A stretch of 64,000 nt of DNA from Aminiphilus circumscriptus DSM 16581 (lineage in GTDB: Bacteria; Synergistota; Synergistia; Synergistales; Aminiphilaceae): contig NZ_JAFY01000002.1 in the NCBI RefSeq assembly GCF_000526375.1, forward strand, positions 124,001-188,000. Direction: 5' to 3'. Made by a program: the position numbers and the translations under genes. Under the pieces are notes generated by a model. That model did not search any database. It worked only from the letters and a program-made list of their open reading frames with translations, and was not told the origin of the DNA. Shown one piece after another: positions 1-64,000 of this stretch (its first letter is position 1; each line of letters begins with the position of its first letter).

Positions 1-552
1 GAGGTGAACGGCATCACCGCCACGGTGCAGGAAATCGGCGCTCGCTACACGATTCTCCGTACCTTTGACAACAAGGAAGTCATGATGCCCAACAACGTGT
101 TCTTCACGAACCAGGTCACCAACTGGACCCTCTCGGACAAGATCACCCGGAACAAGCTCACCGTCGGCGTGGGGTACGATTCGCCCGCGGAGAAAGTGGA
201 GGAGCTGCTCCTCGACGTCGTGAAGAACCATCTGAAGATCCAGAAAAAACCCGCGCCCTTCGTCGTTTTTCAGGATTTCGGCGACAGCGCGCTTCTTTTC
301 GACCTCTACTTCTGGGTGGACATGAACATCGGCGTGGGGATGCGCGTCGCCAGCGACCTGCGCTTCCGCATTCTGGAGCGCTGCAGGGCGGAGGGCATCT
401 CCATCGCCTTCCCTCAGCGGGACCTGCACCTGCACACACCCCGCCCCCTGGAACTCCGCTTCGAGAATCCGGAGCAAGCCCCCCGGCCTGGCCGGGACGG
501 CGAAACACCGCCTTCCGCGGACAAAGCCCCTCCGCCGTCACAGGAGGTCTGA
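1..552 (+). CDS. MscS-family mechanosensitive channel, 3' part
   Basis: C-terminal 183 codons of a small-conductance mechanosensitive channel; the reading frame is open to the window edge, so the transmembrane helices lie outside. The visible part has the MscS beta domain: a GxxATVQEIGxRYT segment, then LRTFDNKEVMMPNN and the NxVTNWT stretch, which in the family follow the pore helix and form the cytoplasmic vestibule. The rest is the alpha/beta C-terminal domain and ends in a proline-rich tail (about residues 150-183). The channel opens under membrane tension and releases solutes during osmotic downshock. A strong hairpin follows the stop codon. Family assignment is firm; subtype cannot be judged without the N-terminus. 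Confidence 0.9.
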   Translation, partial: EVNGITATVQEIGARYTILRTFDNKEVMMPNNVFFTNQVTNWTLSDKITRNKLTVGVGYDSPAEKVEELLLDVVKNHLKIQKKPAPFVVFQDFGDSALLFDLYFWVDMNIGVGMRVASDLRFRILERCRAEGISIAFPQRDLHLHTPRPLELRFENPEQAPRPGRDGETPPSADKAPPPSQEV

Positions 553-555
553 ACA

Positions 556-609
556 GAAAGAGGATCGGCCCGGGAGGGAAGGTTTCATTCCCCGGGCCGA
601 TCCTCTTTC
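556..609. terminator. bidirectional terminator, 19-bp perfect stem
   Basis: Perfect inverted repeat of 19 bp (556-574 with 591-609) and a 16-nt loop, starting with GAAAGAGG and ending CCTCTTTC. It lies between the converging mscS-like gene and the small unknown gene. The outer bases give a short run of T on both strands, so it can serve both. Confidence 0.85.
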
Positions 610-669
610 TCCGGGCATGTTTCCCGACGCGCACCGGGCGATCCTCCGGCACAATTCGACGCACGTCCG

Positions 670-1101
670 CTATCCCTCCTCGGAGAGCGCCTCCTCAAGG
701 GCGTCCTTCTCGTGTTCAAGAAGGCGCCGCTTGTCCTGAACCGCCTCGATGCACTGGAGCATAATCTCTCCCGAATGGGCGAGGAGGAACACCGCCAGGG
801 CGAGATCCACATCGCCGGAAAAACGCTCCGCCAGCTCCTTCAGTGCCGCATCGTCCCCCCGAAAGCTCGGCGTGCACGTGTAGCGGTCCTGGTCGTCTCC
901 AACGATGGAGAAGGAAACACCCTCGTAGGCGAAGGCGACGTCCCGCTCTCCCATCGCCACCACCCGGGCCATGGCGTTGAGGAACTTGGCGGCGTCCTTT
1001 CTGACCTGGGCGTTCGCGGCGTCGAGTTCATCCCCCCGCTGCTTCAGATCGAGGCAGGCATTCCGCAGGGCCAGCACATACTGAGAATAGGCATAGGCCA
1101 T
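670..1101 (-). CDS. uncharacterised 143-aa protein downstream of helicase
   Basis: Unrecognised soluble protein of 143 residues with no signal peptide or membrane segment. It is largely charged and helical: an N-terminal helix (MAYAYSQYVLALRNA), a middle part with a possible strand pair around residues 55-75, and a very acidic C-terminal helix ending EALSEEG. The ATG is preceded by AAGGAGGG at good spacing. It begins 27 bp after the stop codon of the helicase gene on the same strand, so the two are probably co-transcribed and may work together. I see no catalytic motif. It could be a helicase accessory protein, but nothing in the sequence proves that. Confidence 0.7.
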   Translation of the reverse strand: MAYAYSQYVLALRNACLDLKQRGDELDAANAQVRKDAAKFLNAMARVVAMGERDVAFAYEGVSFSIVGDDQDRYTCTPSFRGDDAALKELAERFSGDVDLALAVFLLAHSGEIMLQCIEAVQDKRRLLEHEKDALEEALSEEG

Positions 1102-1128
1102 GACACATCCCTCCTTCCACTCCTAGTC

Positions 1129-3012
1129 CTAGCGCCCGCCGCTCCGTCTTCGGGGACGGAGACGCCTCTTCGGGGAGCGACTGGGGGAATAGAATGCCCC
1201 CTTGGGTATCTCGCCGCTCTTTCCTTTCTTTTTCTTGCCCTTGGAAGAGGTTTTCCCCTTCTTCGCGTCCCTGTGCGCTTCCTCCGGAGAGGAAGCGGTC
1301 TCGCCGCCGGACGAGGACGCCGCCTCCTGCGTCGCGTCGGATCCCGCGCCATCGGGGCGGCCGGGAGCGCTCCGCCCTTTCCGTTTTCCCGACGCGCTCC
1401 GGGTTTTCTCCCGGAGAAGTTCCGGGCGGGACAGGGGTGTTTCGGAGCGGCTCTCGGAGATCTCCTGGAGACATTCCTCGAAGGTGAACACCGTCTCGTC
1501 GATACGCTCCACCTCCGCCTCCAGCTCTCCCATACGGGCGAAGGAGTATCCCTCGGGGAGAGCGTTGGCGAAGCGTTTGATCTTCAGCAGCGCCTGGAGG
1601 CGGTTCCGCTCGTACCGCTCCACGATCGTCGCGGCGGCGAGGGAGGAGGGACGCTCCTCCTCGCAGAAGAGCCAGGCCATCTGGAGGTTCTCGCCCACCT
1701 CCATCTCCTCGAACCAGATGTCCCCCAGAACAGCCCGGAAGCGGCGCCGGAGGTGGTGCGGCACGAGGCGCTTCACCCAGCGGTCCACGGAGCGGAGGGC
1801 CGCGCGGATCTCGGTGTAGACGTCCCGGTAGTCCCGCTCGGGGAGGGAACCGAAGGCCACCGTCTCCGCCTCGCTGGAAGGAGTGGTCTCCTCCCGGAGC
1901 AGGCGTCCGAAGGCGGGCGCAAGGTCGATCCGGGCCGGCTCGGGAGTGCGGAAGAGCAGATCCCGGTAGAGGTCGTCGATGAGAAAGTTCCGGTTCTCCC
2001 AGGGGCTGTCCGCAATCCAGGTGACATAGCCCGTGTCGAAGTGTCCCTTCCGGCCCGCCCGCCCCGCCATCTGCAGGAACTCGTTCCGGGACAGGGGACG
2101 GTCGTCGTGGTACCAGGCGAGCTGGGCGAAGAGCACCGTCTCCGCCGGAAGGTTCACTCCCAGCGCAAGGGCGTTCGTTCCCACCACCACGTCGAGAATG
2201 CGCTCCCGGAAGGCGGTCTCCACGAGGAGTTTCTCCTTGGGAAGCAGACTGCCGTGGTAGAGGCCGACTCCCTTGTAGAGCGGCGGCGGCAGTTCCGCCA
2301 CGCCGAAGATGCGGGCCATCTCCTCGAGCCGGTCCAGCATCTCCCGGGGCAAAGAGCGCCGTACTCCGGCAATCTGCTCCGCCAGCTCCTTCACTCCCTC
2401 CCGGGAGAAGACGAAGACCAGCGCATCCCGCACTTCTCCGGGACGGACGATGGGCTTCTCCCGGAAAACCAGTTCCGTGGCCCGCTCTTCGTTCTCCACG
2501 AGGACGAAGGGACGCCCGGTGACGCGGGCCAGATAGCTCCGAACATGTTCGGGATTGCCGAAGGTGGCGGACATGACGAGGATGGGGACCTCCGGCGAGG
2601 TGGCCCGAATGCCGTCCACATAGGTGCGCGCCCGGCGGCTGTCGGTGAAGATGTAGTGGAACTCGTCCACCACCAGGCGGATGCCGGGCTTGCCCGCGTA
2701 CTTGAGGGTGTAGATCTCCTGGGTGCAGCAGAGCACCCGAGCACCGGCGTTCTTCTTGAAATCCCCCGTCTCCAGCCCCACCTCGAAACCAAGGCCCCGG
2801 AGGTCGAGATAGCGTTCGTTGGAAAGCGCCTTGATGGGGGCGGTGAAGATCACCCGCTCTTCCGGGCGACGGGGCTGTCCTGCACTGTCCAGAAGCCCCG
2901 CCCAGAGATAGGCCACCAGCGTCTTGCCCGATCCCGTGGGCGCCGCCAGCACAGCGCTCTGTCCCTCGATCCGGGACCAGGCGTCGAGCTGCCAGGGATA
3001 GAAGGAGATCAT
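1129..3012 (-). CDS. Ski2-like DEAD/DEAH helicase with basic tail
   Basis: Superfamily 2 helicase of 627 aa. In order: Walker A APTGSGKT (residues 24-31), a DEFH motif II (VVDEFHYIF), MSAT motif III, GTNALALGVNLP (motif V region) and QMAGRAGRKG motif VI, the Ski2/Mtr4/HelY signature. It should translocate on RNA or DNA with ATP. It lacks the large arch and C-terminal domains of Mtr4 and is shorter than actinobacterial HelY. The last 100 residues are low-complexity and extremely Lys/Arg-rich (KGKKKKGK), a likely nucleic-acid-binding tail. The open frame extends upstream to 3558, but that part is unlike protein; ATG at 3012 has GGAG about 10 nt upstream and starts exactly at the Q-motif-like MISFYPWQ. 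Substrate unknown. Confidence 0.85.
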   Translation of the reverse strand: MISFYPWQLDAWSRIEGQSAVLAAPTGSGKTLVAYLWAGLLDSAGQPRRPEERVIFTAPIKALSNERYLDLRGLGFEVGLETGDFKKNAGARVLCCTQEIYTLKYAGKPGIRLVVDEFHYIFTDSRRARTYVDGIRATSPEVPILVMSATFGNPEHVRSYLARVTGRPFVLVENEERATELVFREKPIVRPGEVRDALVFVFSREGVKELAEQIAGVRRSLPREMLDRLEEMARIFGVAELPPPLYKGVGLYHGSLLPKEKLLVETAFRERILDVVVGTNALALGVNLPAETVLFAQLAWYHDDRPLSRNEFLQMAGRAGRKGHFDTGYVTWIADSPWENRNFLIDDLYRDLLFRTPEPARIDLAPAFGRLLREETTPSSEAETVAFGSLPERDYRDVYTEIRAALRSVDRWVKRLVPHHLRRRFRAVLGDIWFEEMEVGENLQMAWLFCEEERPSSLAAATIVERYERNRLQALLKIKRFANALPEGYSFARMGELEAEVERIDETVFTFEECLQEISESRSETPLSRPELLREKTRSASGKRKGRSAPGRPDGAGSDATQEAASSSGGETASSPEEAHRDAKKGKTSSKGKKKKGKSGEIPKGAFYSPSRSPKRRLRPRRRSGGR

Positions 3013-3786
3013 GACGCTTTCACTCCGGAATATCCGCTTCGTCCCTGCGGAGCGACACGGCGGGAAGCGCGTTTTTTCCGGAGAGCCCGCTGTCCTGCGA
3101 TAGGTCTCATGCTTGTCCCTCCCGGAGCGTCGTCTCCTCCGGGAAGTCGCCTCCACATGGTTCGGAGGAACTCCCGGAATTCTTCCATTCCATTCTTTGA
3201 TTATGGCACAGCGCTCAGGGAACCGCAAAATTTCCCGAACCGCCCCCATCCGGGTCGCGGAAGGGCATGTCGTGGAGCGCACCACGGTATGGCAGAAACG
3301 GAAAGGCATGCCCCCTCCACCACGACACGGGACCATCCTGGGAGAGTCCTTTTGGTTGCGGGAAAAGCGTCGGATGACGCAGGAACGAAGATGTGACGCA
3401 GAAGATGTGACGTATAGACGTATATAGGAAGACAAGCTTGTCTGACGAAAGATGTCGACGTCTTGTCCGGTTCGTATGCGTTTGCCGCCGGGGTGGGTCG
3501 GTTCTTCATCTCGCCGACGGGTCGGTTTTTGATGGTGCTTGACTGCGACGACTCGCAAATCCAGGGGCGATATCTTTTGGAAGCTCTGAATAAAGACCTT
3601 TCGCTTTCCCTTGACTCGGGTCGCATCAGGCTCTGCGAGGCGCTCTGCGGGGCTGACGCAGCCTTATTCAGAGATTCCTTTTCAGAAACATGCCCCTTTT
3701 CCGGAGGAAGCATGATATGATGAGAATGGCATTAGTCTTCCGAGCCCTGTCGCCTCGGGAAAAATCTCCGCCTCCAAGAGGCGGAT
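3013..3786. other. 774-bp gene-free region with palindromes and repeat copy 1
   Basis: No convincing gene. It separates the leftward helicase from the rightward GGDEF gene, so promoters for both are expected here. Visible structure: the direct repeat GAAGATGTGACG at 3387-3398 and 3401-3412 (14-bp period), a perfect 14-bp palindrome AGACAAGCTTGTCT at 3430-3443, a near-palindrome around 3449-3464, and family-1 repeat copy 1 at 3579-3678. An open frame at 3463-3720 runs through the repeat and is not credible as a gene. Confidence 0.6.
3579..3678 (+). repeat. family-1 palindromic-ended repeat, copy 1
   Basis: 100-bp element. Ends are inverted repeats (GGAAGCTCTGAATAA on the left, TTATTCAGAGATTCC on the right; 14 of 15 pair). 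Inside is a conserved hairpin with a GCTC-TGCG-GGGC core, extended by TGCG/CGCA and AGGC/GCCT pairs. Short TTTT tracts flank both ends. Copies 2 (7242-7342) and 3 (34823-34922) share most of their bases. It lies 109 bp upstream of the PAS-GGDEF-HD-GYP gene and points toward it. Confidence 0.85.
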
Positions 3787-6555
3787 GTGCCCACTAAACG
3801 CTGGAGGAACATGGGACTTCGACGACGCCTCGCTCTCGCTCTCGGCAGCATGTGCATCCTGATCTTCGCCGGACTAGGCCTCCTCTTCGGCGGCCTTTCC
3901 CGGGAGCGTCCCCGTGCCGTTCCGGAAGCACCCCACGAAGGCGTCACCCGACGACCCGTCCTTCCCGATCTTTTCGAGGAAATCGGGAAGGTGCTGCGTT
4001 CTCCCGAGAGAGGCATCCTTCCGAAAATCCCCCTTTCCCCATCCATCCCATCGCCGCTCTCCACCCAAGCACCTCCTCCGGAGACGCCCCCGGTTCGCCC
4101 CTTCTTCCCGGCCTTCCTCGCCGCCGGACTCGTGACCGCCCTCCTCGCCTATCTTCTCGTGCACCGCCTCGTCCTTGCCCGTCTCCTCCGCCTTACGGAG
4201 GAGCTGCGGTGCATCAGCGAAACGGGCGAGCAGGGACGGCGCGTCACCGTGAAGGGAAAGGACCAGCTCGCCATGTTGGCGAACTCCGTGAACGATCTCA
4301 TGGACGCCCTGGAAACGTCCATGATCCGGGAGCGGGAACATGCAACACGCCTGCAGGCACTGACCAACAACATCCCCGGCGCGGTGTACCGCAGCCGCAA
4401 CGACGCCGCATGGACAAAGCTCTATCTGAGCGGACACTTTCAGGACATCACCGGCTACGCTCCCGAGGAATTCCTCGGTGTGAACGGGCGGGGCTTCGCG
4501 GAGATCATTCACCCCGACGATCTGGAGAAGGTGCGCGCCGGCGTGGCCGAGAGCAGCCGAAAGGGACTTCCCTTCACGCTGGAGTACCGCATCGTCCGCC
4601 CCGACGGCAGCGTGCGTTGGATCTCCGACCGGGGGCGGGTCGTACAGGACGAACTGACGGAAAAAACCTGGCTGGACGGGGTGCTTCTGGAGGAAACGGA
4701 GCGACGGCGCGTCCTGGAGGCCCTCGGCGAGTCCGAGGCCAGACACAGGGCCATCTTCGAGAACGCGGGAAGCGCCATGATCCTCACCGACGAGGACGGG
4801 CAGATCGTCATGGCCAACGAGGAGTTCTGCCGTCTCACGGGCTACTCCAGGGAAGAGGTGGAACATCGCCTCTTCTGGACAGCCTTCGTTCCCCCCGAAG
4901 AGCTGCCCCAAGTCCTGGAGATGACCTCCCGGCGGCAGAACGCACCGGAAACCGTTCCCCGGCGCTATGAGACGCGCCTGACGGACAGGACGGGAAGACA
5001 CCTGGACGTGATCGTCTGCGCCGATCTCATTCCCGGTTCTCGGCAACAGGTGGCCTCTTTCCTGGACATCACGGAGATCCGAACCGTCCAGAGCGCCCTC
5101 GAGGCAAGCGAACGCCGCTTCCGTGAATTCGCCGAATCTCTTCCCCAGGTGGTCTTCGAGATAGACCTGGAGGGAACTGTCCTCTTCGTCAACAAGAACG
5201 CCGGAGTCACCCTCGGCTATTCGCCGGAGGAACTCCGGAGCGGGTTCAACGCCCTTTCCATCATCGCCCCCGAGGACAGAGAACGTGCCCGGAACCGCAT
5301 GGAGGAACGCCTCCGTGGCGACGACAACCCCGCCCACGGAGAATACACCGGACTCCGCCGGGACGGCTCGCGCTTTCCCCTGGCGGTCTATCTCCGCCCG
5401 ATCCTCGTCGAAGGCCGCCCCCAGGGCTTCCGAGGACTTCTCGTGGACATGACCCACCAGAAGGAGCTGGAGGAACGGCTCCGCTTCTACAGCCTCCACG
5501 ATCCGCTCACGGGACTCTACAACCGTACCTTCTTCGACGAGGAACTGCGTCGCCTCAGCGCCGGACGGGACGATCCCGTGGGAATCGTGATCTGCGACCT
5601 GGACGGGCTCAAATTCCTCAACGACACCATGGGACATGCCGTGGGCGACCGCATTCTCACCGAGACCGCGCACATTCTCCGAAGGGCTTTCCGCAAAAAC
5701 GACGTGCTGGCCCGCATCGGCGGAGACGAATTCGCCGCCCTGCTCCCCCGCTGCGACGGCAACGCGCTGGCCCGCATCGTGGAGACAATCTTCCGGGAGG
5801 TGGAGCGCCACAACGAATCCACTCCGGCCCTTCCTCTGTCCATTTCCGTGGGACACGCCTCGGGAAATGCCGGAGAGGTCCGCATCGAGGCGCTCTTCGC
5901 CGCCGCGGACGACAACATGTACCGGGCCAAGAACGACCGCCGGGAGGCATCCCGCCATTTCCTTCTGGAACGCCTGCGGAGAGCGCTCGACCTCCGGGAA
6001 TTCAGCGACGGGGAGCATTTGCGGCGTCTCGAACGCCACCTCCTCTCCCTGGCGGAGCCCCTCGGCATCCCCAGGGAGGCCCGGCAGCTTCTGCATTCGC
6101 TCGCGCACTGGCACGACATCGGCATGGTCACCGTGGACGAGTCCATCGTGCTCCGCCCGGGCCCCCTCACGCCGGAAGAGTGGAAGGAAATCCGCCGCCA
6201 CCCCGAAACAGGGGCGCGCATCGTCGCCTCCTTCCAGGATCTGGCGGCCCTTGCGCCGTGGATCCTGGCCCACCACGAGCGGTGGGACGGGGCGGGATAT
6301 CCCCTTGGTCTCAAGGGCGAGGAGATCCCCCTGGAGAGCCGCATGCTCGCCCTTGTCCACGCCTACGACGCCATGACATCCCCCCGGCCCTGGCGCCCGG
6401 CCCGAAGTCCCGAGGAAGCCCGGGCCGAACTCCGACGGTGCGCGGGAACCCAGTTCGATCCCAACATGGTGGAACTGTTCCTCGCCCTGCCCGAGGATTC
6501 CGAGGGCGAGCGTCACATCTCCGCCGACGTCTCTCGGGTGAACGCTTCCTCCTGA
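3787..6555 (+). CDS. membrane PAS-GGDEF-HD-GYP cyclic-di-GMP protein
   Basis: 922-aa hybrid signalling enzyme. Two membrane helices (about 13-35 and 107-127) enclose a short Pro-rich periplasmic loop. Then come a HAMP-like linker (128-185), three PAS domains (about 188-305, 312-435, 440-560), a GGDEF domain and an HD-GYP domain. The diguanylate cyclase motif is an intact GGDEF at 645-649, with an RxxD inhibitory site (RKND) five residues before it. The phosphodiesterase has H776-D777, HHE at 829-831 and GYP at 837-839. Both synthesis and hydrolysis of c-di-GMP therefore look possible, probably switched by PAS ligands. GTG at 3787 has AGAGG about 5 nt upstream; ATG at 3811 is an alternative. 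Family-1 repeat copy 1 lies just upstream. Confidence 0.92.
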   Translation: MPTKRWRNMGLRRRLALALGSMCILIFAGLGLLFGGLSRERPRAVPEAPHEGVTRRPVLPDLFEEIGKVLRSPERGILPKIPLSPSIPSPLSTQAPPPETPPVRPFFPAFLAAGLVTALLAYLLVHRLVLARLLRLTEELRCISETGEQGRRVTVKGKDQLAMLANSVNDLMDALETSMIREREHATRLQALTNNIPGAVYRSRNDAAWTKLYLSGHFQDITGYAPEEFLGVNGRGFAEIIHPDDLEKVRAGVAESSRKGLPFTLEYRIVRPDGSVRWISDRGRVVQDELTEKTWLDGVLLEETERRRVLEALGESEARHRAIFENAGSAMILTDEDGQIVMANEEFCRLTGYSREEVEHRLFWTAFVPPEELPQVLEMTSRRQNAPETVPRRYETRLTDRTGRHLDVIVCADLIPGSRQQVASFLDITEIRTVQSALEASERRFREFAESLPQVVFEIDLEGTVLFVNKNAGVTLGYSPEELRSGFNALSIIAPEDRERARNRMEERLRGDDNPAHGEYTGLRRDGSRFPLAVYLRPILVEGRPQGFRGLLVDMTHQKELEERLRFYSLHDPLTGLYNRTFFDEELRRLSAGRDDPVGIVICDLDGLKFLNDTMGHAVGDRILTETAHILRRAFRKNDVLARIGGDEFAALLPRCDGNALARIVETIFREVERHNESTPALPLSISVGHASGNAGEVRIEALFAAADDNMYRAKNDRREASRHFLLERLRRALDLREFSDGEHLRRLERHLLSLAEPLGIPREARQLLHSLAHWHDIGMVTVDESIVLRPGPLTPEEWKEIRRHPETGARIVASFQDLAALAPWILAHHERWDGAGYPLGLKGEEIPLESRMLALVHAYDAMTSPRPWRPARSPEEARAELRRCAGTQFDPNMVELFLALPEDSEGERHISADVSRVNASS

Positions 6556-6830
6556 GCGAAGGTGAGGCTGCGGCACCGGCACAGCGCTTTCGGCCGGCTT
6601 TGACTCCTGAAGCAAGCTCCCTGGAACCCCGTTACGGGTATTCTTTCAACGAAAAGGCTCCTTGTGCCCGTCGAGGAGAAACGCCCGTCGCGAAACACGT
6701 TGCTTCGAGCACGAGCACAGAGCGGAGGGAAAGAGGGAAATAAAAATACCGAGCTTCTCCGAAGGATTCGGAAGAGCCCGGTAAAGAGGCGAAAACAGGG
6801 ACGGCGCGGGCGAAAAATGCTCCGGAGAGA

Positions 6831-7223
6831 TCACTCCCGGGCGACGGCGAGTTTGTCGAGGAGATCTCTTTCCATGAAGGGTTTGGTGAGAAAGCCCCGA
6901 GGCGCCAGTGCCTTGGCCCGGGCGAGCGTTTCCTGATCCGTGTGGGCCGTGAGAAAAATGACGGACACTTCTCCGTTGCCCTGCATGAGCCGAGCCGCCT
7001 CGATCCCTCCCAGATCCCCCTTGAGGGAGATGTCCATGAGCACCAGGTCGGGTTGCAGTTCCTTGGCTCGACGCACCGCGTCCTCCCCGGAGAAGACGAT
7101 GTCCACGACGCGATATCCCGCCCGCTCCAAACAGGCCTGGAGATCCAGGGCAGTGAGCACCTCATCCTCAACGACGAGCACCCTTGGCGGAGACGCTTCA
7201 CGCCGTTCTTCCCGCAAGTCCAT
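6831..7223 (-). CDS. stand-alone receiver-domain response regulator
   Basis: 130-aa single-domain response regulator without an output domain. It has the acidic pair in LVVEDE, the phosphorylatable Asp in LVLMDISL, the Thr of FLTAHTD and the Lys of FLTKPF. Such proteins act by protein-protein contact or as phosphate relays. The ATG at 7223 has AGGAGG 7 nt upstream; the longer frame starts inside a repeat and is rejected. Family-1 repeat copy 2 abuts its ribosome-binding site. No histidine kinase is visible nearby; the converging PAS-GGDEF-HD-GYP gene is the nearest signalling partner but is no kinase. Confidence 0.88.
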   Translation of the reverse strand: MDLREERREASPPRVLVVEDEVLTALDLQACLERAGYRVVDIVFSGEDAVRRAKELQPDLVLMDISLKGDLGGIEAARLMQGNGEVSVIFLTAHTDQETLARAKALAPRGFLTKPFMERDLLDKLAVARE

Positions 7224-7241
7224 CGAAAAGTCCTCCTCTTT

Positions 7242-7342
7242 GGAAATCTCTGAATAAGGCTGCGTCAGCCCCGAAGGGCGCCTCGCAGAGCCTGATGCGA
7301 CCCGAGTCAAGGGAAAGCGAAAGGTCTTTATTCAGGGCTTCC
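7242..7342 (-). repeat. family-1 palindromic-ended repeat, copy 2
   Basis: 101-bp copy, inverted with respect to copy 1. Ends GGAAATCTCTGAATAA and TTATTCAGGGCTTCC; the internal hairpin core reads GCCC-TTCG-GGGC on the minus strand. It ends 19 bp before the start codon of the receiver gene, so it is transcribed in that gene's leader if the promoter lies upstream. TTT tracts flank both sides. Confidence 0.85.
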
Positions 7343-7425
7343 TTTGTTTTTTCGCGCCGTGTCACCGAACATGCCTCCGGGTCAACAATTTCCGACGCGT
7401 TCCATTCTACGCGAGGGGCAGGGAA

Positions 7426-7455
7426 ATGACCAGACGAGGCGTTTTTGGGTATAAT
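7426..7455 (+). promoter_or_regulatory. sigma-70-type promoter of the phospho-signalling operon
   Basis: ATGACC (7426-7431), 18 bp, TATAAT (7450-7455). A start near 7462 would leave an 80-nt leader before the AAGGAGG and ATG at 7543. It lies between repeat copy 2 and the VWA-FHA gene, which supports the shorter start of that gene. Confidence 0.6.
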
Positions 7456-7542
7456 CGAAACAGCGTATTTCGGACCCGTCTCCTCGCTGAGGGAAACGCC
7501 GTTCCGGAAAGCCGTGCACGCCACGAAGGAGGAAGGCACTCC

Positions 7543-9495
7543 ATGAGACAGGGACTCCTCTGGTTCGAATGGCTCAAAAGAAAGGAACCACTCCACCTCA
7601 CTCTGTGGGCGCTTCTCCTGTGTGTTTTCCTTACGGCATCGTTTTGTGCCGACGCCCGGCCCACCGCTGCCGACGATCTCCGCTTCTTTCGGGCAAGCCA
7701 GGTCGTCTCGGAATATCCCCGAATTCGAATTTTCCTCACACTCCCCCGGGAAAGCGCAACGTCCGGGAAAATTTCCCCGGAAACACTCCAGGCGCGCCTG
7801 GGCGACGCGGTTCTTCCGGTCCGTTCGGTGCGCCCCTTCTCCAGAGAGGAAGACGGCGTCGCCTACATCTTTCTCGTGGACGTCTCCAAGTCCCTTCGGG
7901 AAGCCCAACTGGCGGACATGCGCATCGCTCTTTCCGCCTGGGTGGACGCCATGGGCCCGAAGGATCGGGCCATGATAATCACCTTCGGCGAACGCGTCCA
8001 CCTTCTCCGGGACTTCGACGGAAACTCCGAGGCCCTTCGGGCGGCGGTGAGGACGCTCCGCCCCACGGACATGCTCACCGAACTCCACGGCGGCCTCGCC
8101 CGGGCGCTGGACATGGGCAAACGCCTCGACCCGGGACTTCCGTCCCGAAAGGTCATCGTAGTCCTCTCCGACGGCAAGAACGAGATGCTTGGGGGCATCA
8201 CCCGGGCGGAGGTGTTGCGCCGCATGGAGGAAGGCGCTCCTCCCATCTTCGCCCTCGGCTATTTCGCCCCTCCTCTGGACGAGGAGAAACGGGAGCACCT
8301 GCGTCTTCTGGGAGAGCTGGCGACATCCTCCGGTGGGGCCTATTTCCAGCCCGACGGAACACCCGTCGAGACCATCTTCACCGCCATGCGGAGCGCCATC
8401 GACGACACCCTCGTGGTGGATCTCGACGCGGGAGCCATCTCCCCCGACGGATCACTGAAGCGTCTCTTTCTCTCCCTGAAAACCGAGGATGCCACCCTCA
8501 CCTACACGGCCCCGCTGCGCCTCCTTCCTTCGGAAGTGCGCCCCGCCTCCGCCTCCGGAGACTCCTCGGCGGAACAGACCCTCTCTGCAAACAGCGCCTC
8601 CGGTCTCACTCCGCCCTCAGAAACGCCGGAAAGCGCGAAAGAAACGACGCACACGCCCGAGACATCCCCGGCAGGAACCGCTCCGGCGGAGAAGGCCCAG
8701 GAAACTGCCGCGACTCCCGAGGACACCCTCCGGGGCGGAGCCCCTTCGGACACTGCCGTCGGCGTCGGCGCCGCCGCTCCGGAAGCACAACGTTCTCCGG
8801 AAACCGGAGCGGCTCCGACGGCCCACGCTCCCGGAGCGACGAAGGAAGAGGCGCCCCCCGCGTCGGAAAAGACCCGAACGCCAAGTCCCTCCTCCACAAA
8901 GACGGGCGGTGCCGCGCCGGAACCGACGCCCGGGACGGCTGCCACCGGATCCGGAACCTCCGGGGAAACATCCGAGGCAAAACCCGCCTCGCCGAGGCTG
9001 ACGCCTCTGCTCGCCATTCTTCTCGGCGGCATCGCGCTCATCGCGATCACGACGCTCCTCCTGCTCCCCCGGGAACAGCGGAGGAAGGGAACGGAGACCG
9101 GGTCAGGAACCTCGCGCAAGGAACACCGAAGCATGCGGCTCCGTATGGAGATCTCCCGGTCCGGCAAGGTTCTCGGCGCCTACGCCGCGGACATCACCGA
9201 GCGGATCGTGCTGGGCCGGGGTTCCGAGTGCGACGTGCGCCTCTCCGGAGACGAGACGGTGTCGCATCGTCACTGCGAACTCAGCCTTGCAGGAGGAATC
9301 CTCGCCGTGCGGGACCTCGGCTCCACAAACGGAACACTTCTCGACGGCACACCCGTTCCGGGTGACCGCGCCATCCCCGTCACCGACGGCGCGCGCCTTC
9401 TGCTGGGAAACACGACGGTGACGCTCTTTCCCGGAGCAACCTCCGGAGACCCCTCCGGAGAGCGCCGCAACACCTCGGAGCGTGCGCTCCCATGA
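7543..9495 (+). CDS. membrane VWA-FHA protein 1
   Basis: 650-aa protein. An N-terminal hydrophobic segment (about 20-34) looks like a signal peptide or anchor. A VWA domain follows with an intact MIDAS DVSKS (113-117), so it can bind a divalent cation and a protein ligand. Residues 335-485 are a long Ala/Pro/Thr/Glu linker, then comes a membrane helix (488-508) and a C-terminal FHA domain (about 555-630) with GRGSECDVRLS, SHRHCE and GSTNGT. Topology is therefore VWA outside and phosphothreonine-binding FHA in the cytoplasm. ATG 7543 has AAGGAGG 10 nt upstream. First gene of a six-gene operon; its end overlaps the next start by 4 bp. VWA-FHA 2 downstream is a paralogue with the same architecture. 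Confidence 0.9.
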   Translation: MRQGLLWFEWLKRKEPLHLTLWALLLCVFLTASFCADARPTAADDLRFFRASQVVSEYPRIRIFLTLPRESATSGKISPETLQARLGDAVLPVRSVRPFSREEDGVAYIFLVDVSKSLREAQLADMRIALSAWVDAMGPKDRAMIITFGERVHLLRDFDGNSEALRAAVRTLRPTDMLTELHGGLARALDMGKRLDPGLPSRKVIVVLSDGKNEMLGGITRAEVLRRMEEGAPPIFALGYFAPPLDEEKREHLRLLGELATSSGGAYFQPDGTPVETIFTAMRSAIDDTLVVDLDAGAISPDGSLKRLFLSLKTEDATLTYTAPLRLLPSEVRPASASGDSSAEQTLSANSASGLTPPSETPESAKETTHTPETSPAGTAPAEKAQETAATPEDTLRGGAPSDTAVGVGAAAPEAQRSPETGAAPTAHAPGATKEEAPPASEKTRTPSPSSTKTGGAAPEPTPGTAATGSGTSGETSEAKPASPRLTPLLAILLGGIALIAITTLLLLPREQRRKGTETGSGTSRKEHRSMRLRMEISRSGKVLGAYAADITERIVLGRGSECDVRLSGDETVSHRHCELSLAGGILAVRDLGSTNGTLLDGTPVPGDRAIPVTDGARLLLGNTTVTLFPGATSGDPSGERRNTSERALP

Positions 9496-10457
9496 CGATC
9501 CGCCCGGACATGCGCGGCCCAAACATGTGCCCCCCCGCCCCGGAAGTGGAAACGGCTCCGGTGATTCTTCCGGGCAACGCCCAGGACCAGGGCAAACGCC
9601 GGGAACAGCAGGACGCCTTCACCATCTCGGACCCGGAACACACGGTCTTTCTGGCCCACGCGGGTCTTCTCGCAGTGGTCGCCGACGGAATGGGGGGCAT
9701 GAAGTGCGGCGGCGACGCAAGTCTCCTCGCCGCGGACACCATGCTCGAAGCCTATGCGGTGAAACGCCCGGAGGAACCCGTGGAGGAGGCCCTCCTCCGT
9801 TCCCTGCGCAGGGCAAACCGCGCCGTTCTGGAGATGGCCTGCCGGAACGGCGTGGCGGGCGACTCCGGAACGACCCTCGTCGCCGCGGCAGTCCTCGGCA
9901 ACCGCCTCTGGTGGATCTCCGCAGGCGACAGCCGGCTCTACCTGGCCCGCAAGGGAGAACTGCTCCGGCTCACCGAGGATCACGTCTACGCGACGGAACT
10001 GGACCGCTCGGTCCTCCTCGGCCGCATCTCCCCCGAGGAGGCGCTCTTTCACCCCGAGCGCGAGGCACTGACGAGCTTTCTCGGCCTGGAACCCCTTCCC
10101 AAAGTGGACCGCAACCGGAACCCTCTTCGCCTTGAAGCGGGAGACCGGCTCCTCCTCTGCAGCGACGGGCTCTACAAATTTCTTCCTCCGGAAGAGACGG
10201 CGGCGATTCTTTGCGACGGGGAGCGGCGCCATCCCCAGGCGCAGGCGGAGCGCCTCGTGGAGGCGACGCTGCGCAAGGACGCTCCCGGCCAGGACAACAT
10301 CACCGTGGTGGTTCTCGGCGTGGAACGTCCCGAAGCGCCCAGGACATCCGGAAACGGAGGGCTCTCCTCCCTATGGGCCGAACTGGAGCGCGGCTTCGCT
10401 TCTCTGACGGAACGGGCACGGGGCGTCCTCGCCCTCGAACCGGGAGAAAAGCCGTGA
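9492..10457 (+). CDS. PP2C-family protein phosphatase 1
   Basis: 321-aa cytoplasmic PPM/PP2C phosphatase. Visible motifs: QGKRREQQDAF near the N-terminus (the RxxNxD-like first metal site), VVADGMGGM (metal-binding Asp65), GDSRLYL, LCSDGLYKFL and GQDNITVVVLG. It should remove phosphate from Ser/Thr in an Mn/Mg-dependent way, presumably from substrates of the kinase at the end of the operon. The ATG overlaps the previous stop codon (ATGA), and its own stop overlaps the next start. No regulatory domain or membrane segment is present. Confidence 0.9.
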   Translation: MTIRPDMRGPNMCPPAPEVETAPVILPGNAQDQGKRREQQDAFTISDPEHTVFLAHAGLLAVVADGMGGMKCGGDASLLAADTMLEAYAVKRPEEPVEEALLRSLRRANRAVLEMACRNGVAGDSGTTLVAAAVLGNRLWWISAGDSRLYLARKGELLRLTEDHVYATELDRSVLLGRISPEEALFHPEREALTSFLGLEPLPKVDRNRNPLRLEAGDRLLLCSDGLYKFLPPEETAAILCDGERRHPQAQAERLVEATLRKDAPGQDNITVVVLGVERPEAPRTSGNGGLSSLWAELERGFASLTERARGVLALEPGEKP

Positions 10458-11353
10458 CGTTTTCCGCTTTCCCCGAAGAGGATTGGCTGCGCCGTTTTAC
10501 CCTCTCCAAAGGCAGACGTCCGGGGCATAATGAGGATGCTTCGGGGGAGTTGTATTCCTCCCGAGGGCTTCTCGCGGCACTCGCGGACGGCCTGGGAGGC
10601 CACGCGGGGGGAGAGATCGCCTCCCGCCTTGCCGTGGAGACCGCCCTCGCCGCCTGGCGGCGCCGCGAGGAGGCTCCGGACGCGGCAGATCGGGATGACG
10701 CGGAATGCCCCGGTTCGCCCGGCCACGGCTCCCTGTGGATAGGGCATACGCTGGAGCGGTGCCTTCAGGAAGCTCACGAGGCACTGCTGCACCGAACCCG
10801 GCAGGAGGGACTTCCGCCGCTTCTGACCACCCTGGCCCTCCTCTGGATCGGCGCAAACGGTGTCATGGGCTGGTGCTCCCTGGGCGACACCCGGGTGCAC
10901 CTCTTCCGCGGAGGAGCCCTCGAAATCCGCACCCGCGACCACTCTCTGGTGCAGGCCCTTGTGGAGAGCGGACGTGTGCCTCTCCGGAACGCACGGCGGC
11001 ATCCCGAGCGAAACGTGCTCACCGCCGCGCTGGGAGATCCGAATGTGGAAAACCTCTCCCCGGAGATCTTCTGCGGAGAGGTGAAGCGCGGAGACGCCTT
11101 CCTTCTCTGCACGGACGGCTTCTGGGAGTGGCTTGCCGAGGTGGAGATGCTGGCGGACCTCCTCGCCACGGAGGATCCCGCCGCGTGGATTTTCCGGATG
11201 GAACTGCGCCTCTACGGACATTTGCTCCGGGAAACGGAGCGGAACGGACAGAAGGGAAAACTGCTCGACGACTATTCCGCCGTGGCGGTGCTGGTCGGTG
11301 CCGACACCGCCGCGAACGACACGGACGACAGGAGGGAAGACCCGTGGGATTGA
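10454..11353 (+). CDS. PP2C-family protein phosphatase 2
   Basis: Second PPM/PP2C phosphatase, 299 aa, beginning with GTG that overlaps the preceding stop. Motifs: GHNEDAS (Asp28), ALADGLGGHAGGE (Asp45), LGDTRVHL, LLCTDGFWEWL and a final LDDYSAVAVL, where the usual DN is DD. It is clearly divergent from phosphatase 1, so the pair probably act on different substrates or respond to different signals. An insertion at about residues 75-95 is rich in Asp/Pro. It overlaps the FHA gene downstream by 10 bp. Activity is likely because the metal-binding Asp residues are kept. Confidence 0.88.
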   Translation: MTFSAFPEEDWLRRFTLSKGRRPGHNEDASGELYSSRGLLAALADGLGGHAGGEIASRLAVETALAAWRRREEAPDAADRDDAECPGSPGHGSLWIGHTLERCLQEAHEALLHRTRQEGLPPLLTTLALLWIGANGVMGWCSLGDTRVHLFRGGALEIRTRDHSLVQALVESGRVPLRNARRHPERNVLTAALGDPNVENLSPEIFCGEVKRGDAFLLCTDGFWEWLAEVEMLADLLATEDPAAWIFRMELRLYGHLLRETERNGQKGKLLDDYSAVAVLVGADTAANDTDDRREDPWD

Positions 11354-11934
11354 TCCGTTGCGAAAAGGGACACTACTACGACGAACAGAAGCACAGCTCC
11401 TGCCCCTATTGCGGCGTCAAGGAACTGGAGGAGGAAATCTCCCGTTTCACCCCCCTCGAGACCAACGGTGACGCACCCGAGGACGACGAGGGAAAAACCG
11501 TGCGCCTCTCCAGACCTTCCGGAGGCCCCGAGGGGTTTGCGCTGGGCGGCGGCAGAGAAGGCGAGACCGTGGCGTACCTGCGCTCCCGAACCGGAATGGA
11601 CCCCGTCACGGGGTGGCTCGTCTGCGTGGAGGGACCGGAGAAGGGGCGGGACTACCGCATCCGGAGCGAACGAAACACCATCGGCCGGAGCGACCAGATG
11701 GACATCTGCATCCGCGGGGACGAGACCATCTCCCGGACAAACCACGCCTTCATCGTCTTCGATCCCCGGAAGAACATCTTCCGCGTCCAGGCCGGAGAGG
11801 GGCGGGGACTGACCTACCGGAACGGCGAGGAAGTCATCCTCTCGGAAAAACTCGAGCCCTACGACGTGATCGAGGTGGGGCGGACGCGGCTTCTCTTCGT
11901 GCCGCTCTGCGGGGAGCGCTTCTCATGGGAATGA
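11344..11934 (+). CDS. FHA-domain protein with N-terminal Cys/His motif
   Basis: 196-aa soluble protein. The N-terminus has Cys6, His10 and the pair Cys20/Cys23 (CPYC), consistent with a small zinc-binding ribbon. A disordered acidic stretch (about 35-75) follows, then an FHA domain (about 95-190) with NTIGRSDQMDICI and the SRTNHAF segment. FHA domains bind phosphothreonine, so this is a reader of kinase output. GTG at 11344 has AGGAGG about 8 nt upstream and overlaps the phosphatase gene by 10 bp. Unlike the two VWA-FHA proteins it has no membrane segment and could be a cytoplasmic adaptor. Confidence 0.85.
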   Translation: MGLIRCEKGHYYDEQKHSSCPYCGVKELEEEISRFTPLETNGDAPEDDEGKTVRLSRPSGGPEGFALGGGREGETVAYLRSRTGMDPVTGWLVCVEGPEKGRDYRIRSERNTIGRSDQMDICIRGDETISRTNHAFIVFDPRKNIFRVQAGEGRGLTYRNGEEVILSEKLEPYDVIEVGRTRLLFVPLCGERFSWE

Positions 11935-13649
11935 CATCGAGACGCCCCCAGAAGTCCGCCTCCGAAAGAACCGATGCTTCCGGAACGTTCCGCCGGGGAA
12001 CGCCGCCCCCCATCGCCGGAAGAACCCTGCCGCTCCCGCTCCTCCTTCTGCTCTTCGTACCGGGCGTGCTGCTTGCTCTTTTGACCTGGAGTCCCGGTGC
12101 TTCCGCACAGGACGCACCGACGGAGCCGACCCGGTTCCGCCTCGTGGGAAGCCGCATCGCCCCGCCCACGACGCCGCAGGAAGTCCTGCGGGTGCTCGCC
12201 TACGTGGAACTCCTCGACGAAAACGAGCGCCCCGTCAAGGGCGTCTCCCCGGACAGCGCGGCCTGCACCCTCGGCGCGACGGTGCTCGACAATCCCCGCT
12301 TCACCCCGCTCGCCGCCGAGGAGGGAACGGCGGTGGTCTTTCTCGTGGACGTCTCCAAGTCCCTCAAGCAGAACGAGTTCTCCCGCATCCGGGACGCGCT
12401 CGCCGCCTGGGCGGACTCCCTCGGCGAGGCCGACCGGGGAGCGGTGATGCTCTTCGGCGAACGGGTTCGCCTGGTGCAGGACTTCACCGCCGACAAAGCG
12501 GCCCTTGCCGCCGCCATCAAGGAACTGGCCCTCACGGACAACCGCACGGAACTTCACGCGGGCATCGCCGAGGGGCTTCGCCTCGCCGCCCGCGGCGATG
12601 AGGCGCTTCCGCCGCGGCGCGTGGTCGTGGTCGTCTCCGACGGCATCGAGGACGCGCCGGGCGGCACGTCCCGGGACGAGGTGCTCGCCTCTCTGCGGGA
12701 ACATCCCATCCCCGTCTACGCCGTGGGCTTCGCCCTGCCACCCCTCACGAACGCGAAGAGGGACGGGCTCGCCGTTCTGGGAGAGTTCGCCCGCACCTCC
12801 GGCGGAGCCCTCACCACCGTGGAGAAGCCCGATGCGTTTCAGGGCGCCTTCGAGACGCTCCGGGAGCGGATCAACAGCGTCTATCTCCTCGCCGCCGACG
12901 CGGGGGCGATCGTCCCCGACGGAAAGACGCACCGCCTGCAGGTGACGCTCCGAGTGGGGAGCCGCACCTTCACGGACGGCACGGACCTTCGGGTCCTTCC
13001 CCTTCCGGGCCTCCTCGCCGCCGGAGCGTCCCCTGACCTGGAGGCCGCCGCGGTCACCGCGCCGGAAAGCACCACCGCCGTAACGGGAGCACCGAAGACA
13101 ACCTCCCCTTCACCCCAGGCCGCGGAAACGCCCACACCCTCGCCGGGCCGGAACCTTCCCCTTCTCGCCCTTGGGGCCGGCGTGGCCCTGCTGGTGCTGA
13201 TGGCGCTCTTCCGAAACGGCAAACGCACCCCGCGGGAGAAAGAAACACCCCCCGCGCCGGAAGAACCCGCGGCGGAAAGGACGGGCGCCGCACCGCGCAT
13301 CGTCGCCGGAGAGGGATTCTTCCTGCGCCTCACCGTCCTCAAGGGAGCCGACGTATCGCGCCACTACGACGCGGTGGTGACGGACCGCCTTTCCCTGGGG
13401 CGCTCCTCCAAGGGAAACGGCATGGTCCTCAAAGGAGACATGGGCATCTCGGGAACGCACTGCGAGTTCTTTCTGGAAAAAGGGCGCCTTTTCGTCCGTG
13501 ACCTGGGCTCCACCAACGGCACCTACGTGAACGGCGTGGCCATCGTGGGCCCCTGCCCACTTTCGGACCAGGACAGACTGCTTCTGGGCAGCACGGAGCT
13601 TCGGGTGCACCTTCCCGCATCCGCGTCCAGAGAAGACCGGAAGAGCTGA
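11925..13649 (+). CDS. membrane VWA-FHA protein 2
   Basis: 574-aa paralogue of the first protein of the operon. A long hydrophobic segment (about 36-54, with ASAQ after it) looks like a signal peptide or anchor. The VWA domain has an intact MIDAS DVSKS (142-146), followed by a short Pro/Thr linker, a membrane helix (about 400-420) and a C-terminal FHA domain with LSLGRSS, SGTHCE and GSTNGTYVNG. The interdomain linker is far shorter than in VWA-FHA 1. ATG 11925 overlaps the upstream gene by 10 bp. Two related extracytoplasmic VWA sensors with cytoplasmic FHA heads suggest a pair that senses something in the envelope and docks phosphorylated partners. Confidence 0.9.
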   Translation: MGMTSRRPQKSASERTDASGTFRRGTPPPIAGRTLPLPLLLLLFVPGVLLALLTWSPGASAQDAPTEPTRFRLVGSRIAPPTTPQEVLRVLAYVELLDENERPVKGVSPDSAACTLGATVLDNPRFTPLAAEEGTAVVFLVDVSKSLKQNEFSRIRDALAAWADSLGEADRGAVMLFGERVRLVQDFTADKAALAAAIKELALTDNRTELHAGIAEGLRLAARGDEALPPRRVVVVVSDGIEDAPGGTSRDEVLASLREHPIPVYAVGFALPPLTNAKRDGLAVLGEFARTSGGALTTVEKPDAFQGAFETLRERINSVYLLAADAGAIVPDGKTHRLQVTLRVGSRTFTDGTDLRVLPLPGLLAAGASPDLEAAAVTAPESTTAVTGAPKTTSPSPQAAETPTPSPGRNLPLLALGAGVALLVLMALFRNGKRTPREKETPPAPEEPAAERTGAAPRIVAGEGFFLRLTVLKGADVSRHYDAVVTDRLSLGRSSKGNGMVLKGDMGISGTHCEFFLEKGRLFVRDLGSTNGTYVNGVAIVGPCPLSDQDRLLLGSTELRVHLPASASREDRKS

Positions 13650-13724
13650 CCCCTTTTCCTTTCGTCGGGTTCCACCTCCGCGAGGTTCGCACCTTCGCGG
13701 AGCACTGTCTGAGGAGGCGATTCC

Positions 13725-16538
13725 GTGAACGGAGGCAGACATCGAGAGGGCGCACCGGCGGTGACCCGCACCTCCGCCGCCCGGGGGCACCGGGACGAAC
13801 CGGTCTCTCGCCAGATCAGCGTGCGCCCCGCCCGGGAACGCGCCGAGGAGCTGTGCCCCTTCTGCCTCCAGGAGCGCACCTCCGCATCCGGCCCCTGCCC
13901 CGCCTGCGGCGAGGGCGGCGAAATCCGACGCACCAGCCCGCTGCACCTGCCCCCGGGGACGATCCTCCTCGACAAATATCTCGTGGGAAAGGTCCTCGGA
14001 CACGGCGGTTTCAGCATCACCTACCTCGCCCTCGACCTCTCCCTGGACGTGCGCTGCTGCCTCAAGGAGTATTTCCCCGCCAACCTCGTGACCCGCAACG
14101 CCGGACAGACCCTCTCGGTGGAGGTCTTCCGGGAGGAACGCGGCTCCGGAGGCGACCCGAGGGAGATCTACAACGAGGGGCTGCGCCGCTTTCTCGACGA
14201 GGCTCAGATCCTCGCACGCTTCGAGAACCACCCGGGTATCGTCTCCGTGCGGGATTTCTTCGAGGCCAACGGAACGGCCTACATGGTGACGAGCTTCTTC
14301 GAGGGAATCACCTTCAAACAGTACCTGGAGCAGCGGGGCGGCTCCATCTCCTTCGACGCGACCCTCAAGATTCTCATGCCCGTGCTGGACTCCCTCCGGG
14401 AGGTGCACCGCGCCGGATTGCTCCATCGGGACGTGAGCCCCGAGAACATCTACATCACCGCCTCGGGGCAGGTGAAACTTCTCGATTTCGGCGCCGCCCG
14501 CTCCCTCGCCGGGGAGGGGCACAGCCTCTCCGTGGTGGTGAAGCCCGGCTACGCGCCGGAGGAACAGTACCGCACCCGGGGACATCAGGGACCCTGGACG
14601 GACGTGTACGGCGCGGCGGCGACCTTCTACCGCGCTCTCACGGGAAAAGTTCCCCAGGAGGCGCTGGAACGCCTCTCCGGGGACGACCTGCGCGCCCCCT
14701 CGGCACTCGGGGCGGAACTCCCCGAAAAGGCGGAACTCGCCCTCATAAAGGCCCTGGCCGTGAGAGCGGAGGACCGTTTCCAGAACATCGAGGCATTCCA
14801 AAAGGCCCTCCTCGCCGCTCAGGGCGCACCAACGAAACGACAGGCGCTCCGACTGCGCAAACGTCGTCTCGCCATCGGCGCTGGAGCGGCGCTCTTTCTG
14901 CTCCTTTTGGGCTTCGGAGGCTGGTACCACTGGGCGAATCAGCCGGAACAGCTCTTCCGCCGGGGCGAGCGTCTCACCGCCTCCGGAAAGTACGCCCAGG
15001 CACTGGCGCTTCTCCAAAAAGCCCAGGACCGGGAGGGAGGGGCTCCCTGGGGAACGCTCCATCTCCTCATGGGACACTGCCTCCTCGAACTGCAGCGCCC
15101 TGCCGAGGCGGAGGAAGCCCTGTCCCGGGCAGTGCTTCGAGACCCCCTCTCCCGCCAGGCCTGGCAGCTCCTCGGTGATGCCCGCGTAGCTCTGGACCGC
15201 CTTGCCGAGGCGCGCAGCGCCTATGCCCGCGCCGCCTCGCTCCCTCCCCAGGACGGCCCCTCCTGGCTTCGGGTGGGCGATCTCGCCCGACGCCTGCACC
15301 AGGACGACGAGGCCGCCGGAGCCTACGAGCGCGCTGTCGCCGTTGATCCCAACCTCGTCGAGGGCTGGATCGCCCTGGGAGATCTCGCGGCCTCCCGCAA
15401 TCGCCCCGCCGAGGCGGAGCGCGCCTTTGGCCGTGCAACGACCCTCGCGCCGGAGCGACACGACCTCTGGAAAGCCCTCGGAGAGGCGCGCCGCAGCCTG
15501 AACGACCTTTCCGGCGCCGCCGACGCCTTCGCCGAAGCAGCGGCACGGGCCGGAAGCGACCCCGCCGAAGCCCTGTTTCTCGGCACAGCCCTGCTGGAAT
15601 TGGACCGCCCCCGGGAGGCAACAGAGATTCTCAACGCGGGCCTCGCAAAGACGCCGCACGACCCGGCCCTGCTCGTTTCCGCCGCGGAAGCGTCCCGGCG
15701 CCTCGGCGACATCGCCGCGGCGGAAACGCACCTGCGAAACGCCGTGGCCGCCGACGGCGCCTCCGCCGACGCGTGGAAAGCCCTGGGACTCCTCCTTCTC
15801 GATGCGAACAGGCCCGACCAGGCCCTCTCCGCTCTGGAGCGGGCCGCCTCGCTCCGCCCCGACGACGTGTCTTTGCGCAAACATCTCGGCATCGCCCTCG
15901 CTCGGACGGGACGCTCCTCCGAGGCGGAGGAGACGCTCCTCCGCGCCGCCGCCGCCGCTCCCGACGACGGAGAGATTCTCCTCGCCCTCGGCGATGTCCG
16001 CCTCGGGGCAGACTCCCCGCGGGACGCCCTCGCCGCCTATCTCGACGCGGCCCGAAAGGACGAACGCCTCGCGGCGAAAGCCCTCGTCGGCCAGGGCAAA
16101 GCCCTTCTCGCTCTGGGACGCACCAACGAGGCCGCGGGAGCCTTCTTCGCCGCCACGGACCGCGACGCGACCTCCGTTCCCGCCTGGCTCGGCCTTGCGG
16201 AAGCCTCCCTCCGGCGCGAGCAGTACCGCCTCGCCGTGGATGCCCTCCGCCGCGCCCTCATCCTGGACCCGAACAACGAAACGGCCTGGCGCAGACTCGG
16301 CCAGGCCTACTTCAGCTGGGGACAGTACGACGGCGCCATCGAAGTCTACAACCGCATCCTCTCCAACGTCTCCGGCGACGAGGCCGCCGAGCTGGAGCAC
16401 TTCAACCTCGCCAAGGCCTACATCCAGATCGGCGACATCTCCTCCGCCTCGCGCATCCTCGACCTGCTGGAGGAACGCTCCTCCACCTACTCGGGCGAAC
16501 TCCGCCGCCTCCTCGAAGGACGCCGCCCGTCGCAGTAG
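13725..16538 (+). CDS. zinc-ribbon Ser/Thr kinase with TM and TPR repeats
   Basis: 937-aa protein ending the operon. A four-Cys zinc ribbon (Cys44, 47, 58, 61) precedes a Hanks-type kinase: Gly loop GHGGFS (92-97), Lys114 in CLKEY, HRD at 234-236, DFG at 254-256, and a Pro-Glu-Glu activation-segment end (YAPEEQY). The catalytic loop reads HRDVSPEN, with Ser where many kinases have Lys, as seen in several bacterial kinases. A membrane helix (about 383-403) follows, then about 530 residues of TPR-type helical repeats that would lie outside. It likely phosphorylates the FHA partners or their ligands. GTG 13725 has AGGAGG upstream. Extracytoplasmic TPRs probably scaffold envelope proteins. Confidence 0.92.
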   Translation: MNGGRHREGAPAVTRTSAARGHRDEPVSRQISVRPARERAEELCPFCLQERTSASGPCPACGEGGEIRRTSPLHLPPGTILLDKYLVGKVLGHGGFSITYLALDLSLDVRCCLKEYFPANLVTRNAGQTLSVEVFREERGSGGDPREIYNEGLRRFLDEAQILARFENHPGIVSVRDFFEANGTAYMVTSFFEGITFKQYLEQRGGSISFDATLKILMPVLDSLREVHRAGLLHRDVSPENIYITASGQVKLLDFGAARSLAGEGHSLSVVVKPGYAPEEQYRTRGHQGPWTDVYGAAATFYRALTGKVPQEALERLSGDDLRAPSALGAELPEKAELALIKALAVRAEDRFQNIEAFQKALLAAQGAPTKRQALRLRKRRLAIGAGAALFLLLLGFGGWYHWANQPEQLFRRGERLTASGKYAQALALLQKAQDREGGAPWGTLHLLMGHCLLELQRPAEAEEALSRAVLRDPLSRQAWQLLGDARVALDRLAEARSAYARAASLPPQDGPSWLRVGDLARRLHQDDEAAGAYERAVAVDPNLVEGWIALGDLAASRNRPAEAERAFGRATTLAPERHDLWKALGEARRSLNDLSGAADAFAEAAARAGSDPAEALFLGTALLELDRPREATEILNAGLAKTPHDPALLVSAAEASRRLGDIAAAETHLRNAVAADGASADAWKALGLLLLDANRPDQALSALERAASLRPDDVSLRKHLGIALARTGRSSEAEETLLRAAAAAPDDGEILLALGDVRLGADSPRDALAAYLDAARKDERLAAKALVGQGKALLALGRTNEAAGAFFAATDRDATSVPAWLGLAEASLRREQYRLAVDALRRALILDPNNETAWRRLGQAYFSWGQYDGAIEVYNRILSNVSGDEAAELEHFNLAKAYIQIGDISSASRILDLLEERSSTYSGELRRLLEGRRPSQ

Positions 16539-16962
16539 AAGCTCAGAAGGGCCACCACCACTTGGAGCATCTCAATCGGAGAGATCTTACCCACCTTTGC
16601 TGGACACTCTGATAAGCAAGCACAACGCCCACCAAAGATGAGCCATGAAAGACAAGACAGCTCAGGAAAAAAGGACACGAACCAGATACCCCGGGGATCC
16701 TGACGCAGCAGAGCACGACTCCGCACAGAAAAAGAAGAAGCAAAAGCACATCTCTCGGCGATCTCACCGCGGCGGTGATCTCATGTGCGAGTTGTGTACG
16801 TCAAGTCTTGTGATACCGAGCGCCGTGTTCGCCCGCAACACACCGAACACAATCTTCCGACCGCATGGCGAAGGCGGATCCAGGCAAACAACGACGCGGC
16901 GCCGGAAGAGGATTCCTTCCGGCGCCGCGTCGTGTTTTCCGTGTGGACAAGGTGGAGCGGGA
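16539..16962. other. 424-bp gene-free region between kinase and ppnP
   Basis: No gene found. It has lower GC than its surroundings, a 13-bp perfect inverted repeat CACCGC-G-GCGGTG at 16765-16777, and a strong terminator at 16891-16933. Reading frames on the minus strand (16487-16767) are Cys/Leu-rich and unlike known proteins. Confidence 0.5.
16891..16933. terminator. 18-bp stem terminator between converging operons
   Basis: Perfect 18-bp inverted repeat (16891-16908 with 16916-16933), beginning ACGACGCGG, with a 7-nt loop and followed on the plus strand by GTTTTCC. It ends transcription from the kinase operon and/or ppnP. Confidence 0.85.
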
Positions 16963-17283
16963 TCAGTCCTTGAAGTAGGTGCAGACGTATTCCGTGGGTT
17001 CGTCGCAGCGGTACTTGAACTTGCTGTTCGCGGGAATGCCGAAGAACTGACCCGGACCGTAGGACTGCCAGTCCTCCCGGCCGGGCAGCACCACCGAGGC
17101 GACTCCGGCGGTCATCTCCATCAGTTCCCGGTCCGCCGTGCCGAACTCGTACTCCCCGGGCAGAATGACGCCCAGGGTCTTCTTGCTTCCGTCGGCAAAG
17201 AGAACGGTGCGGCTCTGCACCTTGCCGTCGAAATAGACGTTTGCCTTGGTCAGGACCGTTACTCCTTCAAACTTCTCGATCAT
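16963..17283 (-). CDS. ppnP: pyrimidine/purine nucleoside phosphorylase PpnP
   Basis: 106-aa cupin of the PpnP (formerly DUF1255/YaiE) family. PpnP splits nucleosides with phosphate to give a base and ribose-1-phosphate, with broad substrate range. Family marks: FDGKVQSRT near the N-terminus, GVILPGEYEF, ASVVLPGREDWQSY, GQFFGIPANSKF and a C-terminal EYVCTYFKD, in the same order and at about the same length as the 94-aa E. coli protein. The start at 17283 has a GGAGGAGG upstream; the longer frame lacks this. It stands alone between terminators and probably has its own promoter at 17404-17432. Confidence 0.88.
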   Translation of the reverse strand: MIEKFEGVTVLTKANVYFDGKVQSRTVLFADGSKKTLGVILPGEYEFGTADRELMEMTAGVASVVLPGREDWQSYGPGQFFGIPANSKFKYRCDEPTEYVCTYFKD

Positions 17284-17403
17284 GGGGAAAAGCCTCCTCC
17301 GGAAGAAATGAATGTGGCGGAACGAGAGAACTTGCGTTTCCTGTCTTGCGGAATCGGTGACGAGCGTCGTTCTTCCCGAGAGTGCGGTCCCGGGGCGCCT
17401 CCA

Positions 17404-17432
17404 AGTATACACTCTACAATGCTCTGATGCCA
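17404..17432 (-). promoter_or_regulatory. possible promoter of ppnP
   Basis: On the minus strand TGGCAT (17427-17432), 17 bp, TATACT (17404-17409). It would give a leader of about 115 nt. The -35 box is weak, the -10 box good. Confidence 0.4.
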
Positions 17433-17454
17433 GAGAACCGATGTCTTTTCGGCC

Positions 17455-17520
17455 TCAGAAAAAACAGCCGGAGGAAGAAGAACGGAAGCCCAAAGCTCCG
17501 TCCTCCTCCCTCCGGCTGTT
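17455..17520 (-). terminator. terminator of the ATC hydrolase-TRAP operon
   Basis: 12-bp perfect stem (17463-17474 with 17509-17520; AACAGCCGGAGG) with a loop that can itself pair, followed on the minus strand by a run of T (TGTTTTTTCTG). Placed 60-120 bp after the dctP stop codon. Confidence 0.85.
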
Positions 17521-17578
17521 CCGTGGGTTATCCTCCTCTTTCCGCGACACCGCGAAAGAGAGGGGGTTTCACTGTTCG

Positions 17579-18625
17579 CTACTCGGCGTAGCCGAGGTTC
17601 TTCGCCTCGTCCTTGTAGCCGAGTTCCCAGAGGACGTTCCGGTAGACCTCAAGGTATTCCTTGCCCTCGGGGATGGCCTCGCACTCGGCGAGAAGGAGCT
17701 TCGTGCCCACTTCGCGGGCCTTCTTCGCGTCTTCAGCACTCCAGCTTGCGACTTCGATGTTCGGATTGGATTTCCACTTCTCCCGGGCCTTGATCTCCGC
17801 CACGTAAATCAGGCTGGCCTGGAAGCGGGCCTTGTCGCGGGCGACGAGGAGAATGTCCTTGAAGTTCTGGGGAAGGGCATCCCACTTGGCGGGGTTCACC
17901 ACGAGGGGGAAGTTCTCGTTCACGCCGGTATGGTAGGCGGGGTCGAGGACGAAGGTGGCGACTTCCTGGAAGCCCATGCGCATGTTCTCATCCCAGTAGG
18001 TCCACTCCGCGGCGTGGATGTTCTTGGTCTGAAAGGCCGTGTAAATTTCCGGAGCGGAGAGGGACACCGTGGAGGCACCGAGTTCTTTGTAGAACTTTGC
18101 GCCGAAGCCGGAGGAGCGGATCTTCTTTCCCTTGATGTCCTCGATGGACTTGAGGGGAACCACGGACATAAGCTGCTCGGGCATGACGCTCTCCATGATG
18201 TGCCCCAGATACTTGATGCCGTACTTCGCGTAGATCTTTTCGAAGAAGGGGAAGAGTTTCTCGTCAAGATAGACCCCTTCGGCGAAGGTGCTGATGGGGC
18301 AGCCCGGTCGGGTGGTGAGGATGAACGCGGGGTCCTTTCCCGTCCAGTAGGCGCTGTAGACCATGGCGGCATCGACGATGCCGTTGGCGACGGCGTCGAA
18401 GGACTCGAACACGGGGAAGAGCACGCCCGCCGCATAGGGCTCGATGACGAACTCACCGCCGGAAAGGGTCTTCACGGTCTCGCAGAAGTCCTCGGCGAGT
18501 TTCTGCTGTTCCGTTCCGGGCATGGCATGGGTGACGAGTCTCCAGGTCACCTTCGCCGCCAGAGCCGCCTGGGCTCCGACGAGGATGAACAGAAACACCA
18601 GAGCAAGGGCAAACATTTTTCTCAT
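17579..18625 (-). CDS. dctP: TRAP transporter solute-binding protein (DctP family)
   Basis: 348-aa periplasmic receptor. The N-terminus MRKMFALALVFLFILVG and an AALAAK site form a signal peptide. The mature part has the DctP fold, with TWRLVTHAMPGTEQQKLAEDF at the first strand, KIRSSGFGAKF near the middle, and an Arg in the conserved position that clamps carboxylates. The frame upstream of 18625 is not credible; ATG 18625 follows an AGGAGG 12 nt away. It lies 171 bp after the large permease gene and is the last gene of the operon. The ligand is unknown; its operon neighbour ATC hydrolase suggests a thiazoline or related sulfur compound, by context only. Confidence 0.88.
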   Translation of the reverse strand: MRKMFALALVFLFILVGAQAALAAKVTWRLVTHAMPGTEQQKLAEDFCETVKTLSGGEFVIEPYAAGVLFPVFESFDAVANGIVDAAMVYSAYWTGKDPAFILTTRPGCPISTFAEGVYLDEKLFPFFEKIYAKYGIKYLGHIMESVMPEQLMSVVPLKSIEDIKGKKIRSSGFGAKFYKELGASTVSLSAPEIYTAFQTKNIHAAEWTYWDENMRMGFQEVATFVLDPAYHTGVNENFPLVVNPAKWDALPQNFKDILLVARDKARFQASLIYVAEIKAREKWKSNPNIEVASWSAEDAKKAREVGTKLLLAECEAIPEGKEYLEVYRNVLWELGYKDEAKNLGYAE

Positions 18626-18796
18626 GTTGTCCAAAAGCCTCCTCTCTCGCGAAACGCCTCCGCATACTACAGAAGGTCTCCTTCTTTTCCAAGCGCGTCG
18701 AACGTGGATGGTGACGAAACGGACTCTCCCTCTCTCGGCGTTCACCCCTTTCTGTCCGAAGATGCGTCCGCGTTTTCCTTCCGCAAGGCACAAAGC

Positions 18797-20113
18797 TCAA
18801 AGCCCAAAGACGAGCCTGGGGAGCCAGAGGACGATGGACGGAAAGAGAAAGATCAGGATGATGCAGAGAATCTGAAGCGCCAGAAAGGGCACGCTCGCCC
18901 GGTAGATGTCCACGATGGAAACGCCCTCGGGGGCGACTCCCTGGAGATAGAAGAGGCTGAAGCCGAAGGGGGGCGACATGTAGGCGCACTGAAGCAGTAC
19001 GTTGAAGGCGAGCCCCACCCAGAGGGGATCGAAGCCGAGCCTGGAGAGGATGGGCGCCAGGATGGGCACCGCAAGAAAGATGATGGCCCCGGGCTCCAGG
19101 AACATGCCGAGGAAGAAGATGAAGATCGCAGCCACGACGAAGACCATGTTCGGCCCTCCCGGCATGGACATGGCGAGGTTCGCCACGAGGGTGTTTCCTC
19201 CAAGGCCGGAGAAGACCGAGCCGAAGGCGGAGGCGCCGATCATCATCCATCCCACCATGGCGGACACGGAGATGGTCTCGAAACAGGAGGAGTAGACGAT
19301 CTCCCAGGTGAGCCGCTTCTTGAAGAAGGCGATGATCATGGCCCCGAAGGCGCCGAAGGCGGCGGCCTCGGTGGGCGTGGCCATTCCCATCAGGATGGAG
19401 CCGAGGACGATGACGATGAGCAGTCCCGGCAGAAGCACGTTCCGCAGGGCGGCCAGCTTCTCCCTCGTCGTGGCCCGCTCGTCCGGCGGCAGCGCGGGGG
19501 CGAAGGAGGGATCGAGGAGCCCCCGGATGAGCACATACCCGATGTAGAGAACGGCGAGGAGCACTCCCGCGGAAAGTCCCCCCGCGAAGAGTCCCCCGAT
19601 GGAGACACCGGTGACGCATCCGTAGAGCACCATGTTCGTGCTGGGAGGAATGAGCTGCCCCAGGGTTCCCGCGCTCATGACGCACCCCAGGGACATGTTG
19701 CGGTTGTAGCCGTGCTTGAGCATCTGGGGAAGGCCGATCAGTCCGAGGCCGATAACCCCCGCGGCGACGACGCCGGAAACGGCGCCGAGGATGGCCCCCA
19801 CCAGCACGGTGGCGACGGCGAGCCCTCCCCGAAGACCGCCGGACCACTTGTAGAAGGCTTTGTACAGGTCCTCCACCACGTTGGTCTTCTGGAGGATATA
19901 GGCCATGTAGATGAAGAGCGGCACGGCGATGATCACGAAGTTGTTCATGGAGCCCCACGCCGCGGAGACCACCAGATTGAGGGCTCCCGCACCCCAGAGG
20001 AAATAGGCGAAGACGATGGCCACCGCCGCGAGGGAAAAGGCGATGGGCACGCCGAAGGCGAGGAGAAGGAAGAGCGATGCGAACATCAGAAGCGGATAGA
20101 ATTCACGGGCCAT
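18797..20113 (-). CDS. dctM: TRAP transporter large permease (DctM)
   Basis: 438-aa membrane protein with about 12 predicted helices, all hydrophobic, starting FYPLLMFASLFLLLAFGVPI. It has the family GxIxPPSxxMVLYG element (LGQLIPPSTNMVLYG) and a second half with GMFLEPGAIIFLAVPILAP. It drives Na+-coupled import of an organic acid held by the DctP protein. It begins 13 bp after the small permease gene. SD GAGGAGGGG precedes the ATG. Confidence 0.93.
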   Translation of the reverse strand: MAREFYPLLMFASLFLLLAFGVPIAFSLAAVAIVFAYFLWGAGALNLVVSAAWGSMNNFVIIAVPLFIYMAYILQKTNVVEDLYKAFYKWSGGLRGGLAVATVLVGAILGAVSGVVAAGVIGLGLIGLPQMLKHGYNRNMSLGCVMSAGTLGQLIPPSTNMVLYGCVTGVSIGGLFAGGLSAGVLLAVLYIGYVLIRGLLDPSFAPALPPDERATTREKLAALRNVLLPGLLIVIVLGSILMGMATPTEAAAFGAFGAMIIAFFKKRLTWEIVYSSCFETISVSAMVGWMMIGASAFGSVFSGLGGNTLVANLAMSMPGGPNMVFVVAAIFIFFLGMFLEPGAIIFLAVPILAPILSRLGFDPLWVGLAFNVLLQCAYMSPPFGFSLFYLQGVAPEGVSIVDIYRASVPFLALQILCIILIFLFPSIVLWLPRLVFGL

Positions 20114-20126
20114 GGTCGTCCCCTCC

Positions 20127-20618
20127 TCACTCGGGCTTCGCGCCCGCGACTTTCCCGAGCTTCGGGAAGATGAGGGCGAGCATGTCCTTGAAGGACTGCC
20201 AGGACAGGAGGGCGCAGGACAGGGGAATGATCCAGCGGTACCACCACACCTCTGGGTTGAAGGGGGTCTGGTGGGTGGAGCGCTCCCGCATGAGAGTGGA
20301 GCGGTAGGCGGCGGGAATGCTCACCCAGAGGAGCACCAGCACCACGAAGAGCACCACGCCCTCGGCGAAGATCCCCTGAATGCGGCGCCATCGTGGAGGC
20401 AGATAATGATTGATCACGTCCACGGCGACGTGCTTTTTCTCCTTGTGGCAGTAGGCGGCGCCCAGCATGAAAAAGGTCCCGTAGAGGAAGAGGGAGATCT
20501 CGAAACTCCAGATGGGGGTCTCGTTGAGGAAATACCCCTTCAGGGAGCTGTAGACGATCTCCAAAATGAGCGGCAACAGCAAAAGTGAGACAAGCTTACC
20601 AAACCGATCCATGTTCAT
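20127..20618 (-). CDS. dctQ: TRAP transporter small permease (DctQ)
   Basis: 163-aa integral membrane protein with four predicted helices. After the second helix it has the HKEKKHVAVDVI segment typical of DctQ (charged, followed by VDxI). It partners with DctM. The ATG at 20618 overlaps the stop of the ATC hydrolase gene by 4 bp, which ties that enzyme to the transporter. ATG 20612 is an alternative start. The region 105-135 (Tyr, Arg, Pro, Trp-rich) is a longer periplasmic loop than usual. Confidence 0.88.
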   Translation of the reverse strand: MNMDRFGKLVSLLLLPLILEIVYSSLKGYFLNETPIWSFEISLFLYGTFFMLGAAYCHKEKKHVAVDVINHYLPPRWRRIQGIFAEGVVLFVVLVLLWVSIPAAYRSTLMRERSTHQTPFNPEVWWYRWIIPLSCALLSWQSFKDMLALIFPKLGKVAGAKPE

Positions 20619-21106
20619 GAGCCGCACCCCGCAGACGACGGAGTTTCCCCGTACCGGTGACAACAGCAGGAATCGCCCTGCATCAGCGTCGCGGAACGGG
20701 AGAAGGTCAGGTTTTCGGAGAAACCCCTGGCGATGGCGAAATCGATGGCACAATAGAGTTCGCCTTCCTCCACCATGCCTTTTTCCTTCCATTCCTCGCA
20801 CATCGGGCAGTAGGTGATGTCGCTTCCGTTCTCCCGCTTTATCGCCTTCCAGGCGAAATGCAGCGGAAGGTCGTAGTGTTCGGCCAGGGTCTCGTGCGTG
20901 AGTTCCCTGACGTGCCGCAGCACCTCCTCGCGAATGCGCCTTCCCCGCTCCTCGCCGAAACGGGCGACGACACGCTCCACCAGCTTTTTCCCCTCGCTCT
21001 CGCCCAAAACGGCCACACTTTCCTGCACAAAAATTCCGTGGAAGTGCGCCAGTGCCCGGGCCATATCGTCCACGCTTTTTCGCAACACTTCGGAATTCTC
21101 TCTCAT
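20615..21106 (-). CDS. L-2-amino-thiazoline-4-carboxylate hydrolase family
   Basis: 163-aa soluble protein matching the ATC hydrolase family: a helical N-terminal half (SVDDMARALAHFHGIFVQES) and a C-terminal part with ITYCPMCEEW, GELYCAIDFAIARGF and ATLMQGDSCCCHRY, rich in conserved Cys and His. ATC hydrolase opens the thiazoline ring on the way to L-cysteine; many family members sit beside TRAP transporters and may have other substrates. The start at 21106 has GAGG 8 nt upstream; ATG 21112 is too close to it. First gene of a four-gene operon (enzyme, dctQ, dctM, dctP). Family assignment is by recalled motif pattern and should be checked. Confidence 0.65.
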   Translation of the reverse strand: MRENSEVLRKSVDDMARALAHFHGIFVQESVAVLGESEGKKLVERVVARFGEERGRRIREEVLRHVRELTHETLAEHYDLPLHFAWKAIKRENGSDITYCPMCEEWKEKGMVEEGELYCAIDFAIARGFSENLTFSRSATLMQGDSCCCHRYGETPSSAGCGS

Positions 21107-21396
21107 ACTCATATCCTCGGCCACTCTCCATTCCACCTCGCTTCCGACATGACACAGCAACGAACTGCATGAACCCTTTCGACGAAACACCCTCCCTTGA
21201 AACAGCCACATTGCAACGCAACAAGCGTCCGAAAGTCCGAGACCTTGCTGTGTTTTCTTTTCGTGCATCGGTTCTTCTGCATCGATTTCTCGGGGAAAAC
21301 GACCGTGCTTTTTTCCGGATCGCTTTCAAAGAAACGGGAGAAAGGCGAAACCCTCCCCTTCCGTCTTTCGGCCTCGGAGAAAGAAACGTTCCTCTC

Positions 21397-22308
21397 TCAG
21401 GGACGCCCTTCGGAAAACGCCTTGCGAAAGCGGGCGAGAAGGAGTTCCGGCCGCATCTCCGTAAGGAAAACCGCCGCCAGAATGAGGACACACCCCATCA
21501 CCATGGGGGAGGTGAAGACATCTCCCATGAGCAGGATTCCCGCGGCGGCCCCGAACACCGATTCGAGGCTCAGGAAAATGGACGCGTGCGTGGAGGGCGT
21601 GAATTTCTGCGCGACCGTCTGGATGAGAAAGGCTCCGGTGGTGCAGAAGAGCACGAGATAGGCCATGCTCCACCACGCCCCTCCTCCGAGCTGCGTGAGG
21701 TCCGGAATCGTTTCGAAGAAAGGAACGCAGAGTGCGGCGTAACAGGAGACGAAGAGAAGTTGCAACGTGGCCAGGCGATACGCGTCCATGCGGGGCGCGA
21801 AGGCCTCCAGGGAGACGATGTGCAGGGAATAGAACACGGCGCAGGCAAGAGTGAGCCCGTCGCCGAGGGAGATGGAAAAGCTCTCCTGCAGAGTGAGCAG
21901 GGCCGTTCCCACGAGACAGAGAAAGGAGGCGGCAAAGGCGTTCCATTCCGGAATTCTTCGTCGCAGTGCCCAAGCGGCGAAGGGAACGAGCACCACATAA
22001 CTGGCGGTGAGAAAGGCCTGTTTTCCCGCCGTGGTGTACTGGAGCCCCACGGTTTGGGTGGCGAAGCCGAGAAAAAGCAACAGCCCCACACCCGCGGCGA
22101 TTTTGAGATCCTTCAGGGTCGTGCCCCGCAGGGACTTCGCAAAAATCAGAGCCAACAGGCCTCCCGCGAGAAAAAACCGCACCGCGAGAAGGAAAAAGGG
22201 AGGAAAAAACACGAGGGCATCCTTCATCACGACGAAACCGATGCCCCAAAAAAGTGCCACCGAGGCGAGCCCCACATCGGCGAGCAGCGTCCGGGTTGTA
22301 CTTTTCAT
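21397..22308 (-). CDS. EamA/DMT-superfamily transporter
   Basis: 303-aa membrane protein with ten predicted helices in two EamA repeats. The first begins GLASVALFWGIGFVVMKDAL (the usual GSxFVxxK-like start), and the second is centred on ESVFGAAAGILLMGD, the typical closing motif. Such proteins export or exchange amino acids, metabolites or drugs; the substrate cannot be read from the sequence. ATG 22308 has AAGGAG 11 nt upstream, and a TATAAT promoter lies about 125 bp upstream. Monocistronic between the TRAP operon and a long gene-free stretch. Confidence 0.9.
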   Translation of the reverse strand: MKSTTRTLLADVGLASVALFWGIGFVVMKDALVFFPPFFLLAVRFFLAGGLLALIFAKSLRGTTLKDLKIAAGVGLLLFLGFATQTVGLQYTTAGKQAFLTASYVVLVPFAAWALRRRIPEWNAFAASFLCLVGTALLTLQESFSISLGDGLTLACAVFYSLHIVSLEAFAPRMDAYRLATLQLLFVSCYAALCVPFFETIPDLTQLGGGAWWSMAYLVLFCTTGAFLIQTVAQKFTPSTHASIFLSLESVFGAAAGILLMGDVFTSPMVMGCVLILAAVFLTEMRPELLLARFRKAFSEGRP

Positions 22309-23200
22309 TCGGTTTCCAGCTCCTTCTCTCCCGTCAACAGTACCCTCAAGCCCGGAATCTTTTCTCCAGGCACAGCGTCAACTGGTCGGATTCTCTTTCA
22401 CCGGCCTCTCGACAGAGAGGAATAGCAGAAATTATACAGTATTCTCATTGGGAGAACAAGATTGCACACAACAAGAATTTTCCGGACCGGGAAGCGGTTT
22501 CCCGCCAGAACACGAGTGCCTCGGAAATGCGTCGGGACGACGGAGCCATCGCAATCCGCTCGTACACCCCGTGGAACTCCGCTCCTTTTTGCTCCTTTAT
22601 TTACCGCGAGAACATACGACAGAGAACTCCTTTGTAATCCAGGTGTTCACATATGCCTGCACTATCGTAATCAAACTCCTGAAGGTGGATGATGTGTATT
22701 CCGGAACAGCAGAGAGAGTTTACAATTTCCGAAAAAAATCGGGGGTAATTCGTGAATTTTCTGGAACAGTCGTTCTTTTTTGTAACGTACTGCGCATTCC
22801 TTCGTCAATCCATTCTTTTCCAAAACACGAGTTTCTCAACGCCGTCAGGGTTGCTTCGTCATAGAACTCTTCTCCGGGAGCACAAAGCATGTCCGTCGCG
22901 GGATACTGTTCATTGATCAGCAGAAAACCGCTCCGGAACAGATTTTTTAAAATTTTTTCAAAATCTGTTTCCCCTCTCCCCGAGGAGCGTTCCTGTGAAG
23001 AGCCGACGGAAAAGACCGGGTGTCGAAGGCGAGAATGGAGGCGACTACGGGATGTTCCGCGGAACGAATGGACTCTCTTCCGAAGAAATCGCGGACAATG
23101 CGGTTCCTTCTTGGCTTCCTTCGGGGTATCATGCTGGGAATCGGGCAACATGGAACGGAATACGGAGAGAAGGAGCAGAAACGAAAGGAGTCGAGAACCC
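22309..23200. other. 892-bp AT-richer gene-free region
   Basis: Divergent promoter region between the EamA gene and the FAD oxidoreductase gene. GC falls well below the surroundings in 22420-22960. A promoter for eamA lies at 22431-22459. A minus-strand frame at 22720-23292 reads protein-like in its last 80 residues (NLFRSGFLLINEQYPATD) but has no ribosome-binding site, and I do not call it a gene. No tRNA or repeat was recognised. Confidence 0.5.
22431..22459 (-). promoter_or_regulatory. promoter of the EamA transporter gene
   Basis: Minus strand TTGTTC (22454-22459), 17 bp, TATAAT (22431-22436). Start expected near 22424, giving a leader of about 115 nt. Confidence 0.55.
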
Positions 23201-25480
23201 ATGCACAAGAGAGGAATGTGCTTTTCCGCTGCGACGAGGAGACGCCTCGTCCTTGCGGTTTTGCTGATGGCTGCACTGTTCGGCACTGTCACGGCGGAAG
23301 CCTCCGCTACGGCGGAGCGCGATTACGACGTGATCGTGGTGGGGGCCGGTGCGGGCGGTACGGCGGCGGCGCTCCAGGCGGCCCGGAGCGGTGCCCGGGT
23401 GGCGCTTCTGGAGGAGACGAACGTCGTCGGAGGCCAGATGACCGCGGCGGCGGTGTCCACCATGGACGACATGTACGCCAACTGGTCCGGCATCTACGAG
23501 GAGTTCCTCGCCAAGGTGAAAGCCCACTACGACGCGCTTGGCAAATCCACCGGCACCTGCTATTGGGTTCCCTTCACCATCGCCTTCGAGCCCTCGGTGG
23601 GGGAGACGGCGCTCCTGTCGCTCGTCGAGGAGACCCGCAGCGGCGCGGCCCTTCGGGACCGCACGCCCCGCACGCTCGACCTGTTCCTGCGCTCTTCGGT
23701 GGTCCAGGTCCTCAAGGACAGGCGAGACACCACCGTCACGGGAGTGCTCGCAAACCTGGACGGAACGCCGACGCTCCTCCGCTGCAAGGTCCTGGTGGAC
23801 GCCACGGAATACGGAGACGTGCTGCCCCTAGCGGGGGCCGCCTACCGGGCGGGCAACGCGGAGACGCCTTTCCTCGATCTCGACGCCCGGATTCAGGACA
23901 TCACCTGGGTGGCGGTGATGAAGGCCTATCCCAGGGGCATTCCGGAGCACCTGCGGATGTCCACGCCTCCTCCCGGCTACGAGGAGCGGGTGGAACTCTT
24001 CCGGAGCTACCTCACCAGGGACGGCAACCGTTTCTGGGGATATCCGGTGAAGCTTCCGGTGAACTTCCACAGCCACAACGCCTATCGGGGCCTGCCGGAC
24101 TCCTCAGCCCCTGGAAACGCCGACGCTTCCAGCGCCTACAGTTGGCTTCTCCTTTCGAAGACGGGGGTCAACTGGTGCAACGACTATCCGGGCAAACCCG
24201 GCTACGAGGGGCGGAGCGGCCTTCCCGTGCGCTATCTCGAGGACAAGGAATTCCGCCGGGAGACGAACGCCCGGGCGCTGCTCAAGACGCTTCAGTTCCT
24301 CTACTACGTGCAGACCGAACTGGGGATGCCCTGGTCGGTGGCGGACGACGAGTTCGACAGCCCCGCCAATCTGGAGATCGTGAGGGGCATCGTTCCAGAG
24401 GCATACGCACCCCTCGTGCGCCGTTTCCCGCCCATGCCCTACGTGCGGGAAAGCCGGCGCCTCGTTGGCCTGGAGACCCTCACCTCGGCGGAGCTGCGGC
24501 GGAACTCCGAGAGTTACTTGGCGGGCGGACCGGGCTTCGAGCAGCCCACTTCCCTCGCGGTGGGAAGATATATTCTGGATCTGCACGGCTCCAGCGAGAC
24601 CGAGGCGCTGGAGGCGCGCTTCGGGGAGACCGCCGAGTCCACGGTGGAAAACAAACCCCGGGGTCCCTTCCAGGTACCCTTCGAAATCTTCATTCCCGAA
24701 AAAGTGGACGGCCTCGTGGCGGCGGAGAAAAACCTCTCCATGACCCGCCTCACCTCCGGGGCGCTGCGTCTGCAACCCATCTGCATGTTCACGGGACAGG
24801 CCGCGGGAGCCATCGCCGCCGCGGCGGTGCGCGGCGGCATCCCTCCCCGGGACGTGAACCCCCTTCTCGTGCAGCGAAGCCTTCTCGAAGCGGGAAGCGT
24901 CCTCGCCCTGCTCCGCTATAGCGACGTGCCCAGAAGCCACCCCTACTGGGCGGCGGTGCAGCTGGCCACCATCCGGGAACTGCTGGAGCCCCGGGCGTAT
25001 CCCACGGCACCGGCACCGCGCCTGGACGATCTGAACACCCTTCTCGCAACGGCGAAAAAAGGGCGCCTCCAGGGCATTTTCGGCGTGGACGAGCCGATTG
25101 CCCCCGCCGAGGCGATCCGCCTGCTTGCCCGCGTCGCGGCCCTCGGCGAGCGCGCTCCCCAGCCGTTCCGCCCCGTCACGTCGTCGCGCTTCGTCACCCG
25201 GGGCGAGTTCGCCTGCGCCCTGGCGGAACTCTTCGATCTCTCCGCCGACACGCCGGAGGTGCCGACGCCGCTCTACGGCGACGTTCCTTCGGGAAGCCGC
25301 CTCGATAGGGCGCTTCGCGGACTGGACGCGCTGGGAGCGCTCGCCGGCGTGGAGGGCGGCACCGCCTTCCGCCCCGAAATGCCGCTCTCCCGGGGGCTCG
25401 CGGTGGATCTGGTCTACCGGGTACTCGGCGCGGAGGCGCTCTGGTACGAAAACGAACGGAACGAAGGGCCGGAGCGATGA
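23201..25480 (+). CDS. exported FAD-dependent oxidoreductase with SLH-like tail
   Basis: 759-aa protein. A signal peptide (LVLAVLLMAALFGTVTAEA) precedes a Rossmann FAD site VIVVGAGAGGTAAALQAA and the family segment EETNVVGGQMTAAAVSTMDD, placing it in the FAD_oxidored (PF12831-like) group. FAD contacts recur at the end of the domain (LQPICMFTGQAAGAIAAAA). After about residue 625 come two SLH-like repeats: FVTRGEFACALAELFDL with YGDVPSG, and FRPEMPLSRGLAVDLVYRVLG. SLH domains attach proteins to the cell envelope, so this would be a surface-tethered flavoenzyme. ATG 23201 has AAAGGAG 10 nt upstream. Its stop overlaps tex by 4 bp. Substrate unknown. Confidence 0.85.
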   Translation: MHKRGMCFSAATRRRLVLAVLLMAALFGTVTAEASATAERDYDVIVVGAGAGGTAAALQAARSGARVALLEETNVVGGQMTAAAVSTMDDMYANWSGIYEEFLAKVKAHYDALGKSTGTCYWVPFTIAFEPSVGETALLSLVEETRSGAALRDRTPRTLDLFLRSSVVQVLKDRRDTTVTGVLANLDGTPTLLRCKVLVDATEYGDVLPLAGAAYRAGNAETPFLDLDARIQDITWVAVMKAYPRGIPEHLRMSTPPPGYEERVELFRSYLTRDGNRFWGYPVKLPVNFHSHNAYRGLPDSSAPGNADASSAYSWLLLSKTGVNWCNDYPGKPGYEGRSGLPVRYLEDKEFRRETNARALLKTLQFLYYVQTELGMPWSVADDEFDSPANLEIVRGIVPEAYAPLVRRFPPMPYVRESRRLVGLETLTSAELRRNSESYLAGGPGFEQPTSLAVGRYILDLHGSSETEALEARFGETAESTVENKPRGPFQVPFEIFIPEKVDGLVAAEKNLSMTRLTSGALRLQPICMFTGQAAGAIAAAAVRGGIPPRDVNPLLVQRSLLEAGSVLALLRYSDVPRSHPYWAAVQLATIRELLEPRAYPTAPAPRLDDLNTLLATAKKGRLQGIFGVDEPIAPAEAIRLLARVAALGERAPQPFRPVTSSRFVTRGEFACALAELFDLSADTPEVPTPLYGDVPSGSRLDRALRGLDALGALAGVEGGTAFRPEMPLSRGLAVDLVYRVLGAEALWYENERNEGPER

Positions 25481-27648
25481 CGTCCCGCCACACCGCGCTC
25501 GTCGCGGAGGAACTTCATCTGCGTCCCGAATCGGTGGCGGCGGCGGCGGAACTCTTCGCCGAGGGATGCACCATTCCCTTCGTCGCCCGCTACCGGAAGG
25601 AGGCGACGGGCTCCCTCGACGAAGTGGCCCTCCTTGCCATCCGGGACCGCCTCGCCCAGCTGGAGGAACTGGACAAGCGCAGGGAGGCGATCCTCAAGTC
25701 CCTGGAGGAACGGGAGCTGCTCACGGAGGAACTCCGGCGCAATCTGGAGGAGGCCCCCACCCTGGCTCGTCTGGAGGATCTCTACCTCCCCTTCCGACCG
25801 AAGCGACGCACCCGGGCGACCATCGCCAAGGAAAAGGGACTGGAGCCACTGGCGGCTCTCCTGTGGCAACAGTGCGGCACCGATCCCGCCGCGGCGGCGA
25901 AGGAGTACGTGGACCCGGAAAAGGGCGTGGAAAACGCCGACGACGCACTGGACGGAGCCTGCGACATCATGGCCGAGTGGGTGAGCGAGGACGGCACCGC
26001 AAGGGCGTCCCTGCGGCAACTCTTCGCCGCAAAGGCCATGCTCTCCTCCAAGGTGAAGAAGGGCAAGGAAGAGGAGGGGGCGAAGTTCCGGGACTACTTC
26101 GCCTGGAACGAACCCGCGGCGAAAGCCCCCTCCCACCGCGTGCTCGCTCTCTTCCGGGGAGAGCGGGAGGGGTTCCTCTCCCTGTCGCTGCTTCCTCCGG
26201 AGGAGGAGGCCCTGACGCTGCTGGAACGCCTCTTCGTCAAAACGACAGGCCCGGACGGAGCGGAGGTCCGGGCAGCCGTGGCCGACGGCTACACCCGGCT
26301 GCTGGCGCCCTCCATGGAGACGGAATTGCGAAACGCCCTGAAGCGCAACGCCGACGCCGAGGCCGTGACGGTCTTCGCCCGCAACGTCCGGGAAGTGCTC
26401 CTCGCCCCGCCGCTGGGACGCAAGGTGGTGCTCGCCGTCGACCCCGGCCTGCGCACGGGGTGCAAGCTGGTGGTGCTCTCTCCGGAGGGAAAACTCCTGG
26501 AGACGGCGGTCATGTATCCTCACACGGGCAAGGAGAGCGCGAAAGAGGCGCTCCGCCTCGTCCGGGATCTTGCGGCGCGGCACAACGTGGAGGCCGTGGC
26601 GGTGGGCAACGGCACGGCGGGGAGGGAGACCGAGGCCTTTCTCCGGGCTGCGGAACTGCCGGGAAATCCTCTCGTGGTCATGGTGAACGAAAGCGGCGCT
26701 TCCATCTATTCCGCCTCCGACGTAGCGCGGGAGGAATTTCCCGACCAGGACGTGACAGTCCGCGGGGCAGTCTCCATCGGACGGCGTCTCCAGGACCCTC
26801 TGGCGGAACTGGTGAAGATCGACCCCAAATCCATCGGCGTCGGCCAGTACCAGCATGACGTGGACCAGAAGCTCCTCCGACAGGCCTTGGACGACGTGGT
26901 GACCTCCTGCGTCAACAGCGTCGGTGTGGACCTGAACACCGCCAGCAAAGAGCTGCTTTCCTACGTGTCCGGCCTCGGCCCCCAGCTCGCGGCGAACATC
27001 GTCACCTTCCGGAACGAACACGGCCCCTTTCGGAGCCGGAAGGAGCTGCGCAAGGTGCCCCGGCTGGGTCCCAAGGCCTTTGAACAGGCCGCGGGGTTCC
27101 TGCGCATCCGGGACGGCGAGAACCCCCTCGACGCAAGCGCCGTCCATCCCGATTCCTACGACATCGTGGAGGAAATGGCCCGAGACCTGGCCTGCGACGT
27201 GGCGGACCTCCTCGCGGAGGAGACGCTCCGCCGCCGCATCGACCCCGCCCGCTACATACGAAAAGGAGTGGGGCTCCCCACCCTTGCGGACATCCTCGCG
27301 GAACTCGCCAAACCCGGACGGGACCCTCGGAAGAGTTTCGAGGTGGTGCGCTTCGCTCCGGGCGTCACCACTCTGGAGGATCTCGTGCCCGGCATGATCC
27401 TCCAGGGCGTGGTCTCTAACGTCACCGCCTTCGGCGCCTTCGTGGACGTGGGGGTGCATCAGGACGGGCTCGTCCATGTGAGCCGCATGGCGGACCGCTT
27501 CGTGGCCAATCCGTCGGAACTCGTCTCGCCGGGACAGCGCGTCCGCGTGGCCGTGGAGGGAGTGGACCTCCAGCGGCGGCGCATCTCCCTCACCATGAAG
27601 GGCATTCCTCAGCACGAGCCGGAGGACGCCTCCGGGGAAAGCGCATGA
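25477..27648 (+). CDS. tex: Tex-family transcription accessory protein
   Basis: 723-aa RNA-binding protein, full length for Tex (E. coli about 770). Order: N-terminal helical domain with IPFVARYRKEATGSLDE, the YqgF/RNase H-like domain starting LAVDPGLRTGCKLVVL, a helix-hairpin-helix part with VGVDLNTASKELLSYVSGLG, and a C-terminal S1 domain beginning LVPGMILQGVVSNVTAFGAF and ending RRRISLTMKG. Tex acts on transcription and RNA at the ribosome/RNAP interface and affects expression of many genes. ATG overlaps the preceding stop, so it is co-transcribed with the flavoenzyme gene. Confidence 0.95.
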   Translation: MTSRHTALVAEELHLRPESVAAAAELFAEGCTIPFVARYRKEATGSLDEVALLAIRDRLAQLEELDKRREAILKSLEERELLTEELRRNLEEAPTLARLEDLYLPFRPKRRTRATIAKEKGLEPLAALLWQQCGTDPAAAAKEYVDPEKGVENADDALDGACDIMAEWVSEDGTARASLRQLFAAKAMLSSKVKKGKEEEGAKFRDYFAWNEPAAKAPSHRVLALFRGEREGFLSLSLLPPEEEALTLLERLFVKTTGPDGAEVRAAVADGYTRLLAPSMETELRNALKRNADAEAVTVFARNVREVLLAPPLGRKVVLAVDPGLRTGCKLVVLSPEGKLLETAVMYPHTGKESAKEALRLVRDLAARHNVEAVAVGNGTAGRETEAFLRAAELPGNPLVVMVNESGASIYSASDVAREEFPDQDVTVRGAVSIGRRLQDPLAELVKIDPKSIGVGQYQHDVDQKLLRQALDDVVTSCVNSVGVDLNTASKELLSYVSGLGPQLAANIVTFRNEHGPFRSRKELRKVPRLGPKAFEQAAGFLRIRDGENPLDASAVHPDSYDIVEEMARDLACDVADLLAEETLRRRIDPARYIRKGVGLPTLADILAELAKPGRDPRKSFEVVRFAPGVTTLEDLVPGMILQGVVSNVTAFGAFVDVGVHQDGLVHVSRMADRFVANPSELVSPGQRVRVAVEGVDLQRRRISLTMKGIPQHEPEDASGESA

Positions 27649-27702
27649 CCGGCGCACCCGTCGAACCTGCGCGGCGACGCACCGAACGGAGACGGTGAGG
27701 AA

Positions 27703-28236
27703 ATGCCCCGGCTCCGCCGCCCCTTTCCCTTTCTCGGGATCGTCCTCGTCGCTCTCGCGTCGGACCAGGTGCTGAAACTCTGGGCTCGGGAATACCTTCT
27801 CCCCTGCGGAGGAAAACTCCCGGGACTCTCGCTCTGCCTCTCCTCCAACCAGGGGATCGCCTTCGGGCTCTTTCGGGAGCGGGGGCTCCTTCTCGGCCTG
27901 TTCGGCCTCGCCGTTCTCGCGGCGGGCACAGCGCTCTTTCTGCGCTCCGCGGAGCACGTCCCTTCCGATGAAGAGGCACGGAGGCGGGAAAGCACGACGA
28001 TGCCATCCTCCGAAGCCAGGACGTCTTCTTTTCTTCCGGGACTCGCCCTGCTCTGGGGCGGCGCCCTGGGCAACGTCGCGGACCGCCTTTTCCTCGGCGC
28101 CGTCACGGATTACCTACGCATTCCCCTTCCCTTCCATCTCTTCGGAGGCGCCCTGTCGCTGAACCTCGCGGACGGATGGATCATCCTGGGAGCGTTCCTC
28201 CTCTTCACGGTGCATCTCCGGTTCCTTCGAAACTGA
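27703..28236 (+). CDS. lspA: lipoprotein signal peptidase II
   Basis: 177-aa membrane aspartyl peptidase that removes signal peptides from prolipoproteins. Family marks: ASDQVLKLWA in the first helix, the NQGIAFGLF motif, GGALGNVADRL with the catalytic Asp, VTDYLRI, and the second catalytic Asp in LNLADGWIILG. Four predicted helices. Odd feature: about 30 hydrophilic residues (about 86-115, rich in Ser, Glu and Arg) are inserted between helices 2 and 3, where the usual loop is short. Start ATG 27703; GGAG lies about 11 nt upstream. It follows tex closely (54 bp). Confidence 0.93.
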   Translation: MPRLRRPFPFLGIVLVALASDQVLKLWAREYLLPCGGKLPGLSLCLSSNQGIAFGLFRERGLLLGLFGLAVLAAGTALFLRSAEHVPSDEEARRRESTTMPSSEARTSSFLPGLALLWGGALGNVADRLFLGAVTDYLRIPLPFHLFGGALSLNLADGWIILGAFLLFTVHLRFLRN

Positions 28237-28740
28237 GAAACCTCTGAAGAAGGCCAAACCGAACTCGCGAAAACGCGATGCGATCAAGAGCGAGAGGAAC
28301 CCTTTTCATCAGAGCGTCCATGAATCTCTTCCCCAAGGCAGCCACCGTTCCCGCACCCTGCGGCACAACCCCATCGGCGGCACCGGAGCCGAGACGTTGC
28401 CTCCGCATGAACCTGTCGCTCGAACACGAAAAGGCACTCCTGGAAAAGTGCGATCACTCGCTGCCGGCGGCCACCAAACACCATGAAAACCTCTGCACAC
28501 GACGGAACGCGCACGACTCTCACGGCCACCGGACACCGGAACAACCCTTTTGCAGAACGTGGCGCGCAGGATCGACAAGGGACGAAAGAGAGTCCCGGCA
28601 ACCCTTCCCGCGGAAAAGATGACAAAACTCTTTCAAACGGAGAACACTCCGGGAAATAATTCCCCAGACCGTTGCTTTTTCGGCGATTTCTGTCATGCTA
28701 TGCCTACTTCGGCTTCCATATTCAAGGGAGGTGGTATGGG
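28237..28740. other. 504-bp gene-free region upstream of ABC genes
   Basis: No gene. It holds one copy of repeat family 3 (28400-28498, minus strand), with flanking open frames on the minus strand that look like remnants of a coding gene, and the leader of the ABC operon. Confidence 0.55.
28400..28498 (-). repeat. family-3 repeat, minus-strand copy
   Basis: About 99 bp matching 63299-63400 in opposite orientation without gaps over the core, at roughly 80% identity. In one frame both copies encode FMVFGGR and ALFQECLFVF, and several differences are synonymous (TTC/TTT, GGT/GGC, CGC/CGT). This suggests remnants of a formerly coding gene rather than a pure regulatory repeat. Confidence 0.75.
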
Positions 28741-29526
28741 TTGACCAAAGTGGGTGCACCCCTGATCCACGTGGAAAACCTCTGCAAGAGTTTCGAGGAT
28801 GGAGAAGTACTCAAAAATGTCTCCATCGACATCCGGGAGGGGGACCTCGTCTCGATCATCGGCCCTTCCGGGTGCGGCAAATCCACATTTTTACGATGCC
28901 TCAACTGCATGGAATACCTCGACTCCGGAAACATCACCATCGCCGGCGTCACCGTGAGCCGTACCGGCACGGAAGAACATCTGGACCGCCCCTTCCTGGA
29001 AGCCTGCGCCCAGATGCGCAAGAACGTCGGAATGGTGTTTCAGAGCGTCAACCTCTTCCCCCACAAGACGGTTCTCGACAATGTCATGCTCGCCCCCCTG
29101 GTGGTCAAAAAGGAAGCCCCCGACCAGGCCAGGGAAAATGCACTGCGCCTGCTCGCCAAGGTGGGGCTCAAGGATTTCGCCGCCCGCTATCCTGCAACAC
29201 TCTCGGGAGGACAGGCGCAACGCGCCGCCATCGCCCGGGCGCTGGCGATGAACCCCAAGGTGATGCTCTACGACGAACCCACGTCAGCCCTGGACCCGGA
29301 ACTGGTGAACGAGGTGCTCCAGGTCATGAAGGACCTCGACGCGGAGGGAATGACCCAGATCATCGTCACCCATCACATGCGCTTCGCCAGAAACGCCTCG
29401 GACTACATCGTCTTCATGGACGGCGGGGAGATCGTCGAAAAAGACGACGGCGACGTGCTCTTCACCACACCCAAAAACGAACGGACCCGTGAGTTCCTGC
29501 GACACTTCACGGAGGAGGTGGCATGA
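28741..29526 (+). CDS. polar amino-acid ABC transporter ATPase
   Basis: 261-aa ATPase of the GlnQ/HisP type. Walker A GPSGCGKST, Q-loop MVFQSVNLFPHKT, signature LSGGQAQRAAIARAL, Walker B MLYDEPTSALDP and the switch His in IVTHHM. It powers the fused receptor-permease encoded next. The frame has no ATG at the right place; TTG 28741 has GGGAGG 9 nt upstream and is the likely start (GTG 28750 is an alternative). The ATG of the next gene overlaps the stop codon. Confidence 0.92.
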   Translation: MTKVGAPLIHVENLCKSFEDGEVLKNVSIDIREGDLVSIIGPSGCGKSTFLRCLNCMEYLDSGNITIAGVTVSRTGTEEHLDRPFLEACAQMRKNVGMVFQSVNLFPHKTVLDNVMLAPLVVKKEAPDQARENALRLLAKVGLKDFAARYPATLSGGQAQRAAIARALAMNPKVMLYDEPTSALDPELVNEVLQVMKDLDAEGMTQIIVTHHMRFARNASDYIVFMDGGEIVEKDDGDVLFTTPKNERTREFLRHFTEEVA

Positions 29527-31163
29527 TGGCCCACAAGCGACACCGCTCCTCGTCGCCGGCCGGGTGGAAGATGGCGGGATGGACCAACCGCGTTCTCTTT
29601 CCGCTTTTTGTCCTCGTTCTGGCACTCTGTCTCGTTCCGGGCATTCCGGAATCCGCCGCGGCGGAAAAACCCGCTCTGAAATGGGGAGGCGACACCGAGG
29701 GCGGCGCTCCGTTCATGTTTGCCGACCCCGCCGATCCGAACATCCTCATCGGCTTCGAGGTGGAGATCGTCGAGCGAATCGCGGACTATCTCGGCATGCG
29801 GGCCGAATTCGTGCAGAATGGCTGGGACAATCTGATTCCGGGGCTGCAACGCCACCTCTACGACATCTCCATCAACGGCCTGGAAATCACCCCGGAGCAC
29901 AAGCAGGAAGTGAACTTCTCCATTCCCTACTACCGCACCTTTCTCCAGCTCTCGGTGCGGCGGGACGAAAAGGGCATCACCTCCCTGGAGGACTGCACGG
30001 ACAAGGTGGTGGGCACTCTCAAGCAGTCCTACGCCTATTTCACCCTCGTCGACGCGGGGGTGAAGGACATCCGCACCTACGAGGACGAGATCAACGCCTA
30101 CACGGACCTGCAGAACGGCCGTCTCGACGCCACGCTCTTCGACGCGCCCATCGCCATCTACTACGCGGGGTTCAATCCGGAGATCAAGTTCGTGGGGGGC
30201 CCCATCGGAGAGATGGAGTACGGCATCGCCCTCCGCAAGGAGGACACGGAACTGCTCCGGAAAATCAACGAGGCGGTGGTGTACCTCCGGGATTCGGGGG
30301 AACTGCGGCGCATCTATGACCGGTGGAACCTCTGGAGCCCCGTCATGGCGGACATGTTCCAAGATTTCTCCCCCGCGAAGGAGGCTCCCTCGCGTTTTCA
30401 GGAATGGGCGGAGCACCAAAAACCCGAGTTCACCCTGGCGCTGCGCCTCAAACGCTACGCGGGCTTTCTGCCCATTCTGGGGCGGGCCGCGGTGGTCACC
30501 ATGGAGGTCTCCCTCGCCGCCATGGGCCTGGCCATCGTCCTCGGACTCTTCCTGGCCATGGCCCGCATTTTCGGCCCCTCGCCCGTCTCGCGCCTCGCCG
30601 TGCTCTACATCGAGTTCATCCGGGGGACTCCCGTGCTGATCCAGCTCTTCTTCATCTTCTACGGGCTTCCCCACATCGGCATCAAGCTCAGCCCCTTCGT
30701 GGCGGGCGTGCTGGGGCTCGGCCTCAACTACGCCGCCTACGAGGCGGAGAACTACCGGGCGGGGCTCCTCTCGGTGCCGCGTCTGCAGATGGAGGGCGCC
30801 CTCGCCCTGGGCATGTCCCGATGGGAGGCGCTGCGTCACGTGGTGCTTCCCCAGGCCATCCGCGTCTCCCTGCCTCCGGTGACGAACGACTTCATCTCCC
30901 TGCTGAAGGACTCGTCCCTCGTGTCGGTCATCACCATGGTGGATCTCACCAAGGCCTACGGACAGCTCGCCACCACCTATTACGACTACTTCGGCACGGG
31001 CATCCTGGTGGCGATCATCTACCTTCTCCTGGGCCTTCCCTTCGTGCGCCTCGCCCGCTGGACGGAGCGCCGCATGGCCGTGGCCGTCCACGGCGGCACC
31101 ACCCCGGGGGGGACGGGGCGGAACGGCAAGTATTCCCTCGGGCGCAAACCCGCGTCCTACTAG
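29523..31163 (+). CDS. fused amino-acid binding protein-permease
   Basis: 546-aa single chain. Residues about 25-45 are a signal anchor. Residues 50-275 form a PBP3-type receptor (GFEVEIVERIADYLGMRAEF, DNLIPGLQRHLYD, PYYRTFLQ, and a C-terminal ELRRIYDRW). A linker (about 275-305) leads to an ABC permease of the HisM/GlnP type with the EAA-like loop ALGMSRWEALRHVVLPQA. Receptor-permease fusions are known for polar amino-acid ABC systems; here the receptor lies at the N-terminus and will sit on the outer face of the membrane. Likely a Gln/Glu/Asp-type importer, exact ligand unknown. Confidence 0.9.
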   Translation: MMAHKRHRSSSPAGWKMAGWTNRVLFPLFVLVLALCLVPGIPESAAAEKPALKWGGDTEGGAPFMFADPADPNILIGFEVEIVERIADYLGMRAEFVQNGWDNLIPGLQRHLYDISINGLEITPEHKQEVNFSIPYYRTFLQLSVRRDEKGITSLEDCTDKVVGTLKQSYAYFTLVDAGVKDIRTYEDEINAYTDLQNGRLDATLFDAPIAIYYAGFNPEIKFVGGPIGEMEYGIALRKEDTELLRKINEAVVYLRDSGELRRIYDRWNLWSPVMADMFQDFSPAKEAPSRFQEWAEHQKPEFTLALRLKRYAGFLPILGRAAVVTMEVSLAAMGLAIVLGLFLAMARIFGPSPVSRLAVLYIEFIRGTPVLIQLFFIFYGLPHIGIKLSPFVAGVLGLGLNYAAYEAENYRAGLLSVPRLQMEGALALGMSRWEALRHVVLPQAIRVSLPPVTNDFISLLKDSSLVSVITMVDLTKAYGQLATTYYDYFGTGILVAIIYLLLGLPFVRLARWTERRMAVAVHGGTTPGGTGRNGKYSLGRKPASY

Positions 31164-31176
31164 AAACAGGTACGTT

Positions 31177-32841
31177 GTGATGCGCTTTCCACGAAACGGA
31201 GTTTTCAACCGCTTCGCGATTCTCCTCCTCGGAGGGTTCGCCGCGCTGCTGCTGACGCTTCCGGGACAGATCTCGGCACAGAACATTCCCGCGACCCTGC
31301 CCGGCTCGTTTCTTCCGGCTCAGGTCGGAACCGCGCCGGCGTCAAGGGAGCCTTTGCAGCTTCCCTTCACGCCAGTACTTCGGGAAGGGCTTCCCCGCTT
31401 CGTTCCGGGACCGTGCCCCATCGACGTCCCCGCAGCGCTGCGGGGACGGGTGTCCTGCGGCACTCTCGTCGTTCCCGAGGACAGGAAGAACCCTTCCGAA
31501 TCGGAACTCGTGCGCATCGCCGTGGCGATCCTCCGCAGTGCCTCCTCCTCTCCGGCACCCGATCCGGTGCTCTTTCTCGAAGGAGGGCCGGGGGATCCCA
31601 CGCTGCCCTCTCTCGAAGATTGGGAAGAGTCTCCCTTTCTCGAAAAGCGCCACCTGATCCTCTTCGACCAGCGTGGAACGGGGTTTTCCACCCCCTCCCT
31701 GGAGTGTCCCGAACTCTACGACATGTGGGACCGCACCCGGGACCGCCATCTCACCGCGGGAGAACACGAGGAGGAACTGCTTTCCGCGGTGAGGGCCTGC
31801 GCGGTCCGTCTCCGGGGGCTCGGCATCTCCCTCGAATGCTACGACACGGCGGCGAGCGCCGCCGACGTGGAGGATCTGCGGCGCGCTCTGGGCATTCCGC
31901 AATGGAACCTCTACGGCATCTCCTACGGAACGAGGCTGGCCCTGGAGGTGATGCGGCGCACTCCCGAAGGAGTGCGGAGCGCCATTCTCGATTCCTGCCT
32001 CCCCCCCCAGGCCAGGGAATACGAGGAGGCCCCGGAGAACATGCTCCGGGCCTTCCGGTACTTCTTCGACGCCTGTAAAGCCGATTCCCGCTGCGGCGCC
32101 GCCTTTCCCGACCTGGAGCGGAACTTCTACGAGGCGGTGGAGCGGCTGAACCGAAAACCGCTTCGGCTCTCCCTCCAGTACGAGGACGAGCCAAAGCCGC
32201 TCCCCATGCTCTTCACCGGATGGGACCTGGTGAACCTCCTCTTCGATTTCCTCTATGACGAGACGCTCCTCCCCTATTTTCCCCTCCTCCTGGCCCAGAT
32301 CCGGGCCGGGGATACGGCAGCCCTTTGCCGCTACTACGAGGAGGGAAGCGGTTGGTCCAGCGACGGTCTGTACTATTCGGTAAAATGCCGGGACGAGGCT
32401 TCGGCGAACGCCCCCGAGATCGTGCGGGAGCGCCTGAAAAACCTCCCCTCGGCCCTGCGGGGCTACGATCCCTTTCCCGGCGAGTTCGCCGCCTGCACCC
32501 TCTGGAACAATGGAACGGCCTCCCCCGAGGTGAACGCTCCGGTCTCCGGCTCCATCCCCACGCTGGTCCTCGCCGGGAGCTACGATCCCATCACGCCTCC
32601 CGAATGGGGACGCCGGGTCGCGTCGAGCCTGGAAAAGGCCTACTTTTTCGAGTTTCCCCACCGGGGACACGGCACGACTTTCTACGGTTGTCCCCTTGAA
32701 CTCGCCCTGGCCTTCCTCGACAGGCCGGACCGCAGGCCCTCGGCCTCCTGCGAGGAGGATGAGCCGCTCGTCTTTCCGACCAAACGAAATGAAAAGGACT
32801 CCCCCTACGGCATCGCCGACCCACCTCGGAAACGCCGTTGA
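31177..32841 (+). CDS. secreted TAP-like alpha/beta-hydrolase peptidase
   Basis: 554-aa exported peptidase of the proline iminopeptidase/tripeptidyl aminopeptidase group. A signal peptide (FAILLLGGFAALLLTL) ends before SAQN. The core has the oxyanion segment VLFLEGGPGDPT, DQRGTGFS, the nucleophile in GISYGT (Ser249), the acid in GSYDPITP (Asp470) and the base in RGHG (His498). The C-terminal TAP-like domain holds the last two residues. It should cleave short peptides outside the cytoplasm and feed the amino-acid importer just upstream, which lies 13 bp away. GTG 31177 or ATG 31180 is the start; the ribosome-binding site is weak. Confidence 0.85.
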   Translation: MMRFPRNGVFNRFAILLLGGFAALLLTLPGQISAQNIPATLPGSFLPAQVGTAPASREPLQLPFTPVLREGLPRFVPGPCPIDVPAALRGRVSCGTLVVPEDRKNPSESELVRIAVAILRSASSSPAPDPVLFLEGGPGDPTLPSLEDWEESPFLEKRHLILFDQRGTGFSTPSLECPELYDMWDRTRDRHLTAGEHEEELLSAVRACAVRLRGLGISLECYDTAASAADVEDLRRALGIPQWNLYGISYGTRLALEVMRRTPEGVRSAILDSCLPPQAREYEEAPENMLRAFRYFFDACKADSRCGAAFPDLERNFYEAVERLNRKPLRLSLQYEDEPKPLPMLFTGWDLVNLLFDFLYDETLLPYFPLLLAQIRAGDTAALCRYYEEGSGWSSDGLYYSVKCRDEASANAPEIVRERLKNLPSALRGYDPFPGEFAACTLWNNGTASPEVNAPVSGSIPTLVLAGSYDPITPPEWGRRVASSLEKAYFFEFPHRGHGTTFYGCPLELALAFLDRPDRRPSASCEEDEPLVFPTKRNEKDSPYGIADPPRKRR

Positions 32842-32862
32842 AGCGACGGAACGCACCCTGCG

Positions 32863-32891
32863 TTGAAAGCGGGTCTCCCTGCTGTTAGAAT
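32863..32891 (+). promoter_or_regulatory. sigma-70-type promoter upstream of unknown gene
   Basis: TTGAAA (32863-32868), 17 bp, TAGAAT (32886-32891). It would start a transcript near 32898, leaving about 230 nt before the gene at 33130. Confidence 0.5.
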
Positions 32892-33129
32892 CGAAGACGG
32901 TCTCGCCGGATTTGCACCGTGAGCGTCACCGGAGACGCTCTCCGAAGAGGCCGTCTTCCCTTCGGCACAGGACGCACCGCACGGATGCCGTCCTCCCGTC
33001 ACAAGATCGCCGGGAGCACTTCCGGCGTTTCTCCTCGTGTCGGTCTCAGCTGTTTCGGAGGGCATTGTCTCGCGGACGCCGCACGCCGCATCATCCACAT
33101 CTATCATGAGGAAAGCAGGGATCCGTCAC

Positions 33130-33627
33130 ATGGAAGAACTCCTCGGTTTCGAGATCTGCAACGCCCGGTACAAGCCCCTGGCGGAATTGCTGATCCGCAA
33201 GTACGACGAACTGCGCCACATCGACCCGGATTCGCTCCTCTTCGTCCTGAACCGCAAAAATCCCGGCAAGAGCCGCCGGAGCAAAGTTCTTCTGGCGCAG
33301 ACCTACAAAGTGCCCGCAAAATGGCAGGAGATCATCTATCAGCTCGGCGGCCTGTCCTATTTCTTCCTCATCGAATTCTACGAGAAGAGCATCTCCGTCC
33401 TGGATGGCAACCAGATGACCGCCCTGGTCTATCGGGAACTGCGGCGCATCACGCTGAACGGCAATGTGGCCGCCCCGGACGTGCACGAATGGTATCAGGT
33501 GCTCCAGGGGCTTGGGCGTCACTGGTTCTATCCTGACGCCACCTGCCCGGATCTCCTGGCGGACAACGTGGACTGGAAGAAGCTCATGGGCCCCAACTAC
33601 GAACCTCCGCTTCCGATGGAGGGATAG
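33130..33627 (+). CDS. metallopeptidase-like protein lacking HExxH
   Basis: 165-aa soluble protein. The middle part (WQEIIYQLGGLSYFFLIEFY, then NQMTALVYRELRRI, then DVHEWYQVLQGLGRHW) has the layout of the small putative phage metallopeptidase family, but the position of the HExxH motif reads RELRR, so both zinc His residues are gone. Four Cys or His remain near the end. It may be an inactive relative or a distant look-alike. ATG 33130 has AGGGAT about 7 nt upstream; upstream ATG 33106 has no ribosome-binding site. Not linked to phage genes here. Confidence 0.6.
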   Translation: MEELLGFEICNARYKPLAELLIRKYDELRHIDPDSLLFVLNRKNPGKSRRSKVLLAQTYKVPAKWQEIIYQLGGLSYFFLIEFYEKSISVLDGNQMTALVYRELRRITLNGNVAAPDVHEWYQVLQGLGRHWFYPDATCPDLLADNVDWKKLMGPNYEPPLPMEG

Positions 33628-33656
33628 AAAACGGCGGGAATTTCCGTGCGCAGGAC

Positions 33657-33674
33657 CCGCCCTCGAAAGGGCGG
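33657..33674. terminator. hairpin between converging genes
   Basis: Perfect 7-bp stem CCGCCCT / AGGGCGG with a CGAA tetraloop, between the unknown gene (33627) and the HD-GYP gene stop (33684). No T-run, so it is a weak terminator at best. Confidence 0.45.
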
Positions 33675-33683
33675 CCCAAAACA

Positions 33684-34718
33684 CTAGAGGGGGAAAGCGG
33701 GAAAGACAAACCCCTCCCGGAACAGATGCCGGCAGGCTGCCACGACGCGGGCATCGTAGCGCTTGCCCGCACCCTCGTCGATTTCCTCGAGGGCTTTTTC
33801 GAGACCGCGGGCAGGGCGGTAGGGGCGGTTCGACGCCATGGCCTCCACCACATCCGCCACGGCGAGAATGCGGGCTTCCGTCCGCAGGGTCTCTCCGGAA
33901 AGCCCGTTGGGATAGCCCGAGCCGTCGAGGCGCTCGTGGTGCTGCAGCACGATCTCCGCCACAGGCCAGGGAAAGTCGATGTTCCGGAGAATGTCGTATC
34001 CGGCTCCGGCATGAGTCCGGATAAGCGCAAACTCCACGGAACTCAGGACGCCGGGCTTGCTCAGCACCTCCGCGGGAACGGTGATCTTGCCCACATCGTG
34101 CACCAGCGAGGCAAGGTACACGCCGCGCACGTCCGCCTCGGACAGGTCCAGCTCCCGGGCGACGGCCTGGGCGAGAGCGGCCACGCGCCGCTGGTGCCCC
34201 GCCGTGTAGGGATCGCGCAGCTCCACCACGGAGGCGAGAATCTGGATGGTCTGCTCCCAGGCCTTCTCAAGCCGCCCAAGACTCTCGCGCAGCTCCGCCT
34301 CCGCCCGTTTGCGCTCCGAAATGTCCCGGTAGATCACATAGTACTCCAGATCGCCCTCGGGCTCTTCCGGAAGAATGAGCGTTCCCAGGAGATCCACGTA
34401 CAGGGGTCTTCCGTCCGTGCGGTACCGGAGCACCTCCACGGCCACCTTTTCCCCCCGGAGAATGCGGGCGGTGATGTCCGAGGCCTCGGCATACTTGTCC
34501 CCCATGGAGACGAGAACGTCCAGCTCCTTTCCCACCACCTCCCCGAGGGAGGCAAATCCGAAAAGATCGCAGAAAGAGCGGTTCACCCGGAGTATCCGCC
34601 CCTTGGCATCAAGGAGCACCACGCCTTCGAGGGAGCTCGCGAAAAGCTGCTCCATCCGGCGCTGCTCCGCCCGGAGCGCTCTCTGATCCCGAAGACGTTC
34701 CTCTTCTTCGCTCTGCAT
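33684..34718 (-). CDS. PAS-HD-GYP cyclic-di-GMP phosphodiesterase
   Basis: 344-aa protein. A PAS domain (about 22-135) with FASSLEGVVLLDAKGRIL is followed by a coiled linker (135-155) and an HD-GYP domain (about 156-340). Catalytic marks: TAGHQRRV, HD at 207-208 in LVHDVGK, HHE at 260-262 and GYP at 268-270 in DGSGYPNGL. It should hydrolyse cyclic di-GMP (or a related cyclic dinucleotide) in response to a PAS ligand. No membrane segment. GGGGAGG 7 nt upstream of ATG 34718. Family-1 repeat copy 3 lies 105 bp upstream and points toward this gene. Confidence 0.93.
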   Translation of the reverse strand: MQSEEEERLRDQRALRAEQRRMEQLFASSLEGVVLLDAKGRILRVNRSFCDLFGFASLGEVVGKELDVLVSMGDKYAEASDITARILRGEKVAVEVLRYRTDGRPLYVDLLGTLILPEEPEGDLEYYVIYRDISERKRAEAELRESLGRLEKAWEQTIQILASVVELRDPYTAGHQRRVAALAQAVARELDLSEADVRGVYLASLVHDVGKITVPAEVLSKPGVLSSVEFALIRTHAGAGYDILRNIDFPWPVAEIVLQHHERLDGSGYPNGLSGETLRTEARILAVADVVEAMASNRPYRPARGLEKALEEIDEGAGKRYDARVVAACRHLFREGFVFPAFPL

Positions 34719-34822
34719 GGTACGACCTCCCCTCTGTAAAACCCGGCTCTTCGGACATGCCGCGCTCCGACGCCGGAAAAAGGGTTTTGGATCGGGAGAA
34801 AAATTTTTTAAGGAATCTCTGA

Positions 34823-34922
34823 GGAATCTCTGAATAAGGCTGGGTCAGCCCCGCAGGGCGCTTCGCAGAGCCTGATGCGACCGGAGTCAAGGGAAAGCGA
34901 AAGGTCTTTATTCAAAGCTTCC
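34823..34922 (-). repeat. family-1 palindromic-ended repeat, copy 3
   Basis: 100-bp copy. Ends GGAATCTCTGAATAA and TTATTCAAAGCTTCC, hairpin core GCCC-TGCG-GGGC. The left end is partly duplicated (a second GGAATCTCTGA at 34812), and TTAA flanks the outer boundaries on both sides (34808-34811 and 34923-34926), as a 4-bp target duplication would. It lies between the HD-GYP gene and the unknown tail-anchored protein gene, pointing to the HD-GYP gene. Confidence 0.85.
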
Positions 34923-34932
34923 TTAAGAAAAA

Positions 34933-35856
34933 TCAGAAAAGAAACCGATAGATGAAAAAAAGAACCATAACGAGGACACCCGCAAGGATACCGAAGAACA
35001 CCGCGGGAGGAAGCGGTTTTTTTGCCCCGTCCTCCCCCGGAGACCCTTCATCGAGGTGTCCCTGTCGCAGCATGAGCGAGTTCTGGGCGGAAAGAATTCC
35101 CCGAAATCCCTTGGTTATTTCGAGTTCCATGAGCGTGGACTCCTCGGTACGCGCCTCCACCCGAAGAATCCGCGCCTCCACCTTGCCGTCGAAAAATCCC
35201 TTTCTGGCCTTGGAGATGAGGGAATAGAGCACCGATTCCTCGGGAAGTTTCACCACCACTATCTCGCCTTCCTTGAAACGGTTCGCCGCCTTTCCCTTTA
35301 AAGGATCGATGATGGCAGTGCAGTTCACGTAGACGACGGATTCTTTCTCCTCCGTCGCGCCTTCATCCGTTTCCGCTCCTTCCGGTGCCGACGCGTCGCC
35401 TTCCTCCGTCGATTGAGCCGCCCCACGGGAGGGGAGAAAGGGACGGATCTCGTCGTCCGCGGCGTTCTCCACCCGAACGAAGGCGTGCACCTCCGCCTTG
35501 AGAGCCGAACTCCCGTAGTCGTTCAGCTTGGCCTCCATCTCCCGTGCGGCCTTGCCGTTCGTCTCCACCAGCTCCGACGGGCGCACCGCCGCCAGAGCCT
35601 GGCTGATGACGTTTTGGAGGACCTCCTTGGAGGGGCAGACATCCGAGCCAAGCACGAAGGAGATGTATTTGGTCCACTCGCCGCGGATGCCGGGAAAGGG
35701 GACCCCCTCTTCCACAAGACGGCATCGCACGCTGTAGATGCTTCCGTTATCGATGATCGCGTAGAAAGCGACGAGGCTTGTGCTCTCCTCGGAGGTGGTG
35801 ATGTCGCAGTAGCCCTTCACCACACGATATCGCGCACTTTTGAGGGTATTCGCCAC
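34933..35856 (-). CDS. unknown tail-anchored membrane protein
   Basis: 307 aa, not recognised. Residues 1-130 look globular (YRVVKGYCDITTSEESTSLV at the start). An acidic disordered stretch (about 140-170) follows, then a second beta-rich domain (about 170-265) that repeats the theme of the first (NCTAIIDPLKG, EGEIVVVKLP), and one membrane helix at the extreme C-terminus (about 283-304). Topology suggests a cytoplasmic protein anchored by its tail. Start is GTG 35856. It lies 95 bp after an unknown 180-aa gene on the same strand and may be co-transcribed with it. Confidence 0.7.
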   Translation of the reverse strand: MANTLKSARYRVVKGYCDITTSEESTSLVAFYAIIDNGSIYSVRCRLVEEGVPFPGIRGEWTKYISFVLGSDVCPSKEVLQNVISQALAAVRPSELVETNGKAAREMEAKLNDYGSSALKAEVHAFVRVENAADDEIRPFLPSRGAAQSTEEGDASAPEGAETDEGATEEKESVVYVNCTAIIDPLKGKAANRFKEGEIVVVKLPEESVLYSLISKARKGFFDGKVEARILRVEARTEESTLMELEITKGFRGILSAQNSLMLRQGHLDEGSPGEDGAKKPLPPAVFFGILAGVLVMVLFFIYRFLF

Positions 35857-35951
35857 AAGGCATCATCCTTTCCTTTTCAAAGCCTTCCCGCGAGAGCTTT
35901 TCAGCTTGCCGCCACAGAACAGGAACGGAGGCCCCGGCATCTCCTCCCCGG

Positions 35952-36494
35952 TCAGAGCCTCTTCTTGCCGCGATATTCTCCCGAGAGAAGCCGGGAAAGT
36001 TCCTCCGCGGCGTCCCCCCGATCCTCCTGCGTCTCCTTGCGCCCCTTGCTGTGCTCCGCCTGCAGTTTTTTCGCGAGGTTTTCGTCCACTTCGACGAGAC
36101 GGAAGGTGGAAAAGGACTCCTTGCGTTTCACTTCGAAGTATTTGTGATCCCGGATGAGAATTCCCTCGGAAAAGATGTCCAGCAAGCGGTTGATCAGCAG
36201 ATCGATCGTGTCCGTGCACATTCTCGCCTCGAATCGTTTCCACATGGCAAGGGAGAGCTCCTGAGGCGAAAAGGGCTTGAAGACCGCCACGATGTTTTCG
36301 TTGGGGAAAGCCCCATAATAGTCGAAGATGAGCCCTCCCTCCACACGCTCCACCATGAAGGCGGCAAAGAGATCCCGCAGCCTTGTCTGGATCATGAGCT
36401 TGTCCTGAATGACTTCTTCCTTCTTCCACTGGTAGATGATCACGTTGCCTTTTTCGATGTCACCTCGATCGAGGACATCCTTGAGCAACATCAT
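35952..36494 (-). CDS. uncharacterised 180-aa protein
   Basis: Not recognised. Soluble, with a probable all-alpha/beta N-terminal part (MMLLKDVLDRGDIEKGNVII) and a very charged C-terminus (KGRKETQED, EYRGKKRL) likely disordered. The stretch LIFDYYGAFPNENIVAVFKP in the middle is conspicuously aromatic. GGAGGG lies 9 nt before ATG 36494. First gene of a probable two-gene unit with the tail-anchored protein. No motif suggests a function. Confidence 0.65.
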   Translation of the reverse strand: MMLLKDVLDRGDIEKGNVIIYQWKKEEVIQDKLMIQTRLRDLFAAFMVERVEGGLIFDYYGAFPNENIVAVFKPFSPQELSLAMWKRFEARMCTDTIDLLINRLLDIFSEGILIRDHKYFEVKRKESFSTFRLVEVDENLAKKLQAEHSKGRKETQEDRGDAAEELSRLLSGEYRGKKRL

Positions 36495-36633
36495 TTTTCG
36501 ATCCCTCCCCGGAACGAGACGTCTTCGTGCTCCGTCGTTCCTTCATCCCATGCGCACACATCCCTTCAAAACGCATTATACCGTGTTTCGCAAACGCCAC
36601 GGGATAGGGCCTTTCCGAAACGACACTCCACAA

Positions 36634-36661
36634 AGCGGGGCGGCGTTAACGCCGCCCCGCT
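36634..36661. terminator. 28-bp perfect palindrome ending the dehydrogenase operon
   Basis: Uninterrupted perfect palindrome, halves AGCGGGGCGGCGTT and AACGCCGCCCCGCT. On the minus strand TTTG follows. It lies between the last gene of the leftward dehydrogenase operon and the unknown gene at 36494. Confidence 0.75.
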
Positions 36662-36724
36662 CGCGGGAACTTTCCACAGCCCGAGTGCCCTTATGCCAAT
36701 CCTCCGTTCAGATTCCTGGGAAAA

Positions 36725-36997
36725 TCAGTCCTCCCTCGATTCCGCCAGCAGCGCGAGCTTGACAGGTTTTGCCGGAGGACGGATGGTTCCGGGAGGAATC
36801 TCCCCATAGGGGGTTCCGGTGATCTTGGCGATCTCCCGAAGGATGATCTCTCGACACCCCCGGCCCTGGCACGGACCCATCCCCACACGGAGAACGCGCT
36901 TCAGTTCGTCGAAGGTGTCGTATCCCTTGCCGATCCATTCCCGGATCTCTTCCATGGTCACTTCCTCGCAACGGCAGACGATGACTTCCTTCTCCAT
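36725..36997 (-). CDS. BFD-like [2Fe-2S] small subunit
   Basis: 90-aa protein with four Cys in BFD order: Cys8 and Cys10 (VCRCEEV), then Cys43 and Cys48 (GMGPCQGRGC). BFD-type domains hold a [2Fe-2S] cluster and occur as small subunits or C-terminal domains of hydroxyproline, sarcosine and opine dehydrogenases. It begins 3 bp after the 4Fe-4S gene. Last gene of the five-gene operon; likely an electron-carrying subunit next to the flavin subunits. Confidence 0.88.
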   Translation of the reverse strand: MEKEVIVCRCEEVTMEEIREWIGKGYDTFDELKRVLRVGMGPCQGRGCREIILREIAKITGTPYGEIPPGTIRPPAKPVKLALLAESRED

Positions 36998-37000
36998 GTC

Positions 37001-37504
37001 TCACACCACCTTCACGGCCCGGACTTCCGAGACGAGTTCTTTCGGCACGGCCACGGAGACGACGTAGGTACTGTCCTTCCACGGCTGGGTGACGTTCACG
37101 ATCTGGGTGCGGTGCACTTCCTCGCCACAGCGGTTCAAACACGCCACGGTCTGCCCTTTCGCGGGGAGGGGGAGCATTTCGTAGGGGAGTTTCAACAGGG
37201 CTTCCTTCTCTCCCCAGGTAAGGTCCGCGACGAAACAGGCGAGGCCGGGGCACTTGGCGACGCACAGGGCGCAGCCGGTGCATTTGCTGTAGTCGATCCG
37301 GGGGGTGTCGTTGATGTCCTCGAAGGGGATGACTGCGCCGGTGGGGCAGCTGGTGGCGCAGGGGTTGCACGGAATGCGCTGGGGGCACTCGATGAGGACG
37401 AGGCCGTTCTTCTTGCTCTCCCAGAGCTCTTTGGGGGGAAGGACGGCGCCGGGGCGCTCGCCGGTGAGGATGCCGCTGTTGAAGGTCTTCTCGTTGTCGG
37501 TCAT
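37001..37504 (-). CDS. ferredoxin-like 2x[4Fe-4S] subunit
   Basis: 167-aa protein with one Cys-rich segment at Cys40, 46, 49 and 53 and a second at Cys75, 78, 81 and 85 (KCTGCALCVAKCPG), each fitting a [4Fe-4S] cluster. The remainder has a beta-rich domain (YVVSVAVPKELVSEVRAVKVV). Start ATG 37504; the longer frame upstream runs through the flavoprotein gene and is rejected. It probably carries electrons from the flavins to an acceptor. Gap of 4 bp to the preceding gene. Confidence 0.88.
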   Translation of the reverse strand: MTDNEKTFNSGILTGERPGAVLPPKELWESKKNGLVLIECPQRIPCNPCATSCPTGAVIPFEDINDTPRIDYSKCTGCALCVAKCPGLACFVADLTWGEKEALLKLPYEMLPLPAKGQTVACLNRCGEEVHRTQIVNVTQPWKDSTYVVSVAVPKELVSEVRAVKVV

Positions 37505-37508
37505 GGGG

Positions 37509-38609
37509 TTATTCCTCCCATTTCTGGACGCTGGCGGCGCTGACGCCGATGCGGATCTTTTCGCCGACTTCTCCGGCCCGGAGGTCGGCAAGGCGTTCGC
37601 TGTAGTGGGCAAACCGCTCTTTGCGTTCTTCGGGGGTGCCATATCCGCAGGCTCCGGCCGCGCCGAGTCCGGCGATGCGACCTTCGACCATGGCGGAGGA
37701 GGCTTCTTCAATTCCTGCGGCGTCTCCGGCTATCCAGATGTCGGGATGGCTGGTCCGCATGAAGGGGTCCCGAAGGGCGACGTGGCCGCAGAGCTGGGGA
37801 ATGAATTTCATGGCGCATCCGGCCTGCCACAAAAGTTCGCAGGTGGGGGCGAGCCCGACGGCCATGCAGATGATGTCGCAGTCGATGGTGGTGCGTTTGC
37901 CGCCGGGGGTGCAGTCGGGGGCGAGGTTCTCGATGATGGCGCCGGTGACGGTGCGTTCTCCGAGGGCTTCGACGATGGTGTGCTGGAGGTAGATGGGCAC
38001 GCCGAGGCGGCGGATCTTGGCGGCGTGCACCCAGTATCCGCCGACTTTGGGCATGAATTCGACGACGCCGCACACCTGGACTCCGGCCTGGAGGAGCTGG
38101 TAGCTGACGATGAGGCCGATGTTCCCGGCTCCGACCATGAGGACGCGGTCGCCGGGGGTGACGCCGTAGACGTTCATGAGGGTCTGGACGGCTCCGGCTC
38201 CGTAGACGCCGGGAAGGTCGTTGCCGGGGAAGGGGATGAGCCGTTCCTGGGCTCCGGTGGCGACGACGATTTTCTTGGGCCGCATCCGGAAGTATTTCTC
38301 TTCTCCGATCATGCAGGTGACGATGCCGTCCTCGGGGTAGTAGCCGGTGGCGGTGCAGTCGGAGAGGATTTCGATGCGGTCGGCGTTTTTCCTCAAGTCC
38401 TCGAAAAGGATGTCGGCGATCTTGTACCCGCGGGTTCCGGCGTATTCGTCCTTGGAACCAAAGAATTTATGGGTCTGTTTGATGAGCTGGCCTCCGAGCT
38501 TCAAGTCGCTGTCGACGACGGTGACCTGCGCTCCGAGGGTGGCGGCTTCGATGGCGGCGGAGAGGCCGGCGGGACCGCCTCCGATGACGAGGATTTCCGT
38601 GGTCCGCAC
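37509..38609 (-). CDS. FAD/NAD(P)-dependent dehydrogenase alpha subunit
   Basis: 366-aa pyridine-nucleotide-disulfide-type flavoprotein. First Rossmann site ILVIGGGPAGLSAAIEAA, second at VLMVGAGNIGL, and a final FAD segment (IWIAGDAAGI). It matches the alpha subunit of multi-subunit D-hydroxyproline, L-proline or sarcosine dehydrogenases, which moves electrons between flavin and NAD(P)/iron-sulfur. GTG 38609 is preceded by AAGGAGG 8 nt away; two bases separate it from the gamma-like gene. Confidence 0.88.
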   Translation of the reverse strand: MRTTEILVIGGGPAGLSAAIEAATLGAQVTVVDSDLKLGGQLIKQTHKFFGSKDEYAGTRGYKIADILFEDLRKNADRIEILSDCTATGYYPEDGIVTCMIGEEKYFRMRPKKIVVATGAQERLIPFPGNDLPGVYGAGAVQTLMNVYGVTPGDRVLMVGAGNIGLIVSYQLLQAGVQVCGVVEFMPKVGGYWVHAAKIRRLGVPIYLQHTIVEALGERTVTGAIIENLAPDCTPGGKRTTIDCDIICMAVGLAPTCELLWQAGCAMKFIPQLCGHVALRDPFMRTSHPDIWIAGDAAGIEEASSAMVEGRIAGLGAAGACGYGTPEERKERFAHYSERLADLRAGEVGEKIRIGVSAASVQKWEE

Positions 38610-38611
38610 GC

Positions 38612-38947
38612 TCAATTCCTCCTTTCCTCTTCGCCCCGCACTTCGCCACGGCCTCGCTGGGTTTCGACGCTCATGCCCTCGCGAAGTGGCGTGATGCAGG
38701 TCCGCACGTTCGGAACTCCGTCCACGACCATGAAGCAGGACGAGCATTTGCCGATGGCGCAGAAGAATCCCCGGGGGCGCTTCATCTCCGGCGTCTCCCG
38801 GTAGATCCGCACGCCTCCGGCGTGCAGCGCCATGGCGATGGGTTCTCCTTCGAAGCCTTCCATCTCGCTGCCGTCGAAGGTGAAACGCACTTTCTTCTTC
38901 TTCCCGTGCTCGAAATCGAGTATGGGATGTTCCTGGATGAGTCGCAT
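38612..38947 (-). CDS. [2Fe-2S] gamma-like subunit of dehydrogenase
   Basis: 111-aa protein with a plant-type [2Fe-2S] layout: Cys63, Cys68 and Cys71 (FFCAIGKCSSCF), then Cys84. It matches the small N-terminal domain of sarcosine oxidase alpha chains and the gamma subunit of hydroxyproline dehydrogenase. The tail after about residue 95 is charged and probably disordered. It is transcribed between the beta and alpha genes. Confidence 0.88.
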   Translation of the reverse strand: MRLIQEHPILDFEHGKKKKVRFTFDGSEMEGFEGEPIAMALHAGGVRIYRETPEMKRPRGFFCAIGKCSSCFMVVDGVPNVRTCITPLREGMSVETQRGRGEVRGEEERRN

Positions 38948-38968
38948 TGGTCCATCACCTCGTCTTCG

Positions 38969-40174
38969 CTAGATGCAGGCTGGCTCGAAGAAAAGTTCCC
39001 CTTCTTCGAACCGGCTGTACCGAAACATGGACACGTCGATGAACGGCGTTTCTCCCGCGACGAGCTCGGAGAGAACCCGTCCCACCGAGGGACCAAACTG
39101 CAACCCGTGGCCGCTCCAACCACAGTTCAGGAAAAATCCCGGCACGGGCGTGGCACCCACGATCGCCTGAAAGTCCGGCGTGTTGTCGTAAGGGCCCGTC
39201 CACTGACGCACTAGCCGGATACCGCCGAGGATGGGCATCTTGGCGAGAACTCGGGTCGTGACCTCATCCAAAAAGTCCCAGCTCGACGTGTACGCCGTGT
39301 CCTTCTTCTCCTCGGGATTCCCCCATCCGAGCATGAAGGTGCCATTGGGACACTGTTTCCAGTAGCTGCCGTCGTCGAGACAGAGCGTCATGGGATGTTT
39401 CATGCGTTCCACCGCTTCGGTGATGAGGATCTGATGCCGCTCGGGCGTGATGGGGATCTCCAGTCCTATCCACTTCCCCACCTCGACGCTCCAAGGGCCG
39501 GCACAGCAGACCACCGCATCAGCTTCGCAGTCGCCTTTCGTCGTGTGGACTCCCGCGGCGCGTCCACCCTTCATGATGATTCCCGTGACGGGCGTGCGCT
39601 TGTGGATCTCCGCGCCGAGGGCCTTGGCGGAATCGGCGTAGGCGAAACAGAGCGTGTGAGGATTGATATGTCCGTCTTCCTGGTTCCAGCTCGCCCCAAG
39701 CACGCCCTCTACATTGAGGTATGGCGCGACCTCCTTGATCTGGGCGGGGGTGAGAATCTTGGAACCCGTCGTGCCGAGTTCGTTCTGCAATGCCACGTTC
39801 TTCTCGAGCTGCGCAAGTTGCGACTCCGAATAGGCGATCCAGAGGTACCCCGCGGGATCGTATTCGAGGGAGACGGGATAATTGAGATCCTTCTCCAACG
39901 TCTTGAACACCCGCATGTTGTACTGAGCGAGGCGAATGTTCACCTCCGTGCCGAACTGGTGGCGGATGCCCGCGGCACTGCGCCCGCTGCCGCCGGAGGA
40001 AATGTAGTCCCGTTCGAAGAGGGCAACCTTATAGCCCTTTTTCGCCAGGTGATAGGCGGTGGAACACCCATGGACACCACCGCCGATGATCGCCACATCA
40101 CACTTGTGCACGCCCCCGCCACATCCGCAGCAGCACTGCGGTGCTCCTTGCGCTTTCATTTCTCTGCGCTCCAT
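38969..40174 (-). CDS. DAO-type flavoprotein beta subunit
   Basis: 401-aa FAD-dependent glycine/D-amino-acid oxidase-fold protein, the substrate subunit. Residues 26-60 hold the FAD site VAIIGGGVHGCSTAYHLAKK and ERDYISSGGSGRSAAGI. Later come VVCCAGPWS and the C-terminal PDFQAIVGATPVPGFF and NCGWSGHGL. Substrate is likely D-hydroxyproline, L-proline, sarcosine or a related secondary amine; sequence alone does not decide. The N-terminus is odd: CCCGCGGG (from Cys14) precedes the FAD domain, resembling a metal or cluster site. First gene of the five-gene operon. Confidence 0.88.
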   Translation of the reverse strand: MERREMKAQGAPQCCCGCGGGVHKCDVAIIGGGVHGCSTAYHLAKKGYKVALFERDYISSGGSGRSAAGIRHQFGTEVNIRLAQYNMRVFKTLEKDLNYPVSLEYDPAGYLWIAYSESQLAQLEKNVALQNELGTTGSKILTPAQIKEVAPYLNVEGVLGASWNQEDGHINPHTLCFAYADSAKALGAEIHKRTPVTGIIMKGGRAAGVHTTKGDCEADAVVCCAGPWSVEVGKWIGLEIPITPERHQILITEAVERMKHPMTLCLDDGSYWKQCPNGTFMLGWGNPEEKKDTAYTSSWDFLDEVTTRVLAKMPILGGIRLVRQWTGPYDNTPDFQAIVGATPVPGFFLNCGWSGHGLQFGPSVGRVLSELVAGETPFIDVSMFRYSRFEEGELFFEPACI

Positions 40175-40440
40175 GCACGAAACCTCCTTACGCTAGGGAA
40201 TTTCGGAGAAGATCCGCCTTTTCCGCTCTTTCGGCAGGACGACATCCTCCACCTCCCACTCCTGCGCCATACACCCCAAAAGGGGCTACAGCAGGAATAC
40301 GCGGCCTCGTCGCGACGAATACGCCGAAATCTCCTGTGGCGCAACATCGCAACAGGGTGCAAAGGCATGGAAAACAACATGACGAAAGAGAAGGAAAGAC
40401 GGAACGTTCAGGGAGTACTTTCGAAAAGGAATGCCGAGGG

Positions 40441-40572
40441 TCAATCTGCGGGGGGGCGCTTGCGGCAGCCTGCAGGAAGAGGAAGAGACCAGATATCCCA
40501 TACCATGCCGGGAAGGGACCGTCTGGAGCCAGGTAAAGAAGGGGGCATGCCGAGAAAAACACGTGCCGTCAT
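40441..40572 (-). CDS. possible 43-codon leader ORF
   Basis: MTARVFLGMP... ends PPAD. It has a near-perfect AAAGGAGG 9 nt before its ATG at 40572 and lies downstream of the predicted operon promoter, in the leader of the dehydrogenase operon. The composition (Pro, Leu, Arg, Ser) does not look like a known leader peptide, and chance cannot be excluded. Confidence 0.3.
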   Translation of the reverse strand: MTARVFLGMPPSLPGSRRSLPGMVWDIWSLPLPAGCRKRPPAD

Positions 40573-40629
40573 CAAGTGCCACCTCCTTTCCGTAGAGTAT
40601 TCAGAATTGCAGATCCCACTCCAGGTTCG

Positions 40630-40658
40630 ATTGTGCACTAAATCGCGTCCGAGGTCAA
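40630..40658 (-). promoter_or_regulatory. possible promoter of the dehydrogenase operon
   Basis: Minus strand TTGACC (40653-40658), 17 bp, CACAAT (40630-40635). Good -35 and spacing, moderate -10. Confidence 0.5.
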
Positions 40659-40766
40659 TGTAGTACCGATTTTCACATAAGAGGAAACCAAATTCCCCTT
40701 TTGCTCTTTTTTTGCCACCACCCTGACTCTGGTTTCGCAACGACAACCAAACCGACACAGACATCC

Positions 40767-40802
40767 TTGACTGGCCTGTGCATTTTCCGTAAAATCCAGT
40801 CA
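40767..40802 (+). promoter_or_regulatory. iclR promoter overlapped by an inverted repeat
   Basis: TTGACT (40767-40772), 17 bp, TAAAAT (40790-40795): a strong sigma-70 pattern. The inverted repeat TGACTGG (40768-40774) and CCAGTCA (40796-40802) brackets the -35 to just past the -10, which would let IclR repress its own gene. Confidence 0.7.
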
Positions 40803-40809
40803 GGTTTGT

Positions 40810-40838
40810 CCATTTCAGAAAAATTATTTCCAAAATGG
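40810..40838 (+). promoter_or_regulatory. second inverted repeat upstream of iclR
   Basis: CCATTT...AAATGG with a 17-nt centre rich in A and T, ending before the AAGGAGG of iclR. Possibly a second binding site, or an AT-rich leader. Confidence 0.35.
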
Positions 40839-40854
40839 AAAAGGAGGCGTCTCC

Positions 40855-41607
40855 ATGAGCCGTTTGGACAAGGGAATTCAGGTTTTGCGACGCCTGTGCG
40901 AACCCCCCTTCTTTCATTCCCTGGGAGACCTCTCCAATTCTCTGGAAATGACCAAGAGCGGCATGCACAAAATTCTCGCCGTCCTGGTCCAGGAAGGGCT
41001 CGTTTTCCAAGAGACGGAGTCCGGACTGTACCGGATCGGTCCCGTCGCATACCGCATGGGCGTGGTCTACGCCAACGAAAGAGGGCTCAACGGAGCCGCC
41101 CTTCCCGTCATGGAGCAGATCGGGCGCATCACCAAGGAGACCGTTTCCGTCGGACTTCGCGACGGAGATTCGGCCTTTCTCGCGCTGAGCGTGGAAAGTC
41201 CGCATCTCATCCGGCTCAAAAGTCGGCTGGGCACCAGAATGCCTCCCAACGCCGGAGCCATCGGCAAGCTTTTGTGGGCCTACCATCCGGACCCGGTCCG
41301 GCGATCCACCGTTCTCCACTCCCTGGATCTCGCGTCCGAGGCATCGGGTTGCCCGAATCCTTTCCTCGATCTCGACGCACTCCTCGAGGAATACGACCGG
41401 ATCCGCCGTCAGGGGTACGCCCTCAGTGTCAACGAAAGCGTTCCCGATTTCCTGGGGCTCTCCGTTCCCGTTCCGGACCGCATGGAAAGAATCTGGGCCT
41501 GTCTCTGCATCGCCGGTCCTCTGGAGCGACTCCCCGTGGAAAGAGCGCTGGATCTCCTGCCGGTTCTCCGGAGCGGCGCGGAGGACATCTCGGCCCGCCT
41601 GGGTTGA
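40855..41607 (+). CDS. IclR-family transcriptional regulator
   Basis: 250-aa regulator. N-terminal winged helix-turn-helix (about 4-62, GLDxxN-like start KGIQVLRRLCEPPFFHSLGD, TKSGMHKILAVL as recognition helix) and a C-terminal IclR ligand domain (about 75-245, with NAGAIGKLLWAY and YALSVNES). Such proteins sense small organic acids. It probably controls the two M20 hydrolase genes and AbgT downstream, its own gene through the inverted repeat at 40768-40802, and perhaps the dehydrogenase operon on the other side. AAAAGGAGG 8 nt before ATG 40855. Confidence 0.92.
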   Translation: MSRLDKGIQVLRRLCEPPFFHSLGDLSNSLEMTKSGMHKILAVLVQEGLVFQETESGLYRIGPVAYRMGVVYANERGLNGAALPVMEQIGRITKETVSVGLRDGDSAFLALSVESPHLIRLKSRLGTRMPPNAGAIGKLLWAYHPDPVRRSTVLHSLDLASEASGCPNPFLDLDALLEEYDRIRRQGYALSVNESVPDFLGLSVPVPDRMERIWACLCIAGPLERLPVERALDLLPVLRSGAEDISARLG

Positions 41608-41687
41608 GCGCTTTCCTTTTGCCCACGGAGATCCTTTCGTTCCATCGTTCAGCTCGAAAAACCCATCCCGAAGGAGAGAGTGCAGGT

Positions 41688-42908
41688 ATGTCCGTCAGTG
41701 AAAACATTATGCGCCTGGCCCGAGAACATGATTTCCGCATCCGCGAAGACCGAAGAGTCATTCACCGCCGTCCCGGTGTCGGCATGGAAGTGGAGGAGAC
41801 CGCCTCCTTCGTCGCGAAAACATTGGAGGAGATAGGTCTCGACGTGCGCAGGGGCGTCGGAGGGACCGGAGTCGTCGCCCTTCTCGAAGGACGTGAGGCA
41901 GGCCCCGTCGTCGGCCTCAGAGCCGACATGGACGCCTTGCAGATCCAGGAACAGACGGGACTTCCCTTCGCCTCCGAGATCCCGGGAATCATGCATGCCT
42001 GCGGTCACGATGCGCACACGGCGATGCTTCTCGGAGCGGCTCGGGTCCTTTCGGCGCTGAAGGGAACGATCCGCGGCGCGGTCAAATTCGTCTTCCAACC
42101 CGCCGAAGAGTGCGCACCCACCGGAGGGGCTCCGGCGATGATCGCCGACGGCGTTCTGGAAAATCCCACGGTGGATGCCATGGTCGCCCTTCATGTCTGG
42201 CCCGATCTTCCCACAGGGAAAGTGGGTATCAAGACCGGCCCCATCATGGGCGCCTCGGACCGCCTCGACCTGATCGTCCGTGGACGCAGCGCCCACGGCT
42301 CCACCCCGGAGCAGGGAGTGGACGCCGTCGTCGTTGCCGCTCAGGTGATCACGGCGCTGCAGACCGTGGTCTCCCGCTCCGTGAACGCCACGGAGGCAGT
42401 CGTTTTGACCTTCGGGACCGTCCACGGAGGCTACCGGTACAACGTTCTGGCCGACGAGGTTCGGCTCGAAGGAACCCTCCGCACTCTGAACCCAAACATC
42501 CGGGATGTTCTTCCGGGGAAAATAGACGCTCTCGCACGAGGGATCTGCCGGGGAATGGGAGGTGACTGCGAAATGCATTACGAAAGAGGATACGCCCCCA
42601 CGATCAATCATCCCGAAACAGTCTCCGTCGTCCGGGAAAGTATCGCGAACATTCTCGGAGAGAGGGGCATTCTGGAGATCGAAAAACCCACCCTTGGAGG
42701 AGAGGACTTTTCCTTCTTCGCTTCCAGGGTTCCTTCCGTCTTTCTCTGGCTGGGATGCCGCCCCGAGGGAATCGCACCGGAGGACTTCCCGCCTCTGCAC
42801 AATCCGCGTTTCACCCCCGACGAAAGCTGTTTTTCCATCGGGGCTGCCGTCCTCGCCCAGGCGGCATGGGATCTTCTGAAAAAGCTCGGAGGAGGCATAT
42901 CCGCATGA
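41688..42908 (+). CDS. M20 amidohydrolase 1
   Basis: 406-aa metal-dependent amidohydrolase of the hippurate/N-acyl amino acid (amhX/HipO) type. Metal and catalytic marks: LRADMDALQIQE, HACGHDAHTAML, and FVFQPAEECAPTGG; a dimerisation domain carries GRSAHGSTPEQG. It removes an acyl or aryl group from an amino acid or peptide in the cytoplasm. Two Cys-rich positions (CGHD and EECAPT) coordinate metal in this family. Start ATG 41688 has AAGGAG 11 nt upstream; earlier in-frame starts lie inside iclR. The next gene overlaps by ATGA. Confidence 0.9.
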   Translation: MSVSENIMRLAREHDFRIREDRRVIHRRPGVGMEVEETASFVAKTLEEIGLDVRRGVGGTGVVALLEGREAGPVVGLRADMDALQIQEQTGLPFASEIPGIMHACGHDAHTAMLLGAARVLSALKGTIRGAVKFVFQPAEECAPTGGAPAMIADGVLENPTVDAMVALHVWPDLPTGKVGIKTGPIMGASDRLDLIVRGRSAHGSTPEQGVDAVVVAAQVITALQTVVSRSVNATEAVVLTFGTVHGGYRYNVLADEVRLEGTLRTLNPNIRDVLPGKIDALARGICRGMGGDCEMHYERGYAPTINHPETVSVVRESIANILGERGILEIEKPTLGGEDFSFFASRVPSVFLWLGCRPEGIAPEDFPPLHNPRFTPDESCFSIGAAVLAQAAWDLLKKLGGGISA

Positions 42909-44191
42909 AAAGTCGCCCGACGGACTTTCGCGAAGAACTCATCCGCCTCCGGCGCGAACTGCACCGCCACGCCGAAAAGGGGTGGGAGGAGTTCTGGACC
43001 AGCGCCTTCGTCGCCTCGAAGCTCGACGCGCTGGGGTTCACGGTTCTTCTGGGCGAGGACGTGATCGCACCCGAGGCCGCCATGGGGCGCCCCTCTCCGG
43101 AAGAACTCGAGAAGGCCCGGACGCGGGCTCTGGGATGGGGGGCTTCTCCCTCTCTTCTGGAAAAAATTGGGCTTTTTACCGGCGTTGTGGGAATTCTGAA
43201 GGCGGATTGTCCCGGTCCCGTGACGGCTTTCCGGTTCGACATGGACGCCGTCGAAGTGGGCGAGAGCAGAGACCCGGAGCATCGCCCACTTCGGGAGGGC
43301 TTTGCAGCCCTCGACGAGGGCGTTGCCCACGCCTGCGGCCACGACGGCCATACCGCCATCGGGCTCGTCCTGGCCCGATGGATCAGCGAAAATCGACGAC
43401 TCCTCCGGGGGACTTTCAAACTCCTTTTTCAGCCCGCCGAAGAAGGAGTCCGCGGCGGAAAATCCATGACCGAAAAGGGGCTTCTCGATGACGTGGATGT
43501 CCTTCTGGGCCTTCATCTCGGAGTGGGCATGCCCTCGGGGACAGTCGGAGCCGGATGCAGCGATTTTCTCTGCACCACCAAGATCGACGCCGTCTTCACG
43601 GGAGTCGCCGCACACGCGGGAGGCGCTCCCAACGAGGGACGAAACGCACTGCTCGCCGCAGCGTCGGCGGTCCTCGGGCTTCACGCCATTGCCCCGCACC
43701 GCGACGGCGCCAGCAGAATCAATGTCGGTGTTCTTCAGGGAGGAACAGGACGCAATGTGATCCCCCCCAGGGCGGAGCTGAAACTGGAGACCCGCGGCGC
43801 GACCGCGGAGATCGACGGCTACGTTCGGACCCGGGCTATGGACATCCTGAGAGGTGCGGCCATCAGCCAGGGAGTGGAGCTGGAAACCCGTCTGGCGGGA
43901 GGAGCGGTCAGCGCCGCAAGCGATTCGGAACTCGTCGATCTCGTTGCGGCAAAAGCCCTTGGCATCGAGGGCATCCGCCGGATTGAGCGGGAGGGCCACA
44001 TTTCGGGGAGCGAGGACATCTCCTGGATGATGCAAAGGGTGCACGAGAGAGGAGGACGTTCCTGCTATTTCATTCTCGGCGCCGACACGACGGCGGGCCA
44101 CCACAACGAGCGTTTTGACTTCGACGAGGAGGTCCTCGGTCCCGGCGTGGCTCTTTTAAAGGAGTTGACCCTCGACATAGCGGGGCGCTGA
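42905..44191 (+). CDS. M20 amidohydrolase 2, AbgA-like
   Basis: 428-aa M20 peptidase. Marks: FRFDMDAVEVGE, HACGHDGHTAIG, LLFQPAEEGVRGG, then AAHAGGAPNEGRNALLAAAS. The sequence and its pairing with an AbgT transporter suggest p-aminobenzoyl-glutamate hydrolase-like activity, as in AbgA, which frees aminobenzoate and glutamate from folate breakdown products. Whether 1 and 2 form a heterodimer, as AbgA and AbgB do, is an inference. It overlaps hydrolase 1 by 4 bp (ATGA). Confidence 0.85.
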   Translation: MKSRPTDFREELIRLRRELHRHAEKGWEEFWTSAFVASKLDALGFTVLLGEDVIAPEAAMGRPSPEELEKARTRALGWGASPSLLEKIGLFTGVVGILKADCPGPVTAFRFDMDAVEVGESRDPEHRPLREGFAALDEGVAHACGHDGHTAIGLVLARWISENRRLLRGTFKLLFQPAEEGVRGGKSMTEKGLLDDVDVLLGLHLGVGMPSGTVGAGCSDFLCTTKIDAVFTGVAAHAGGAPNEGRNALLAAASAVLGLHAIAPHRDGASRINVGVLQGGTGRNVIPPRAELKLETRGATAEIDGYVRTRAMDILRGAAISQGVELETRLAGGAVSAASDSELVDLVAAKALGIEGIRRIEREGHISGSEDISWMMQRVHERGGRSCYFILGADTTAGHHNERFDFDEEVLGPGVALLKELTLDIAGR

Positions 44192-44326
44192 ACGTCGTTT
44201 TTTCCGCAAGGAGGTGGTTTCCGACACGCAACGCACCTGCGAGATCAGGACGGTTTTCCGAAGTTTCGCACACTGCCTTTTTTACTCTCTGTCTCTTATT
44301 GTATTCCAACAAGGAGGAGGATCAGT

Positions 44327-45910
44327 ATGTCCAAGAACACGGATTCGAACAGGACCCCACAAGGTGGGGCCTTCGGGCGCTTCATCCGCGGCATCGAAGT
44401 GGTGGGAAACAAGCTGCCCCATCCCTTCTGGCTCTTTGTCCTTCTCGCCCTGACGGTGGTCGTTCTTTCGGCCTTTCTCGCCGCGTCAGGCACGTCCGTC
44501 ACGTACATGGCTGCTTCGCAAAAGGTTGGGGAACTTCCCAAGGAAGTGACGGTCCCCGTCAAAAACCTCCTGAGCTACGAAGCCATGAGACCCTTTTTCG
44601 CCGACTTCGTCAAAACCTACATTTCCTTCGCACCCCTCGGACTGATCATGGTCATGATGCTCGGCATCGGCCTGGTGGAGCAGACGGGTTTCATCTCCGC
44701 CCTGATGCGGAAGACCATCCTGGGAGCGCCTCCGTACATGGTGACCGCCGTTCTCGCCCTGGTGGGCATCAACGCCAACCTCGCCTCCGACGCGGGCATC
44801 ATCTTCACCCCCGCCATCGGCGGAGCGGTCTTCAAAGCCCTGGGGCGCAATCCCGCCGTGGGGATCATCGCGGGATTCGCCGCGGCCTGCGGAGGATTCA
44901 CGGCCAACTTCTTCGTCGCGGGAACGGACGCCCTTTTGGCGGGGATCACCGAATCGGCCGCCAAGGGAATGAACATTGTGGCCCCCACCCATCCCCTCAT
45001 CAACTGGTTCTTCCTCTTCGCCTCCACCATAACGGTCACCCTGGTCACAACCGTCGTGACCGAAAAGTTCATCGTTCCCATGTTGGGAGACGAAGGCGCA
45101 TCCCGAGATTCTTCCGCGCTCGCAGAACATGTCGTCACCAATGAGGAGAAAAGAGGACTCCGCTGGTCCCTCTGGGCAGGGCTGGGAACAATCGTCCTCC
45201 TTCTTGTTCTGACCGTTCCTCAAGGGGCCTTTTTCCGCGCCGACGATGGAAGCCTTTTGCCCAGGTCGCCACTCCTTTCCAGCGTGGTGCCCATCCTTTT
45301 CTTCCTCTTCTTCTTCGTCGGCATCGCCTACGGCTTCGGATCCGGAACGCTCAAAACCGCCTCGGACGTTCCCAAGCTGATGCAGAACGGGCTTCAGGGA
45401 AGTCTCAGCTTCCTGGTCATCGCCCTTCCCGCGTCCATGTTCATCCAGCTCTTCAACACCAGCAACCTCACCACCATCCTGGCCGTCAAGGGAGCGGAGG
45501 CTCTCGAAGCCCTCAATCTGGGCGGAATCCCCCTGCTGCTCCTCTTCATCCTCCTCTGCGGCACGCTGAACCTTTTCATGATCAGCGGTTCCGCCAAGTG
45601 GTTGATTCTCGCTCCCATCTTCGTCCCCATGTTTTCCATGGTGGGCTTTTCTCCTGCCCTCACCCAGGTCGCCTACCGGATAGGGGACTCGAGCACGAAC
45701 ATCATCTCCCCCCTTTCCTATTACATTCCGGTCGTCATCGGCCTTCTGGAACAGTACCGGCGGGAGGGCGACGCCCCGGTCGGAATAGGAACCGTCCTCT
45801 CTCTGGAACTCCCCTATTCTTTGGCGTTCCTGGTCTGTTTCTCTCTTCAGCTCATTCTCTGGTACGTGTTGAATCTTCCCTTGGGACCCGGTGCGGGAAT
45901 GTTCATGTAA
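44327..45910 (+). CDS. abgT: AbgT-family transporter
   Basis: 527-aa membrane protein with about 12 helices, the AbgT family size. It shows GVVEQTGFISALMRKTILGAP-like first repeat (LVEQTGFISALMRKT), NANLASDAGIIFTPAIGGAV and the matching second repeat (GTLNLFMISGSAKWLILAPI). Imports p-aminobenzoyl-glutamate or, in some members, exports sulfonamides. GGAGGAGGATC precedes ATG 44327. Last gene of the iclR-M20-M20-abgT unit. Family is firm; direction and substrate are inferred. Confidence 0.92.
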   Translation: MSKNTDSNRTPQGGAFGRFIRGIEVVGNKLPHPFWLFVLLALTVVVLSAFLAASGTSVTYMAASQKVGELPKEVTVPVKNLLSYEAMRPFFADFVKTYISFAPLGLIMVMMLGIGLVEQTGFISALMRKTILGAPPYMVTAVLALVGINANLASDAGIIFTPAIGGAVFKALGRNPAVGIIAGFAAACGGFTANFFVAGTDALLAGITESAAKGMNIVAPTHPLINWFFLFASTITVTLVTTVVTEKFIVPMLGDEGASRDSSALAEHVVTNEEKRGLRWSLWAGLGTIVLLLVLTVPQGAFFRADDGSLLPRSPLLSSVVPILFFLFFFVGIAYGFGSGTLKTASDVPKLMQNGLQGSLSFLVIALPASMFIQLFNTSNLTTILAVKGAEALEALNLGGIPLLLLFILLCGTLNLFMISGSAKWLILAPIFVPMFSMVGFSPALTQVAYRIGDSSTNIISPLSYYIPVVIGLLEQYRREGDAPVGIGTVLSLELPYSLAFLVCFSLQLILWYVLNLPLGPGAGMFM

Positions 45911-45946
45911 GACAACCCGATTCCACGCGAAGGAAGAAAATCGCCG

Positions 45947-45975
45947 GAGAGGCAGCCCCGGAAGGGCTGCCTCTC
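45947..45975 (+). terminator. hairpin after abgT
   Basis: Perfect 12-bp stem GAGAGGCAGCCC / GGGCTGCCTCTC with a 5-nt loop, 37 bp after the stop codon. No clear T-run follows, so termination may be inefficient. Confidence 0.6.
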
Positions 45976-46179
45976 GTTCATCCCGAGACAAACCGTCTTT
46001 TCCGCCATCGCTTCCTCTTTTTTCACAACCCTGTCCAGAACCGCCGCTTTGCCGCTTCCTTCAGGCTCAAGAAGCACCCGCCCCTCCTCATCCGCAGAGA
46101 AGGACAGATGGCATTTTCCCTGTTCCGTTCCAGGTACGGACATTATCACTGTCTCGTAACACAATTTTTGCACGCACCC

Positions 46180-46208
46180 TTGCCCCTTTTTCCGAGAAGA
46201 GCTATGAT
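46180..46208 (+). promoter_or_regulatory. sigma-70-type promoter of corA
   Basis: TTGCCC (46180-46185), 17 bp, TATGAT (46203-46208). A start near 46215 leaves a leader of about 350 nt before corA. Confidence 0.6.
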
Positions 46209-46285
46209 GGACACGGCGAAAAGTTCTTCGCATTTTTTGTGTGCTTTTCAGGGGCGTATACGCCCAAAAGGAGTGACATCCCGTT

Positions 46286-46348
46286 ATGGAAGGCGACAGT
46301 TCGAGTAAACCTCTGCATTGCCGCTTTACGAACCGTACTTCGCACTGA
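46286..46348 (+). CDS. possible 20-codon leader peptide upstream of corA
   Basis: MEGDSSSKPLHCRFTNRTSH, ATG at 46286 with AAAAGGAG 12 nt upstream. It lies in the leader of corA, between promoter and hairpin. Leader peptides control corA in some enterobacteria; here this is only a possibility. Confidence 0.3.
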   Translation: MEGDSSSKPLHCRFTNRTSH

Positions 46349-46365
46349 CGCCGCACGGACGTACT

Positions 46366-46398
46366 CTTTCCCGGTCCGGCGGCGCCGGATCGGGAAAG
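46366..46398 (+). promoter_or_regulatory. structured hairpin in the corA leader
   Basis: CTTTCCCGG...TCGGGAAAG: a 15-bp stem with a single G-U pair and a GGC loop, followed by GGATTCTTTCT. It sits 166 nt before the corA start codon. It could be a transcription attenuator or part of a Mg2+-sensing leader; the T-rich tail is weak. Confidence 0.5.
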
Positions 46399-46564
46399 GG
46401 ATTCTTTCTCCGCCCGTACACTGCGGGCTCTTTGCAGCACCCCCCTTTCTCCGGTCCCCGATACAGTTCCATCAATCTCATATCGAAACAGCCGTTCGTC
46501 TTCTGCGCAGCGGGACATTTTGTCTGTGTTTCCCAGAGGGTGAACGGAAAAGGGGGGAGCCGTC

Positions 46565-47512
46565 ATGATCACCATTTTCAAGACCGAAGACCGGGGTATC
46601 CGCCAGCTCGATTTTCCTGCCGTGGAACCCGGCTGCTGGATCAACGCCGCCGCACCCACGGCGGAGGAACTCGCCGCGCTTTCCGCCGTGGCGGGAATTC
46701 CCGTGGATTTTCTCTCCGCGGCGCTCGACCCGGAGGAAACATCCCACATCGAATCCGACGAGAACATTCTCCTGGTCATCATCAACGTCGCCAAGGCGGC
46801 GGGAAGCCACGACTTCGACACGGTCCCCCTCGGGGTGATCCTCACGCCGGACTTCATCGTCACGGTCTGTCTGGAACAGGGAGAGATCCTGCCCAGAAGC
46901 GTGGTCTCCATGAACGGTTTCTGCACCTACAAGCGGACCCGCTTTCTGTTGCAGATCCTCTACAAGACGGCCACCCAGTTCCTGAAATATCTGCGACAGA
47001 TCAACCGCCGCTCCGACGAGATCGAGGCGCACCTGCGCAAGTCCATGCGCAACGAGGAACTCTACCAGCTCTTCGACCTGGAAAAGGGGCTCACCTACTT
47101 CACCGCCGCCCTTCGGTCCAACCGCATGGTGGTGGACAAACTGCTGCGTCTCTTCCAGAACGGCCAGATGCGGGAGACGGTGAAGATCCGCGAGGAGGAC
47201 GAGGACCTGCTTCAGGACGTGCAGGTCGAATACAACCAGGCCTTCGAGATGGTGCAGATGTACGGCAACGTGTTGGCGGGCATGATGGACGCCTTCGCCT
47301 CCATCATCTCCAACAACCTGAACATGGTGATGAAGTTCCTCACCTCCGTGACCATCATCCTCGCGGTACCCACGGCCATCGCGAGCTTCTGGGGCATGAA
47401 CGTCCCCGTTCCCTTTCAGGAATCGCCCAACGGCTTCGCCGTCGTGACTCTCCTCTCCCTTGGAGTGTCCGCCCTGTCCGCCCTCTGGCTCTGGCGAAAG
47501 CGCCTGCTCTGA
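46565..47512 (+). CDS. corA: CorA-type magnesium transporter
   Basis: 315-aa protein. The N-terminal cytoplasmic domain is mixed alpha/beta (WINAAAPTAEELAALSAV) and the long stalk helices fill 150-250. The two C-terminal helices (about 255-275 and 290-310) flank the signature GMN in FWGMNVPVPF. Mg2+ (also Co2+, Ni2+) uptake through a pentameric pore. Rule-of-thumb length is met. GGGGGGA-type SD precedes ATG 46565 and a strong terminator follows. The long leader with a hairpin suggests regulation of its expression. Confidence 0.93.
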   Translation: MITIFKTEDRGIRQLDFPAVEPGCWINAAAPTAEELAALSAVAGIPVDFLSAALDPEETSHIESDENILLVIINVAKAAGSHDFDTVPLGVILTPDFIVTVCLEQGEILPRSVVSMNGFCTYKRTRFLLQILYKTATQFLKYLRQINRRSDEIEAHLRKSMRNEELYQLFDLEKGLTYFTAALRSNRMVVDKLLRLFQNGQMRETVKIREEDEDLLQDVQVEYNQAFEMVQMYGNVLAGMMDAFASIISNNLNMVMKFLTSVTIILAVPTAIASFWGMNVPVPFQESPNGFAVVTLLSLGVSALSALWLWRKRLL

Positions 47513-47529
47513 AAGAACGCGCCTCCGAC

Positions 47530-47551
47530 GGCCCCCTCCGGGGGCCTTTTT
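47530..47551 (+). terminator. rho-independent terminator of corA
   Basis: 7-bp GC stem GGCCCCC / GGGGGCC with a 3-nt loop and a run of five T (47547-47551). Confidence 0.85.
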
Positions 47552-47621
47552 CGTGCACGTCGAGAGGCGCTTTTCTTCGCACAATTCCGTAACACCCGCC
47601 GAAATCCTTCTCTTTCTGGGC

Positions 47622-47627
47622 TATAAT
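47622..47627 (+). promoter_or_regulatory. -10 box of the CorC-like gene
   Basis: TATAAT at 47622-47627; the -35 region at the right distance (CCGAAA, 47599-47604) is poor. A start near 47634 gives a 40-nt leader to the ATG at 47674. Confidence 0.45.
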
Positions 47628-47673
47628 GGAGCGATACGAAAACGGAACATCACTTCGACTCGGGAGGACCGTC

Positions 47674-48966
47674 ATGGCAGGCTCCGGCATTTTCACGCTT
47701 CTGCTTCTCTTTCTCTTCCTCTTTCTCCTTTCGGCGTTCTTCGCCGCGGCGGAGATGGCCTATTCGAGCATCAACAAAATCCGGATGAAACGCTTCGTCG
47801 AAGAGGGACGCACCGGCGCCGGGCGGGCCATGCTCCTGCTGCAGGACTTCTCCCGCACCATCTCCACCATCCTCGTGGGGGGCAATATCGTGGACATTCT
47901 CATGACCGCCATCGCCTCCACCGTACTCGCCCTTCTCTTCGGCCCCATCGGGGCTCTCTACGCGACGGTGCTCATGACGGTGCTCATCATCCTCTTCGGC
48001 GAGGTGCTGCCCAAGTCCTACGTGAAGGACTGCTCCGAGTCCTTCGCTCTGGGCGCCGCACCGGTCCTGCGCTTTTTCGTGCGCCTCCTCCACCCCCTCA
48101 CCTGGTGCATCATGTCCTTCTCGGCCTTCCTCGGGCGATGGCGCTCCGCGGGGCAGCGCCCCCAGCCCAGCGTCACCCACGACGAACTGCTCCACATCCT
48201 GGAGACCATGGGAGAGGAGCAGGTGCTCCCCCAGGCGGAGCGGGAGCTCATCGAGAACGCGGTGAACTTCAACGAGCTGGAGGTCTGGGAGATCCAGACA
48301 CCCCGGGTGGACGTGTTCGCCCTCGACGTGGACGAGGAACCTCAGAGGGTGCGGGCGCTTTTGGTGAAAAACCAGTACTCCCGCGTTCCCGTCTACGAAG
48401 GCACGCTGGACAACATCATCGGCGTGCTTCACGTGAAGGACTACATGCGCCGGGTCTTTCAGCAGGAAGAGACGAACCTGCGCTCCGTCATCAAGCGCCC
48501 GGTCCTCCTCGCGGGAAGCGCGAGCCTCATGGACGCGCTGCGCATCTTCCGGGCCAACCGGACGCACATGGCCATCGTCCTCGACGAGTACGGCGGCACC
48601 TCGGGAATTCTCACCGTGGAGGACATTCTGGAGGAGCTGGTGGGAGAGATCCGGGACGAGCACGACGACATCAAGGAGTCTTTCACACAGCTTGAGGAGA
48701 ACGTCTATCTCGTGAGCGGCGATGTCTACCTGGAGGACATCTTCTACGAACACCTCAATTTGGACACCATGCCGGACAGCGAGGCCTCGACCCTCAGCGG
48801 CTGGCTCTACGAGCAGTTCAAGACCCTTCCCGAGCAGGGAGCCGCCGTCGCCTGGGGCGGATTCCTCTTCTCCGTCGCAAAGGTGGGAGGGCAGCGCATC
48901 CTGAAGGTCCGCATCGAGCGAAAACCCGTCGAAGAAGCCATCCCTTCACTGCCGCACCAGGAATAA
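47674..48966 (+). CDS. CorC/HlyC-type CNNM-CBS membrane protein
   Basis: 430-aa protein. Three to four helices of the CNNM (DUF21) domain (about 5-190) with FAAAEMAYSSIN and FGEVLPKSYVKD, a pair of CBS domains (about 205-330; QTPRVDVFALD, YSRVPVYEGTLDNIIGVLHVKD, LDEYGGTSGILTVEDILEELVGEI) and a CorC_HlyC transporter-associated domain at the end (about 345-425). Such proteins act in Mg2+/Co2+ homeostasis, and it follows corA, which fits. GGGAGG lies 6 nt before ATG 47674; the upstream in-frame start overlaps the -10 box and is rejected. Confidence 0.9.
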   Translation: MAGSGIFTLLLLFLFLFLLSAFFAAAEMAYSSINKIRMKRFVEEGRTGAGRAMLLLQDFSRTISTILVGGNIVDILMTAIASTVLALLFGPIGALYATVLMTVLIILFGEVLPKSYVKDCSESFALGAAPVLRFFVRLLHPLTWCIMSFSAFLGRWRSAGQRPQPSVTHDELLHILETMGEEQVLPQAERELIENAVNFNELEVWEIQTPRVDVFALDVDEEPQRVRALLVKNQYSRVPVYEGTLDNIIGVLHVKDYMRRVFQQEETNLRSVIKRPVLLAGSASLMDALRIFRANRTHMAIVLDEYGGTSGILTVEDILEELVGEIRDEHDDIKESFTQLEENVYLVSGDVYLEDIFYEHLNLDTMPDSEASTLSGWLYEQFKTLPEQGAAVAWGGFLFSVAKVGGQRILKVRIERKPVEEAIPSLPHQE

Positions 48967-49026
48967 GCTTTTTCACTGCGGCAACGCTCTTTTTTTCCGT
49001 CGGAACGGCGAGAACTTCCAGGCGGT

Positions 49027-52000
49027 TCAGTCGGTTGTCATCGCGGAAGACCCCCCGCTGCATCCGGGGCCGGAGAGTCCGCTCCGGCCTCCGGAAAGCG
49101 GAAAGACCCGGATCTGGGAGGCGATGCGCTCCTTGAGGGCCGCAACGTGGGAGATGACGCCGATGAGTTTGCCGTCCTGCCGCAATTCCGCGAGGGTCTG
49201 GAGGGCCGTGTCCAGGGCGTCCTCGTCCAGCGTGCCGAACCCCTCGTCGAGAAAGAGGGAGTCGATCCGGACGTTTCGGCTCGCCATGCGAGACAGGCCG
49301 AGAGCCAGGGCGAGGCTGACGAGAAAGCTCTCTCCTCCGGAGAGATTTCTCGTGGACCGTCGCTCCCCAACCTGGTAGGCGTCGATGACATCCAGCTCCA
49401 GAGGTTGCCCGTCGTTGCGGACCAGGAGATAGCGGTCGGTCATCTTCCGGAGCTGCCGGTTCGCGTGAGAAATGAGGATGTCGAAGGTGAGGCACTGGAC
49501 GAAGTTCCGGTACTTCTTCCCGTCCGCGGACCCGATGAGGTCGTGCAGGGCCTCGATGCGGAAGCACTCTTTCTCCTGCGCCTCCAGTGCCGCACGGCGG
49601 TCCCGGGCCATTTCCCTCGCGGTCTCGTTCTCCCTGAGCTTCTGCGCGATGCCGCCCAGTTCCTCCCGGAGGATTTTCACGTCCCGCCCCAGCTCCTCCA
49701 GCTCACGAAGGAGATCCTCCCGGGAGCGGTCGGTCGCCTCCCGGCGCTCCTCCTCCTCCAGCCGCTCCGCCTTCTCCCGTCTCCTCGCGTTCAGCGCGAC
49801 CCGCTCCTCCTCCAGCGCACGGGCCCGCCCCTGCAGTTCCTTCCGCTCCTCCTCGGGCAGAAGCGCCGCCAGGTAGGCGTCCTCGTCGGCAAAACCGGCT
49901 CCGTCGAGACGGCGGACAAAGGCGATCTCCCGGACCTGCAGCACTTTCTCCCGCTCCGCTATGGCGTTTTCCGTCTCGGCGATTTTGGTTCGCGTTCCGC
50001 CAAGCGCGTGCACCGCTTCGTCCGACCTGGCACGCACCGTGTCGAACTCCGCCGCCAGGGCCTTCAACGCCTCTCCGAGGCGGCGTTCCTCCGCGTCGGG
50101 ATCTCCGTCGCCGAAGCGCTCCCGCCGTTCCTCCTCCAGGACCTGCCGTTCCCGCAGAAGTTCGTCGCGATGCCGCCGCCGCTTCTCCACCTCCTCCACG
50201 GCCTGGCGAATCCGCTCCTTCCGCTGGTCGATCCGGAGTTCGAGGGAGGCGATCTCCTTCTCCAGTGCACCCTTTTCCTCCTGCCGGGCATTCCAGTGCA
50301 CCCGACGCTCCTCCAGGTCCCGGAGCACCGCCTCCCACTCCTCCGGATCGGACGCGAGATCGCCGATGCCGTAGGGCGCCAGGTCGCGAAGCACCCGCTG
50401 CCGCGCCTCGTCGAGCTGCACGGCGGCCTCCCGCGCCTCGGCCTCCGCCCGGACCGCCGTCTGCTCCGCCGATTCCTCGCGGTGTGCGGCGTCCCCGGCG
50501 AAGCGCTCCTCCAGGACAAGATTTTCCCGGGCCTTCTCCAGGCTCTCCCGCAGGGTGGCACACTGCTCGTCCGCCTCCTCGGCGGCCTGCACAACCCGGA
50601 AGGTCTCCTCAAACCGCTCCCGGATCTCCCGGGCAAGGCGCTCCAGCAGTGCCTCCGCTCCAGGTCCCTCCGGGCATTTTTCTTCCTTGGAGAGCGCAGT
50701 CCATTCCTCCCGAAGCCGGACCTCCTGCCGGGCGATTTCCTCGTCGCGTTCCCGCCGCCGTGTTTCCGCCTGCTCCAGGTCCTTCGACGCCTCCGCACGA
50801 GCGACCCGGAGATCCGCAAGAGTCCTCCCCGCGGCCTGAAGCTCGTTCCTGAGAGAGAGCAGCGCCGCGGCGGCCTCATCCGGAACGGGAACGACCCCCG
50901 CGGCGAAGGGGTGCTCCGTGGCGCCGCAGAGGGGACAGGGTTCACCCTTTCGCAGGCGATGCCGCTCCGTCTCGAAATCCGCGATCCGCCTCAGCGAGGC
51001 GAGTTGTTCCTCCAGCCGGGCCGACTCCGCTTCGAGCGCCGTCTGCCGTACCGACGCCGCCGCAATTTCCCCGTCGAGATCCCCGCAACGAGCTCGCGCC
51101 GCGTCCTCCAGAAGACGCAGCTCCATCGTCCGCCGACGCGCCTCTTCCAGGGCATGCAACGTTCCGACGACATCTTCGAGGAGGCGTCTTCGCTCTTTTT
51201 CCTCGTCGAGATCCTTTCTCCAGTCCGACATCCTGCGACCAGCGAGAAGGCTCTCCAGCGCATGCCGCGCTTCATCGAAAGCACCCCGGGCGGTCTCGTA
51301 CTCCGCCCTTCCCGTCACCAGGGTATCGTCCCGCTTTCGCCGGGCGGTTCGGGCCTCTTCCAGTTCCCGGGCAGCGGCCCGAAGTTTTTCCGTCCCCTCG
51401 CGGCCTTTTCCGTCCAGAGTGCGGAGCGCGTCGAACCGATCCCGGAGTACGGGAAATTCCTCCACGAGCTTCTCGTCCGCCGCACTTCGGGCAAGGTGAG
51501 AGCGAACCGCCTCAAGGGCGCCCTGCCGTTCTCCGAGAAGACGCCGTTCCATCCCGTCCCTGTCGCGAAGAGCGTCGAGGGCGGCTTCTCCCTCCGTCAG
51601 GGCCTCTTCGGCGGCACCGACGGGGCCTTCCTTGTCCCGGATCCGCAGGTCCAGGGCCTGCACGGCCCGAAGAAGCGGCACCGCCTCGGCCAGGGCCCTT
51701 CTGCCCGCGTCCAGCGTCTCGCCACTGCGCCGCTGTGCCTCGGCGGCGAGACGAACTTCCTCCTCCAGCGCCGGAAGTGTCTTCAGAGACGCTGCATGAA
51801 CGTCCCGGTCCCGCCGTTGCTCCTCCCGAAGAGATTTGAGGGCGGTGTGCTCCGGGGCGAGTTCCAGGGCATCCTCGGCGCGACGGAGTCGTTCCGCCTC
51901 GGGGTGAAACTGCTCCCGCTGGTCCAGCAGCGCTTTCTCCGCTTCGTCGATCATCCGCAACTCCGCCTCGAGGCGTGCCACTCCGTCCAGCCAGACGACG

Positions 52001-52767
52001 GCAGCCCTGTCCGCCTCGATCCGTCCGCTCATGTCTTTCTCCCGGAAGGAACGTTCCTCCAGCTCCACCCGAAGGCGTGCCTCCTCTTCCTCAGGCAACA
52101 GGCGCATTCCCGCCAGTTCGGCCCGGAGAAGATCCCGTTTTGCCCGCTCCTCGGCGCGGCGCTCGTGGACGCGCACGGAAATCCGGGAGTAGATCTCCGT
52201 CCCCGTGATCTGTTCGAGCACGGGGGCCCGCTCGTCCGAAGGAGCCTGCAGAAAAGCCGCGAAACCCCCCTGGGCGAGGAGCATGGACCGGGTGAAGCGG
52301 TCGAAATCCATGCCCGTCACCGCTTCGATACGCGCCGCCACGCCCGTGATCGAACTCTCGAGCACCTCTCCGGACACCGCGTCGGCGATCTCGTGTTTCG
52401 GAGCCTGCAACTCCCCGTCGGACCGCCTGCGGGATCGGTGCTGGCTCCAGACACAGCGGAACCGGCGGGCCTCCGCGCCGCCAGATCCGGCTCCTTTTCC
52501 CGCCGAAGTCTCGAAGGTCGCCTCGGCGAAACATTCTCCGGTCTGTCGGGACATGATCTCGTTTCCGCTCCTGGAGATCTTGCCCAGGCGCGGAGTCCGC
52601 CCGTAGAGGGCAAGGCAAAGCGCGTCCAGAACGGTGCTCTTGCCGGCGCCGGTCGGGCCGGTGATGGCGAAGAGACCGTCGGCGGTGAAGGCGGGGTGGG
52701 TGAAGTCGATCTTCCATTCCCCCACGAGGGAGTTCAGATTCTTGAAACGCACCTGGAGTATCCGCAT
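49027..52767 (-). CDS. sbcC: SbcC subunit of SbcCD nuclease
   Basis: 1246-aa SMC-like ATPase, full length for SbcC. Walker A GPTGAGKST near the N-terminus, two long heptad-rich coiled coils, the zinc hook CPLC at Cys611 and Cys614 in the middle, and a C-terminal ATPase half with LSGGESFLVSLALALGLSR and Walker B LFLDEGFGTLDEDAL. With SbcD it forms a nuclease that removes hairpins and blocked DNA ends. It follows sbcD by 21 bp on the same strand. Several runs of Glu and Arg in the coils are GC-driven. Confidence 0.95.
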   Translation of the reverse strand: MRILQVRFKNLNSLVGEWKIDFTHPAFTADGLFAITGPTGAGKSTVLDALCLALYGRTPRLGKISRSGNEIMSRQTGECFAEATFETSAGKGAGSGGAEARRFRCVWSQHRSRRRSDGELQAPKHEIADAVSGEVLESSITGVAARIEAVTGMDFDRFTRSMLLAQGGFAAFLQAPSDERAPVLEQITGTEIYSRISVRVHERRAEERAKRDLLRAELAGMRLLPEEEEARLRVELEERSFREKDMSGRIEADRAAVVWLDGVARLEAELRMIDEAEKALLDQREQFHPEAERLRRAEDALELAPEHTALKSLREEQRRDRDVHAASLKTLPALEEEVRLAAEAQRRSGETLDAGRRALAEAVPLLRAVQALDLRIRDKEGPVGAAEEALTEGEAALDALRDRDGMERRLLGERQGALEAVRSHLARSAADEKLVEEFPVLRDRFDALRTLDGKGREGTEKLRAAARELEEARTARRKRDDTLVTGRAEYETARGAFDEARHALESLLAGRRMSDWRKDLDEEKERRRLLEDVVGTLHALEEARRRTMELRLLEDAARARCGDLDGEIAAASVRQTALEAESARLEEQLASLRRIADFETERHRLRKGEPCPLCGATEHPFAAGVVPVPDEAAAALLSLRNELQAAGRTLADLRVARAEASKDLEQAETRRRERDEEIARQEVRLREEWTALSKEEKCPEGPGAEALLERLAREIRERFEETFRVVQAAEEADEQCATLRESLEKARENLVLEERFAGDAAHREESAEQTAVRAEAEAREAAVQLDEARQRVLRDLAPYGIGDLASDPEEWEAVLRDLEERRVHWNARQEEKGALEKEIASLELRIDQRKERIRQAVEEVEKRRRHRDELLRERQVLEEERRERFGDGDPDAEERRLGEALKALAAEFDTVRARSDEAVHALGGTRTKIAETENAIAEREKVLQVREIAFVRRLDGAGFADEDAYLAALLPEEERKELQGRARALEEERVALNARRREKAERLEEEERREATDRSREDLLRELEELGRDVKILREELGGIAQKLRENETAREMARDRRAALEAQEKECFRIEALHDLIGSADGKKYRNFVQCLTFDILISHANRQLRKMTDRYLLVRNDGQPLELDVIDAYQVGERRSTRNLSGGESFLVSLALALGLSRMASRNVRIDSLFLDEGFGTLDEDALDTALQTLAELRQDGKLIGVISHVAALKERIASQIRVFPLSGGRSGLSGPGCSGGSSAMTTD

Positions 52768-52788
52768 CGTCCGCTTCCTCCCCGTCCG

Positions 52789-54048
52789 CTACGTCCGCTC
52801 TTCCGCCCGGGAGTCCTCTCCGTCGAGGGACGCCCGAGTCTCCCGGTAGGTCCGCAGCAGTTCCGGCCGCTGTTCGTCGGGAATCCTCCGGCTCTCCAGA
52901 CAGCGCCCGAACACGTCCTCCTCATCCAGGTCATCGAGCGTCTCCTCGGAGAGTCCCTCCAGGGCGCGTTCCAGCATCCGCCCGTCCTTCATCCGGAGAA
53001 TCTCCAGCCCCGTTCCGGCCGTGACCTCCTCAAGCTGCTCCCGGAGGTCTCCCACCGCACCATCACCCTCAAGCACGACCTCCAGCCAGATCGACTCCTT
53101 CTCCGCGGCAAGCCTTTCGACCCCGGAGAGAATCTCCTTCCGGCCGCCCCGAAGACGTTCAAGACGCCGGAAGCACGGCACGGGCAGAAGCGTCACCGTC
53201 GCCGCCGCACCGGCGAATTCCACGAGACAGACGCTCTTTTCCCGCCCCGCCTCGCCGAAGCCCATCGGCAGCGGGGAGCCGCTGTAGCGGAACCTCTCCG
53301 AACCGTCCACCCGCTGGGGGACATGAAGGTGCCCCAGCGCCGCATAGGACGTGGACTCCGGAAAAATCGACGACGTCACCGCCGAAAGAGAGCCCACGTA
53401 GAAGTCGCGCACGCCGTCCCCCTCCACGGTCTCCCCTCCGGCGGCGAAGAGATGTCCCATGACCACCAGGGGAAGCTCCTCGCCCGTTTCCGCCCGGACC
53501 TCCTCCCGTCTCCGCTCCGCCAGAGAACACACCTGGGCGTAGTGGTCACGGATGCCTTGGGCGAGCTTGCGCTCTTTCTCGTCGGGGCTCTCCCCCGCCT
53601 CGACGGTGCGGATGTCCCGGTCCCTCAGAAAAGGAACGGCACAGAGCAGCAGCTCCGGAGCGCCCGCCTCGTCCCGCAGGAGGAGCACCTCCTCCGCGGG
53701 ATCTCCCGAAATCGCGCCCACCACGTGGACGCGAAGCGCCCGCAGCAGTTCCTTCGGGGCGTCGAGAAACGAAGGCGAGTCGTGGTTTCCGCCGATGAGC
53801 ACCACGTGGCGGCAGCACGATCCGGCCACGCGACACAGAAACGTGTAGTAGAGCGCCTGGGCGCGGTTGCTCGGTGCGGTGGAGTCGAACACATCCCCCG
53901 CCACGAGGAGCACCTCCGCACGTTCCCGGCGGATCGTCGCCTCAAGCCAGGAGAGGAATGCCTCGAATTCCTCGTAGCGTTTCCGTCCGTAGAGCCCCCG
54001 CCCGAGATGCCAGTCCGACGTGTGAAGAATCCGCAGCGGAGTCCTCAC
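52789..54048 (-). CDS. sbcD: SbcD nuclease subunit
   Basis: 419-aa metallophosphoesterase. Metal-binding motifs: DWHLG near the N-terminus, AGDVFD, IGGNHDS, GHLF and GHLH. The C-terminal capping domain is present (about 290-410). Mn-dependent nuclease that forms the SbcCD complex. GTG 54048 has GGAGG 6 nt upstream; the in-frame region before it does not look coding. sbcD is transcribed first, sbcC second. Confidence 0.93.
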   Translation of the reverse strand: MRTPLRILHTSDWHLGRGLYGRKRYEEFEAFLSWLEATIRRERAEVLLVAGDVFDSTAPSNRAQALYYTFLCRVAGSCCRHVVLIGGNHDSPSFLDAPKELLRALRVHVVGAISGDPAEEVLLLRDEAGAPELLLCAVPFLRDRDIRTVEAGESPDEKERKLAQGIRDHYAQVCSLAERRREEVRAETGEELPLVVMGHLFAAGGETVEGDGVRDFYVGSLSAVTSSIFPESTSYAALGHLHVPQRVDGSERFRYSGSPLPMGFGEAGREKSVCLVEFAGAAATVTLLPVPCFRRLERLRGGRKEILSGVERLAAEKESIWLEVVLEGDGAVGDLREQLEEVTAGTGLEILRMKDGRMLERALEGLSEETLDDLDEEDVFGRCLESRRIPDEQRPELLRTYRETRASLDGEDSRAEERT

Positions 54049-54407
54049 CGCACACCTCCGGCGGACCCACGGCTCCCGCCTTCCGAGGGAAGCATTCCGG
54101 CGTAAGAGGCGACATTCCGCCCGGAACAGGGACACCCTTCCGCACGCCGGGTTCCAGCCCCTGGCCCCGAAAGAGCAGAAGAGAGCAACCGCCATCTCCG
54201 AGATCGCCGTTCCCCGCGGACGGGGGATGGCGCGTTTCCTCTGGCTTTGCCTGCGCGCGTGCGTTTCCGGTCGCCTCGCTCCATGAACATTTCCTCCTCG
54301 TCGGGTGGCTGCAGAGAACCATAGCACGCCCCCTTCCGGGGGGCAATCCGGCCCCGACAAACCGGAGGCCCCCATCGGGCCGGCCCGCCCGCAGCGCTTC
54401 ACCGGCG
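54049..54407. other. 359-bp gene-free region
   Basis: Spacer between the ABC-F gene stop and the sbcD start, both leftward. Contains one short hairpin GCCCCC-TTCC-GGGGGGC at about 54328-54344. No gene seen. Confidence 0.45.
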
Positions 54408-55958
54408 TCAGAAGGCCTTCCGGAGCAACGCGACCGCACCCTTCTCAAGCAAGGAGTTTCCGTCCGGACCCAGGGTGATGCGCCAGCAGCTCTCCGTGAC
54501 CGCCTCGAGAAAACGCCGGTCGTGGCTCACGAGCAGCATTGTGCAGGGACAGGAGGCAAGAGCGTTTTCGAGCAGTTCCACCGCGGGGAGATCGAGATGG
54601 TTCGTCGGCTCGTCCAGAACGACCAGGGAGGGCACCCGAATCACCCCCAGGGCGAGCTGCAGCTTTCGCGCCTCCCCAGGGCTCGGAACGGGCACGTCGG
54701 CGCCTTCCCCGAGAGCCGCCGGAGCAAGCAGGCTTTCCGGCCGGGAACCGAGACAGCTCACCACGGTCATCACCAACCCCCGCTCCGCCGAAGAAAGGAG
54801 CGCGACCTCCGAGGCGAGACGCCCGAGCTGCTCCCCCGAGAGTTCCTGAGGGAGAAAGAGCACCTGCTCCGGAGGAAGCTGCACCCGCCGGAGCAGGTGG
54901 CGCACCAGAGTACTCTTGCCCGACCCGTTCGGACCGACCAGGGCGACCCTGTCCCTGGAGCCGAGTTCCAGCCTCGGCAGGTGCAGTGTCCGCCCTCCGC
55001 CGAGATCGAGGCGACCTTCGGGAAGATCGAGGATGCGGTTGCGGGGCGAGACCGCTCCGGAGAGCCAGAACCGCAGCTCCCGCTCCTTGGGTGGCCGGAC
55101 TTCCCGCACCTCCTCCCGAAGATGGCGCAGACGCCCGTCGAGCTGGCTTTTCAACCGCCCCGCCTGGCCGTCCATGCCGGAAACCCTGGCAAGATCGATG
55201 CGCGCCCGTCCGTCCGAATCGTGCCGGTCCAGGCCCCGTTTGGAACGCCTGCGGTCGCTCCGGCTAGCCTCCTCCAGGCGCCGCCGCTGCTCCGCCTCCA
55301 GGCGCTTGCACGCCCTGCGGCGCTCCAGATAGACCGCACGGGCGGTCTCTTCGTCCCGGGCTTTCTGCGCCGAGGCCTCCGTGTAGTTCCCCGGATAGAG
55401 CACCGGCCCGGAGGCGCCGAGAAAGAGGCAGCGCCGGCAAAGCCCGTCGAGCAGCTCACGGTCGTGGCTCACGAGAAGTCCCACGCCGTCGTAGGTGGCG
55501 AGGGCCGCACCGAGCAGACGCCGCGCAGCGCCATCCAGATGATTCGTCGGCTCGTCCAGAAGGAGACTCTCCGGTTTCTCCCAGAGCGCCAGGGCAACCT
55601 GGACGCGCTTGCGCTCGCCGAAGCTCAGGGAGTGCCATCGCTCGCCCCAGGCATCCTCGATGTCGAGCATTCCCCGAAGACGAAAGACCTCGGGATCGCC
55701 GGACCCGAGGAACGCGGCAAACCGCTGCGGCATCTCCTCCGTTCGCTGCTCGCAGAGCAGAACCCGCCCCCTTCGGAGCACCTGTCCCTCGCACGGCGAC
55801 AGTTCTCCTGCGGCCAGCCGCAGAAGCGTGGTCTTGCCCGACCCGTTGGCGCCGAGAATTCCCGTCCATCCCCCGTGGAAATCGATGGACAGTTCGCGGA
55901 AGAGAAACGCTTCCGCCGTATCGAAACGAAAGGACACATTGCGCAGGAGAAGCGCCAT
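54408..55958 (-). CDS. ABC-F family ATPase
   Basis: 516-aa protein with two ATPase domains and no membrane segment. Domain 1: GANGSGKTT Walker A, LSFGERKRVQVAL signature, LLLDEPTNHLD. Domain 2: GPNGSGKST, signature SPGEARKLQLAL, VVLDEPTNHLD. Both switch His residues are present (VSHDRELLD, VSHDRRFLE). A basic linker of about 80 residues (about 215-290) connects them. ABC-F proteins act on the ribosome and may confer drug protection or translation rescue; the non-standard second signature is seen in some resistance-type ABC-Fs. GGAGAG precedes ATG 55958. Confidence 0.9.
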   Translation of the reverse strand: MALLLRNVSFRFDTAEAFLFRELSIDFHGGWTGILGANGSGKTTLLRLAAGELSPCEGQVLRRGRVLLCEQRTEEMPQRFAAFLGSGDPEVFRLRGMLDIEDAWGERWHSLSFGERKRVQVALALWEKPESLLLDEPTNHLDGAARRLLGAALATYDGVGLLVSHDRELLDGLCRRCLFLGASGPVLYPGNYTEASAQKARDEETARAVYLERRRACKRLEAEQRRRLEEASRSDRRRSKRGLDRHDSDGRARIDLARVSGMDGQAGRLKSQLDGRLRHLREEVREVRPPKERELRFWLSGAVSPRNRILDLPEGRLDLGGGRTLHLPRLELGSRDRVALVGPNGSGKSTLVRHLLRRVQLPPEQVLFLPQELSGEQLGRLASEVALLSSAERGLVMTVVSCLGSRPESLLAPAALGEGADVPVPSPGEARKLQLALGVIRVPSLVVLDEPTNHLDLPAVELLENALASCPCTMLLVSHDRRFLEAVTESCWRITLGPDGNSLLEKGAVALLRKAF

Positions 55959-56060
55959 GAACTCTCTCCATTCCCCCCGCCCGGCGGGGACACTGCCTCC
56001 TCCCGGCACCGCAGGGAAATCCGCTCGTAGGAACGGAGTCCCTGGACGCGCACATTCCGC

Positions 56061-56222
56061 CATGCCGCGGCGAACCGGAGGCAAAGGCCTTCCCGGGACG
56101 GAGTGCGAAAAGCGGAGAGCACACTGGAACCGGGTAAGAAAATGGACAGCGCACGAGCGAACGAAACCCGGGAAGGCGAAACGGAGATGTGGCGGCGGAG
56201 CCGCCTTGAAAAACGAGGAGGA
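56061..56222 (+). repeat. family-2 repeat, copy A
   Basis: About 162 bp, starting CATGCCGCGGCGAACCGGAG and ending GAGGAGG. The matching copy B at 62990-63151 is in the same orientation, roughly 85% identical by eye. Both have a small CGG-rich hairpin near the right end. Confidence 0.85.
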
Positions 56223-56232
56223 GGGGACACGA

Positions 56233-56254
56233 AAAAACGGCCCGGAGGGGCCGG
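56233..56254 (-). terminator. minus-strand terminator, likely end of TRAP operon 2
   Basis: 6-bp stem CGGCCC / GGGCCG, GGAG loop, and T6 on the minus strand (plus-strand A-run 56233-56238). Lies about 465 bp after dctP, in the right direction for the leftward operon. Confidence 0.6.
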
Positions 56255-56351
56255 AAAAACATGCGTAGCTGCCGGTGCGTGTCCCGCTCGTCAGAAGAGG
56301 CGCATTCGTCGAGTCTCCCGAAGATGGAATGGATGAACCGCCCTGGATCAT

Positions 56352-56373
56352 ACCCGTTTCCGGTGAAACGGGT
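56352..56373. other. 9-bp tetraloop hairpin
   Basis: Perfect stem ACCCGTTTC / GAAACGGGT with a CGGT tetraloop, in the non-coding space between the family-2 repeat and dctP. No T-run on either side. Function unknown. Confidence 0.5.
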
Positions 56374-56719
56374 CAAGAGGAAACCGGTTTTCATGCTCCT
56401 CCAGATCATTTTATCGCCGGGACAAGACAACGGCACCCGCGAGGTCTCGCCGCACTACGGCAAAACGTCGCGGGTACCGTCACTTACGACTCTTCAGGAA
56501 AAATTGCGTACTGACAAGCCAAGAAAGAAACCCTTCTCGGGAGAGCGTGCGCACTCCAGCCCTCTCACGCCTGCGGGGCAGCGCCGACGTACCGAAGGAG
56601 CGAAGCTTTCACGTCACCTTTTGAAACTTTTCATTGTTCTGAAGCGCGATGACAGACGCCACCTCCTTCGTACCACCATTTCCGGAGAAGAGACAGAGGC
56701 CACTTTGTCACGCCGTTTC

Positions 56720-57796
56720 TTAATGTTTCAGCTCTGGATGTTTCTCAAAATAAGCTTTTTCCTCGTTATTGATCTCTGTCATGATCTGCTCAAAGTATTC
56801 TTTATCAACGAGTTTCATGCTCTCGTCGTAGGAAGGCCTGACAACTTCTCTAAATTTATTTAATTCATCCACTGAAAGTTCATTGATTTCCATGCCCTTA
56901 CTCCTGAAAAAGTCAAGCCATTCCGCATTCTTCTTCGCGATCTGATCCCGATAGGCCTGGGTTGCGATGGCGGCGGATTCGTCAAAAGCAGTACGCACGT
57001 CATCGGGAAGGTTCCGGTACCACTCTTCGCTCGTGAAATACACAACGAACTCGAAAAGGTGCCCGGTGAGCGTCATGTGCTTGCACACTTCGTACAACCG
57101 GCCGCCCATGACATTCTCGAAGGGATTCTCCGTCCCGTCCACAACGTTCTGTTGCAGCGATGTAAACAGCTCGGACCAAGCGATCGGGGTCGGATTTGTT
57201 CCGAGAAGTTTGAACGCTGCGAGATGTACCGGGTTGGGCTGAACCCTGAACTTCATCCCCTTGATGGACTCGAGATCGGGAATAGGCTTTTTGGTGGAAA
57301 GCAGATGACGGAAACCCACTTCCCAGTAGGCCATGATCCGAAGACCGGTCTCCTTCATGACCCGCTCCCGGAAGATCTCTCCAACCTTGCCATCCACGAC
57401 GTTATAGGCGATCTGCACGTGCGGATAGGGAATCACGAAAAAGTTTCCGAGCGGAATACAGGCCTTCGTGAACTCGGAGAACGTGGACATGGGAACCATC
57501 GTCCAGTGGAGGTTTCCGTTCTGCACCAGATTGACGGATGATTCATAGGTCTTCGCAAGCTGCTCTTCCCAATAAATCCTGACGTTGATCCGGTCTCCCA
57601 CACGCTTCTTCATTTCTTCCGCCAATTTCAGTGTCGCAACGACGCTCGGCTGGTCCGGATAGCTCTTCGGGTTGTACGACGCCTGGATCTTGAAGTCGAT
57701 CTTCTTCTCTCCGGCAGCGGCAATTCCAGAGAAACAAAGGAAAACGACACACGCAACCGTAACTGCAACTGCAAATCGGCAACCGTACTTTCTCAT
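56720..57796 (-). CDS. dctP: TRAP transporter solute-binding protein 2
   Basis: 358-aa periplasmic receptor. Signal peptide VTVACVVFLCFSGIAAAG precedes a mature domain with IDFKIQASYNPKSYPD, SIKGMKFRVQPN and ENPFENVMGG; the Arg in the KFRV segment is the expected carboxylate clamp. GC is lower than the window average. ATG 57796 has AGGAAGGGG just upstream. Last gene of the GntR operon (gap of 51 bp after the second enolase gene). Ligand probably a sugar acid, given the adjacent dehydratase-like enzymes. Confidence 0.88.
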   Translation of the reverse strand: MRKYGCRFAVAVTVACVVFLCFSGIAAAGEKKIDFKIQASYNPKSYPDQPSVVATLKLAEEMKKRVGDRINVRIYWEEQLAKTYESSVNLVQNGNLHWTMVPMSTFSEFTKACIPLGNFFVIPYPHVQIAYNVVDGKVGEIFRERVMKETGLRIMAYWEVGFRHLLSTKKPIPDLESIKGMKFRVQPNPVHLAAFKLLGTNPTPIAWSELFTSLQQNVVDGTENPFENVMGGRLYEVCKHMTLTGHLFEFVVYFTSEEWYRNLPDDVRTAFDESAAIATQAYRDQIAKKNAEWLDFFRSKGMEINELSVDELNKFREVVRPSYDESMKLVDKEYFEQIMTEINNEEKAYFEKHPELKH

Positions 57797-57847
57797 GGGA
57801 GCACCCCTTCCTGAAAATGCACGAGACATCTTCCGCAACACCGAAGT

Positions 57848-59041
57848 CTACTTGATCACTTCATGAGGATACGTTCTGACGACCTCGTCGTTCAGCTCCT
57901 GTCCGAGACCGGGGAGATCCGGCACGGCATACTTTCCCTTCACCGGCTGATAGTCATACGTGCACAGCTCCCGGATATGGGGACAAAGGGCCTGAACGTG
58001 ATGCTCGTGAATGATGAAGTTCGGAATGACCGCTTCAAGCTGAAGTGCCGCCGCGGTCGAGACTGGGCCACCGCAGACGTGAATCTGCACGGTCGCGTCA
58101 TAGGTGTTCGCATAGTCGCAGATCTTCTTCCCTTCGGTGATACCTCCGCAAAGACACAGATCCGGTTGAATCACCGCCAGCGCCTGCTTTTCAAACAGTT
58201 CCCTGTAACCCCAACGAGTGTAGGAACGCTCTCCCGTCGCAACGGGAAGCTTGGTACTCCTGGCAACGAGCGCCATGTTGTCCACATTCATCGGATGAAC
58301 GGGCTCTTCATAATAAAAGACGTTATATTCTTCGAGAGCCCGGCCAAGCTGGATAGCTGCATTCACCCCGAGCAGGGAGTGGATTTCGACAATGAGATCC
58401 CTGTCGGGACCGATTGCCTCCCGTACGGCACTGACACGTTCGCAGCACATCGCGACCTGGTCATGCTTCAGAATGCCGTAGTGATTCCACGCATCCTCCG
58501 ACTGGGGGGTATCCAAGCCGAGCCTGTCGTGCTGGAGAGGGTCCACCTTGACACAGTCGTATCCCTCGGCGACAGCCTTTCGAGCTGCCTCGGCGTAGTC
58601 CTCCGGGGCGGAGAGATGGAGGAATTCCTCCCCCCAGCCAAACTGAATCTGGCTCGCGTAGGTTCGAAGGAGGTCGCGGGTTTTTCCACCGAGCAACTGG
58701 TACACTGGCGCATTGAGCACCTTGCCGCGGATATCCCAGCAGGCAATGTCGATGGCGCTCATGCCTCCATACACGACCGGACCACCCCCCATACCCCAGA
58801 AGGTGTCCCGAAAAAGCTTCTCCCAGATATATTCCGTGCGCATGGGATCCTTACCGACAACATATTTGAAAAGATCCTTCAACATCGCGAAGCCGGCTCG
58901 ACCACCTGCGCAATAGGCGAGTCCCACTTCTCCGATCCCACTGACACCTTCGTCCGTATCCACACGAATCAGGACAGGGTTGAAGAAATTCCCCTTTGGT
59001 GCAAGATCACAAAAAAATGCTTCGATCTGGGTGATCTTCAT
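57848..59041 (-). CDS. enolase-superfamily sugar-acid dehydratase-like protein 2
   Basis: 397-aa TIM-barrel enzyme of the mandelate racemase group. Capping domain, then the barrel with KVDP (Lys165), metal ligands Glu219 (IVEIHS), Glu245 (YYEEPVHP) and Glu271 (ATGERSYTR), and His321 (QIHVCGG). These match the D-galactonate dehydratase-like layout more than mandelate racemase (Glu in place of Asp at the first ligand). Likely dehydrates a hexonate or related acid. A paralogue lies directly upstream, 38 bp away; they share most of their core. ATG 59041. Confidence 0.8.
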   Translation of the reverse strand: MKITQIEAFFCDLAPKGNFFNPVLIRVDTDEGVSGIGEVGLAYCAGGRAGFAMLKDLFKYVVGKDPMRTEYIWEKLFRDTFWGMGGGPVVYGGMSAIDIACWDIRGKVLNAPVYQLLGGKTRDLLRTYASQIQFGWGEEFLHLSAPEDYAEAARKAVAEGYDCVKVDPLQHDRLGLDTPQSEDAWNHYGILKHDQVAMCCERVSAVREAIGPDRDLIVEIHSLLGVNAAIQLGRALEEYNVFYYEEPVHPMNVDNMALVARSTKLPVATGERSYTRWGYRELFEKQALAVIQPDLCLCGGITEGKKICDYANTYDATVQIHVCGGPVSTAAALQLEAVIPNFIIHEHHVQALCPHIRELCTYDYQPVKGKYAVPDLPGLGQELNDEVVRTYPHEVIK

Positions 59042-59079
59042 GCTAAAAGCGCCTCTTTTCGTTCTTTCGCGCACACCGC

Positions 59080-60285
59080 TCAGGCGGTAATGGTTTCAAC
59101 ACGATAATTTTTCACCACATCATCATTAAGCTCCTGACCGAGACCAGGAAGATCCGGAATCCCGTACTGCCCCTTGGTCGGTTGATAATCGTATTTGCAT
59201 AGTTCAACATTGCATTCCTTAAGGGCGTACGTATGGTGTTCATGAATGATGAAATTCGGAATCACCGCCTCGACATGAAGTCCCGCAGCCTTCGACACCG
59301 GTCCTCCACAAACATGAATCTGCACGGTCGTGTCATAGACATTCGCCATGTCACAGATCTTTTTTCCTTCAGTGATGCCTCCACACAGACACAGATCCGG
59401 CTGAACGACCGCCAGAGCCTGTTTCTCGAACATCTCCCGGAAGCCCCACCTGGTGTAGGAACGTTCGCCCGTTGCAATGGGAATTTTGACGGAGCGGGCA
59501 ATGAGAGCCATATTATCGGCATTCATGGGGTGAACGGGTTCTTCATAATAGAACACGTTCATATCCTCAAGCAGTCTTCCGAACTGAATGGCGGAATTCG
59601 TTCCCAAAAAGGAGTGGATCTCGACGATGATATCGACCTCGGGACCGACCGCTTCCCGAATGGCTTTGACGCGCTGGTATCCCATATCGAGTTCCTCTCT
59701 CCGGAGCAGACCGTAATAACTCTGCTTCGGAGATCTTCCCGGCAGGACGGATTCGTCCTTGTCTATCATCAACGGATCGACCTTCACCGCATCGTACCCT
59801 TCGGAAACAGCCTTCAGCGCAGCTTCCGCGTACTCTTCCGGCCTCCGGAGAGCCTTGAATTTCGGAGCCCAGTCAAACTGAATCTGGCTCGCATACACCC
59901 GCAGAGAATCCCTCGTCTTACCGCCGAGCAACTGGTATAAGGGAGCATTCAACACCTTGCCGCGAATATCCCAACAAGCAATATCGATGGCGCTGAATCC
60001 GGAATACATGATGGGACCGCCACTCATGCCCCAGAACGTATCACGGAAAAGGGACTCCCACAGCGCTTCGACCTTCATCGGATCCTTGCCGAGGACGAGA
60101 GGTGCAAGGTCCTTGATCATTCCGATTGCAGCGTTCGAACCACAACCGTAGGCCAAACCGGCCTCGCCGACACCGCTGATGCCTTCGTCCGTATTGACCC
60201 GAATCAGGACCGGATTGAAAGCGGCCATCGTAGGGTCCTTTTTGTTGACCTTACAATCAAACACCTCAATACTTGTTATCTTCAA
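59080..60285 (-). CDS. enolase-superfamily sugar-acid dehydratase-like protein 1
   Basis: 401-aa paralogue of the next enzyme. Metal ligands Glu222, Glu248 and Glu274, Lys168 in VKVDP, and His324; the C-terminal HEHH segment (348-351) is also conserved. Start is TTG with AGGAGGT 9 nt upstream. Tandem paralogues suggest either two steps or two stereoisomers of substrate, with the shared TRAP transporter bringing both. Overall fold and chemistry are firm; substrate is an inference. Confidence 0.8.
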   Translation of the reverse strand: MKITSIEVFDCKVNKKDPTMAAFNPVLIRVNTDEGISGVGEAGLAYGCGSNAAIGMIKDLAPLVLGKDPMKVEALWESLFRDTFWGMSGGPIMYSGFSAIDIACWDIRGKVLNAPLYQLLGGKTRDSLRVYASQIQFDWAPKFKALRRPEEYAEAALKAVSEGYDAVKVDPLMIDKDESVLPGRSPKQSYYGLLRREELDMGYQRVKAIREAVGPEVDIIVEIHSFLGTNSAIQFGRLLEDMNVFYYEEPVHPMNADNMALIARSVKIPIATGERSYTRWGFREMFEKQALAVVQPDLCLCGGITEGKKICDMANVYDTTVQIHVCGGPVSKAAGLHVEAVIPNFIIHEHHTYALKECNVELCKYDYQPTKGQYGIPDLPGLGQELNDDVVKNYRVETITA

Positions 60286-60305
60286 AACAAACTACCTCCT
60301 CTATA

Positions 60306-61586
60306 TTAGTGTAGAAACTGAACCAAAAACAAGCTTATCTGTGGGATGAATGTTACAACAAATAGAGCCAAGATCATAGCAAAAACAAATGGAAGTTCTT
60401 CTTTTATTATTTCTTGAACTGGTATGTCAAATATGGTGGATGCAAGAAATAGATTGGTGGCCATTGGAGGAGTAACAAAACCAAGAGCAAGCGCTATCGT
60501 AATCACAATTCCAAAATGAACCGGATCGACACCGAGAGGGGCCACTATCGAAAGGAGAAGCGGTGAAAAAATAAGATTTGCAGACATGGTATCCATCAAC
60601 ATTCCAAGCAAAATTAGAAATATATTTACTATAAAAAGAACCACATATTTATTCGTAGATATCATCGAAATAGCTTCACTGAGTCTGTCCGGAAGCATGG
60701 TGACAGACACGAGAAAGGAAAGCGACGTGGCGAAACCAAAAATCAGGAACGAGGCGCCGACAAGTGAGGCATTGTCGACAAACACTTCCATCAAGCGCTT
60801 GATCGTCAATTCTTTGTAGATGAAGAACCCCACGAACATTCCGTACACAACACCCACCACCGCAGCCTCCGTGGGCGTGAAAATCCCTCCGTAGATTCCA
60901 CCCAGGATGATCAACGGCATGAACAGCGCCCACTTCGCTTCCCAGGCCGCCTTTCCCGCCTCGCGAAAACTGAAGCGCTCTCCGGTTCCCGTGTACCCCC
61001 GCTTCTTCCCGACAATGCGCGCCGTGATCATGAGAAAAACACCGACGACAACACCCGGACCAATACCTGCGATAAAGAGGTCTCCGATGGACGTCATCGT
61101 TCCCACACCGTAAATCACAAGAGGAATGCTCGGCGGAATGATGATACCCAAGCCTCCCGCAGTAGTCACGACACCGACGGAAAAATTTTTCGAATAGCGA
61201 TGTTTGACCATGGCAGGAACCATGATTGTTCCAATGGCCGCGAGCGTCGCCGGAGCGGAACCTGAAATCGCCCCGAAGAACATGCACGCCAGAATAGCCA
61301 CAATCGCCAGACCGGATGTTCTGTTCCCCACAAGTTTGTTGGCGACATTGACGATACGCTGCGAGAGGCCGCCGCCTTCCATAATGGAACCCGTCAGCAT
61401 GAAAAAGGGAACAGCCATCAACGGAAAGGAATTGATCGCGGAATACATATTCTGAAACATGAACGAGAATCCCGAGACATCATAAATCAAGACAAAAACC
61501 AAGACAGCGCACCCGATCGCAATACCTATGGGGATACTCGTCACAAGAAAGCCAACGAACAAAAGCGACAGCACGAGCGCATCCAT
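60306..61586 (-). CDS. dctM: TRAP transporter large permease 2 (DctM)
   Basis: 426-aa membrane protein with about 12 helices, including GLGIIIPPSIPLVIYGV (the family IPPS element) and SANLIFSPLLLSIVAPLGV near the C-terminus. Start ATG 61586. GC changes sharply inside the gene: 22-40% in 60306-60660 and about 50% beyond. Small permease gene lies 35 bp upstream; enolase gene 1 begins 20 bp after the stop. Confidence 0.92.
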   Translation of the reverse strand: MDALVLSLLFVGFLVTSIPIGIAIGCAVLVFVLIYDVSGFSFMFQNMYSAINSFPLMAVPFFMLTGSIMEGGGLSQRIVNVANKLVGNRTSGLAIVAILACMFFGAISGSAPATLAAIGTIMVPAMVKHRYSKNFSVGVVTTAGGLGIIIPPSIPLVIYGVGTMTSIGDLFIAGIGPGVVVGVFLMITARIVGKKRGYTGTGERFSFREAGKAAWEAKWALFMPLIILGGIYGGIFTPTEAAVVGVVYGMFVGFFIYKELTIKRLMEVFVDNASLVGASFLIFGFATSLSFLVSVTMLPDRLSEAISMISTNKYVVLFIVNIFLILLGMLMDTMSANLIFSPLLLSIVAPLGVDPVHFGIVITIALALGFVTPPMATNLFLASTIFDIPVQEIIKEELPFVFAMILALFVVTFIPQISLFLVQFLH

Positions 61587-61621
61587 GACCGTTATTCCCC
61601 CTTTGGAGCCGATCCGTGTTT

Positions 61622-62146
61622 CTAGAATTCAGGTCTCTGAAATTTCCCCGCTTCTCCGGGAATGACTCCGAACTCGTCCATAAGGCGATATTCCCGGAAC
61701 TGCCGCGCCATATCCTGAAGCAACCTGATCGCAACCAGCAAAAACGACACAGGAAGCCCTGCAAAAACGAGCCATCTTTTCAAGCCCGTTGCCGCGGCAG
61801 TCTGACCGGTGGCTTTTGCGAGCATCGTCATGTTATACGTCCCATAGACCAAAAATAAACAAAAACAAAAAAACACGACATTGCATAAAATATCAATTAT
61901 TTTTCTTTTTTTAGGACTCAAAAAAGACACAAAAACCTCAATTCTAAGATGCCTTCTCTGCTTTACGGCAAGAGCAGCGCCAAAATATGTAAGCCACACA
62001 AGACAAAAAATCGACAACTCCTCGGACCAACTTATTGACAAATTAAATACATATCTCGAAAAAACCTGCAAAAACAATACAAACGTCATTGCTGAAGTCA
62101 ATAAAATGGTGATTATTTTCTCAATATTCGCTAAAACAAATCTCAT
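61622..62146 (-). CDS. dctQ: TRAP transporter small permease 2 (DctQ)
   Basis: 174-aa membrane protein with four predicted helices (IITILLTSAMTFVLFLQV at the start), and the charged KQRRHLRIEVFVSFL segment after helix 2. GC again switches inside the gene (22-35% in 61850-62146, near 50% in 61622-61840). TGGAGGT lies 8 nt before ATG 62146; gntR ends 17 bp upstream. Confidence 0.88.
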   Translation of the reverse strand: MRFVLANIEKIITILLTSAMTFVLFLQVFSRYVFNLSISWSEELSIFCLVWLTYFGAALAVKQRRHLRIEVFVSFLSPKKRKIIDILCNVVFFCFCLFLVYGTYNMTMLAKATGQTAAATGLKRWLVFAGLPVSFLLVAIRLLQDMARQFREYRLMDEFGVIPGEAGKFQRPEF

Positions 62147-62163
62147 ATTTATACCTCCAGACC

Positions 62164-62826
62164 TTATTTGATGTTTTCCACAAAAACACCCTCTTTTAAT
62201 GTTTTTGCAATCCTTTCTGTTGCACGTACATAATGGCTCTTTAGCTTTTCAATACTAATAGCCTTGTCCTTTTTCCATAAAGCATCTATAATGTCTTGAT
62301 GTTCTTTTTTAGGATTTAGATAATCTTTTGCAATTTTTTGTGATGCAAGAGTCATCCTAATCAATTCCTCAACCATCGTCATCCAAACCTTCATCACATA
62401 GTCGTTTTGCTCGAAATCAAGTATTGTCTTGTGAAACTCAAGATCCTTCATTGTGAAATCATACAAACGACCTTCTACTTTTATCATTTCAGAAAGAATT
62501 GAGTCGAGCTTTCCTGCTATCAACCTGGATGAGTCTTTTTCAAATATTTTTTCAAGTGCCATTGCCTCCATTTGAGTCCTAAAACAATACATATCGTAAA
62601 TATCTTTCTCTCTTAACTCTTTGACAAGATACTTTTTCCCTTCTCCCGTGGACACCCACCCGTCCCAGGCAAGGCGCTGCAGAGCATCCCTGACGGGAGT
62701 CCGACTCGTTCCGAGCTGTTCCGCCATCTCTCGTTCCTTCACAGCCGCACCAGGCGGCAATTCCAGCGTGATAATCTTCTCCTTGATCGTTCTGTAGATT
62801 TGCAAATACAGAAACTCCTCGGCCAT
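62164..62826 (-). CDS. GntR-family (FCD) regulator of TRAP operon 2
   Basis: 220-aa regulator. N-terminal winged helix (YLQIYRTIKEKIITLELPPG, recognition helix in TSRTPVRDALQRL) and a helical FCD ligand domain (about 70-215, with FRTQMEAMALEKI and DLEFHKTILD). FCD members commonly sense sugar acids. The start at 62826 is preferred: the predicted transcript begins near 62879, so the upstream GTG 62895 cannot be used. The gene is a GC mosaic: the DNA-binding part (62641-62826) is about 60-67% GC and the sensor part (62164-62640) about 30-35%. It likely represses its own operon through the palindrome at 62843-62860. Confidence 0.9.
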   Translation of the reverse strand: MAEEFLYLQIYRTIKEKIITLELPPGAAVKEREMAEQLGTSRTPVRDALQRLAWDGWVSTGEGKKYLVKELREKDIYDMYCFRTQMEAMALEKIFEKDSSRLIAGKLDSILSEMIKVEGRLYDFTMKDLEFHKTILDFEQNDYVMKVWMTMVEELIRMTLASQKIAKDYLNPKKEHQDIIDALWKKDKAISIEKLKSHYVRATERIAKTLKEGVFVENIK

Positions 62827-62842
62827 GTCAGCACTCGCCCCT

Positions 62843-62868
62843 TTTTTGGTACACCAAAAATATTTTGG
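62843..62868 (-). promoter_or_regulatory. probable GntR operator
   Basis: Perfect palindrome TTTTTGGTACACCAAAAA (62843-62860), overlapped by a second near-palindrome CCAAAAATATTTTGG (62854-62868). The TTGGT-NN-ACCAA core resembles operators of ExuR/UxuR-type FCD regulators. Lies between transcription start and start codon of gntR. Confidence 0.7.
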
Positions 62869-62885
62869 CACGTCATGTTTTCTGA

Positions 62886-62914
62886 AATATACCATTCTTA
62901 TTTTGGTGTGTCAA
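62886..62914 (-). promoter_or_regulatory. promoter of gntR-TRAP operon
   Basis: Minus strand TTGACA (62909-62914), 17 bp, TATATT (62886-62891). Full -35 match and good -10. An extra TTTTGGTGTGT half-site overlaps the -35. Confidence 0.75.
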
Positions 62915-62989
62915 CAAGAGTACCGTATACCACGAGTTTTCTCCTCGCGAGGAGGAAAATGTCCTTGGTGGGCATATCATTCCTCCGCG

Positions 62990-63151
62990 CATGCCGCGGC
63001 GAACCGGAGGCAAAGGCCTCCCCGAGGCGGGGTCAAAAAGCGGAGAGAACACTGGAACAGGGAAAGAGAATGGACAGAGTGCGAGCGAACGCGAAACCCG
63101 AGAAAGCGAAACGGAGATGTAGTGGCAGAGCCACCTTGAAAGGCGAGGAGG
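62990..63151 (+). repeat. family-2 repeat, copy B
   Basis: Direct copy of the repeat at 56061-56222. The two copies bracket the leftward gntR-dctQM-enolase-enolase-dctP operon. Confidence 0.85.
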
Positions 63152-63298
63152 TGCATCCCTGCTGGAGCGGCGGTGCCGCAGAAAAGGGGCGGAGCTCTCC
63201 TTGTGGACAATGGCAGAGAGGAAGTCCGCAGAGATTTTCCTGAGGGCGGAGGATTCTGTGAGCCTGCAAACCGGGGCTTGAGTTGTGTGCGTCAAGTT

Positions 63299-63400
63299 GT
63301 GCAAAAAGGTTTTTATGGTGTTCGGCGGCCGTCTGCCGCGATTAGCCGCACTTTTCCAGGAGTGCCTTTTTGTGTTCGATCAACAGATCCATGTGGAGGT
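63299..63400 (+). repeat. family-3 repeat, plus-strand copy
   Basis: Copy of the sequence at 28400-28498 in the opposite orientation. Both encode FMVFGGR...ALFQECLFVF in one frame. Stop codons and lack of ribosome-binding sites argue for a dead gene fragment. Confidence 0.75.
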
Positions 63401-63624
63401 AGCGGCTGGATTCCAGCCGCGGGGCGGGGGCGTGAAATCCGGAGGCGGAGCCTCTCTTTCCCGCTTATGTCACCTTCGCCGGCAAGGTAGTTTCGCGGGC
63501 ATTGTGCACACCGTCCGCCGAGGAGAACGTTCCCAGGCATGCCCGAATAAGTTCGGTGCCGGGCGGACCGGTCTCCTTTGCCCATCTTCATAGCCACTGG
63601 GAACGGGGAAGTAATGAGAATACC

Positions 63625-63909
63625 AACGGCATCCTCGTCATCGACGAACTGGGGTTCCAGGTTCTGGACCGGATGAGTGCCCATTCGCTCTTCAAGGTGG
63701 CGAGCGCCCGATATGAACGCTCCAGCACGATCATCACGCCGAACACAAGCATCCGGGAATGGCCGGAGATGCTCGCGGGAGACGAAGTGCTCGCCACGGC
63801 GATTCTGGACCGGCTTCTCCATCACTGCCATGTGGTTCACGTGGATGAGAGCAGCTACAGGCTCTGGGAGATGGAACGCCGCACCCGGACTGCCGGGAAG
63901 GAGGGATGA
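63625..63909 (+). pseudogene. istB: IS21-family istB remnant (C-terminal part)
   Basis: The last 95 codons match the IstB ATPase helper of IS21-type insertion sequences: GILVIDELGFQVLDR (Walker B region), SARYERSSTIITPNTS, EWPEML and LATAILDRLLHHCHVV with SYRLWE at the end. The N-terminal half with the Walker A P-loop is missing, and no istA is seen to the left. Frame start at 63502 runs through unrelated sequence. So this is a decayed insertion at the window edge. Confidence 0.8.
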
Positions 63910-64000
63910 CGGAACCGGGGAATCCCGACAGGTTCAGGAATCAGTTCTGCTCAGTCACGATGGAATGCGGACATCTGCGGGAAAATAGATGTCCTTTTCG

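Follow-up and report, generated by a model that had tools for sequence, protein, structure and literature searches.

A six-gene operon of Aminiphilus circumscriptus encodes a putative transmembrane phosphothreonine relay with a conserved zinc-ribbon FHA protein

Introduction

In bacteria, a Ser/Thr kinase usually has many candidate targets, and pinpointing the true one is the bottleneck in its analysis. Several modules that combine such kinases with PP2C phosphatases, FHA domains or VWA domains have been described. In the threonine-phosphorylation pathway of type VI secretion (T6SS; PpkA/PppA/Fha), the VWA domain of PpkA is located C-terminal to the kinase domain and is extracytoplasmic. In the small FHA proteins GarA and OdhI, the switch is an N-terminal phosphothreonine. 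TerY-P pairs a VWA domain of the TerY type with a kinase whose zinc ribbon is C-terminal, and TerY-P-like modules have been reported as anti-phage systems. ArnA and ArnB of Sulfolobus occur together with the kinase ArnC and the phosphatase PP2A. ArnA comprises a zinc ribbon, a flexible linker and an FHA domain; ArnB, which binds ArnA directly, contains a VWA domain inserted in a beta-sandwich and has phosphosites in a C-terminal helical bundle (PMC6509490, PMC12852372).

Results

Organisation of the operon

The window, i.e. the whole analysed stretch of 64,000 nucleotides, corresponds to positions 124,001-188,000 of one contig of the 3.22-Mb genome (7 contigs). A first-pass annotation, made from the letters alone, had proposed a six-gene membrane phospho-signalling operon at positions 7543-16538, and the open reading frames and Pfam domains confirm it. 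The gene order from 5' to 3' is VWA1-FHA, PP2Ca, PP2Cb, FHAz, VWA2-FHA and kinase-TPR. All genes are located on the + strand, and the FHA, VWA, PP2C_2, Pkinase and TPR matches of their products exceed the curated Pfam cut-offs. The features are as follows.

7426..7455, + strand: promoter-like ATGACC-18-TATAAT (consensus scan; a consensus match only)
7526..7532, + strand: Shine-Dalgarno sequence AAGGAGG, 10 nt 5' of the ATG at 7543 (read directly from the sequence)
7543..9495, + strand: VWA1-FHA (Pfam, motifs, hydropathy)
9492..10457, + strand: PP2Ca (Pfam, motifs)
10454..11353, + strand: PP2Cb (Pfam, motifs, sister-locus comparison)
11344..11934, + strand: FHAz (profile, alignments, AF2)
11497..11499, + strand: codon of FHAz Thr52 (KTVRL), predicted phosphoacceptor (alignment)
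11566..11568, + strand: codon of FHAz Thr75 (GETVA), predicted phosphoacceptor in the linker (alignment)
11931..13649, + strand: VWA2-FHA (Pfam, AF2, alignment)
13725..16538, + strand: kinase-TPR (Pfam, structure-profile comparison, motifs)

As annotated, the genes overlap by 4-10 bp (4, 4, 10 and 4 bp) except before the kinase gene, which is preceded by a 75-bp gap. The Shine-Dalgarno sequence and the promoter-like site argue for the ATG at 7543 as the start of the first gene, and a start at 7426 was therefore dropped. The promoter-like site is the sole match on the + strand within 3500-17700; with both strands counted, the scan yielded 4 sites versus 0.6 expected. At 16891-16933, in the space that separates the operon from the convergent TRAP transporter genes, an 18-bp inverted repeat is followed by GTTTTCC and represents a probable terminator. 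The same gene order was found again, with 36-64% identity, in other Synergistota families, and related clusters exist in other phyla. The operon is thus more than a chance arrangement.

Kinase and phosphatases

Pfam matches, motifs and hydropathy bear out the earlier reading of the last gene product as a Hanks-type kinase with a zinc ribbon, a TM helix and extracytoplasmic TPRs. The protein contains an N-terminal C4 zinc ribbon (CxxC..CxxC), the HRD, DFG and APE motifs, a TM helix (381-401) and, according to the predicted topology, about 530 extracytoplasmic residues of TPR. With its catalytic residues in place, the kinase is predicted to be active. The nearest solved structure to its kinase domain is PpkA (E 7.6e-48), followed by PknB (E 1.6e-25). 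Matches to PD-T4-6 models were also observed; these reflect the kinase fold.

A comparison of 57 cassette kinases showed that the inner part is constant, with an N-terminal C4 zinc ribbon in 53 and a TM helix in 54 of them. The outer domain changes: TPR was found in 13 kinases, and Sel1, FGE-sulfatase and MORN in 5 each. Such variety is as expected for exchangeable sensors and suggests that different lineages may sense different signals through the same relay.

Two divergent PP2Cs had been proposed. Two PP2Cs are indeed encoded, but PP2Ca has the complete set of metal-site motifs and a Stp1-like NCBIfam match (E 8e-47, under the cut-off of that model). PP2Cb deviates only in the last metal-site motif, which reads DD instead of DN; it occurs in its own genus and is missing from sister loci. 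Hydropathy, the positive-inside rule and AF2 models gave no TM segment for PP2Ca, PP2Cb and FHAz.

Membrane-anchored VWA-FHA proteins

Three FHA proteins, two of them with an extracytoplasmic MIDAS-containing VWA domain, had been annotated, and Pfam matches, motifs and the predicted topology agree. By hydropathy, the positive-inside rule and AF2, both VWA-FHA proteins possess a single TM helix in addition to a hydrophobic N-terminal segment. VWA1-FHA is predicted to consist of a signal segment, an extracytoplasmic VWA domain, a TM helix at about 482-511 and a cytoplasmic FHA domain; its MIDAS residues are DVSKS, T and SDG, and its phosphothreonine-site motifs are GR, SHRH and STNG. In VWA2-FHA, a signal/TM segment (about 35-52) precedes a beta-sandwich interrupted by the VWA domain (65-355), a stretch that is disordered in the AF2 model, the TM helix (411-429) and the FHA domain (463-560; AF2 and alignment). 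All MIDAS residues are present in both VWA domains. Among 43 VWA-FHA proteins, the MIDAS and the phosphothreonine-site residues of the FHA domain are at least 90% conserved.

A Foldseek search with the AF2 model of VWA2 matched ArnB (8s05) with E 1e-10, at a low whole-chain TM-score. A weak match of VWA2 to TagH was also found. Several sister loci lack the first VWA-FHA gene and PP2Cb, which consequently look like lineage-specific additions. Catalytic, MIDAS and phosphothreonine-binding residues are all present in the operon, and its assignment to membrane phospho-signalling is well supported.

The zinc-ribbon FHA protein FHAz

The N-terminal Cys/His motif noted earlier on the third FHA protein is a zinc ribbon, CxxGHxYD..CPxC. 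FHAz is soluble; the ribbon is followed by a linker that is predicted to be disordered (AF2 pLDDT about 50) and by the FHA domain. In a 61-sequence alignment, the position of Thr52 is occupied by Thr in 90% of the cases. Despite the low pLDDT of the linker, 76 of 76 relatives have Thr at the position of Thr75. The other residues invariant across these 76 sequences are the zinc ligands, P87-V88 and W91, which form the entry to the FHA domain, GR, and S130.

Motifs of the type T-[VIMLQ]-x-hydrophobic occur 59 times in the FHAz linkers outside Thr75, compared to 9.2 +/- 2.9 in shuffled sequences, a comparison in which related sequences count as independent; just 34 of the 76 proteins possess such a motif in addition to Thr75. 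The enrichment is weaker in the linkers of the VWA-FHA proteins (16 versus 3.6 in shuffles), and the linkers of VWA1-FHA and VWA2-FHA of this operon contain no such motif. The pattern in FHAz resembles that expected of a phosphoacceptor array. Alternatively, the invariant Thr75 could be needed for the FHA fold or for another partner.

The FHA domains of the operon are predicted to bind phosphothreonine, as the required residues are in place. For FHAz itself, this binding is less certain than for VWA1-FHA and VWA2-FHA, because the histidine position is shifted (SRTNH in place of SxxH). FHAz rather than the kinase-TPR is the most conserved part of the cassette; it is the hallmark protein and seems to be the hub.

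The phosphothreonine circuit looks closed

A whole-genome profile search yielded one Pkinase, two PP2C_2 and three FHA proteins, where the phosphatase count covers PP2C_2 matches only. All of them are encoded in this operon, and the circuit therefore looks self-contained. Eight carriers of FHAz were inspected, namely the host and seven relatives. Each has one kinase, except for genome G007 with two. All kinase and FHA matches in these genomes, including both G007 kinases, map to the cassette.

Among the Synergistota genomes, a kinase is present in 21 of 21 FHAz carriers and in 69 of 167 non-carriers; further FHA domains are present in 21 of 21 and 33 of 167, respectively. As these genomes are related, the statistical significance of the comparison is overstated. 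Non-carriers can thus have other kinases, whereas the cassette never occurs without one. In the Synergistota genus g5 (e.g. G089:C68:14021-14215), FHA domains were found outside the FHAz cassette in proteins of about 1,500 residues, some of which share a contig with a kinase; these possibly represent a second phosphosignalling system.

Distribution and conservation of the cassette

FHAz occurs in 21 of 188 Synergistota genomes with a patchy distribution; that of Synergistaceae bacterium UBA5560 is 98% identical. A scan with the FHAz alignment, based on one genome per species, detected 296 relatives, and 80 loci were kept. This set was selected on similarity to FHAz, not sampled at random. The phyla with FHAz loci are Synergistota, Bacillota, Pseudomonadota, Thermodesulfobacteriota, Myxococcota, Nitrospirota, Balneolota and Rhodothermota. 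For 42 loci from several phyla, at least 7 kb were available on both sides of FHAz. Within 7 kb of FHAz, a kinase was found at all 42 of these loci, another FHA gene at 41, a PP2C gene at 40 and a VWA gene at 28. Gene order varies among the loci, and the parts list is largely kept.

In the FHAz tree, from which the long-branched G007 sequence was left unplaced, the Synergistota sequences form one group (95/74). A recent transfer into Synergistota was rejected, because shared descent with patchy loss fits this single group at least as well. Plasmid-borne spread was likewise discarded, as just 14 plasmid matches were obtained, all weak and partial.

Some cassettes have additional components. In a Desulfotomaculaceae bin (L053), an 886-aa protein with three FHA domains is encoded upstream of the cassette. 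Some cassettes of Pseudomonadota and deltaproteobacteria encode a MotA/ExbB channel protein, the small TM protein NREINIFNLSMLDVISGALGAFLIIMIVLFPYY, which has weak similarity to ZorB, or both. These loci are L071 (9156-9962, 14674-15450), L054, L062, L067, L070, L074, L077, L087, L096 and L099. The proteins might link the phospho-cassette with an ion-driven motor.

Flanking genes and alternative assignments

The first-pass annotation had named as a counter-case an operon that invariably belongs, in relatives, to an established secretion or cell-division locus, and this was not observed. Different loci have unrelated flanking genes; a comparison of the flanks across loci identified neither fixed partner genes nor an output gene fixed beside the cassette, and the family survey revealed no recurring secretion family, T6SS included, and no recurring nucleic-acid-processing family (ter families were not queried by name). 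VipB/TssC of type VI secretion was not found in the eight carrier genomes.

These data bear on the idea that the operon is the T6SS phosphorylation pathway, or its remnant, and controls a secretion machine. The PpkA-like kinase domain, the common logic of kinase, PP2C, FHA and extracytoplasmic VWA, and the weak TagH match of VWA2 point in this direction. However, the missing VipB and the flanks largely rule out membership in T6SS; moreover, the VWA domain is fused to FHA rather than to the kinase, and many carriers are Bacillota. We regard this assignment as very unlikely.

That the operon is a stress or anti-phage defence module of the TerY-P type is improbable as well. Such a module would agree with the shared trio of VWA, PP2C and zinc-ribbon kinase, the reported anti-phage role of TerY-P-like modules, the ZorA/ZorB-like proteins of some cassettes and the PD-T4-6 matches, although the latter are explained by the kinase fold. 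The layout is unlike that of TerY-P, and a defence island was rejected since few PADLOC defence families recur in the flanks. The neighbours in the window are a helicase-like gene, a PAS-GGDEF-HD-GYP gene, a TRAP transporter and Tex.

The PAS-GGDEF-HD-GYP gene upstream of the operon, a GGDEF/EAL gene downstream of it in another family, and the extracytoplasmic location of the TPR and MIDAS VWA domains are consistent with control of an envelope or surface structure, for example in adhesion or a c-di-GMP-linked lifestyle. However, the PAS-GGDEF-HD-GYP gene (3787-6555) is separated from the operon by a gap and a divergent gene for a single-domain response regulator (130 aa; 6831-7223, - strand), and the neighbours differ at other loci. 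We consider this reading unlikely; the envelope-stress or surface-assembly role proposed earlier is a guess.

Discussion

The operon probably encodes a self-contained phosphothreonine relay that spans the cytoplasmic membrane. The extracytoplasmic TPR part of the zinc-ribbon kinase would probably sense a signal or dock a partner. The active kinase would then phosphorylate linker threonines of FHAz, namely Thr75 and Thr52, the latter a site of the TVxL type. The resulting phosphothreonines could serve as docking sites for the cytoplasmic FHA domains of both VWA-TM-FHA proteins and/or for the FHA domain of FHAz itself. The state of FHAz would thereby be tied to two membrane proteins whose outer MIDAS VWA domain may bind something outside the cell, and the PP2C phosphatases would reset the circuit. 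We infer the acceptor threonines, their pairing with FHA sites, the ligands of the TPR and VWA domains, and the output. In carriers, the kinase may phosphorylate other targets too.

FHAz might also act as an ArnA-like regulator of gene expression, with a zinc ribbon that contacts a partner or nucleic acid and a phosphorylation that frees or captures the protein. The layout common to ArnA and FHAz and the match between the sandwich-VWA fold of VWA2 and ArnB make this conceivable, and it is as much an output of the relay as a rival to it. On the other hand, the FHAz profile finds GarA and not ArnA among the solved structures, and with the VWA domain outside the cell, a zinc-ribbon contact like that of ArnA and ArnB is not possible in the same form. 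A regulatory role of this kind is therefore somewhat doubtful.

More tentatively than the relay itself, we propose that such cassettes form a widespread class of bacterial transmembrane phosphothreonine circuits, sister to the T6SS kinase pathway and independent of secretion. FHAz would be the phosphoswitch, the VWA-TM-FHA proteins would be the receptors, and the outer domain of the kinase would be swapped among lineages. One operon comprises one kinase, two PP2C_2 phosphatases and three FHA readers, and the predicted substrate residue is invariant across phyla; a complete phosphothreonine circuit could thus be tested with a handful of proteins. Gene clusters in Lachnospiraceae, bacilli, methanotrophs, purple sulfur bacteria and others would thereby gain a name and a hypothesis on their function.

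Comparison with known systems

No name for this gene set was found in the open-access literature (PMC), in line with the first-pass remark that it could not be matched to a named system; an earlier description in subscription papers is possible. The nearest relatives are PpkA by kinase sequence and ArnA/ArnB by layout and fold.

With PpkA/PppA/Fha, the cassette shares a PpkA-type kinase, a PP2C, an FHA protein and the overall logic. It differs in that VWA is located on the FHA proteins and the kinase bears TPR instead of VWA, and in having the zinc-ribbon FHAz, a zinc-ribbon kinase with exchangeable outer domains, and no VipB. The likeness to TerY-P type triads proposed at first pass stands for the trio of VWA, PP2C and zinc-ribbon Ser/Thr kinase. 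It fails for the defining layout, since the zinc ribbon of the kinase is N-terminal (53/57), the VWA domain is extracytoplasmic on a TM-FHA protein, and FHA proteins are added. In contrast to the kinase of the PASTA kinase/PrpC pair, the kinase contains no PASTA repeats (Pfam).

The FHA structures nearest to FHAz are those of GarA and OdhI. All are small FHA proteins, and the predicted N-terminal phosphothreonines of FHAz recall the GarA/OdhI switch; however, FHAz lacks the ETTS motif (KTVRL and GETVA instead) and differs by its zinc ribbon and cassette context. FHAz and ArnA have the order zinc ribbon, linker and FHA in common, and VWA2 and ArnB (8s05) have a VWA domain within a beta-sandwich. 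In the cassette, VWA lies outside the cell and is fused to FHA via a TM helix, and the phosphosites are predicted on FHAz. As the signal segment and TM helix place VWA outside in the predicted topology, the ArnA-ArnB zinc-ribbon contact is not directly copied here. The cassette is thus a variant among phosphothreonine signalling modules that stands outside the T6SS pathway, ArnA/ArnB and TerY-P.
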